Positions 1 through 39,395 of a stretch of DNA of 39,395 nucleotides are shown here, piece after piece. The notes beneath the pieces are model-generated. The model worked only from the letters and a program-made list of their open reading frames with translations. It did not search any database and had not been told where the DNA came from. Made by a program: the position numbers and the translations under genes. The first letter of the stretch is position 1. Every line of letters begins with the position of its first letter. Origin of the DNA: Dehalococcoidia bacterium (lineage in GTDB: Bacteria > Chloroflexota > Dehalococcoidia > Dehalococcoidales > RBG-16-60-22); contig DUFB01000077.1 of the NCBI GenBank assembly GCA_011192005.1, forward strand, positions 1-39,395, in the 5' to 3' direction.

Positions 1-80
1 GAAAGCAGTTCCGCAAGGTGGTGCTGCTGGATAGGGTTACGCTTTATCCAGTCGGTCTCTTGGGTAATGAGAATTTTCAT
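1..80 (-). CDS. N-terminus of a probable glycosyltransferase (truncated by window start)
   Basis: Reverse complement reads MKILITQETDWIKRNPIQQHHLAELLS..., open to the window edge; resembles GT4-type glycosyltransferase N-termini. Not in the ORF track because it is short. Confidence 0.6.
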   Translation of the reverse strand, partial: MKILITQETDWIKRNPIQQHHLAELL

Positions 81-136
81 AGGGCTAAGTAATTATAGCC
101 CTGATAAAGCTTTCAGGCAATGCCATGTATTACAAC

Positions 137-165
137 TTGACAAGAAAAATCGCAAGCTGTAGAAT
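137..165 (+). promoter_or_regulatory. Sigma70-type promoter for the nrpR-hisF-gltB operon
   Basis: TTGACA (137-142), 17-nt spacer, TAGAAT (160-165), about 50 nt upstream of the ATG at 216. Confidence 0.65.
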
Positions 166-215
166 ATTGCAGAATAATACGGAATACAGTTACCTATTGC
201 CTTATTAACAGTCTT

Positions 216-1217
216 ATGGTATTCGAGTCACAGAGCGTAGAACGCAAAGAACTGGCGATTATGAGAATCCTGAGCGACTCTCCTGAACCGCTCGGCGCCA
301 GAGTAATCGCCCACAACCTGAAGGACTACGGATTCGAACTGGGTGAAAGAGCGGTAAGGTATCACCTCAAGCTGTTGGACGAGCGCGGCCTGACGTACCT
401 GGTAGGGAGGCGTGACGGCCGCAGCCTTACGGAAAAGGGCACCGAAGAGGTAAAGTCAGCTCTAGTCAAGGATAAGATAGGCTTTTCCATATCCAGAATA
501 GAAACGCTGTCGTTCCGGACCACCTTCAATTATGAGACGCTCAGCGGCATGGTACCGGTCAACGTATCGTTTTTCTCCAGGGAGCAATTTTCACGGGCCC
601 TGACGACGATGAAATTCGCTTTTAAAGCCGGATATTGCGTCAGCGACCTGGTGGCAGTGGCTACTGAGGGAGAGCACCTGGGAGAAGTGACGGTTCCCCA
701 GGGGAAAACAGGGTTGGCCACGGTCTGCAGTATCACTTTTAACGGGGTGCTGCTTAAGGCGGGCATACCTATGGACTCGCGATACGGCGGCATCCTGGAA
801 CTGAGAAAAGGAAAACCGCTGCGTTTCGTCGAACTTATCGATTACACCGGATGCTCGCTGGACCCTTCAACGATTTTTATTAAGGCTGGCATGACATCAG
901 TACGCGAGGTGGTCAGAAAGGGTGACGGGAAACTGCTGGGCAACTTCCGGGAGATACCATCGATATGCCGACCGATGGTAGAAGAAATCGTTAAGGGACT
1001 CAATAATGCGGGAATACAGGGATTGATAGCCATGGGGGACACCAGCGAACCGGTATGTGAAATGCCGGTCGAGCAGAATAAAGTCGGTATGGTGCTTGTC
1101 GGTGGGTTAAATCCGGTAGCGGCCGCCGAGGAAGCCGGTATTGATACCGATAACCTCGCCATGAGTACGGTTATGGAGTATAGCGACCTGGTCAATATTC
1201 AGGAGGTCATAGCGTGA
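216..1217 (+). CDS. nrpR: NrpR-like transcriptional regulator (winged-helix plus one NrpR/DUF128 regulatory domain)
   Basis: 333 aa; N-terminal wHTH (ERKELAIMRILSDSPEPLGARVIAHNLKDYG) followed by a DUF128-like domain; GTGA overlap with the next gene. Confidence 0.8.
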   Translation: MVFESQSVERKELAIMRILSDSPEPLGARVIAHNLKDYGFELGERAVRYHLKLLDERGLTYLVGRRDGRSLTEKGTEEVKSALVKDKIGFSISRIETLSFRTTFNYETLSGMVPVNVSFFSREQFSRALTTMKFAFKAGYCVSDLVAVATEGEHLGEVTVPQGKTGLATVCSITFNGVLLKAGIPMDSRYGGILELRKGKPLRFVELIDYTGCSLDPSTIFIKAGMTSVREVVRKGDGKLLGNFREIPSICRPMVEEIVKGLNNAGIQGLIAMGDTSEPVCEMPVEQNKVGMVLVGGLNPVAAAEEAGIDTDNLAMSTVMEYSDLVNIQEVIA

Positions 1218-1984
1218 AGGAAGTAAAAATCATTCCCTGTCTCGATATCAAAGACGGCAGGGTGGTGAAGGGAGTGAAATTCGTTAACCTGAGGGATGCC
1301 CGGGACCCGGTGGAAGCGGCGCAGGCTTACTGCCATGAAGGCGCCGATAAACTAGTTTTCCTGGATATCTTCGCCACCACCCAGAACAGGAAGACACGAC
1401 TGGAATGGGTGAAACGCGTCGCCGATGTGGTGACCGTACCGTTTGCCGTCGGGGGAGGTATCGGCAGTGTTGCCGACATGAAAGAGTTATTCAAACTCGG
1501 AGTGGATAAGGTGTCCATCAACACCGCCGCCGTCAAGAATCCCAAACTCATCAAAGAAGCAGCCAGTGAGTTCGGCGGGGACAAACTGGTTGTGGCTATA
1601 GACGGACGGAAAAATCCTCCCGGAAGCGGCCTGCCCCGTCTCGAAGTGGTGATACGAAGCGGTGAAGAGCCCTGCGGGTTGGAGATAGTAACATGGGCTA
1701 AAAAGGTAGAAGAGCTTGGGGCGGGAGAAATCCTGCTTACGAGCAAAGACGCCGACGGTACCAAGGAAGGCTATGACATCGAGATGACCCGGGCTGTAAC
1801 CGAAGCAGTAAGTATCCCGGTTACGGCTTCGGGCGGCGCCGGGAAACTGGAACACCTATACGAAGCGGTAGCCGAGGCCAAGGCTTCGGCGGTACTGGCC
1901 GCTTCCATCTTTCACTTCGGAGAGATATCCATACCTCAAGCCAAGCAATACCTGAAAGAAAAAGGGATACGTGTAAAACTTTAA
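1214..1984 (+). CDS. hisF: Imidazole glycerol phosphate synthase subunit HisF
   Basis: IIPCLDIKDGRVVKGVKF, GGGIGSVADM, LLTSKDADGTKEGYD, ASGGAGKLEH motifs; 256 aa. Confidence 0.93.
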   Translation: MKEVKIIPCLDIKDGRVVKGVKFVNLRDARDPVEAAQAYCHEGADKLVFLDIFATTQNRKTRLEWVKRVADVVTVPFAVGGGIGSVADMKELFKLGVDKVSINTAAVKNPKLIKEAASEFGGDKLVVAIDGRKNPPGSGLPRLEVVIRSGEEPCGLEIVTWAKKVEELGAGEILLTSKDADGTKEGYDIEMTRAVTEAVSIPVTASGGAGKLEHLYEAVAEAKASAVLAASIFHFGEISIPQAKQYLKEKGIRVKL

Positions 1985-2005
1985 AAGAAAAAGGAGATAA
2001 CCAAG

Positions 2006-3598
2006 ATGAATCTACAGCGACCCAATGCCAATGATGCGACCCGCACCGCTAATCGTTCCCGAAACGTATCGCCGATGAGCGGCATCTGCACCCGTTGTAT
2101 CGATGGGTGCACCGGTAATTGCGAGGTCTTCAAGGCGACCTTCCGGGGCAGGGAACTGATTTACCCCGGGCCGTTCGGCGATATTACTGCGGGTGGCGAC
2201 AAGGACTATCCGGTCGATTACTCGCATCTGAATATCCAGGGCTATGCCCTCGGGGCCAGAGGCCTGCCCGAGGGAGTCGAGGGAAATCCTGATACGGCTA
2301 CGTTCCCCTCGGTCAACACCGAGACAGAATACGGGTGGGATATCAAGGTTAAGATGAAGACACCTATCTTTACCGGCGCCCTGGGTTCTACCGAGATAGC
2401 CCGCAAGAACTGGGAGCACTTCGCCATCGGGGCAGCCATCAGCGGCGTGACGCTGGTCTGCGGCGAAAACGTCTGCGGTATCGACCCCGCTCTGGAGCGT
2501 GACGCCAGGGGCCACGTGGTCAAGGCTCCCGATATGGACAGGCGTATCGAGACCTACCGCCGCTATCACCAGGGATACGGTGAAATACTCGTTCAGATGA
2601 ACGTCGAGGATACACGGCTGGGCGTCGCCGAATACGTCCACGAGAAGCACGGACTGGAAACCATAGAACTTAAGTGGGGACAGGGAGCCAAGTGTATCGG
2701 CGGCGAAATCAAGGTAAACAGCCTGGAGAGAGCTCTGGAATTGCAGAAACGGGGCTATATCGTCACGCCTGACCCGTCCAACGCGGTAAACCAGGCAGCT
2801 TTCAAGGACGGCGCCATCAAGGAGTTCGAAAGGCACAGTCGGCTGGGATTCATCGATGAACAGGGCTTTTATGATGAAGTGGATCGATTAAGAAACATCG
2901 GATTCAAACGCATCACACTGAAAACGGGCGCTTACGGACTCCGCGAGCTTGCCATGGCGATTAAATGGAGCTCAAAAGCCAAGATAGATTTGCTGACGAT
3001 AGACGGCGCGCCGGGCGGAACCGGGATGAGTCCCTGGCGTATGATGGAGGAATGGGGTATGCCCAGTCTATACCTGCACGCCGCCGCTTACGAGTTCTGC
3101 CAGAAGCTGGCGGACAAGGGAGAAAGGGTGCCGGATATCGCGTTCGCCGGGGCTTTCAGTAGCGAAGATGGCGTTTTTAAGGCGATAGCCCTGGGAGCAC
3201 CGTTCTCCAAAGCCGTCTGCATGGGACGGGCGCTGATGATACCGGGTATGGTCGGCAAAAACATCCAGCAGTGGCTGAAAGACGGCAAGCTACCTAATAC
3301 CGTAAGTCAGTTCGGCTCAACACCGGAAGAGATATTCGTGAATTACGAAGACGTTAAAGCAATCGTCGGTGCCAATGAAATGAAGAATATACCACTGGGA
3401 GCCGTCGGCATCTACAGCTACAGCGAAAAGATAAGAGTAGGGCTGCAGCAGCTGATGGCAGGAGCCAGGTGCTTCAGCCTGCCGGCCATTACGCGGCAGG
3501 AACTGATGTCTCTTACCGAGGAGTGTGCCAGGGTTACCGGCATACCGTACCTGATGGAATGTTACCGCGACGAGGCGATGCAGATCCTGAACAGCTAG
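2006..3598 (+). CDS. FMN-binding glutamate synthase family protein
   Basis: 530 aa with GltS FMN-domain features (LTIDGAPGGTGMSPWRMMEEWGMP) and an N-terminal Cys cluster (CTRCIDGCTGNC). Confidence 0.85.
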   Translation: MNLQRPNANDATRTANRSRNVSPMSGICTRCIDGCTGNCEVFKATFRGRELIYPGPFGDITAGGDKDYPVDYSHLNIQGYALGARGLPEGVEGNPDTATFPSVNTETEYGWDIKVKMKTPIFTGALGSTEIARKNWEHFAIGAAISGVTLVCGENVCGIDPALERDARGHVVKAPDMDRRIETYRRYHQGYGEILVQMNVEDTRLGVAEYVHEKHGLETIELKWGQGAKCIGGEIKVNSLERALELQKRGYIVTPDPSNAVNQAAFKDGAIKEFERHSRLGFIDEQGFYDEVDRLRNIGFKRITLKTGAYGLRELAMAIKWSSKAKIDLLTIDGAPGGTGMSPWRMMEEWGMPSLYLHAAAYEFCQKLADKGERVPDIAFAGAFSSEDGVFKAIALGAPFSKAVCMGRALMIPGMVGKNIQQWLKDGKLPNTVSQFGSTPEEIFVNYEDVKAIVGANEMKNIPLGAVGIYSYSEKIRVGLQQLMAGARCFSLPAITRQELMSLTEECARVTGIPYLMECYRDEAMQILNS

Positions 3599-3624
3599 TA
3601 GATTCTCCTACAATATAAACGACC

Positions 3625-3660
3625 AACGGGCTCTGAATATTCAGAGCCCGTTCTATTTGG
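3625..3660 (+). terminator. Rho-independent terminator after the glutamate synthase gene
   Basis: Perfect 28-bp palindrome AACGGGCTCTGAATATTCAGAGCCCGTT (3625-3652) followed by CTATTT. Confidence 0.75.
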
Positions 3661-3721
3661 CAGTAATTGACCAAGGTTAAAACACAATATACAGCGCCTG
3701 AATTGGGTTTGCGGAAACAAC

Positions 3722-3754
3722 AAAACGGGTATTTATCGTTAAAACACCCGTTTT
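3722..3754 (-). terminator. Terminator for the minus-strand gene 3786-4121
   Basis: AAAACGGGT (3722-3730) pairs with ACCCGTTTT (3746-3754); T-rich run follows on the minus strand. Confidence 0.6.
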
Positions 3755-3785
3755 ACCTAATGAATGAAATGACTGAAGAAGAGGA

Positions 3786-4121
3786 CTAGATTTGCTGGCC
3801 GTCTTCAGGAATGAGGTTTACCTTGCCATCCTCGACGCTAACATCAATGGGAATACCGTCCACGCCCTCACGCACCAGCATCCAGCCGTGGCCCTGGCTG
3901 GCGTACTCCTTAGCATTTTCGTAATTATCAGCGAAGACGAGCATGCTCTTGGCGACAACGATATAGAATGGGCGGAACTTTGTCGAAGAACAGTAGTCAC
4001 TTCCTTCGCAATTAGCGCAGTCTTTCTGGTAGTTAAAGTAGTCACGCTCGCACTGGCATTGCTGGATTTTCCACTTGTTCTTGACTGTTCCTTGCTTGTA
4101 TTTACTCTTCAAAGTTAACAT
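3786..4121 (-). CDS. Hypothetical Cys-rich small protein
   Basis: 111 aa with CQCERDYFNYQKDCANCEGSDYC cluster; own terminator downstream. The overlapping + ORF 3792-4118 is less protein-like. Confidence 0.55.
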   Translation of the reverse strand: MLTLKSKYKQGTVKNKWKIQQCQCERDYFNYQKDCANCEGSDYCSSTKFRPFYIVVAKSMLVFADNYENAKEYASQGHGWMLVREGVDGIPIDVSVEDGKVNLIPEDGQQI

Positions 4122-4257
4122 ACGTTAAGATATTAGCACATGATGCAAGACCTGAAAATATTACTTTAGTCCTGAACCAATTTCCTAGTACGGTGGTACT
4201 TATGGGCTATAATTCGTGCCTGACAGTCGGGTGATAACAGCCAAAAACCCCGATCAC

Positions 4258-4286
4258 TTGACATTTTTCATGATTTCACCTAGATT
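4258..4286 (+). promoter_or_regulatory. Sigma70-type promoter driving a structured leader/ncRNA
   Basis: TTGACA (4258-4263), 17 nt, TAGATT (4281-4286). Confidence 0.55.
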
Positions 4287-4291
4287 ATCCC

Positions 4292-4478
4292 TGCATGAAC
4301 ATGAGCGGTTACTAAGCAGGGTTCATGCATTGATAGAACTCGCAAATAATATAAGAGAATCAATAATTACCCGGCACCAGTAAAAAGGGGGCAACGACTC
4401 GCCACCTGTATCTGGGCACTTGGGTGGCGATGAGCCAACAGTGAAACCGACCTGAAAAAGGGTCGGTTATTGTTTTTT
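4292..4478 (+). ncRNA. Candidate structured ncRNA or 5' leader, about 185 nt
   Basis: Stem TGCATGAAC/GTTCATGCA (4292-4300/4321-4329), stem GCCACC/GGTGGC (4401-4406/4423-4428), and terminator-type hairpin AACCGACC/GGTCGGTT (4445-4452/4461-4468) followed by ATTGTTTTTT. No ORF explains it. Confidence 0.5.
4445..4478 (+). terminator. Intrinsic terminator or attenuator ending the candidate ncRNA
   Basis: AACCGACC-TGAAAAAG-GGTCGGTT then ATTGTTTTTT. Confidence 0.7.
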
Positions 4479-4554
4479 GGGGGAGGTGATAGGGTGAAAA
4501 AATTTATTAAGCAGTAGTGAACAAGGTAATCAATCTAAAAAGGGAGAAACCAAA

Positions 4555-4977
4555 ATGTCAGTGGAAAAGAATAAAGCAGTAATACGCCGCATTTACGAAG
4601 AGATATTTAAAAAAGGGAACATGGCATTAATAGATGAAGTTATAACTCCTAACTACATCTCACATGCACCTGGCGGTCAAGAGTACAAAGGTCGAGAAGG
4701 CTTCAAGCAATTCATCACCCAAACACGTAATGCCATGCCCGATCTTGATATAAAAATTGAGCATATAATTGCCGAAGGTGATAAAGTTGCCCATTGCGGT
4801 AAAATGACCGGTACATTTACGGGCGAAGTAATGGGTATAGCTCCGACAGGTAAAAAAGTTACGATAATTGTAACTACCATTAGCCGTTTTGAAAACGGCA
4901 AAGAAGCGGAAGCATGGATGGTTTATGACCAGCTTTCCATGTACCAACAGATGGGTGCCCCGCTTCCCAGCCAATAA
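4555..4977 (+). CDS. SnoaL-like polyketide cyclase / ester cyclase family protein (copy 1)
   Basis: 140 aa NTF2-like fold sequence (NKAVIRRIYEEIFKKGNMALIDEVITPNYISHAPG...GKKVTIIVTTISRFENGKEAEAW); SD AGGGAGAAA upstream. Confidence 0.8.
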   Translation: MSVEKNKAVIRRIYEEIFKKGNMALIDEVITPNYISHAPGGQEYKGREGFKQFITQTRNAMPDLDIKIEHIIAEGDKVAHCGKMTGTFTGEVMGIAPTGKKVTIIVTTISRFENGKEAEAWMVYDQLSMYQQMGAPLPSQ

Positions 4978-5004
4978 ATGAGGAAAAAGGGAGGAGTAAA
5001 TAAA

Positions 5005-5427
5005 ATGTCGGTAGAAGAGAACAAGGCAAATATTCGCCGTCATGTTGATGAAATCTGGCACAAAGGGAACATGAAAGCCGTGGATGAACTAATTCATCCT
5101 AATTGGGTTGTACGCATCCCCGAAGGTAATGACATCACCGGTATAGATGGCTTTAAACAGATGGCTATCAGTCAACGCACCTCGTTTCCTGACATTCACT
5201 TTACAATTGACAACATGATTGGTGAAGGTGACTATGTTGCGGTTCAATATACATCTACGGGCACGTTTAAGAACAAGATGGGAGACATAGAACCAACGGG
5301 GAAGAAATACAAACAGCCTATTGTCATTATTTACCGCTTTGAAGCTGGTAAACAAGTAGAGACATGGATAAGTTATAACCAGCTTTCCATGAATCAACAG
5401 CTGGGTATCCCCATTCCCGGTCAATAA
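5005..5427 (+). CDS. SnoaL-like ester cyclase family protein (copy 2)
   Basis: Tandem paralog of the previous ORF. Start at ATG 5005 with SD GGGAGGAG preferred over the track start at 4978. Confidence 0.8.
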   Translation: MSVEENKANIRRHVDEIWHKGNMKAVDELIHPNWVVRIPEGNDITGIDGFKQMAISQRTSFPDIHFTIDNMIGEGDYVAVQYTSTGTFKNKMGDIEPTGKKYKQPIVIIYRFEAGKQVETWISYNQLSMNQQLGIPIPGQ

Positions 5428-5447
5428 AATAATAAGGAGGAAATACA

Positions 5448-5744
5448 ATGGCTAAATATCTAATACTATGGGAAGAAGACATGAGTAAAATGCCTGTTGA
5501 TCCCAACGAGCAGGCAGCACTAACACAAAAACACATGGAATTGACCAAGCAAGCATTAGATGCCGGTCAGATAACTGATTGGGGAATATTTGCCGGTGGT
5601 GGTGCTGGATACGCTATCGGTGAAGGCGATGCAGCCGATATGTTCAGGGGCGCAATGCAGTTTACCCCACACGTTAAGTTCAAGGCTATTACAGTACTGT
5701 CAATAAGCGAAGTGACAGAAGTCATGAAGTCAATGATGGGTTAA
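5448..5744 (+). CDS. Hypothetical small protein co-transcribed with SnoaL-like genes
   Basis: 98 aa, SD AAGGAGG upstream, same strand, 20-nt gap. Confidence 0.6.
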   Translation: MAKYLILWEEDMSKMPVDPNEQAALTQKHMELTKQALDAGQITDWGIFAGGGAGYAIGEGDAADMFRGAMQFTPHVKFKAITVLSISEVTEVMKSMMG

Positions 5745-5759
5745 ATAATAATATCGCCA

Positions 5760-5795
5760 GAGTCGGGGGAGTTTCTTCGGAAATTCCCCCGACTC
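5760..5795 (+). terminator. Strong hairpin terminator after the SnoaL operon
   Basis: GAGTCGGGGGAGTTTC-TTCG-GAAATTCCCCCGACTC; UUCG-capped long stem with little T-tract. Confidence 0.65.
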
Positions 5796-5801
5796 CATCC
5801 C

Positions 5802-5830
5802 TTGCTTTCCGCAAACGTATAGCGTAAAAT
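5802..5830 (+). promoter_or_regulatory. tRNA-Gly promoter
   Basis: TTGCTT (5802-5807), 17 nt, TAAAAT (5825-5830). Confidence 0.55.
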
Positions 5831-5848
5831 CTACGTGTAATCACATAT

Positions 5849-5924
5849 GCGGGAGTAACTCAGTTGGTAGAGTCCCTGCCTTCCAAGCAGGTTGTCGCGG
5901 GTTCGAGTCCCGTCTCCCGCTCCA
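5849..5924 (+). tRNA. tRNA-Gly (anticodon TCC), CCA encoded
   Basis: GCGGGAG acceptor pairs with CTCCCGC; anticodon loop CTTCCAA; T-loop GGTTCGAGTCC. Confidence 0.95.
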
Positions 5925-6107
5925 GAGTGTTTACACGAACCCTTACTTTAAGCCGAATTCCTGTATAAATCGTCCGGCATGTCCCGCTCAAGAAACCCGA
6001 TAATGCAAGCGTATCTTGTTTGAATTACACGAATATACTACAATTATACTGAAGTGCCCCCAGTTAACTCGCGAGTATTTGCATCGATAGAAGGAGGCTA
6101 CCGGATA

Positions 6108-6749
6108 ATGGCAGATTACGCGGCTTTAAAGAAAAAGGTTGATGAACTCGCCGAAAGAGCATGGGATTTTGAGGGCATCAGGGCCAGGATTAACGGATAC
6201 GTTGCCAACGGAATACCCAGAGATAATCGCTCCCCCGAAGAAATTATAGCCAGCCGTGAGGAAATCCTCGACCGTGTCCAATATCGCGCCGAGGAGTATA
6301 ACCTTATCTTCAAGAACTGTGCCCAGGGTACGGCACTGGCACTGATGGAGGAGTTCGGACTAGGTAACATGGAAATCATCAAGGCGCTCTCGCCTTTCCC
6401 GGGCGTCGGCGGTACAGGCGATATGTGCGGTGGCATTACCGGAGCGCTGATGAACTTCGGGCTATACTTTGGCAGCGACGACCCGCTGGACCTTTCGATA
6501 ATGGAAGACCCCGAGAGAAATCCCATCCTCATTTCGCAGAGATACATGGCTCTCTTCGAGGGAGAAGTCGGGCACATGTATTGTGCGGATATTATAGAAA
6601 CGGTGATACTGGGACACCGATTGAACCCGGGAGAGAGCGATACCGCCATGGCCCTGTTTACCGAAGAGAAAGGCTTTGAGAAGTGCGGTCTGCCACCTGG
6701 ATTGGGCTGCAGGATTGCGGCGAATATTATCATCGATAGCATGCAGTAG
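6108..6749 (+). CDS. C_GCAxxG_C_C family putative redox protein
   Basis: NCAQGTALALMEEFGLG plus downstream Cys/Gly motifs. Start at ATG 6108 (SD AAGGAGG) rather than track start 6054. Confidence 0.7.
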   Translation: MADYAALKKKVDELAERAWDFEGIRARINGYVANGIPRDNRSPEEIIASREEILDRVQYRAEEYNLIFKNCAQGTALALMEEFGLGNMEIIKALSPFPGVGGTGDMCGGITGALMNFGLYFGSDDPLDLSIMEDPERNPILISQRYMALFEGEVGHMYCADIIETVILGHRLNPGESDTAMALFTEEKGFEKCGLPPGLGCRIAANIIIDSMQ

Positions 6750-6789
6750 CTTCCTCCACGAATCAAGTAATTGAGGTCTGATATCAGCA

Positions 6790-7680
6790 GTGTTCTGGCA
6801 TGGCTTTATTATCGGCTCTATAGTCGTGTTCATATTAATCCTCGCATATCGCATCATCAGAATCGCCAGCTTACCGGTCCACCTGAGATGGGAACTCGCG
6901 CCGATACCGCATGAAAGAGATAGAAGTAAGTATGGCGGTTCCTACCTTGAGGTGTACGAATGGTGGCAAAAACCGAGGAAGAAGTCACTAACCGCGGTAA
7001 TTAAATACATGGCAGTGGAGATACTGCTGCTCCGGGCTATCTGGAAATACAACCGGGCATTATGGCCGTTAAGTCTAACTTTTCACGCAGGTATTTACCT
7101 GGTTATCCTGGCAATACTGCTCAGCATTATACACGCTCTGGTAAGTATCGGGGGAGCAACATCGGAATTACTGCTGGATATCGCCTGGATTATCGCTATT
7201 ACCGGTTATGTCCTGGGCGGACTGGGAGTCGTGGGATTGATACTGAAACGCATCAGTAATGAAGGTCTGAGACCTTTCAGCAGCTTTACGACTTATTTCA
7301 ACCTCTTCTTTCTGGGGGCTGTCTTCTTAACGGGTTACATGTCCTGGATGAAAGCAGAGAACCTGGCCGCAGACATGAGCCTTATTATCAAGCAAACACT
7401 GACACTCGATAATGCCATCAATATCTCCTATCCGCTATCGCTTCATATCGGCCTATCGTTGGTTTTCCTGATATATCTACCGATGACAAACATGATTCAT
7501 TTCATAGCCAAGTACTTTACCTATCACGAGATACGCTGGGACGACGAACCCCAGGATGCGAAAATGACGGTAAAAATCCTGGGTCTTATGAAACAACCGG
7601 TAGGGTGGGCATCATCACATATAAAGACAGAAGAGAAGAAGAACTGGGCGGATACATCATCAGGACATGAAAAAACTTAA
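6790..7680 (+). CDS. dsrM-like: DsrM/NarI-like membrane cytochrome b subunit
   Basis: Multiple TM helices; SYLEVYEWWQKPRKKSL N-terminal motif as in DsrM-type subunits; overlaps the next gene by 14 nt. Confidence 0.7.
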   Translation: MFWHGFIIGSIVVFILILAYRIIRIASLPVHLRWELAPIPHERDRSKYGGSYLEVYEWWQKPRKKSLTAVIKYMAVEILLLRAIWKYNRALWPLSLTFHAGIYLVILAILLSIIHALVSIGGATSELLLDIAWIIAITGYVLGGLGVVGLILKRISNEGLRPFSSFTTYFNLFFLGAVFLTGYMSWMKAENLAADMSLIIKQTLTLDNAINISYPLSLHIGLSLVFLIYLPMTNMIHFIAKYFTYHEIRWDDEPQDAKMTVKILGLMKQPVGWASSHIKTEEKKNWADTSSGHEKT

Positions 7681-9277
7681 ACTAACCGATATAGCGGCAA
7701 ACGAGAATACACCGCTCACCGAGCTGAATATCGACGAACTGATACCGCTGCCGCCGCCCTACGATAGGGCAGGGGATTTGCCGGGATTCAGGCAACTCAC
7801 CGAAGACCAGCGGCAAAGGCTCGTGTGTAACCTCGACGGAGTGGTATCCTACGCGGGACTGCCTAAACCAGAGAATGAAGCGGAAAAGAAGAAATACATC
7901 GAGCAGTTCCTCGGTGGATTGAAAAAGCTCCTTGATAAGGAAAACAACTGGACTTTCCTGCAGCCTCTGATACTCTCTCTGGACTACTGTGCCCAGTGCC
8001 AGACCTGCAACGATGCCTGCCCGGTTTACCTCGCCAGTGGCAGAAACGACCTTTACCGTCCCACCTACCGCTCGGAAATATTCAGGCGTCTTATCGATAA
8101 ATACGGAAAAACGGGGGGAAAGCTGCGAGCCAGACTCACCGGGAAGGATATCAGACTTAACTGGGCAACGATAACCCGTTTGTACGAGCTTAGTTACCGG
8201 TGCAACCTGTGCCGTCGCTGCGCGCAAGCCTGTCCGATGGGCGTGGATAATGCTTTGATAACCAGAGAGCTGCGTAAATTGTTCAGTCAGGAATTGGGCT
8301 GGGCCCCGAAGGAACTACACGAAAAGGGCACGGTACTGCAGCTGGAAGTTGGCTCTCCCACCGGCCTGAATCCCAGAGTAGCTATCGACAATCTGGAATT
8401 CCTCGACGAAGAATTCAGCGAAGCCACCGGCATCGACGTAAAGACGGTATGGGACAAGCAAGGCGCCGACGTGCTGCTGATTCACAGCGCCGGTGACATA
8501 ATATCGTTCCCGGAAAGCCCGATTTCATTCACGATACTGTGCAACGCCGCGGGCATCAACTGGACGCTGTCATCGGAAATAGGCGGGTACGACGGGGTCA
8601 ATTACGGCCTGTTTTACGATGATGTACAACTGGCGAGAGTGGCCATCCGCCACGCCGAAATCGCGCGTAAGCTGGGCGTGAAGAAGATCGTGATGGGGGA
8701 ATGCGGCCACCAGCACAAAGCCTTCATAACGGTAGCCGACCGTGTCCTGACCGGCGACCTCAATATACCCCGTGAAAGCGTGATGACTTTCCTGGAGAAC
8801 CTGGTTTTCAGCGGTAAAATTGAATTCGACCCGTCCAAGAATGACTTTCCGGTAACCCTGCACGACCCGTGCAATGTCGTGAGAAACCTGGGAATCGTTG
8901 AGCCGCAGCGACGTATTCTCCGATATCTCTGTCCACAATTCCGCGAGATGACGCCCTCGGGGGTTGATAATTACTGCTGCGGGGGAGGTGGTGGCCTGAG
9001 CGTGATGTCGGACGTTAATTTCACCGACTGGAAGGTAAACGTCTCGGGGAGGATGAAGTTCAAACAGGTGCTGGAGGCATTCGCCGACGTGCCGGGCCCC
9101 GAGGTGAATAAATACGTATGCGCACCGTGCCTGAACTGCAAGCTGCAATTCCGCGACATCTTCGAACATTACGGGGCGAAAGAGAGGTCGGGGATAATCT
9201 GCGGGGGTCTGGCAGAACTCATCGTCAATGCCATGGTGGACATCAAGACACCGTTTATAAAATGGTTCGATGATTGA
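7667..9277 (+). CDS. dsrK-like: DsrK/HdrD-like iron-sulfur protein
   Basis: Two 4Fe-4S motifs (CAQCQTCNDACP, CNLCRRCAQACP) and CCG-type motifs (HDPCNVVRNLG...YCCGGGGG; CAPCLNCKLQ). Confidence 0.85.
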   Translation: MKKLKLTDIAANENTPLTELNIDELIPLPPPYDRAGDLPGFRQLTEDQRQRLVCNLDGVVSYAGLPKPENEAEKKKYIEQFLGGLKKLLDKENNWTFLQPLILSLDYCAQCQTCNDACPVYLASGRNDLYRPTYRSEIFRRLIDKYGKTGGKLRARLTGKDIRLNWATITRLYELSYRCNLCRRCAQACPMGVDNALITRELRKLFSQELGWAPKELHEKGTVLQLEVGSPTGLNPRVAIDNLEFLDEEFSEATGIDVKTVWDKQGADVLLIHSAGDIISFPESPISFTILCNAAGINWTLSSEIGGYDGVNYGLFYDDVQLARVAIRHAEIARKLGVKKIVMGECGHQHKAFITVADRVLTGDLNIPRESVMTFLENLVFSGKIEFDPSKNDFPVTLHDPCNVVRNLGIVEPQRRILRYLCPQFREMTPSGVDNYCCGGGGGLSVMSDVNFTDWKVNVSGRMKFKQVLEAFADVPGPEVNKYVCAPCLNCKLQFRDIFEHYGAKERSGIICGGLAELIVNAMVDIKTPFIKWFDD

Positions 9278-9403
9278 TATTTACCCTGTGAATTTCTTGC
9301 TTTATCGCCTGTGTACGTAGTAATATATTGGTGACTTCTGTCCCTTCAAAAACCGGGTAACCTCACAGCAGTCCAATGATTTAGTAAGGAGTAAAATATC
9401 AAT

Positions 9404-9721
9404 ATGGCGCAGATGGAACTGGCAGGCAACACGTATGAAGTAGATGAAAACGGGTTCATGCAGGAGACAAGCAGGTGGACCGAGGATGTTGCCAAAGCTT
9501 ATGCCAAGCTTGAAAAAGTCAACGAACTGACGGAAGAGCACTGGAAAGCACTTAATTACCTGAGGACATACTATCTTGCTAATGGCATCTGCCCGATGAT
9601 AAGAAGGCTTATCAAGGAGACCGGATATAACCTGAGCAAGCTGTACCAGCTATTCCCCAAGGGACCGGCGCAGTCGGCATGCAAGTGGGCAGGAGTGCCC
9701 AAGCCCACCGGCTGTGTATAG
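9404..9721 (+). CDS. dsrC: DsrC/TusE family sulfur carrier protein with both C-terminal cysteines
   Basis: 105 aa ending LFPKGPAQSACKWAGVPKPTGCV: penultimate Cys plus Cys 11 residues upstream. Confidence 0.93.
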   Translation: MAQMELAGNTYEVDENGFMQETSRWTEDVAKAYAKLEKVNELTEEHWKALNYLRTYYLANGICPMIRRLIKETGYNLSKLYQLFPKGPAQSACKWAGVPKPTGCV

Positions 9722-9839
9722 ATACTTTTATATATATAAAATAAAGAATTAACCGTAAATTATTTAGTTTACATAAATTATTCTCTTTGTTATAATTTTA
9801 CCTGCCACACACCAGGCTATCCGATTTCGCGATACCGTC

Positions 9840-9868
9840 TTGATAATGAGGTCGGATAGCGGTAAAAT
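9840..9868 (+). promoter_or_regulatory. tRNA-Met promoter with inverted-repeat arm in spacer
   Basis: TTGATA (9840-9845), 17 nt, TAAAAT (9863-9868). Confidence 0.6.
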
Positions 9869-9914
9869 ATTTCGTAAAGCCCAAGATATAAATATTCAAA
9901 TCCACAAACAAAAA

Positions 9915-9989
9915 GGGCTCGTAGCTCAGCGGCAGAGCGGTCGGCTCATAACCGATTGGTCGTAGGTTCGATCCCTACCGAGCCCACCA
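9915..9989 (+). tRNA. tRNA-Met (anticodon CAT), probably elongator; CCA encoded
   Basis: GGGCTCG/CGAGCCC acceptor, anticodon loop CTCATAA in stem GTCGG/CCGAT, GGTTCGATCC T-loop. tRNA-Ile2 cannot be excluded by eye. Confidence 0.93.
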
Positions 9990-10065
9990 AAATTTCCGTT
10001 CGATAGCACGTGTGTTGCTTGATTTTATATCAGTTATCCCGGCGGTTTATGTTATAATTGCTTGA

Positions 10066-10527
10066 ATGAACATCGGTGATTATGTAGCTATTTACGCCGC
10101 TCTTGTGGCCACTGCCGTTCTTATCTGGACTATCTGGCAGAACCGGAAATATCTCAAGTTCGATGAAATCATCAGCAGTGGGGGAAACGGCGTTATCTTT
10201 GAGATTTACATTACCAATAAAATGAAACGTCCGGTTAACATAAGACAAGTGTGTTTCCTGGATGAAGACGGGTCTCTCTATAGCTTTGCCTGTAAAGTAA
10301 ATTCCTTCTGGAAAAACGAACCCATCACCATAGGAGACGAAACACAAAATACAATAACGATGGAAAATGATTCCAGATATGTATTCCGGATAAAAATACA
10401 TCAGATTAAACAGGAGTTTGACGAAGCATCCAGATATCTGTTTTCTTACGTTGCGGTTGTTGATGATACCGGCAGAACTTACAAACACAGAATACCACAA
10501 GAAACCCTTAATCAGTTAAAAGATTAA
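10066..10527 (+). CDS. Hypothetical protein with N-terminal TM helix
   Basis: 153 aa, MNIGDYVAIYAALVATAVLIWTIWQNRKY; TATAAT 8 nt upstream of the ATG. Confidence 0.6.
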   Translation: MNIGDYVAIYAALVATAVLIWTIWQNRKYLKFDEIISSGGNGVIFEIYITNKMKRPVNIRQVCFLDEDGSLYSFACKVNSFWKNEPITIGDETQNTITMENDSRYVFRIKIHQIKQEFDEASRYLFSYVAVVDDTGRTYKHRIPQETLNQLKD

Positions 10528-10694
10528 ACTTTTGTTCATCCCGGTCTTAATGAAAATTGCTCCAGCAGCAGGGGAGTGCTATTTATGTAAGCTGCTTTTA
10601 CGTGCCTAATCTTACATAACATATATTATACGCCCCAAAGCAACGTTGCTATTAAGGGTTGACATAAGGGATTAAATTATTAATATTAGTGGAA

Positions 10695-11300
10695 TTAGAT
10701 ATTTCCACCTATAGATCTAATTATTTCTACTAAAGCAGAGTATAATTTATCTTCATTACGAGATATTAGTATGGATACTTTTTCTTTATATTCTCCATAT
10801 CCCTTACTTATATTACTTCTATTTCCAGAAATCAGGTCTTTTTCATGGCATATTGATAATAAATGTCTCTTTTTCTTCAAATACATTGTGGCAGTCTTAA
10901 CATGAGGTAAAAATTCTTCTTTTAAAGAACGGTCGTTTATCTTTTCAGAAATAACCTCTATTTGAACACTTTTCATTCTGAATTCGCCAATTTTTGCTAT
11001 CACCTGCTCCTCTATAGAAGAATCATAATACTCTTCTAACTTGGCCTTATCAAGTTTTCCTTTTCTTAATAGTTCCTTTTCAAAAGGCTCTAAATTTCTA
11101 CTATGTAAATAAGCCCCTAAATCCGTAGCCCATTTAGAAATATCATTTAATATCTTATCTCTATGTTCTCGTTTTATTGTTTCTCTCGTTTGTAAATACG
11201 AAGATACACCAAGACCTAGAGCTACTAATGCAATTAGAAATGATGCAATAACTCCAGCGATAGTCCAACCACCCGCAGATATTTCAAAAGTAATCATCAT
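10695..11300 (-). CDS. Hypothetical membrane-anchored protein
   Basis: 201 aa; N-terminal TM helix then a charged helical region. Confidence 0.6.
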   Translation of the reverse strand: MMITFEISAGGWTIAGVIASFLIALVALGLGVSSYLQTRETIKREHRDKILNDISKWATDLGAYLHSRNLEPFEKELLRKGKLDKAKLEEYYDSSIEEQVIAKIGEFRMKSVQIEVISEKINDRSLKEEFLPHVKTATMYLKKKRHLLSICHEKDLISGNRSNISKGYGEYKEKVSILISRNEDKLYSALVEIIRSIGGNI

Positions 11301-11369
11301 CTCATTATACCATTTTTAGACAACTTTATTATGTCATGTGATAATCCCCCACGGGGAGTAGCCTGCCTA

Positions 11370-11435
11370 GAGGGGCGCCAGCCCCTCTTTTAATATTCTC
11401 CCCCTCTCCTTTGATACCTCGTAAGGAGAGGGGGA
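11370..11435. repeat. GC-rich palindromic intergenic element
   Basis: Hairpin GAGGGGC-GCCA-GCCCCTC (11370-11387) followed by stem CCCCCTCTCCTT...AAGGAGAGGGGG (about 11400-11434). Confidence 0.5.
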
Positions 11436-11623
11436 CCAAGGAGGTGAGGTAGAAAAAATCTGGTGGGGTGGGACAAGGGTCGGGCAAAAAATCCTTAAAA
11501 TGTTGAAAAATGACTGATTTTTTATCTAAATACACGTTTCATGAATATAATACCATTACTAACACGCTAAAAACGCTCAGATTTTGATTTGAGAGCGTCG
11601 CGAGGCTAAATCTGGAGTAAATT

Positions 11624-12520
11624 TCAGGAAAACCACCCGTAAATCATGAAAACACCCGCCAGCACCATGGCAATCCCGGCCAGGACTCGCCAGTTAAAGA
11701 CGTCAATCTTCCGGTTGATTATCCAGGAAAAGATTAAAACGAAAATAACTATCGTTCCTACCAGCGGCTGGACAACGCTGACCGGACTGTGCATCAAGGC
11801 GGTAAAGCGGAAGAGATGGCCGGCCACCAGAAAAACGGCTCCGGCCGACAGCAACAGGAAAGTGTTGCGGTTTTGTTTTATGACGGCCCGACGCTGTCCG
11901 GGGCTGACGGCCATTATCACCAGTATGACGACAAAAGCAGCCAGATACATAACGAAGGTCGCCGCGTAAATCTCGTCAACCTCTTTCATGACGGGCCGGA
12001 TAAGCGTCGCCGAACCCGCCGAACAGAGAGCGGTACCCAGTCCCATCAGGAGACCGCTGGTTGATATCCGGAATGTGGTGCGGCTGATATCGGTGGTCGT
12101 CAGTACCGCCCCGAACATTATCAACAGCGCGGCGATAATCTGTAACCCGGTAACCGATTCATCCAGAAAAGCCACGCCGAAGATAACGGAAAATACCACC
12201 GAGGTACGGGTGATGGCGGCGGTTGGATTGGCGCCAATGACCCGCGTGCTGGTAAAGAACAGGAACCTGGCGATTACCAGATGAATCAGTCCGGCCGCCG
12301 CCAGTAAAAGATATTGCTGCCAGGTAAATTCCGCAAAGGCATACCATTCGCCGGCAACGCTTACGAGGACGATAAAAAGCGGCGTACCCACCAGCATCGA
12401 CACCGCCAGCGGCGTGAAGGACTCTCCCGACCGATAAGTGACCCTCCTGACCAGAATCTGGGTGACGGCGAAGGTCATAGCGGTAAGTATAGCAAAAAGA
12501 GGGCCCGTTCCGTTATCCAT
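11624..12520 (-). CDS. EamA/DMT-family transporter
   Basis: 298 aa, about 10 predicted TM helices; DMT-type repeat structure. Confidence 0.85.
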   Translation of the reverse strand: MDNGTGPLFAILTAMTFAVTQILVRRVTYRSGESFTPLAVSMLVGTPLFIVLVSVAGEWYAFAEFTWQQYLLLAAAGLIHLVIARFLFFTSTRVIGANPTAAITRTSVVFSVIFGVAFLDESVTGLQIIAALLIMFGAVLTTTDISRTTFRISTSGLLMGLGTALCSAGSATLIRPVMKEVDEIYAATFVMYLAAFVVILVIMAVSPGQRRAVIKQNRNTFLLLSAGAVFLVAGHLFRFTALMHSPVSVVQPLVGTIVIFVLIFSWIINRKIDVFNWRVLAGIAMVLAGVFMIYGWFS

Positions 12521-12546
12521 GATGTTATGTCAAATACACCGTTAAA

Positions 12547-13692
12547 CTACCCGGCGATATTCGCGGCGATTTTCTCCGCCAGCGAGTCCAGTCCCCAGCC
12601 TTTTTCCGCCGAGATGTGTACCACGTTCTCTTCAACGGATATTTTCTGAGAAGTGAAATAGTCCAGAGCGGATTTTTCGTCCCAGGTGCGGTTGCTATCC
12701 AGGAGACTATCTATCTTGTTCAGCGCCGTGATTCTCGGTTTATCCGTAAGGTCAAGGTCGGCGAGGATATCCTCGACCGTCTGGCACTGCTGCGGGGCAT
12801 CCGGCGAAGCGAAATCGACGACGTGAACCAGCAGAGCAGCTTCGGATAACTCCTCAAGGGTCGCCCGGAAAGCATCGATAATCATCGGGGGCAGCTTCCT
12901 GATGAATCCGACGGTATCGGTCATCAGCACGACGTTCCTGTTGGGAAGCGTCAACCTACGGGTGGTGGGATCCAGAGTGGCGAAAAGCCGATTATCCGCC
13001 AACACCTTGGCGCGGCACATGGCATTCAAAAGAGTACTCTTACCGGAGCTGGTATAGCCTACCAGCGCCACCACCGGGACGCGGTTTTTCTGCCGTTTCT
13101 GGCGGTACCGCTGGCGGTGCTTCCTTATCTCGTCGGTCTGCCGCTTGAGACGCTGTATTTTACGTCCAATCAAGCGACGGTCGGTCTCTATCTGCGTTTC
13201 ACCGGGGCCACGGGTACCGATACCGCCGCCGAGTCGCTCGAGGTGACGCCATTGCCCGGCAAGTCGCGGCAAGAGATACTGGTACTGCGCCAGCTCGACC
13301 TGAAGTCGGCCCTCGTGAGTGCGGGCGCGCCGGGTAAATATATCCAGAATCAAGGCAGCGCGGTCGATTACTTTTACTCCGAGAGCTTCTTCCAGATTAC
13401 GCTGTTGTGCCGGAGAAAGCTCATCATCGAGGATTAGGGTGCTGTAGTTGACACTTTCCTTGAGCGCCAGCAATTCTTCCAGCTTGCCTTTACCGACATA
13501 ATAAGGATTGGACGGTACCGTCAATTGCTGGACGATTTTACCGGCGACCTGCGCGCCGGCGGCACTGGTCAAACGCGCCAGCTCATTGATAGAATCTTCC
13601 GCCGACTCCCTCTCCTTCTTCCCTTTCGAGGTTACCGCCAGTAAAAGAGCCCGTTCCCGGGCTTCTGTGGTGAGTACAGTACTCCTGGAAAT
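12547..13692 (-). CDS. hflX: GTPase HflX (N-terminus extended beyond the track ORF; non-canonical start inferred)
   Basis: GGIGTRGPGETQIETDRR, GYTSSGKSTLLNA, DTVGFIRKLP motifs. The in-frame upstream 40 codons encode the expected HflX N-terminus (ERALLLAVTSKGKKERESAEDSINELARLTSAAG). Confidence 0.9.
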   Translation of the reverse strand: MSRSTVLTTEARERALLLAVTSKGKKERESAEDSINELARLTSAAGAQVAGKIVQQLTVPSNPYYVGKGKLEELLALKESVNYSTLILDDELSPAQQRNLEEALGVKVIDRAALILDIFTRRARTHEGRLQVELAQYQYLLPRLAGQWRHLERLGGGIGTRGPGETQIETDRRLIGRKIQRLKRQTDEIRKHRQRYRQKRQKNRVPVVALVGYTSSGKSTLLNAMCRAKVLADNRLFATLDPTTRRLTLPNRNVVLMTDTVGFIRKLPPMIIDAFRATLEELSEAALLVHVVDFASPDAPQQCQTVEDILADLDLTDKPRITALNKIDSLLDSNRTWDEKSALDYFTSQKISVEENVVHISAEKGWGLDSLAEKIAANIAG

Positions 13693-13723
13693 AATAAACT
13701 CCTCAGTATATATTTATGTCAAG

Positions 13724-14908
13724 CTACCTTTTGGGCGTAAGGTGGCGGGTATTACGCCAACCGGAAAGACGCGATAAGCCCTTGACCAGCGCCGCATCGG
13801 GAATGGTCAGGGACAGCCGGACGTAACCGTCACCGTTGCGTCCGTACCCTGCTCCGGGAGTAACCGCCACTCCCACCTGCTCTAGGAGATCGGCCGTAAA
13901 GTCCACGGAGTTATAGCCCTCGGGGACTTTAGCCCAGACGTAAAGACTCGCCCTGGGCATCCTCACGTCCAGTCCGATATTCCGGAGCACCTCGACGACC
14001 AGGTCGCGGCGGCGCTGATACACATTATTATGCTCGGCGATGCAATCCTGAGGACCGTTCAGGGCCTCGATTGCCATGTACTGGATAGCTTGCGGTATCC
14101 CTGAATCCAGGTTCGATTTCAGCGTGCGCAGGGCGCCGACCACCTCGCGGTTGCCGACCACCATACCGATACGCCAACCGGTCATGTTATAGCTCTTGGA
14201 AAGCGAGTGAAATTCCACGCCGACGTCCCTGGCGTCGTCAGCCTGCAGGAAACTTGGCGGTTCGTAACCGTCGTACGAAACCTCGGAATACGGCCCATCA
14301 TGACAGACGATAATATCGTGCTTCTTGGCGAACTCAACCACCCGGTTAAAGAAGTCCAGGTCAGCCACGGCGGCGGTAGGATTGTTGGGATAATTAATCC
14401 ACAGCATTTTAGTTGACTTTAATATATTTTCACTTATACCGTTCAAATCGGGTAGGAAATCGTTCTCTTCCTTTAAAGCCACGTAATAAGGCCGACCTCC
14501 GGCAAGGTAGGTGCTGACGGAGTAAACGGGATAACCGGGGTCGGTTACCAGAGCTGTGTCTCCGGGGTCGATAAAACAAAAGGCAATATGCCCTATCCCC
14601 TCCTTGGAGCCGATGAGCGGCAAAACCTCGGTTTCAGGGTTCAATCCCACGCTAAAACGCCGCTGGTACCAGGCAGCGATTGCCCGGCTGAGTTCCGGCA
14701 AGCCGGCGGATTCCGGATAACGATGGTTTTCCGGATTCCGCGCTTCTTTACAGAGTCTCTCGATGATATGAGGAGGCGTGGGAATATCAGGGTCACCGAT
14801 GGCAAAGCTGATGATTTCTTCACCCTTAGCTCTCTTATCGGCGATCTTTTTAGTTATCTCAACAAATAGATACGGTTTTAGTCCGGAGATTCTCTTCGCT
14901 ACTTTCAT
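13724..14908 (-). CDS. dapL: LL-diaminopimelate aminotransferase
   Basis: Class I/II aminotransferase; SFAIGDPDIPTPPHIIERL, YPNNPTAAVADLDFF, SLSKSYNMTGWRIG motifs. Confidence 0.88.
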   Translation of the reverse strand: MKVAKRISGLKPYLFVEITKKIADKRAKGEEIISFAIGDPDIPTPPHIIERLCKEARNPENHRYPESAGLPELSRAIAAWYQRRFSVGLNPETEVLPLIGSKEGIGHIAFCFIDPGDTALVTDPGYPVYSVSTYLAGGRPYYVALKEENDFLPDLNGISENILKSTKMLWINYPNNPTAAVADLDFFNRVVEFAKKHDIIVCHDGPYSEVSYDGYEPPSFLQADDARDVGVEFHSLSKSYNMTGWRIGMVVGNREVVGALRTLKSNLDSGIPQAIQYMAIEALNGPQDCIAEHNNVYQRRRDLVVEVLRNIGLDVRMPRASLYVWAKVPEGYNSVDFTADLLEQVGVAVTPGAGYGRNGDGYVRLSLTIPDAALVKGLSRLSGWRNTRHLTPKR

Positions 14909-14918
14909 TAATCACACC

Positions 14919-15797
14919 TCAATCAGGCCATGTCCCTTCGAAGACTATCTCGGCAGGTCCGCCCAGTATTACCTCACCTTCGCCGTTCCACTCTGCGTTC
15001 AATACCCCGCCAGGCAGCTCAATATCAACAATACGCCCGGTATATCCTAATATTTTCGAGGCGACAGCCACAGCACAGGCTCCGGTGCCGCAAGCCAGTG
15101 TCTCACCGACGCCCCTCTCCCAGACGCGCGCTTCCAGCCGGTCTTTACCGGTCACCCGGGCAATTTCAAAGTTTACGCGCCGCGGAAACAGCGACATATT
15201 TTCAACCAGCGGACCAATCTCCGACAGAGGAAATTCAGCCACGGATTGCCGGAGAAAGTGAACTGCGTGGGGATTGCCCATGGAAACCATATTCAGGGTA
15301 AATGCGATACCCTTAACCGTGGTCTTGTGACTCAGCATACCCGTTATGTCAACTATCTCCCCTACCGCCTTCTCGGGGGCAATGGGGATTTCATTAGCTG
15401 CGAAGCGTGGCTTTCCCATATTCGCCTGGAATTTATATACTCTGCCGCGTTTGATTTCCGGCCTGATGCGGTTGATACCGGCGGCCGTTTCAATGGTAAT
15501 TTCATTTACATCCTGTCTGACTTTCCCCTTTTCCATAACATACCTCGCCACGCAACGGAGTCCATTACCACAAGTCTCGGCCTCCGAACCGTCGGCATCA
15601 AAGGTGCGCATGAGAAAATCCGCCTTATCCGAAGGCAGAAGCAAAAGCAGACTATCAGCGCCGACACCAAGATGACGGTCGCAGATAGCTATAGCCAGGC
15701 GGGACCAGTCCCGCTGCATGCCTTCGGCTTCAATCAACACAAAATCGTTGGCAGTGCCCTGTAACTTGGTAAAATCCATCCATGTTCTCGCTTTCAA
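14919..15797 (-). CDS. dapF: Diaminopimelate epimerase
   Basis: KLQGTANDFVLIE, ETCGNGLRCVARY, ERGVGETLACGTGACAVAVA catalytic Cys motifs. Confidence 0.95.
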   Translation of the reverse strand: MKARTWMDFTKLQGTANDFVLIEAEGMQRDWSRLAIAICDRHLGVGADSLLLLLPSDKADFLMRTFDADGSEAETCGNGLRCVARYVMEKGKVRQDVNEITIETAAGINRIRPEIKRGRVYKFQANMGKPRFAANEIPIAPEKAVGEIVDITGMLSHKTTVKGIAFTLNMVSMGNPHAVHFLRQSVAEFPLSEIGPLVENMSLFPRRVNFEIARVTGKDRLEARVWERGVGETLACGTGACAVAVASKILGYTGRIVDIELPGGVLNAEWNGEGEVILGGPAEIVFEGTWPD

Positions 15798-15800
15798 ATA

Positions 15801-16724
15801 CTAACCATCAGCTCTTAAAAATCTACTAACCGCTTCTTCTATATCCGTATTCACGGGACTAGCCACATCGAACCAGCTTATAGCTTCGTCTTTCAACCTG
15901 AACCAAGCATACTGGTGCCGGATTAACCGGTGGGTCTCCATCTTCACCTTATGCCTGACTTCGTCCAGAGACAACTCACCCCTGAGATATTGCCCGACCT
16001 GCCGATAACCAATACCCGACATGGCGGGCAAATTAAAATCATACCCCATTTTGAGGAGATTTTCCACCTCAGCCACCAGTCCGCGGGCGAACATCTCGTC
16101 CACGCGACGGTCAACTATGTCATACAGCCTGGATCTGTCAGTAGTCAAGCCGATGACCAGCGACCTGTATACGGGTGTTTTCTTTTTCCCCTGCCGGGAA
16201 AAGGGCTTCCCGGTACGAGCGTGCACTTCGAGAGCCCGTATCACGCGACGTATGTTATGCGCGTCAATCTTCCGGGCAGCGGCGGGGTCGATTTTAACCA
16301 GTTCCCTATAGAGTACGCCGGCTCCGCCTCCGGCAGCAATCCTCTCTACATTATACCTGAATCGAGAATCGGGCGATACTCTGGGAACCTGCCAGTTTTC
16401 CAGTACCGCTTTCACGTACAGTCCGCTACCACCCACGAGAAGAGGTAAATGACGCCGTTTCTGAATATCCGAGATCGCCTTAAAAGCCAGCTGCTGGTAT
16501 TGAGCCAGACTGAATTCCTCGTCGGGATTAATGATATCGATAAGGTGGTGAGGTATCCTCGATAATTCTTCTGGTGCCGGTTTGGCGGTGCCGATGTCAA
16601 GATAACGGTATACCTGACGACTATCGGCACTGACGATTTCCGCCGGGAAGACCGAGGACAGATACAGAGCCAGCCGGCTCTTACCGATGCCGGTGGGACC
16701 GACTATTGCGACCAGACGCTCCAT
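15801..16724 (-). CDS. miaA: tRNA dimethylallyltransferase MiaA
   Basis: VGPTGIGKSRLALYL, SADSRQVYRYLDIGTAKP, GGSGLYVKAVL, MSGIGYRQVGQYL, RLIRHQYAWFR. Confidence 0.95.
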   Translation of the reverse strand: MERLVAIVGPTGIGKSRLALYLSSVFPAEIVSADSRQVYRYLDIGTAKPAPEELSRIPHHLIDIINPDEEFSLAQYQQLAFKAISDIQKRRHLPLLVGGSGLYVKAVLENWQVPRVSPDSRFRYNVERIAAGGGAGVLYRELVKIDPAAARKIDAHNIRRVIRALEVHARTGKPFSRQGKKKTPVYRSLVIGLTTDRSRLYDIVDRRVDEMFARGLVAEVENLLKMGYDFNLPAMSGIGYRQVGQYLRGELSLDEVRHKVKMETHRLIRHQYAWFRLKDEAISWFDVASPVNTDIEEAVSRFLRADG

Positions 16725-16728
16725 TCAA

Positions 16729-17493
16729 TTAGATACGACCTCTGATATCCGCAGTCTGCTTGACGATACTGGTAAAATCGTCAGCTTTGAGGCTGGCGCC
16801 GCCGACCAGAGCCCCATCAATCTCGGGCTGGCGAATCAACTCGGAAATATTATCAGCAGTAACGCTGCCGCCATAGAGAATACGTACGCTATCGGCAACA
16901 TCACTACCATGCTGATAAGAGACTAGTTGCCGGATAAAGCCGATGGTATCGTTAGCCTGAGCACCGGTGGCCGAACGACCGGTGCCGATAGCCCAGACGG
17001 GCTCGTAGGCAATGACCATACCGCTGAGGAAGTGGAGTCGGTCGGAAGATGACGATAGCTGACGGGTGAGGATCTCCTCCGTTTTACCGGCCTCATTCTC
17101 TTCCAGTCTTTCACCGATACATAGTATGGGTTTTATTTCGGCTTCAATGGCGGTCTTTATTTTCCTATCTATAATCTCACCGGACTCATTGAAATACTGC
17201 CGGCGTTCCGAATGCCCGATAATGACATAGTCGCACAATCCTTTGAGCATCAGCGGCGATATTTCCCCGGTATAGGCGCCCTTCTCCTCGTAGAACATGT
17301 TCTGCGCCCCGAGCATAACCGAGCTCCCTTTAAGCACGTCCCTGACCGCCGCCAGCGAAATAAAGGGAGGACAAACCAGCTTATCGACACCTTTTATCTT
17401 ATCAAGCCCGGACAGCATCGATTTGACCAAAGCTACGGCATCATCCAGGGTGGTATTCATTTTCCAGTTACCGGCAATCATTGGTACACGCAT
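16729..17493 (-). CDS. tpiA: Triosephosphate isomerase
   Basis: MRVPMIAGNWKMN, IGHSERRQYF, AYEPVWAIGTG, LYGGSV. Internal start chosen over track start 17535. Confidence 0.95.
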   Translation of the reverse strand: MRVPMIAGNWKMNTTLDDAVALVKSMLSGLDKIKGVDKLVCPPFISLAAVRDVLKGSSVMLGAQNMFYEEKGAYTGEISPLMLKGLCDYVIIGHSERRQYFNESGEIIDRKIKTAIEAEIKPILCIGERLEENEAGKTEEILTRQLSSSSDRLHFLSGMVIAYEPVWAIGTGRSATGAQANDTIGFIRQLVSYQHGSDVADSVRILYGGSVTADNISELIRQPEIDGALVGGASLKADDFTSIVKQTADIRGRI

Positions 17494-17503
17494 TTGATTT
17501 CTC

Positions 17504-18727
17504 CTAAGCGCCAAATTTATGCAGCTTGAGGGCATTGGCCATCGCCAGGGGCATTATCTCCGTAGAAGAAAATCTCCCTAATCCGCCGTTTATAAAGGCT
17601 TTCTCGGAAAACTCGGTGACAGCGTCAGGCCGACAGTACTGTGACCATAACAAAACCGGCACGGGGTGCCAGCTGTGTCCTTTGAGTAAGGCAGGCGTAG
17701 AGTGGTCTCCCGTGATTACCAGAACATCAGGCTCAAGTGCGGTCAACTCGGGTAGAACCGCGTCGATTTGCTCCAGTACCTCTACTTTACGGGCAAAATC
17801 ACCATCCTCACCGGCACTATCCGTCCACTTCACGTGAAGGAAGAAAAAGTCATAATCCTTATAATTTTTCTTGAGTACGGCTATTTCTTCGGCTAAAGTA
17901 GTCACCCCGTCAGCCACTTCCATGCCAGCCAGTCGGGCAAGCCCACGGTACATGGGATAGATAGCTATTGCCAGCGGTTTTAACTTGTATATTTCCTGAA
18001 TTATGGGAAGTTTCGGCCGGACGGAAAAACCCCGAAGCAGAACCATATTAGCCGGATGATAATCATATAACACGCTCCTGGCTTCAGCGATGAACTGGTT
18101 GGCTGCTTCAGCCAGTCTGACAGCTCCGGATTCTTTGGGTGAAACCGGCTTGATTTTCAGAGGAGCAACACCCAGTTGCTGGGGGTCAGACTCGGTGACA
18201 TCCGGGGAAAGGAATTCACCATGAAAAATGATGACAAAGCGGTGCTCTCTCACGGGATGGACCGCGATTCTAACTCCCGATAGAGGTATTTCTTCGAGGA
18301 TTTTGCATAACTCGGCACACCTCTCGGTGGAAATTCTTCCGGCACGACGGTCAGCCACTTTACCGTTTTCGTCCAGAGTACAGAAGTTGCCGCGGGCGGC
18401 CACTTCCCCGGGTTTAAGATTGATATCAATGCCGATAGCCTCGAGGACACCCCTGCCGATATTACAACTAACCGGGTCGTATCCGAACAGCGCCAGGTGG
18501 CCCGGAGCGCTGCCCGGGGTGATGCCGCAACCAATAGGGTCAACCATGCCGCAAATCCCCCGAGCCGCCAGCGCGTCTAAATTGGGAAGGTTAGCCATCT
18601 CCAGTTCCGATTTTCCGGTAGTCGGGTCCGGCAGACCGCCAAGCCCGTCGATGGTAAACAAAATAATCTTGCTCTCCGAAGGTCGGGATAATTCTTTCAT
18701 CAATTCAAGGTCAGCCATTTCAATCAC
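17504..18727 (-). CDS. apgM: 2,3-bisphosphoglycerate-independent phosphoglycerate mutase, archaeal type
   Basis: FTIDGLGGLPDP, TPGSAPGHLALFGYDP, VLVITGDHSTP; 407 aa. Confidence 0.9.
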   Translation of the reverse strand: MIEMADLELMKELSRPSESKIILFTIDGLGGLPDPTTGKSELEMANLPNLDALAARGICGMVDPIGCGITPGSAPGHLALFGYDPVSCNIGRGVLEAIGIDINLKPGEVAARGNFCTLDENGKVADRRAGRISTERCAELCKILEEIPLSGVRIAVHPVREHRFVIIFHGEFLSPDVTESDPQQLGVAPLKIKPVSPKESGAVRLAEAANQFIAEARSVLYDYHPANMVLLRGFSVRPKLPIIQEIYKLKPLAIAIYPMYRGLARLAGMEVADGVTTLAEEIAVLKKNYKDYDFFFLHVKWTDSAGEDGDFARKVEVLEQIDAVLPELTALEPDVLVITGDHSTPALLKGHSWHPVPVLLWSQYCRPDAVTEFSEKAFINGGLGRFSSTEIMPLAMANALKLHKFGA

Positions 18728-19926
18728 CTTATTACGGATTGCTTATCCTTTAACAATACCACACCCGGTAATTCCTCGCCGCCGAGGAATTTCAGGGAGG
18801 CGCCACCACCGGTAGAGATAAAGGTAATTTTATCAGCCAGTCCCATGGAGTATATAATCTCCGCAGTAGAACCCCCGCCGATGATAGTGGTAGCACCATG
18901 CTCGGCGATGAACGAGGCGATGGATTTAGTACCTTTAGCGAACTGCGGGATTTCTTCTATGCCCATAGGGCCATTCCAGAATATCGTGCTGGCACCCATG
19001 AGGCCTATGCGGAATTTCTCCACAGTCTCCGGCCCTATATCCACAATCCGCTTGTTTTTATGAATTTTTTCAACGGAAACGACTTCTCCCCTAGCATCAT
19101 TGTCGATTTCATCGGCAACGATTACATCGACGGGAAGGATGATACGGACACCGCTTCTCTCTGCTTCTTTCATTAATTTGGCCGCAACACCGACGCTTTC
19201 CTCTTCCACCAGCGACTCGCCGACTTCACAAGATCTGGCTTTAAGGAAAGTAGCCGCCATACCCCCTCCAATCAAGAGACAGTTGACCTTGCTCATGATA
19301 TTATTCAGCATGCCGACCTTATCGCTGACCTTGGCACCGCCGAAAACGGAGATGAACGGAGGCGTCGGTCTCTCGAGGAGCCCTCCCAGGGTATTTATCT
19401 CCTTTTCCAGCAACAGGCCGGCGACTGCGGGAAGATACTGGGCAATACCGGCTATCGACGCGTGAGCCCGATGGGATGTGCCGAAGGCATCGTTGACAAA
19501 AACATCGCCGAGTCGTGCCAGAGCCCTGGCGAATTCGGCACTACCGGTTTCCTCATCGGAGTGAAAACGGAGGTTCTCCAGAAGCAGAACGTCGCCGCCG
19601 CGTAAAGCCGCCACGGATTTCTCCACTTCAGGTCCGATACAGTTAACGGCGACGCCCACCTGCTGTCCCAGAATCTGAGAAAGTCTCTGAGCAACCGGAG
19701 CAAGACGCAGCTCGTTGACAATCTTACCTTTCGGCCTGCCCAGATGAGATATCAGAATTACCCGGGCATTACGCTCAATCAGGTACTTGATAGTGGGCAG
19801 AGCCGCCCTGATACGGCTGTCATCGGTGATAGCCCCGGTAGCAACATCCACGGGAACATTAAAGTCAACCCGTACCAGCACCCGTTTATCAGCGACTTCT
19901 ATATCCCTGACGGTCATTTTATTCAT
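18724..19926 (-). CDS. pgk: Phosphoglycerate kinase
   Basis: VLVRVDFNVP, RVILISHLGRPKG, FGGAKVSDK, GPMGIEEIPQF, GGGSTAE. Confidence 0.97.
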   Translation of the reverse strand: MNKMTVRDIEVADKRVLVRVDFNVPVDVATGAITDDSRIRAALPTIKYLIERNARVILISHLGRPKGKIVNELRLAPVAQRLSQILGQQVGVAVNCIGPEVEKSVAALRGGDVLLLENLRFHSDEETGSAEFARALARLGDVFVNDAFGTSHRAHASIAGIAQYLPAVAGLLLEKEINTLGGLLERPTPPFISVFGGAKVSDKVGMLNNIMSKVNCLLIGGGMAATFLKARSCEVGESLVEEESVGVAAKLMKEAERSGVRIILPVDVIVADEIDNDARGEVVSVEKIHKNKRIVDIGPETVEKFRIGLMGASTIFWNGPMGIEEIPQFAKGTKSIASFIAEHGATTIIGGGSTAEIIYSMGLADKITFISTGGGASLKFLGGEELPGVVLLKDKQSVIR

Positions 19927-19957
19927 TTAGATATCTCCAGTAAAACACAATATAAAA

Positions 19958-19990
19958 AATCAGGCGTAATTTGCTGCGCCTGATTAAAAT
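19958..19990 (-). terminator. Intrinsic terminator between dxs and pgk
   Basis: AATCAGGCG (19958-19966) / CGCCTGATT (19977-19985), T-run on the minus strand beyond. Confidence 0.7.
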
Positions 19991-20047
19991 TTCCTCATCC
20001 GGACATATTCCGTATCGACAATCCGCAACGGTATTTTCATAATACAA

Positions 20048-21952
20048 TTACGTCGCCTTAGCTTTATCGGGTTTTTTCGGCTCTTTATCCGGGCTGTATT
20101 CAGGGAATAACCTAAGGGTCTGCCTTACTATCCCGTCGGCATCCAGTCCGTATTTAGCCCGTAAGAATGCCTGCGAGCCATGCTCGATAAATCGATCAGG
20201 AATACCTATCCTGGTTACTCTAACATCGGATATACCCGATTCCTGGAGTAAACAGGCAACACTGCTGCCAAATCCACCGACAAGCACGTTTTCCTCTACG
20301 GTTACCACGCGTTTGATACGACCGGCTAAATCACAAATAAGAGAGGAGTCCAGTGGTTTTGCGAAACGCGCATTAACAACGTTAGCTTCAATTTCCAGGG
20401 AAGCCAGCCTCTCAGCGGCTTCTCTGGCAGGCGTCACCATGGAACCCAGAGCCAGAATAGCCACGTCCTCACCGTACCTGACAACTTCGCCTTTACCAAC
20501 GGGTATCTCATATAATGTGGTATCCAGCTCTACACCCAGACCGGCACTGCGCGGATACCTTACCGCCATCGGCAGGCCAGATTTTACCGCGGTATAAAGC
20601 AGATGCTGAAGCTCATTTTCATCTTCAGGCGCCGCCACAACCAGGTTGGGTATCAGGCTCAGATAGGATAAATCAAAAGTCCCCTGATGCGTCTTGCCAT
20701 CATCGCCGACAATCCCTCCCCGGTCAATAGCCAGCACCACCGGAAGGTTCTGAAGGCAAACATCGTGGATTATCTGGTCGAAAGACCGCTGGAGGAAGGT
20801 GGAATAGATGGCAACGACGGGTATGTAGCCCTGCGTTGCCAGACCGGCGGCGAAGGTTACAGCATGCTGTTCGCAGATGCCGACATCAAAGACACGGCCA
20901 GGAAATTCAGCCTCAACAACGCTGAGGCAATTACCCTCGGGCATGGCGGGGGTAATAACCACCAGTTTCGGCTCCTCACGAGCCAGTTTCAGGATTGTCT
21001 GGGCAAAGACTTCACTGTAGGTCGGGATTTCTTTTTCGGTTTTACATTCGGCCGATATGCCGTGGAAATATACCGCGTCACTCTCCGCGGGCTGGTATCC
21101 TTTACCTTTGATAGTAACAGTATGAACAAGGGTCGGACCCCGGTAAGCATCACGCACCCGGGTCAATGCCGTTTCCAGATCATGAATATTGTGTCCATCG
21201 ATGGGGCCGACGTAAGAAAAACCCAGCGCTTCCCAGATAGGTGTCGGCGCCAGCAGTTCTTTGATTCTCTCCTCGATTAACTGGCTGAGTTTCCAGATTT
21301 TTTTACCGAAGGGAAGCCTGGTAACTATCTTTTCGCCGCGATTTTTCACTTTACGCAGTCGCCGGTTCAACCGCACACGGCTCAACACCTTGGCGATGGC
21401 CCCGACTGTCGGAGAAATGGACATACCATTATCGTTAAGCACCACGATAAGCCTAGGACTGAGATGTCCTGCCTGGTTCAGCGCCTCGTATGCCATCCCG
21501 GCAGTAATGGCACCATCACCGATGACGGCAATTACGTGATAGTTATCACCGGCAAGGTCTCGGGCAGTAACCATGCCCAGAGCCGCCGATATGGAGGTAC
21601 TGGCATGGCCGGCCCCAAAAGGGTCATACTCGCTTTCTTCACGACTGGTAAAACCGGATAAACCCTCGTACTGGCGGAGGGTGTTAAAACGATTTTTTCT
21701 GCCGGTAAGAAGCTTATGAACGTAGCTCTGATGCCCGACATCCCAGATAATTTTATCATCGGGACTGGAAAATACCCTGTGCAGGGCGATGGTGAGTTCG
21801 ACGACACCCAAGTTGGATGCCATATGTCCGCCGGTTGTGGTCACCGTGGAGACGATTTCATGCCTTAGTTCATCCGCCAGTTTCTCCAGCGCTGGTAATG
21901 CTAATCCTTTCAAATCAGCGGGGCTATTGATTTTATCAAGCAATCTCGGCAT
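20048..21952 (-). CDS. dxs: 1-deoxy-D-xylulose-5-phosphate synthase
   Basis: GGHMASNLGVVELTIALH, DVGHQSYVHKLLTGR, GDGAITAGMAYEALN, DRGGIVGDDGKTHQG. Confidence 0.97.
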   Translation of the reverse strand: MPRLLDKINSPADLKGLALPALEKLADELRHEIVSTVTTTGGHMASNLGVVELTIALHRVFSSPDDKIIWDVGHQSYVHKLLTGRKNRFNTLRQYEGLSGFTSREESEYDPFGAGHASTSISAALGMVTARDLAGDNYHVIAVIGDGAITAGMAYEALNQAGHLSPRLIVVLNDNGMSISPTVGAIAKVLSRVRLNRRLRKVKNRGEKIVTRLPFGKKIWKLSQLIEERIKELLAPTPIWEALGFSYVGPIDGHNIHDLETALTRVRDAYRGPTLVHTVTIKGKGYQPAESDAVYFHGISAECKTEKEIPTYSEVFAQTILKLAREEPKLVVITPAMPEGNCLSVVEAEFPGRVFDVGICEQHAVTFAAGLATQGYIPVVAIYSTFLQRSFDQIIHDVCLQNLPVVLAIDRGGIVGDDGKTHQGTFDLSYLSLIPNLVVAAPEDENELQHLLYTAVKSGLPMAVRYPRSAGLGVELDTTLYEIPVGKGEVVRYGEDVAILALGSMVTPAREAAERLASLEIEANVVNARFAKPLDSSLICDLAGRIKRVVTVEENVLVGGFGSSVACLLQESGISDVRVTRIGIPDRFIEHGSQAFLRAKYGLDADGIVRQTLRLFPEYSPDKEPKKPDKAKAT

Positions 21953-22168
21953 TATCGTCTTATAAAGTAAATAAACCTGCCGTTTTTATACTATCAATGA
22001 ACTTGAAGAAATGTCAAGCAAAAAAGCCCTTTCCTACCCTGCCCGTAAAGCTCCCTTGACTCTATTCACAAGGTTCTGATAGACTCACGGAGAACACCCA
22101 GATCCAGGTGTCTGTTTACTTTTTGATGAATTCTCCGGAGGTAGACGTATCCCGAGAATATTATAGTG

Positions 22169-22651
22169 ATGGACATAGTTGAGATCCTGATAATCATAGG
22201 CACCGCAGCTTCGCCGATAATAGAGCTTAGAGGCGCTATCCCCATCGCCATAGGGAGATACCATTTCACCTGGTTCTACGCCTACCTGTTCAGCGTAATC
22301 GGTAATATTATCCCCGTTCCTTTTCTCCTCGGCTTTCTCGAAGGCATTATCGCATTGTTGAGCAAGGTACACTTTCTGGACAGGATAATCCAGTGGTTTC
22401 TCACCAAGACCAGGCAGAGAGGAAAAATAGTTGAGAGATACGAGCGTTTCGGCCTGGCGTTATTCGTGGCCATACCATTACCCATTACCGGTGCCTGGAC
22501 AGGTTCTATACTGGCATTTCTGATGGGACTGAAATTCAAACATGCCCTGGTATCAATAATCGCGGGAGTGCTCATAGCCGGAGCAATCGTGGTCAGCGCT
22601 ACCGTCCTGGGATGGGCAGTCGCCGATATATTTACCAAGCCCGTAGACTAG
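22169..22651 (+). CDS. Small multi-drug export / COG2426-like membrane protein
   Basis: SPIIELRGAIPIAIG, PLPITGAWTGSILAFLMGL; start may be 22166 or 22169. Confidence 0.8.
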   Translation: MDIVEILIIIGTAASPIIELRGAIPIAIGRYHFTWFYAYLFSVIGNIIPVPFLLGFLEGIIALLSKVHFLDRIIQWFLTKTRQRGKIVERYERFGLALFVAIPLPITGAWTGSILAFLMGLKFKHALVSIIAGVLIAGAIVVSATVLGWAVADIFTKPVD

Positions 22652-22685
22652 CACCGGATGATTCTTGATGTAACTGACGAACTAC

Positions 22686-22714
22686 TTGTTTTACCGTGTG
22701 TTTTATCGTAAAAT
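22686..22714 (+). promoter_or_regulatory. tRNA-Arg promoter
   Basis: TTGTTT (22686-22691), 17 nt, TAAAAT (22709-22714). Confidence 0.55.
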
Positions 22715-22731
22715 TTACGTGTGATTCGTGC

Positions 22732-22808
22732 GTCCCTGTAGCTCAGTTGGACAGAGCGGCTGCCTTCTAAGCAGCGGGTCGTGGGTTCGAATCCCTCCAG
22801 GGACGCCA
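22732..22808 (+). tRNA. tRNA-Arg (anticodon TCT), CCA encoded
   Basis: GTCCCTG/CAGGGAC acceptor, anticodon loop CTTCTAA, GGTTCGAATCC T-loop. Confidence 0.95.
22764..22808 (+). repeat. attL-like direct repeat (within intact tRNA-Arg)
   Basis: CTTCTAAGCAGCGGGTCGTGGGTTCGAATCCCTCCAGGGACGCCA. Confidence 0.85.
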
Positions 22809-22862
22809 GAATAGCTTCGATTTTTACCCATTTTTAAGGTTCCTCCTTTCACTCTATCCTTT

Positions 22863-22915
22863 TGCTTAACAATTTGCTTAACTTTTAGCAATAATTCTGT
22901 ACTAATCTGCTTAAC
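22863..22915 (+). repeat. Three TGCTTAAC direct repeats adjacent to attL (candidate recombinase arm sites)
   Basis: TGCTTAAC at 22863-22870, 22875-22882, 22908-22915. Confidence 0.5.
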
Positions 22916-22982
22916 TTTACCTTCAGTTCATACAATAACTCTATATCTCACAAAGTAACGAAAAATATATAGAAAATGGTTC

Positions 22983-25900
22983 TCAAGTATTGATTACCCT
23001 GGATGTTTGAGGGTACTTATCCAGACAGAATTTATGACAGAGATCCCTAATTCCTGATAACGCATCCTTCTCTTTTTCTTTAGCAAACGTATTAAGATAT
23101 TTTTGATAAATGAGTAGTGCTAACGATCTATTTTTTCTTTCTAAGTGCAGACGCATAATCCGGCAATATACATCCTCTTGGTATGGGTCAATGGAAAGTA
23201 ATTTCTCAAGTAGTGTTAATGCTTTATCAATATTCCCCTTTTCGGCTTGAAAATCAGCTAATAACGAAAGAATCCCCAAATAAGCATGTTCGAGTTCACG
23301 TCGGCGGTCTTCTACCCATTCGGTGTAGAACTCTGTGAGAAACGCCCCAGAGTAAACTTCTTCAGCACGTTCAAGAGCAATGCTCTGCTGTTCATCCTTT
23401 GGATATTTACCTGCTATAGCAATAAGGCGTTCGAACTCCGCTACATCAAACCAAACACGTAAATCGGGATTAATCTTATATTTACTATCTTCCAACGAGA
23501 AGACTGCTGGAAAGAGCGCTCTACGTGCTCGAAACATATTGATATGAAAGTTGCTGCTCCCTTTCGCCGGTGATGAATCTGGCCATAATGCTGTGGTAAT
23601 TTGCTCCCTTGTTCTTCCACTAGGGTATATTAGCAGGTAGAAGAACATCTCTTTAGCGCGACTTGATCTCCAGTCAATGTCCTTTATTTGATGATTATTC
23701 AATATAATTTTAGAACATCCCAGTGCATGGGCCACGATATCGTGTTTAGTCTTTAAATTAGAGCTCTTCGACTTATCAGCAATATCTCTAGCCTGCTCCA
23801 TTTCATTTAGAGATCTTATCTTTTCCAAAACCCTGACAAACCGGCCTTCTCCAATTCCGAGTGAAACACCATAATGCACTAACGGTAGAGTTTTTTTGCC
23901 CTCTATCACCATGAAGTTTTCATATCCTAATTTATCGGCCAGCTTAGACGCTTTGTTGAGCCATTCCGCCGCTGCGTTGTATTCACGGGATAGAAATGAT
24001 ACCTGTGCGAGGTGGAAATACACCTTTGCCAGGGCATCTCTGTCACCCATAATCCGTAAATGCTTACCGGCATTACTCAGTTTCATCTTAGCCCGTTCAA
24101 ATAGACCAGTTTCATAATCAATGATACCGAGTTGGACATCAAAGAGTGCTTTTTCATATGGTTGTTTCTGATCCTCTGTCTGATAGCGAGCTTCTTCAAG
24201 TAACGTCTTGGCTCTATCGTATTGCTCAAGAAGTCGGTATGTCTCCCCGATACCAGCAGTAGCATAAGCGATAAACGTTGCTTCCATTGACTGCCTGGCA
24301 AGTTCAATACCTTCATAGTAATTTTTCAATGCTTCATCAAAACGACTTAAGTCTCGAAGCGTATCCGCTATCGATATTTTTATTACTGCTTCTATACGCA
24401 AGTGCCCTGTTTCCTTTGCTTTTTCGAGTCCGGAGTGAAAAACATCAAGTGCCAGATTATATTGTCCAAAACGTTGGTATATTATCCCAATGTTATTTAG
24501 AGTAGCAGCGAGTTCGCCGAGGTTATTGATTTTCATCCATCCAACTCTCGCCTTTTCTAAATACATCTTTGCCTTGGTAAGCTGGCCTAATCTCTTATAA
24601 GTGACCCCTAGAGAATTGTGTACTAGAGCTAGAGCTCCAATATCAAAAATAGAAGAATAATATCTCTGAGCTAGTCGAAGTTGCTTAATGGATGAAGGAA
24701 ATTGCCCCTGATCTTTGTAGATGTCTCCCAACCTCCGATGGCACGCGCCGAGTAGTTCCGCTGGTCCATGGTGGTCTTCCAATAACCGTATAGCAGCTAA
24801 TATATTAATTTTAGCTTCTTTGAAATACCCACCCAAACGAAACATCGCGCCCCGCCAGCTTAATGTTTCTGCTTTTAGAAGCCAGTCTTCATCACCTGAA
24901 AGCTTATTGAATAAACTGGCTAACAGCTCGTGTGCTTTTTTAATATCCCCCAGGTGACTAAGGCACTGTACATCCAGTAAAACTAATTCTGGGTCAGAAG
25001 CTCTCAGATTTGTTGGTAACATTTTGAACCATCTTTGCATAATAGACCATTTCCCGGCTTTCAGTAAGTCTGGACCTGCGTCTTTAATTATCCGTGCGAC
25101 TTCGTGGTACTTCCCGGCGTTATGATAATGGGTCACAGCTTTTATCAACTGGTGATCTTGTTCGTATAACAAAGCAGCCTTAAAATGTAGAATCCCAAAT
25201 TGAGTAGGATCATCCTGCCTCAACTTCTCTTGTAGAAAGTCCCTGAAAAGTTGATGATATCGATAGTGTCTAGCCTTTATGTCTACGCACTGAAGGAAAA
25301 GATTCTGCTGTGCGAGATAACTCATCACCTTAAGGTAGTTCACATTTGGAATTAGTTGTTCAATAAATTCGGATTCCATGTCATAAATCGTACTAGAAGC
25401 TAGTAAGAATTGCTGAATGTCTAGAGATTGTTTCTCAAATACTTCTGTTGTCATATAACGGAAAACCTGATCTTTAGTAATCTCTGGTCTTTTGGAGAAG
25501 TTGCTTGTACTTAAGTTATTGAGATGAAGCATCAGGCTTATTGCCCAGCCTTCCGTTTTCTTGACTAAATTGTCAGCTTCCTGACTTGTTAGATTCTGGC
25601 CAAAGCATGCGGCAGCTAGACACTTCGTTTCATCCGCTGTGAATGATAAGTGCGACATCTCAAGGATAGAAACCTGATTTCTCAATGTCAGTTTCGAAAT
25701 GACTGGTATTTCTACTTGCGTACGGCTTGTAATGATGAAATTGCAATTCTCAGGAATTTGTTCCAACAAAAGATTCAATATAACCTTCGCTGGTTCAGAA
25801 TGTTCGATAAGGTGATAGTCTTCGAGTATGAGGACAAGGTAGTCCGGCAGTGAATTATTAATTTCTTTTATCATGATTTCAAGCAAATGACGAGGATTAT

Positions 25901-26231
25901 TCCTAATATCACTTGCCGTAGTCAGTTGTGATATTGGAAATTGACCGAAGCCGGGGAAGCGTGAAGATATGGAGGAAAGAATGCCTTCCAGAAGTAGTTT
26001 GGGGTCTTCGTCCTCGACATTGAATGAATACCAACAGACGGGGACATCAATGCTGTGAACAAAATCAGCAAGAAGTGTGGTCTTACCATAACCCGCAGGT
26101 GCTGTAATCACCTGTAGTCGCCGCTGGATGTTATTATGCAAGATGTCAATTAGACGCTCGCGATGAACATGACTACTCCCTAATTGTGGGATGAGCAGTT
26201 TCGTATTTAATACCCTATTAGTGATACTCAT
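22983..26231 (-). CDS. Large MalT/SARP-like ATP-binding transcriptional regulator with TPR region, winged helix and BTAD domain
   Basis: 1082 aa; P-loop VITAPAGYGKTTLLADF, long TPR array, C-terminal wHTH (RSSRAKEMFFYLLIYPSGRTREQITTALWP) and BTAD-like region. Confidence 0.88.
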   Translation of the reverse strand: MSITNRVLNTKLLIPQLGSSHVHRERLIDILHNNIQRRLQVITAPAGYGKTTLLADFVHSIDVPVCWYSFNVEDEDPKLLLEGILSSISSRFPGFGQFPISQLTTASDIRNNPRHLLEIMIKEINNSLPDYLVLILEDYHLIEHSEPAKVILNLLLEQIPENCNFIITSRTQVEIPVISKLTLRNQVSILEMSHLSFTADETKCLAAACFGQNLTSQEADNLVKKTEGWAISLMLHLNNLSTSNFSKRPEITKDQVFRYMTTEVFEKQSLDIQQFLLASSTIYDMESEFIEQLIPNVNYLKVMSYLAQQNLFLQCVDIKARHYRYHQLFRDFLQEKLRQDDPTQFGILHFKAALLYEQDHQLIKAVTHYHNAGKYHEVARIIKDAGPDLLKAGKWSIMQRWFKMLPTNLRASDPELVLLDVQCLSHLGDIKKAHELLASLFNKLSGDEDWLLKAETLSWRGAMFRLGGYFKEAKINILAAIRLLEDHHGPAELLGACHRRLGDIYKDQGQFPSSIKQLRLAQRYYSSIFDIGALALVHNSLGVTYKRLGQLTKAKMYLEKARVGWMKINNLGELAATLNNIGIIYQRFGQYNLALDVFHSGLEKAKETGHLRIEAVIKISIADTLRDLSRFDEALKNYYEGIELARQSMEATFIAYATAGIGETYRLLEQYDRAKTLLEEARYQTEDQKQPYEKALFDVQLGIIDYETGLFERAKMKLSNAGKHLRIMGDRDALAKVYFHLAQVSFLSREYNAAAEWLNKASKLADKLGYENFMVIEGKKTLPLVHYGVSLGIGEGRFVRVLEKIRSLNEMEQARDIADKSKSSNLKTKHDIVAHALGCSKIILNNHQIKDIDWRSSRAKEMFFYLLIYPSGRTREQITTALWPDSSPAKGSSNFHINMFRARRALFPAVFSLEDSKYKINPDLRVWFDVAEFERLIAIAGKYPKDEQQSIALERAEEVYSGAFLTEFYTEWVEDRRRELEHAYLGILSLLADFQAEKGNIDKALTLLEKLLSIDPYQEDVYCRIMRLHLERKNRSLALLIYQKYLNTFAKEKEKDALSGIRDLCHKFCLDKYPQTSRVINT

Positions 26232-26477
26232 TTTATTTGATTGTCACTCAGACCGTCATTTGTTTAACAACTTTTTTGCATGTTCAGGTTAAGGAAACTT
26301 AGTTTTCTTGCTAAATAATTATAGACCGCTTATCAAATGAGGGCAAGAGCAACCACAGGGCCTTGTTAAAAAATACCCACCAATTTTATATACAACGATT
26401 CTTGGTAAGAGTTTGGTAAGATCCACTTCCTTATTATTAACAAACAAACCTGAGAATTTAAAAAGGGGGGTGATATT

Positions 26478-26612
26478 ATGAAATCATTCTCGGCGCGCAT
26501 ACAGCTATATATACCTTGGCTCAAATTTGCTTTTTTGTTGGCTGTCATTATTGTTACATTAATTATTTGTGCAGCACCTGCAAGCGCATCACCTGATGTT
26601 ACAGGCATCTAG
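26478..26612 (+). CDS. Short exported peptide precursor (44 aa) or truncated exported protein
   Basis: ATG at 26478 with GGGGGGTG SD; translates MKSFSARIQLYIPWLKFAFLLAVIIVTLIICAAPASASPDVTGI*. Signal-peptide-like with an AxA site. Below the size cut of the track. Confidence 0.5.
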   Translation: MKSFSARIQLYIPWLKFAFLLAVIIVTLIICAAPASASPDVTGI

Positions 26613-26819
26613 GTTTCAAGAATCTGGATTTGATGCCCCAGACAGTTTTTTAGACATTCTTCCTGTTCGGGTTTTAAATCCTTCCATGAAAAGTAAATAA
26701 ATGCGTCCCGGTGTTGCTACTAAACAGAATTCTAATAACTGTCATTGATATAGACGCGCAATAGATTCCAAAATTCCTCCAAAGAAAGACAGTTTATCAT
26801 TTCATATAATCGGAGTTAA

Positions 26820-27050
26820 ATGAACGAGATTAAATCTGTGTTGAAGCAACACAAACAACAACTAATGAAGTTGCCTAATGTTATTGGTGTTGGTATTGGA
26901 AAGAAGGGATCCAAACAGGTAATAATAGTCTTCGTCAAGCAAAAAATGCCTGAATCATCACTCCAACCTAAGGATGTCGTACCGAAGAGATTGGGTCGAT
27001 ACGAAACAGACGTCAGATCTCAAGTCTGGGTTGGCCGAATTCACGTGTAA
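26820..27050 (+). CDS. Stand-alone 76-aa domain like the N-terminus of bacterial trypsin-like/Nal1-type proteins
   Basis: LPNVIGVGIGKKGSKQVIIVFVKQKMPESSLQPKDVVPKRLGRYETDV. Confidence 0.55.
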   Translation: MNEIKSVLKQHKQQLMKLPNVIGVGIGKKGSKQVIIVFVKQKMPESSLQPKDVVPKRLGRYETDVRSQVWVGRIHV

Positions 27051-27092
27051 CAAACTTGATATTCTAATGCTAAATCTAAGGAGGAAAAACAG

Positions 27093-27137
27093 CTTCTAAG
27101 CAGCGGGTCGTGGGTTCGAATCCCTCCAGGGACGCCA
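27093..27137 (+). repeat. attR-like partial tRNA-Arg copy (3' 45 bp)
   Basis: Identical to 22764-22808; lacks the acceptor 5' strand and D arm, so not a functional tRNA. Confidence 0.85.
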
Positions 27138-27392
27138 TAATAGACTCAGGCTGAGACTAAATTTATTGATAATCCTGGAAATTTAAACTGATAACTACTA
27201 AAGGCTCTCAGCATTGTTATGTTATCGTATTTACCTACTTACCCAGGGCAAATTCCTGCTTTTTCTTGACGGAACGGCCGCCGTGTCCGTGCTTGACATT
27301 TTTAAAGGATTCTTTGTAACTATTTCTCTGGAGCGATTTCTCTTTCTTTCTTCCCATTATATTCTCCATGAAAGATCTCTCTTGATATTTAC

Positions 27393-27767
27393 TTATAAAG
27401 GTTTAGACCCGTTTCCCTCGCCCAGTATCTTCCTCCATTGACGCCATTCGATTTTCGCCAGACTTATTATTGAATCATGTACTGAGTCATTGTCAGTGAG
27501 TTTATACAGGTGGTTGCCATTCTCGATACATACCCCTACCATCCTGTTCATAACCAGCCGTCCCAATGCACCACGTATCCGGGATTTCTCACTATCATCA
27601 TTCTGAGCATGAATTATCGCCAACTCGCTGAACTTCGCCAGAGGGTACGTACCAAAAAACCGGAGAAGCTCAAGACAATAGTGGTCATCCAGATATTTAT
27701 TGATTATCTGAGCAGGTGTCTTTCCTTTCTTAGAAGTCTCCCTGGGTGCGGATAAAACAATAGTCAT
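27393..27767 (-). CDS. Hypothetical winged-helix-like protein
   Basis: 124 aa (AKFSELAIIHAQNDDSEKSRIRGALGRLVMNRMVGVCIENGNHLYKLT), SD GAAAGGAGA; downstream of ftsZ. Confidence 0.6.
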   Translation of the reverse strand: MTIVLSAPRETSKKGKTPAQIINKYLDDHYCLELLRFFGTYPLAKFSELAIIHAQNDDSEKSRIRGALGRLVMNRMVGVCIENGNHLYKLTDNDSVHDSIISLAKIEWRQWRKILGEGNGSKPL

Positions 27768-27802
27768 GGGGTCTCCTTTCTAAAGACGTATATTCGCCGT
27801 TT

Positions 27803-28903
27803 CTAGTTCCGGGTTACCTTCAAAGGTTGAGGTTTGTGCGTCGGAAAGCTGTTATGATGTCGCAGATAGGAAGGAATATCGAGCTCCTCATCCTCAATGC
27901 TTTTTAATAGTCGGTTTATTTCTTTTTCCCTTGACGCATTTGTCATTGCTTCTTTGGTAGCAAATCCGGTAGCTATCAAGGTTAATCTGATATCATTACC
28001 CATGCTGGGATCCAGTACAACACCGAAGATTACATTTGCCTCCGGGTCGACTGCTTTGCGGATTACTTCGGCAGCTATATTCACTTCGAATAAAGTGAGA
28101 GAACTACTACCGGCGATGTTGAATAATACTCCCTTGGCTCCCTGTACAGATACGTCCAGTAGCGGGCTGGCCAGAGCTTGTTTGGCAGCTTCAGTGGCAC
28201 GATTCTGTCCTGTCCCCCGTCCCACCGACATCCAGGCGGGTCCGGCATCTTTCATTACCGTCCTTACATCAGCAAAATCAAGGTTAATGAGTCCCGGCAC
28301 CGTTATAACCTCGGCGATAGCCTGAACACCGTGGTGCAGGACTTCGTCAGCGAGCTTAAAGGCACCGTCCACACTTGTCTTGTGGTCGCAAAGGTCGAGT
28401 AACCGGTCGTTGGGAATGATGATTAGCGTATCCACCTTATCCATGAGACTGGTTATGCCTTCCTCAGCAACCTGGTTGCGATGCGTGCCCTCGAAGCCGA
28501 ACGGCTTGGTGACCACGGCGATCGTCAACGCGCCGGTCTGTTTGGCCATTTCGGCGACAATCGGTGCCGAGCCGGTACCGGTACCGCCACCCATACCGGC
28601 GGTAACGAAAATCATATCCGCGCCAACTACCACCTCCTTGATGGCATCACGACTTTCTTCGGCAGCCCGACGCCCTGTTTCGTGGTCGCCGCCGGCGCCC
28701 AAACCACGCGTGAGTTTCTCGCCGATTTGAATGCGCTGCGCCGCCTCGGTAACCCCAAGATGCTGAGCATCCGTATTCATGGCGATGAACTCCACACCCC
28801 GCAGCTGCTCGCGAACCATCCTGGTAACCGCATTGCATCCCGAACCCCCTAAGCCGATTACCTTTATCCTTGCCCCACTGGGAACATAATTTGACTTTGC
28901 CAT
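27803..28903 (-). CDS. ftsZ: Cell division protein FtsZ
   Basis: IKVIGLGGSGCNAV, TAGMGGGTGTGSAP, NLDFADVRTVM. Start at MAKSNYVPSG (28903) preferred over track start 29026, which overlaps ftsA. Confidence 0.97.
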   Translation of the reverse strand: MAKSNYVPSGARIKVIGLGGSGCNAVTRMVREQLRGVEFIAMNTDAQHLGVTEAAQRIQIGEKLTRGLGAGGDHETGRRAAEESRDAIKEVVVGADMIFVTAGMGGGTGTGSAPIVAEMAKQTGALTIAVVTKPFGFEGTHRNQVAEEGITSLMDKVDTLIIIPNDRLLDLCDHKTSVDGAFKLADEVLHHGVQAIAEVITVPGLINLDFADVRTVMKDAGPAWMSVGRGTGQNRATEAAKQALASPLLDVSVQGAKGVLFNIAGSSSLTLFEVNIAAEVIRKAVDPEANVIFGVVLDPSMGNDIRLTLIATGFATKEAMTNASREKEINRLLKSIEDEELDIPSYLRHHNSFPTHKPQPLKVTRN

Positions 28904-28914
28904 CTTTTCCTCCA

Positions 28915-30138
28915 TCAATTCCTTATTGAATGCAAGTGAAACAACCTGTACATCCGTGCCATGAAACGGTGAAAGCCCCTCTCCTTTGATTTCGAGACTT
29001 CCAGACCATGATTTCTTAGTTTCCACAATAGGAGACCGACACCGGTAGCATAAGCCGGATTAACGAGCATATCCGAAACACCATAAAGGCTTACTGGTTT
29101 TCCAATCCTTACCGGGAGTCTGGTCACTTTTTCTCCCAGTTCGGAAATACCCGGGAGGTTAGCACCCCCACCGGTAATGACCAGGCCTGCCGGAATCAGC
29201 TTTGAGTAATTCGATTGAGGCAACTCCAGCAAGATGAGTCTTAACAATTCCTCAACGCGGACACTGATAATTTCCGATAAGTCATGATAGGAAACACTAT
29301 GACCGTCATGATTAATCGATACATCATTATTAGTGGTATATTCGTCACCGGGAGTAACATCTCCATATTTCTTTTTCATTTCCTCGGCTAGTTCAAAAGA
29401 AAGCCCCAGTCCTACCGAGATATCGCGTGTGACCTGATAGCCAGCCACCGGTAACACTGAAGTATGGTAGATTGTATTGTCTCTGAAAAGGGCAAGGTCT
29501 GTGGTACCGCCGCCGATATCAGCCAGCAGGACACCGTCCTGCCGCTCCTCCTGGCTCAAGACCGCTTCAGCGCTGGCCAGCGGCTCCATAACAAGGTCAT
29601 CAACCTCGACGCCGACGCTACGGATACACTTGGTAAGGTTCTGAATTGAGGTTATCGCCGCAGTTATAATGTGAGTTTCCACATCCAAGCGGAAGCCGTG
29701 CATGCCCACTGGATTCTGAACCCCCGCCTGACCGTCGATACTATATGTACGCGGTATGATATGAAGCAGCTTCTGCTCACTGGGAACCCTGACATTACGG
29801 GCAACTTCCAGAACACGCTTCAGGTCGTCGGGACGAACCACCTGGTTATTGCGTGTAATAGCGACAGTACCCTGATTGTTAATCGAGGTGATATGTCTGC
29901 CCGTAACACCAATATACGCCGATTCCAGCTTTCGCCCGGCGCTTTGCTCCGCCATCCTGATCGACTGACGTATCGATTCCTTGGCTTCATTGATGTCAAC
30001 CACCAGTCCTTTGTGCAATCCATGGGACGGGGTTATTCCTACTCCCAGGACGCGGAGATTCTCATTATTCACGTCAGCCATGATAGTGCATACCTTGGTC
30101 GTGCCGACATCAATGGCGGCAATCTTATCTCTCTTCAT
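28915..30138 (-). CDS. ftsA: Cell division protein FtsA
   Basis: AAIDVGTTKVCTIMA, LADIGGGTTDLALF, LVITGGGANLPGI. Confidence 0.95.
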   Translation of the reverse strand: MKRDKIAAIDVGTTKVCTIMADVNNENLRVLGVGITPSHGLHKGLVVDINEAKESIRQSIRMAEQSAGRKLESAYIGVTGRHITSINNQGTVAITRNNQVVRPDDLKRVLEVARNVRVPSEQKLLHIIPRTYSIDGQAGVQNPVGMHGFRLDVETHIITAAITSIQNLTKCIRSVGVEVDDLVMEPLASAEAVLSQEERQDGVLLADIGGGTTDLALFRDNTIYHTSVLPVAGYQVTRDISVGLGLSFELAEEMKKKYGDVTPGDEYTTNNDVSINHDGHSVSYHDLSEIISVRVEELLRLILLELPQSNYSKLIPAGLVITGGGANLPGISELGEKVTRLPVRIGKPVSLYGVSDMLVNPAYATGVGLLLWKLRNHGLEVSKSKERGFHRFMARMYRLFHLHSIRN

Positions 30139-30190
30139 ATACTCCTCCTCTGGGGCATTAAGGCCATCTGCAAGATAGAATCATGAACCT

Positions 30191-30406
30191 TTACTTGCCT
30201 CTATTCTCCCGATAACGAATGTTCCATTTATTGCATAATCCGTTGATATGTTCTCTTGATTCTAGATTCGGCATCCGGTGAAGCTCGGCCAGAAAGCCAT
30301 GTAACAGCTCTCCGCCGGTCATGGCCGGGGCCGGTTCTTCCGGGCCCGGCAGGTTGATATACACGATTTCTGTCATCAATTTCTGATACTCTATTGCCGT
30401 CCCCAT
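30191..30406 (-). CDS. Hypothetical small protein upstream of ftsA
   Basis: 71 aa with strong SD AAGGAGG. Confidence 0.45.
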   Translation of the reverse strand: MGTAIEYQKLMTEIVYINLPGPEEPAPAMTGGELLHGFLAELHRMPNLESREHINGLCNKWNIRYRENRGK

Positions 30407-30667
30407 GATATTCAGCCTCCTTTATAAATGAAGTACCGTGAGTGATTTGTTTTTGATGACACACTCATCAAATCGTATAACGTGCCAGAAACCTGTAACA
30501 AATATTGTCCTTTCTATTTCCGGTAAATCCTGCAATAGTGCCATATGAATTAGCCCTTAATTCCACAAGCAATCCGAACCGGATTATACTAACGGATTTT
30601 AATTTACCCCTTGTAACCTGGAATTCTTTATCATATAATTGAAAACAATTAACCAAAGGAGCAGGAC

Positions 30668-31360
30668 TTGGTTACGGAAAAAGGGCGTAGGCATTTACCA
30701 CCTTACGTGTCTTACCGCACGTTCCTGAATTTCCTCAATAATCTGCAGCAAAGAGTACCTTCACGCATCGACCGCAGCTTCTGGGGCGATATGCTGTCCG
30801 GAAGCACCGGCACGCAACTCATGGCGGCACTAAGATTCCTCAGGCTTATTGATGCCAACGGCAAGCCGACCGAAAAACTCAAACCCCTGGTTTTAGCCAA
30901 AGGTGAACAAAGAACACAGATCCTCTACGAAATAGCTACAGAATCGTTCGATTTTGTACTGCAGAGTTCCATAGACCTTGAGAGCGCTACTTATGCCCAG
31001 TTGGAAGAGGTCTTTCAGAATACTTTTCAGCTAGCTGACGACGTTTGCCGCAAGTGTGTCAAGTTCTTTATTGCCATGACTACTGATGCCGGTATGGTTC
31101 TGTCTCCCTTTATTACTAAAAGGACAAGAACAACACATGCTGTTTCTGGAACTAGGGTTACCACAAAAAGAAATACCAAAAGGACAAATCAGAAAGTCAT
31201 AGTTCCACAAAGCCATGAGGTAATACCAAATCAGTCTTCATGGAATGATATGTTACTTGCTAAATTCCCAAGTTTTGATCCGGCCTGGAACGACGAGCTA
31301 AAGCTAAAGTGGTTCGCGGCATTCGACGAGTTACTAAAACGGGGAACCCTGAGAGGTTAA
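30668..31360 (+). CDS. DUF5343-like protein
   Basis: 230 aa, TTG start; LPPYVSYRTFLNFLNNLQQRVPSRIDRSFW...LRFLRLIDANGKPTEKLKPL. Confidence 0.7.
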   Translation: MVTEKGRRHLPPYVSYRTFLNFLNNLQQRVPSRIDRSFWGDMLSGSTGTQLMAALRFLRLIDANGKPTEKLKPLVLAKGEQRTQILYEIATESFDFVLQSSIDLESATYAQLEEVFQNTFQLADDVCRKCVKFFIAMTTDAGMVLSPFITKRTRTTHAVSGTRVTTKRNTKRTNQKVIVPQSHEVIPNQSSWNDMLLAKFPSFDPAWNDELKLKWFAAFDELLKRGTLRG

Positions 31361-31370
31361 CCAACCTGTT

Positions 31371-32702
31371 TTATTTGTATATTCCGTATTCCTCTACGGC
31401 TTCTATCATGGCACGCAGATTGTCCGGATCACCTTTATCTATACTGGCCCCTCCGGTAAGGATAAAACCACCACCCTTACCGCAGACTTCGATGAGTTTG
31501 CGGCAGTATTCTTTTATAGCCTGAGGCGTGCCGGTACGAAGGAGTGAGGCAGATACGTTCCCGGCAATACAGGCGGTATTACCCAGGATTTCCTTAGCCC
31601 GGAACATATCCGTCTGGTCGAAATGCCACATGACCTTGCCCCGCGGAAGATCTTTAACGATCTCCAACCGTTTATTGTATTTACCCTCGGCAAAAAGCAT
31701 CGGTATGCACCCTTCATCTACCAGTCCCAATATTACTTTTTTCAGTGTCGGCCAGTAGAATTTCTCGAACTGCGCGTCGGACATGAAGGTATCGTCTCCT
31801 TTGTGGAGAGCAAAAAATACAATCGGTATTCTGGAATTATTAGCCATATCCACACCGATTTCTATATTCATCGATGTCAGCATTTCCATAGTTTCCAGTA
31901 ATTTTTCCGGCTGCCGGTACATATCCATGAATATTCCCCTGGTTCCGCGCAAGGTATCCGCCAGGATATCAAAAGGAGCGTGGGATTGACCGCCCATAAA
32001 GCTGGGATATCCCGCCGCCCGTGCCATCTGATGAAACTCGAATATCGGTTTTTGCCATTCAGCAGTTACCTCGCCGTAGTCGATTATAGCCTGGAGGGCT
32101 GCCCGAAAATCCGGCATGACCGCTGGCCCCAGAAACCTGTTAGGCATTCCCAGGATGTATGGCAGTGGTGGAAAATGAACGAAAGGTGCCAGTGCTCCCA
32201 ACGTGCGTGGTAGATAATACCGCAGGCAAAAATCCGATGGGTCTTTTAACAGGATATCATATTCATCGGCCTTCATGTATTCATCCTCGACAAACTGATG
32301 CATGGCGGCATTATCCGGAAGGCCGTGCCCCGGCCACCGCGATGAAATACTGTTGATGATTTCTGAAGCTTTTCCCGGGGGCACCATGGCGGGACTGGAG
32401 AAAGTATCTGCCTTGAATTCGTTAAAGAACTTTAGATAGGCCTGGCAGAGTCTTTCATTGTCGTACATGGCGTCTTTTAGCGTCAAACCATCATAATAAA
32501 GGGGGAAAGTACCGGCCGGTAAAACAAGCGGTACACGATCGGGTTCCTCAAGCGATAAAGCCTTGATAAACCGCGTTACCCTTTTCTTATATCCATTTTC
32601 GGCTTCCGGATTGTCGAACTTCACGCCCGAAGGTGATAACCACTGCTCTAGTCTGGCGGCACGCTTTTCATCAGGTGTTTGCACGGTGGTTTCTTTCTCC
32701 AT
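31371..32702 (-). CDS. Uroporphyrinogen decarboxylase-like (MtaA/CmuA-type) methyltransferase family protein
   Basis: 443 aa; EPDRVPLVLPAG N-terminus, C-terminal GNVSASLL...GGGFILTGGASIDKGDPDNLRAMIEAVEEYG. Confidence 0.82.
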   Translation of the reverse strand: MEKETTVQTPDEKRAARLEQWLSPSGVKFDNPEAENGYKKRVTRFIKALSLEEPDRVPLVLPAGTFPLYYDGLTLKDAMYDNERLCQAYLKFFNEFKADTFSSPAMVPPGKASEIINSISSRWPGHGLPDNAAMHQFVEDEYMKADEYDILLKDPSDFCLRYYLPRTLGALAPFVHFPPLPYILGMPNRFLGPAVMPDFRAALQAIIDYGEVTAEWQKPIFEFHQMARAAGYPSFMGGQSHAPFDILADTLRGTRGIFMDMYRQPEKLLETMEMLTSMNIEIGVDMANNSRIPIVFFALHKGDDTFMSDAQFEKFYWPTLKKVILGLVDEGCIPMLFAEGKYNKRLEIVKDLPRGKVMWHFDQTDMFRAKEILGNTACIAGNVSASLLRTGTPQAIKEYCRKLIEVCGKGGGFILTGGASIDKGDPDNLRAMIEAVEEYGIYK

Positions 32703-32980
32703 TATCTTCAGCTCCTAATTTCATACTTAAGCGAATATATCATAGAAACAAAATTATAACAAATCACTAAGAAATTATAAAGGTAAACATCCAAAATTCG
32801 CTAATATTTACATCAGTGTTTAATTTATATTGGTTATATATCATAAAATGATGTACAATCGATAAAACTAATTGGTCCATCACATACTTTACGGAGCTAG
32901 TACCGTACACGTAGACTGATAAGGGTCAATTCTTCTAGCATTAACAATCCTGGAGATTAACCACCAAGGAGGTAAAGAGA

Positions 32981-34930
32981 TTGAGTACCTGGCATGATTA
33001 TCTAAAGAAAAAGGGGCACCCGCCGGATTGGCCATATCCTGTCCGCTTCGAGCAGGAGCAGGAAGTAGCTGCCGATGTCCTAGTGATCGGGGGTGGTATC
33101 GCCGGTTGCTGGGCGGCCATCAGCGCTGCCAGGCAGGGACTGAAAGTGGCTCTGGTGGAGAAGGGGGATACTGTCAGGAGTGGTGCCGGAGGCCCGGGGT
33201 GCGACCACTGGTGTAATGCTCCGGCAAATCCTTTATCCAATGTGGACCCGGACGAGTGGGCGGAACATATGGCCGACCGTCCGTACTGTAATGGAATCGG
33301 CATCCAGATACAGTGCCGCGAGAACTATGATTGTCTGCTCGAACTGGAGCAGATGGGCGGTAAGGTCAGGGATACCGGCGATGATTATGTGGGCGCAGAA
33401 GGCCGGGATGATAAAACCAGACTAATGATTTCTCCCCGGTATACCAGAGTACACAGCTATGTCCCGGGTATGGTAAAACCGGCAACTCTTAAAAGTAATC
33501 CGGAAAATAAACTGAACAACGTCGTGATACGGGTCTGGGGAACCACTTTCAAGCCTGCCCTGAAAAGGGAATGCAAGCGTCTGGGAGTTAGAATCTTCGA
33601 CCGCGTGATGGCAACCAGCCTGTTAACAGAAAAAGGAGAACAGGGTACCCGGGTTGTCGGGGCTACCGGCGTCAATAACCGCACTGGCGAGTTCATGATT
33701 TTCAAATCCAAAGCGACCATCCTCGCCACTGCCGGAGCCGGTTCAATATGGCTGATAAGCACCGAATTAGGCGGATATTCCAACATGATGTCCCGTACCA
33801 TTACCGGTGACGGCACTGTCATGGCCTGGAAAGCCGGAGCCGAACTGACCACGATGGAAGCTACCGGAGTCCTCCGCATCGCTACCGGCCTCAAGCACAA
33901 GTGGTATACCGGGGCGGGTGACGCCAGCTACGAGAACGTCCCGCTCGTCGATGCCAACGGAAAAAGGCTGCCATTACCGATACAGGGTTGGGAGGATGCC
34001 GGAGCCATGGTTCCTACCATGGATGTCGAACAGAAAATCCGTGAAGGTATCGCTAAAGGTGAATACACCCTGCCCTTCTACGGCGATTTCCCGGCCATGC
34101 CGGATGTCGAAAGAAGGGCGACGTGGAATTTGATGCTGGGTGAAGAATCCACCACCAAAATCATCATCAATACCTTCAATAAGGCTGGCTACGATGGGAG
34201 TCGGGACTTACTCCAGAGCTACAAGTATATCGAGGGGAACAGCTTACCGCAATGGGGGGAGGCAGGTTACGGTGGCGGCCTGCTGGTTGACTGGAATCTG
34301 AAGACAACCTTAGAAGGACTTTATGCCGCCGGTACGCAGATGTTCTCCCCCGAGGACCATAGTTATGCGGCGGCTACCGGCAGGTATGCCGGCCGGAAAG
34401 CCGCAGCCTATGCCCGTGAGATTGGCGGTTCCAGGATATCCCGCGAACAGGTCAATCGTGAGAAGGCCCGCGTTTACGCGCCAATCAAGCGTAGCGACGG
34501 CATGGAGTGGAAAGAACTACACGCCGGTATCGCCAGGGCAATGCAATATTACTGTAGCGAATTCAAAACCGAGAACCTATTAAACATGGGTCTGGGTACT
34601 TTGCAAAAAATCGAAAAGGAATCGGTACCCTTACTTTTCGCTCTGGACCCGCATAAATTAATGCGCAGCCTGGAAGATATCAGCCTTCTGAACTATGCTC
34701 AAATCATCATCCATGCTTCCCTGGCGCGTAAAGCCAGCAGTATGCCGCTGAATTTCAGGAGGATAGACTACCCGGCTATGGACCCACCGGAGTGGAGGAA
34801 ATACATCACGATTAAACAGGAAAACGGTAAGGTTAAAACCGGTGAACTGCCAATGGCCTTCTGGGGACACATGAAAGAGCAGTATGAAGCCCATAATAAA
34901 GACTACACCGGTTTCTATAAAGGAAAATGA
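32981..34930 (+). CDS. FAD-binding fumarate reductase / adenylylsulfate reductase alpha-like flavoprotein
   Basis: 649 aa; ADVLVIGGGIAGCWAAISAARQGLKVALVEKG and C-terminal succinate DH-like helical region. Confidence 0.82.
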   Translation: MSTWHDYLKKKGHPPDWPYPVRFEQEQEVAADVLVIGGGIAGCWAAISAARQGLKVALVEKGDTVRSGAGGPGCDHWCNAPANPLSNVDPDEWAEHMADRPYCNGIGIQIQCRENYDCLLELEQMGGKVRDTGDDYVGAEGRDDKTRLMISPRYTRVHSYVPGMVKPATLKSNPENKLNNVVIRVWGTTFKPALKRECKRLGVRIFDRVMATSLLTEKGEQGTRVVGATGVNNRTGEFMIFKSKATILATAGAGSIWLISTELGGYSNMMSRTITGDGTVMAWKAGAELTTMEATGVLRIATGLKHKWYTGAGDASYENVPLVDANGKRLPLPIQGWEDAGAMVPTMDVEQKIREGIAKGEYTLPFYGDFPAMPDVERRATWNLMLGEESTTKIIINTFNKAGYDGSRDLLQSYKYIEGNSLPQWGEAGYGGGLLVDWNLKTTLEGLYAAGTQMFSPEDHSYAAATGRYAGRKAAAYAREIGGSRISREQVNREKARVYAPIKRSDGMEWKELHAGIARAMQYYCSEFKTENLLNMGLGTLQKIEKESVPLLFALDPHKLMRSLEDISLLNYAQIIIHASLARKASSMPLNFRRIDYPAMDPPEWRKYITIKQENGKVKTGELPMAFWGHMKEQYEAHNKDYTGFYKGK

Positions 34931-34984
34931 TAGGTCCGAAATCAGTACAACACCCACGAAACGGACTGATTTTGGGAGGGAAAA

Positions 34985-35281
34985 ATGACTAAGGAAAAAC
35001 TAATGGCTATTCCCAATGTTACCACACCGAGCTCTCCGGTGGTATTTAATCCTGATATTTGCGACGGATGCAACACCTGCGTGGAAGTCTGCCAGATAGA
35101 CGTTTTCATGCCTAATCCAGAGAAAGGTAAACCGCCAATAGTTTTACATCCTGATGAATGCTGGTACGGCGGCTGTTGTGTTAACGAGTGTCCCCGCCCC
35201 GGAGCCATTGAGTTTAAGTGGGCACTGCAGCACCGCGGTTACTGGAAAAACAAAGCCACCGGGGAAATCCACCAAATATAA
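34985..35281 (+). CDS. 4Fe-4S dicluster ferredoxin, AprB-like partner of the flavoprotein
   Basis: 98 aa; CDGCNTCVEVC and CWYGGCCVNECP motifs. Confidence 0.85.
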   Translation: MTKEKLMAIPNVTTPSSPVVFNPDICDGCNTCVEVCQIDVFMPNPEKGKPPIVLHPDECWYGGCCVNECPRPGAIEFKWALQHRGYWKNKATGEIHQI

Positions 35282-35621
35282 CAACTGGATTTCCACCAGG
35301 GAGTGAAATGCTATCTGGTGATAAAATATCGCGGGTAAAACACAATTGTGTGAGACTCAGCTTGTAAAATCTTGACTTTACTATTTAAAGGATATACAAT
35401 TTCGCACAAGATAGATAAAATAATATTTTAATAACAAAACATTAATTACTCTTATTACTAAATGATGAGTACCTGCAACCAGAATTAGTTATTAGTAAAA
35501 CTAGAATAAATAATAAACTTAGAGAACAGAATCCTGGCGAAATTTAGAAGGGAGGTGATGTATACTCAGGGTAATAAGATAAAGTTGGTTATCTAGAATC
35601 CACAAAGGAGTAAATGGAATA

Positions 35622-37238
35622 ATGAAAAGAATTTTGTTTTTTACCTTCGCATTAATCCTTGCGAGCATGTTAATTTTCTCTGGTTGCGGCGAACCGGAAG
35701 AAACAACAGCTCCAACAACAGCCCCGACAACTGCCCCGACAACTGCCCCGACAACACAACCAACCACTGCGGGACCGGAGTATGGCGGCACTCTGAGGTG
35801 TGTAGCAGGTGCTATTCCCAATGTTCTCGGGTATGCCCCGGAGAAAGCACCATCGGATAACTTTTACATGCTCCCCGTTATAGAAAGATTAGCCGAGTGG
35901 GGGGATGAAGAGGGAACTATGGTCGGGATACTGGCTGAGTCTTGGGACATAGACTCAGAAGCCCTGACCTTCACCTGGCACCTCAGGCAGGGTGTTACTT
36001 TCCATGATGGGACACCCTGGAATGCTGAAGCGTGCCAGTGGAACTTCCAGATGTTGCTGGACGCTAACCGGCTTACCATGGGCCAGTTTATCGACTCGCT
36101 CGACGTTCTCGATGAATATACTCTCAGGATGAATCTTAACAAAATAGACTGGGTAATGTCCGAACAATGGGGATTAATGTCGCCGATTTCCCCGACAGCT
36201 TATGAGAACTCTGGTAGTACCGAGGAGGAGCGTATAGCCTGGGCGCGCGAAAACGCCGTCGGTACGGGCCCTTATACAGTCGCCGAGTGGCAGCGGGACG
36301 ACCATATCAATTTTGTTAAAAACGATAACTACTGGCGACCTGGGTTGCCTTACCTTGATGCTATTGAAATCCGCCGCATACCCGACCCAATGGTGGCCGC
36401 CGCCATGATGGAGGCAGGAGAAGCAGATATCTGGTTTGCTGTATCCTCAGTGCAGAATATAGTCGATTTACAGGCGAAGGGCCTTAAGTTTGTTTGGGGA
36501 CCCGGTATGTTCCTGGCTATACTGTTCAACTCCAATGACCCCGAGTCATATTTCGCCGACAAGCTGGTGCGTGAAGCAATTGAGTACGCAATTAACCGAC
36601 CCGAACTCGCCGAGATGCTGGGGCAGGGATTGTATGAACCTCTTCACCAGATGGCTTCATCAACATGGCCAGGTTATGTAGAGGGTTACAATCCCAGACC
36701 GTATGATCCGGATAAAGCCAGAGAATTACTGGAACAAGCGGGTCACCCTAATGGCTTCAAGACTACCCTGCTCCTTATGGAGACGGGAATAGATGCGGGC
36801 TCTGCCATAAAGGCTTACCTCGGGGAGGTGGGTATTGAGGTTGAGCTGGATGTTGCTGATATCGGCAGATATTTCGGGTCGGTTTTCGGTACCGGCTGGA
36901 GCGATATGGTTTATTCTGCATCCGGCATCAATCCGAGTGCCACTGACCTGTACATCCATTTCGGTCCCAATCCTGTGACGTACCGGACCGGCAACATCTA
37001 CAAGACGCCTGAATACCTAGCAAAATGCGAAGCGGCTCTAGCCCCCCAGTTCAAGACCGCCGCCGAAGCCATGGCCAAGATCAAGGAAGCCATAAGACAG
37101 GCCGGTGAAGATGCCATGATTGTCCCGCTTTTCAGGACGGCTGAATGCTCCATAATGCAGACATACGTTCATACTGAATATCCGAAGATTCACGGCATCA
37201 TCTGGCGACCATACAATGACTGGATGGAAGCACACTAA
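35622..37238 (+). CDS. ABC transporter substrate-binding lipoprotein (family 5, peptide/nickel type)
   Basis: Lipobox LIFSGC, PTTA linker, SBP_bac_5 features (AESWDIDSEALTFTWHLRQGVTFHDGTPWNAE). Confidence 0.93.
   Translation: MKRILFFTFALILASMLIFSGCGEPEETTAPTTAPTTAPTTAPTTQPTTAGPEYGGTLRCVAGAIPNVLGYAPEKAPSDNFYMLPVIERLAEWGDEEGTMVGILAESWDIDSEALTFTWHLRQGVTFHDGTPWNAEACQWNFQMLLDANRLTMGQFIDSLDVLDEYTLRMNLNKIDWVMSEQWGLMSPISPTAYENSGSTEEERIAWARENAVGTGPYTVAEWQRDDHINFVKNDNYWRPGLPYLDAIEIRRIPDPMVAAAMMEAGEADIWFAVSSVQNIVDLQAKGLKFVWGPGMFLAILFNSNDPESYFADKLVREAIEYAINRPELAEMLGQGLYEPLHQMASSTWPGYVEGYNPRPYDPDKARELLEQAGHPNGFKTTLLLMETGIDAGSAIKAYLGEVGIEVELDVADIGRYFGSVFGTGWSDMVYSASGINPSATDLYIHFGPNPVTYRTGNIYKTPEYLAKCEAALAPQFKTAAEAMAKIKEAIRQAGEDAMIVPLFRTAECSIMQTYVHTEYPKIHGIIWRPYNDWMEAH
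35721..35755 (+). repeat. In-frame 12-bp tandem repeat (GCCCCGACAACT, about 2.9 copies) encoding the APTT linker
   Basis: GCCCCGACAACT at 35721 and 35733, GCCCCGACAAC at 35745. Confidence 0.85.
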
Positions 37239-37253
37239 CTAAATAATAATAAA

Positions 37254-37301
37254 GCCGGATGGTTCATTATCACCTTGAAAAAAGGTAGTGGGCCATCCGG
37301 C
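37254..37301 (+). other. Intercistronic hairpin between substrate-binding and permease genes
   Basis: GCCGGATGG (37254-37262) / CCATCCGGC (37293-37301) with a nested CACCTT/AAGGT stem. Confidence 0.6.
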
Positions 37302-37430
37302 ATCGATAATAATAAGAAGTAGCTATTCTTAATAACCAGACCGTAAATCATTTACAGGGATTTAGATCCTAATAGTGTACTATTTATATTCCTGTTTAGT
37401 GTAGTGCGGTTGTGCGGTCTGAGGTTAATT

Positions 37431-38390
37431 ATGACAACGTATATCATACGGCGACTTATACAGGCAGTAATTATCCTTTTAATAGTAACCATATTGGTTT
37501 TCTTTGTTATGCGGTTGCTACCCGGCGACCCCATAATTATCTACGTTGCCCAAACAGCCCAGCTGGAAGCCATGCCCCCGGAAATGATTGACAAACTCCG
37601 GGCACAGTTTGGCCTAGACAAACCGATAGTCATTCAATACTTCAACTGGATGGGTAATATTTTTCGGGGAGACTTTGGTGAATCGATATTCTACCATGAG
37701 GATGTCAGTAAGCTCATGCTGGAACGTTTCCCGGTAACATTACACCTCGGTATCACCGCTTTAATCGTTGGCTCTGTCTTAGGTCTTTTATCAGGATTAC
37801 TGGCGGCCATAAGACGCGGTAAATGGCTGGATAAAATAATCACACCGCTGACATACATTGGGATAACTATCCCCATTTTTATGCTGGCAATATTATTGAT
37901 ATATACTATCGGTCTGAGGCTTAGCTGGCTTCCTATCGCAGGGTATACCTCACCGTTCGAAGATTTCTGGTTGAGCACCAGACAAATAATCATGCCCGTA
38001 ATCTGCCTGGCTGTTTTCAGTCTTGCCGCTAATGCCCGTCAGATGCGGTCAAGCATGCTTGAAGTAATCGCGCAGGATTATATCCGCACGGCATGGGCTA
38101 AAGGATTAAGCGAGCGTGTAGTAGTAGTAAAACACGCTTTGAAAAATAGCCTTATCCCGGTCATTACACTGATAGGACTTGGTGTTGGCCTTATCTTCAG
38201 CGGTTCCTTCATCATCGAGACGATATTTGCTATTCCCGGTGTCGGTCGTTTAATGGTCAGTAGCATCTTTGGACAGGACTATGTGGTTGTACAGGCCATC
38301 ACCTTCGTCATTGCCGTCATCGTATTGGTGGTCAATCTGATCGTCGATATTTCCTACGGATGGTTAGACCCGAGAATACGGTATGGCTAA
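37431..38390 (+). CDS. ABC transporter permease (DppB/OppB family)
   Basis: MTTYIIRRLIQAVIILLIVTILVFFVMRLLPGDP; start at 37431 preferred over track 37404. Confidence 0.93.
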   Translation: MTTYIIRRLIQAVIILLIVTILVFFVMRLLPGDPIIIYVAQTAQLEAMPPEMIDKLRAQFGLDKPIVIQYFNWMGNIFRGDFGESIFYHEDVSKLMLERFPVTLHLGITALIVGSVLGLLSGLLAAIRRGKWLDKIITPLTYIGITIPIFMLAILLIYTIGLRLSWLPIAGYTSPFEDFWLSTRQIIMPVICLAVFSLAANARQMRSSMLEVIAQDYIRTAWAKGLSERVVVVKHALKNSLIPVITLIGLGVGLIFSGSFIIETIFAIPGVGRLMVSSIFGQDYVVVQAITFVIAVIVLVVNLIVDISYGWLDPRIRYG

Positions 38391-38402
38391 AAGAGAATAA
38401 AC

Positions 38403-39296
38403 ATGGCAGAAGAAAGAAACATAACAGGCTTTGAAGAAGCTCCGCCACCTGTCAGTGAGTGGCGCCGCTTTCGGAGGGTTTTTTTCTCGCGCGGGGTTGT
38501 CCTCTTCGGCCTTATCATATTGGTTCTGTTATTTTTAGTAGCTGTCCTTGCACCATGGATATCACCTTATGATCCATACAAAATGAGTGTGGGAAAATCT
38601 CTTGAGCACCCGAGTTCACAACATTTATTGGGTACTGATATACTCGGTCGGGATACCCTCAGCCGACTTATCTACGGCTCACGGACGGCACTCATGGTAG
38701 GATTCATATCCGTCGGGATTGCGGGGGTTATCGGTATACCATTAGGTATCATCGCGGGGTATCTTGGAGGATTCCTTAATACGATTATTATGAGAACTAT
38801 GGATGCACTCCTGTGTTTTCCTATGCTTCTACTGGCTCTTGTCCTGGCGGCTGTCCTCGGAGGTGGTATACAAAACGTTATCGTCGCTCTAAGCGTAGCA
38901 ACGATACCCGGATATGCCAGAGTAGCGTGTGGTGTGACGATGAGCATCAGGGAAAATGACTATATCCTCTCGGCACAGGCTATGGGTTCCAGCGATGCAC
39001 TTATTATGTTTAAACATATTTTACCCAATACCTTCCCACCGCTTATTGTTTTAATGACTATGCAGTTAGGAGCCCTTATTCTTGCCGAAGCCGGCCTTAG
39101 CTTTCTTGGTATTGGTATTGAACCGCCAGGAGCCGCCTGGGGTGCCATGGTTAATGCCGGCCGTAATTACCTGCTAAATAATCCTGAATTATCCTTCTCA
39201 CCGTGCATTGCCATCATGCTGGTTGTCTTTGCTTTTAACATGGTTGGTGATGGGCTAAGAGATGCTCTCGATCCCAGGTTAAGGGGTCTTTTATAG
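38403..39296 (+). CDS. ABC transporter permease (DppC/OppC family)
   Basis: APWISPYDPYKM...HLLGTDILGRDTLSRLIYGSRTALMVG; C-terminal LRDALDPRLRG. Confidence 0.95.
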   Translation: MAEERNITGFEEAPPPVSEWRRFRRVFFSRGVVLFGLIILVLLFLVAVLAPWISPYDPYKMSVGKSLEHPSSQHLLGTDILGRDTLSRLIYGSRTALMVGFISVGIAGVIGIPLGIIAGYLGGFLNTIIMRTMDALLCFPMLLLALVLAAVLGGGIQNVIVALSVATIPGYARVACGVTMSIRENDYILSAQAMGSSDALIMFKHILPNTFPPLIVLMTMQLGALILAEAGLSFLGIGIEPPGAAWGAMVNAGRNYLLNNPELSFSPCIAIMLVVFAFNMVGDGLRDALDPRLRGLL

Positions 39297-39309
39297 TGAG
39301 GACTGGATT

Positions 39310-39395
39310 ATGACAGAACTACTAAAAGTCAACAAACTGGCAACTTATTTCAACACCGAAAGCGGGTTAGTTAAAGCCGTCGATGGCGTGTCCTA
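39310..39395 (+). CDS. ABC transporter ATP-binding protein (OppD/DppD type), N-terminus only
   Basis: MTELLKVNKLATYFNTESGLVKAVDGVSY..., truncated by window end. Confidence 0.85.
   Translation, partial: MTELLKVNKLATYFNTESGLVKAVDGVS

Follow-up and report, generated by a model that had tools for sequence, protein, structure and literature searches.

A compact tRNA-Arg island in a Dehalococcoidales bacterium with a putative peptide-signalling module

A contig of 39,395 nt from a Dehalococcoidales bacterium, which is the whole stretch of DNA analysed here (the window), carries an insert in its tRNA-Arg gene. We consider it rather probable that this insert is an island placed by site-specific recombination and carrying a pheromone-like autoinduction module, i.e. 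an RRNPP-like system with SARP output, of which the signalling itself is inferred. The regulator and the neighbouring small peptide gene look like an unreported peptide-based system of cell-to-cell signalling that recurs across the class. A wider hypothesis could in our judgement go either way: that the Dehalococcoidia possess a so far unrecognised peptide-pheromone system, in which a STAND-TPR receptor with SARP output senses a 5-8 residue peptide encoded adjacently, in which repeat and peptide vary by clade, and which also crosses families on small tRNA islands.

The island and its attachment site

The following features were assigned:
22732..22808, plus strand: intact tRNA-Arg(TCT) (ARAGORN); its last 45 bp (22764-22808) are the tRNA-side att copy (repeat D1)
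22764..27092, no strand: integrated element of 4329 bp, made up of one att copy and the interior (direct repeat, empty sites, low GC)
22983..26231, minus strand: regulator of 1082 aa with MalT-like NTPase, TPR superhelix and C-terminal AfsR-like DNA-binding part plus BTAD (Pfam/NCBIfam, PDB profiles, model)
26402..26421, plus strand: putative operator TTGGTAAGAGTTTGGTAAGA consisting of two repeats with 11-bp spacing (19/19 match to a 12-locus consensus; no binding data)
26432..26437, plus strand: -10-like box TATTAT, 10 nt past the operator, a spacing common to order members
26478..26612, plus strand: 44-aa ORF, putative exported peptide with signal-peptide-like segment and tail SPDVTGI (strong Shine-Dalgarno; kin in 11 order genomes)
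26820..27050, plus strand: 76-aa ORF of unknown role, similar to the N-terminal portion of a protease family (phrog_20754, E 8e-10)
27093..27137, plus strand: distal 45-bp fragment of the tRNA 3' end, the host's original copy or attR (repeat D1; flank match to G015, G016 and G002)

The two copies of repeat D1 (22764-22814 and 27093-27143) are identical at 50 of 51 positions, namely 45 exact bases followed by one mismatch (G/T at 22809/27138) and then AATAG; by chance, 39 kb would contain an exact 45-mer repeat with a probability of about 1e-18. The first-pass annotation had reported the exact recurrence of the tRNA 3' end at 27093-27137, the single mismatch before five matching bases and the absence of the 5' tRNA half from the distal copy, and the repeat comparison together with ARAGORN bears out all three. 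Only two att copies were found genome-wide (32-base core, up to 3 mismatches allowed), and among 31 family genomes G000 alone has two copies at one site. The interval has a GC content of 0.397, compared to 0.449-0.540 for other 4.3-kb windows of the same contig, and is also low in GC3.

Empty sites were found in relatives from different genera, none of them from the same species. In G027 and G029 the genes dxs, Sm_multidrug_ex, tRNA-Arg, a 44-aa gene, a 124-aa gene, ftsZ and ftsA are contiguous without an insert. What lies to the right of the distal copy directly adjoins the intact tRNA in G015, G016 and G002, whose post-tRNA sequence the distal flank resembles (p = 0.0005, 0.0085 and 0.012, respectively); the proximal flank does not match the post-tRNA sequence of these three genomes. 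The empty-site comparison that had been suggested on first inspection is thereby met in gene order and in junction sequence, and the integration into a tRNA 3' end claimed there is supported as a site-specific event. The data support site-specific recombination at the tRNA-Arg(TCT) 3' end as the event that placed the island 22764-27092 there, and we regard the integration as established. One could still take the interval for an ordinary chromosomal region and the fragment at 27093 for the relic of an old tandem tRNA array, since the post-tRNA site is variable within the family and several relatives have unrelated genes there without any repeat. However, this very improbable reading is already contradicted by the empty sites, by a distal flank homologous to post-tRNA sequence in three relatives, by exact 45-bp identity in a copy outside any tRNA, by the anomalous GC and by a regulator phylogeny that crosses families.

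The main ORFs of the interval are those of the 1082-aa regulator, the 44-aa peptide and the 76-aa protein; the last has weak relatives in G035, G041 and G014 and no match among phage records. Profile searches of the interior ORFs revealed no integrase, other recombinase or replication gene, and a six-frame search of the genome with PF00589 gave three matches, none on the contig of the island. Both points agree with the first-pass annotation, which had seen a large regulator, two short ORFs and no integrase or replication gene, but had not recognised the nature of the cargo. From the empty sites in G027 and G029 and the distal flank in the other three relatives we therefore infer a tRNA-integrated island whose recombinase was lost or never carried (CIME-like). 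Now without a recombinase of its own, the island is a cis-mobilisable remnant or else was moved in trans; a satellite mobilised in trans and a remnant cannot be told apart on present data. No partner integrase, parental ICE/IME or accretion partner could be identified.

The regulator and its linked peptide gene

The N-terminal approximately 410 residues of the regulator match MalT (8bob, E 7e-59, PDB profile), positions 866-1071 match the AfsR profile 8k60, and the BTAD domain is C-terminal (PF03704, E 2e-13). PDB profile matches to the Rap sequences 6t3h and 4gyo were also obtained. The TPR region of the structure model is confident and matches the Rap pheromone receptor 8rsv (TM 0.70 by target). 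TPR folds have many ligands, and MalT, whose N-terminal part is laid out in the same way, is a sugar sensor. Among the other 30 family genomes the BTAD-type regulator is absent at E <= 1e-60, except for a match in G001 (284 bits) to the N-terminal NTPase-type part. The sister of the regulator in the tree is G101 from another family (100/100 support), and we propose that the module was acquired horizontally in this genome. No tRNA gene adjoins the regulator in an island-like arrangement at the other loci examined, hence the tRNA setting is special to this genome. The viral collection contained no relatives of the regulator, and the plasmid search gave distant matches only, the best-covering one being 22% identical. 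A reading as defence system was dropped, having nothing behind it except TPR repeats and a marginal match to GajB.

In each of the 11 further order members whose flank is readable, the same operator and a gene for a 34-48-aa peptide occur, so that regulator, operator and peptide stand together in 12 of 12, even where the regulators are only 33-36% identical to that of the island. Class-wide, 23 of 30 regulators but only 3 of 54 controls have a peptide-type ORF downstream, and operator plus peptide were found for 16/30 and 0/54, respectively (Fisher p = 2e-9). About a quarter of the tested regulators have no peptide ORF detectable under the criteria used, and there is none near those relatives whose match rests mainly on the MalT-like part. 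Some Dehalococcoidia in the genome set are represented by complete single-contig genomes. The pairing of regulator and peptide genes is an observed feature, as are the conservation of the operator and the promoter spacing. The operator pattern gave 16 sites in 156 genomes versus 0 in a reversed-pattern control (0.44 expected). Four matches in viral contigs are taken as chance, because L198, the operator-bearing viral contig examined, carries genes for phage replication and lacks a regulator.

In large-SARP operators, direct repeats with a spacing of 11 or 22 bp lie immediately upstream of the -10 box (PMC10936776), a rule which the predicted site fits with its 11-bp spacing, although binding data are lacking. 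Elsewhere this operator is also found in front of receiver-domain or surface-polysaccharide genes, the likely outputs in those genomes. The assembly of the island's genome is 80% complete only and contains one good operator; hence no output gene beyond the peptide gene is visible.

The conserved part of the peptide is a 5-8 residue tail behind a signal-like segment; a hydrophobic segment and AxA-like sites were recognised by inspection, without a signal-peptide predictor. Tails of relatives include GPDIFGP, GLDGIGP and WPVATGP, and 11 of the 12 order loci end in Pro; the exception is the island's own tail of about seven residues, which ends in Ile. Purifying selection acts on the peptide ORF in relatives (dN/dS 0.11 and 0.13 in two pairs). 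The island's peptide and regulator genes are divergently oriented, in contrast to the other loci, where the peptide gene follows the regulator gene on its strand; circular permutation was ruled out as the cause, as it leaves the relative strand unchanged, and therefore an inversion is needed.

A possible peptide signal and competing explanations

We suggest that the island carries a self-contained regulatory module, in which transcription of the peptide gene would start from a promoter with the 11-bp direct repeat as its -35 region. The peptide would be exported and cut behind the signal segment to approximately seven residues, and might be re-imported by an oligopeptide ABC transporter and bind to the TPR superhelix of the regulator. 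The C-terminal SARP-type domain could then bind the repeat and recruit RNA polymerase, which would give positive feedback. Export, processing, uptake, TPR binding and feedback are all inferred without assay data. The genome encodes eleven SBP_bac_5 proteins, a possible uptake route for the peptide.

It is also conceivable, albeit rather unlikely, that the tiny protein is an effector and not a signal: the SARP-type regulator would sense something else and turn on a small peptide that is exported or sits in the membrane, either in an AfsR/AfsS-like relay or as a membrane-active or bacteriocin-like product. The small gene afsS is activated by AfsR via two 11-bp direct repeats (PMC10936776), and the promoter of the island has a similar layout. 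But the conserved part is the 5-8 residue tail with its terminal Pro, near-invariant in the order, and such a tail is short for a bacteriocin and, by inference, suits a TPR ligand. The module might furthermore be a passenger on a now-decayed phage or conjugative element, non-functional in the present host; the missing integrase, the single operator, the rearranged peptide gene, the tail without Pro and a 76-aa ORF corresponding to just the beginning of a protease family would all fit. We nevertheless regard this as unlikely, given that the frame of the regulator is unbroken through 1082 aa, the operator matches at 19/19 positions, and the -10 box and Shine-Dalgarno are intact.

Quorum sensing by peptides and cytoplasmic TPR receptors is known from Firmicutes, and since the standard detection tool was designed around receptors of 250-500 aa of that phylum (PMC10075063), the present system would have escaped it. 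In the literature searched, which did not cover subscription journals, we found no report of a Chloroflexota peptide pheromone or of a BTAD-peptide pairing. If the peptide is a signal, the Dehalococcoidia, a large and mostly uncultured class, gain a predicted chemical language with testable heptapeptides, the SARP and RRNPP concepts become linked, and a regulator of the large SARP type obtains an identified ligand. As the island demonstrates, the module is able to travel as one compact piece.

Comparison with known systems

CIMEs are flanked by attL and attR and are devoid of integration and transfer genes (PMC5704250). The island likewise keeps both att sites at a tRNA 3' end without such genes, but it is very small and its cargo is one coherent regulatory module. 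The definition of a tRNA island is satisfied in that an intact tRNA bounds one side and its 3' fragment, as a direct repeat, the other; the usual own integrase is missing. The Dehalococcoides ssrA islands (vcr-GI), which target ssrA with a 20-bp repeat and of which many carry a serine-recombinase module (PMC3146451), had been named as precedent. This is only loosely apt: they occur in the same class and likewise lie beside an RNA gene whose 3' end is directly repeated, whereas the present island uses tRNA-Arg and 45 bp and has no recombinase.

With MalT the regulator shares the N-terminal approximately 410 residues, but its output is of SARP/BTAD type instead of the LuxR-type HTH. Similar to AfsR, large SARP and LAL regulators of Streptomyces it combines NTPase, TPR and SARP/BTAD parts, and as in AfsR-AfsS an 11-bp direct-repeat operator lies in the promoter of a small gene. 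It meets the large-SARP definition in its DNA-binding part plus BTAD, yet not in position, as the SARP part is C-terminal here and N-terminal in Streptomyces, and the predicted target is a tiny ORF with a signal peptide-like segment, not AfsS.

RRNPP(A) systems (Rap, NprR, PlcR, AimR), which are also found on mobile elements (PMC10075063, PMC9765709), have receptors of 250-500 aa with an N-terminal HTH or Rap-type domain and reside in Firmicutes. The regulator does not meet this receptor definition, being approximately 1080 aa long, with an N-terminal NTPase and C-terminal SARP-type DNA-binding part, and coming from Chloroflexota. The pair nevertheless fulfils the criterion of a propeptide gene adjoining a TPR receptor gene, and shares with RRNPP(A) the small propeptide, the short linear tail and the carriage on a mobile element.

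Integration at the tRNA-Arg gene

The following features of the window are discussed:

22166-22651, gene of the Sm_multidrug_ex family, left of the island
22732-22808 (+), tRNA-Arg(TCT), identified with ARAGORN
22764-27092, island (4329 bp)
22983..26231 (-), regulator of 1082 aa
26402..26421 (+), putative operator, two repeats 11 bp apart
26478..26612 (+), 44-aa ORF for a putative exported peptide
27093-27137, distal copy of the tRNA 3' end
27393-27767 (-), 124-aa gene of unassigned family; its counterparts in relatives, about 35% identical, also lie next to ftsZ

The repeat comparison agreed with the first-pass annotation: an exact second copy of the last 45 bases of the tRNA gene stands at 27093-27137, and beyond it come one mismatch and the five matching bases AATAG. 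With a probability of about 1e-18, this repeat is no chance event. No third copy was found in the 2.1-Mb, 80%-complete genome when up to 3 mismatches were allowed, and among 18 family genomes with the motif only the host carries two copies at a single site. The second motif of the relative G016 sits on a different contig; a tRNA-Arg-like 3' fragment without 5' half in that genome (G016:C70:12366-12395, locus L100), located on another contig than the intact tRNA, may be the mark of another integration.

The proposed site-specific integration into the tRNA 3' end also withstood the empty-site check. In the relatives G027 and G029, the Sm_multidrug_ex gene and the 44-aa, 124-aa, ftsZ and ftsA genes, which form the right flank in the window, adjoin with only tRNA-Arg(TCT) between them and no insert. 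There, about 260 bp separate the tRNA and the 44-aa gene (not the peptide ORF); because the distal copy lies only 98 bp from this gene in the window, removal of the insert yields the same gene order. Past the distal copy, the window reads TAATAGACTCAGGCTGAGACT, which is similar to the post-tRNA bases of the relatives G015 (TTTCAGACTCAAGCTGAGGCT, p = 0.0005), G016 (p = 0.0085) and G002 (p = 0.012), while the window's sequence past the intact tRNA showed no resemblance to any of the three in the same comparison. Since the distal and not the proximal flank matches the relatives, the distal copy is the original host 3' end, and the 3' half now in use by the tRNA came with the incoming element.

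The GC content of the island is 0.397, compared to 0.449-0.540 in equal-size windows elsewhere on the contig. For the regulator gene, GC3 amounts to 0.38, versus 0.52-0.68 for the other long genes. The non-tRNA copy is still exactly identical, which points to an insertion that, by inference, was recent relative to genus divergence. The site is variable in the family: six relatives (G013, G018, G005, G002, G016 and G024) carry other, differing metabolic genes there, without repeats in the stretches read.

Mobility and origin of the regulator

It had been noted earlier that no ORF in the interval looks like an integrase or replication gene. Indeed, no relaxase or replication gene was found among the interior ORFs, and the genome search detected no tyrosine integrase on the contig; elsewhere, the genome holds two tyrosine recombinases of full length, with open frames of 308 and 314 aa, and one fragment. 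The island has the form of a CIME as defined in PMC5704250, and it may be either a remnant or an element that moves in trans. The closest named record, a Dehalococcoidales MAG (L114), on which the order and class assignments used here are based, has a large serine-recombinase-like gene (L114 3460-5004) and phage-like genes near its regulator.

In the regulator tree, the window's protein and the G101 protein are sisters with full support. G101 belongs to another family, whose other members are placed elsewhere. The full BTAD-type regulator was found in no other sampled genome of the host's family. Both findings point to horizontal acquisition of the window's regulator.

The regulator's N-terminal part is a MalT-like NTPase (NF003420 over 9-422, below the model's cut-off, and a match to 8bob); at the C-terminus, PF03704 and, over profile positions 866-1071, AfsR 8k60 identify a SARP-type DNA-binding and BTAD region. 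With a pLDDT of 67.7 (three sequences), the structure model as a whole deserves only modest confidence, so its use was restricted to the long TPR superhelix in the middle, which is confidently modelled from about 360 to 790; this superhelix matches the Rap pheromone receptor 8rsv (TM 0.70 by target) among many other TPR proteins. The relatives G084 (L210 8492-10663) and G083 (L211 7604-9733) have regulators of 717-724 aa frames, apparently without the NTPase, still paired with operator and peptide gene.

A conserved operator-peptide module

Comparison of regulator loci revealed a conserved neighbour. All 12 order members with readable flank possess an operator that agrees with TTGGTAAGAGNTTGGTAAGA in 17-19 of its 19 positions and, beside it, a Shine-Dalgarno site with a 34-48-aa ORF. 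A -10-like box follows 10 nt past the operator (9 nt in G084; counted from a third repeat in G101). The predicted peptides consist of a hydrophobic signal-like segment and a short tail, with cleavage points set by eye: SPDVTGI in the window and GPVGSIP, GPDIFGP, GAPNCFNP, DGDGFEP, SGADGFGP, GAPAAFNP, GLDGIGP, WPVGTCP, WPVATGP, GPFPTMP and GPIATLP in the relatives, so that 11 of 12 end in Pro. The ORF is under purifying selection in two same-genus pairs (dN/dS 0.11 and 0.13). A search of 156 order genomes gave 16 exact matches to the operator and none to the reversed pattern; at least one of the 16, in G113, is probably a chance match, lying within coding sequence by our reading.

Across the class sample, the regulator occurs in 72 of 393 genomes (E <= 1e-110). 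The 30 with enough flank that were tested are the best-scoring ones and no random draw. A peptide ORF follows within 450 bp downstream in 23 of them versus 3 of 54 control gene ends, and peptide plus 11-bp direct repeat in 16 versus none; the controls include MalT-like-type relatives, and the p-value is only a guide because related loci are not independent. The repeat differs by clade (GGCGAG, TTGTCAGG, TTCGTCACAG), as does the tail (QSPLF, DDGLDP, EYTSYP). In L175 (G212), two nearly identical 43-aa peptide genes stand in tandem after 4719, downstream of a single regulator.

Second operator-promoter copies precede a heptose-type sugar operon in G045 (L086 1806 (-)) and glycosyltransferase/epimerase genes in G101 (L212 6222 (-)). 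The sugar operon and the glycosyltransferase genes are candidate regulon members. In G031, G101, G090 and G088, the peptide gene is followed by small receiver-domain (response-regulator) genes, an arrangement noted at the loci L208, L209, L204 and L085. All these genes are likely outputs, with identities taken from translations without profile test. The host genome has a single good operator, hence its visible loop comprises only peptide and regulator.

Proposed mechanism and known systems

In AfsR, the SARP domain binds a pair of 11-bp repeats that overlap the -35 region of afsS (PMC10936776); by analogy, the regulator would activate the peptide promoter. RRNPP receptors (PMC9765709) serve as model for peptide sensing: the peptide would be exported and processed, and its tail taken up to bind the TPR superhelix. 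The genome encodes eleven oligopeptide-type binding proteins. All steps of this scheme (export, processing, uptake and binding), as well as the resulting feedback, are inferred by analogy. The regulator is not a member of RRNPP, whose receptor size and architecture it does not meet, and it differs from the AfsR layout in that the SARP part is at the opposite end. Nevertheless, judged from these parallels, the regulator-peptide module may work like both RRNPP and AfsR.
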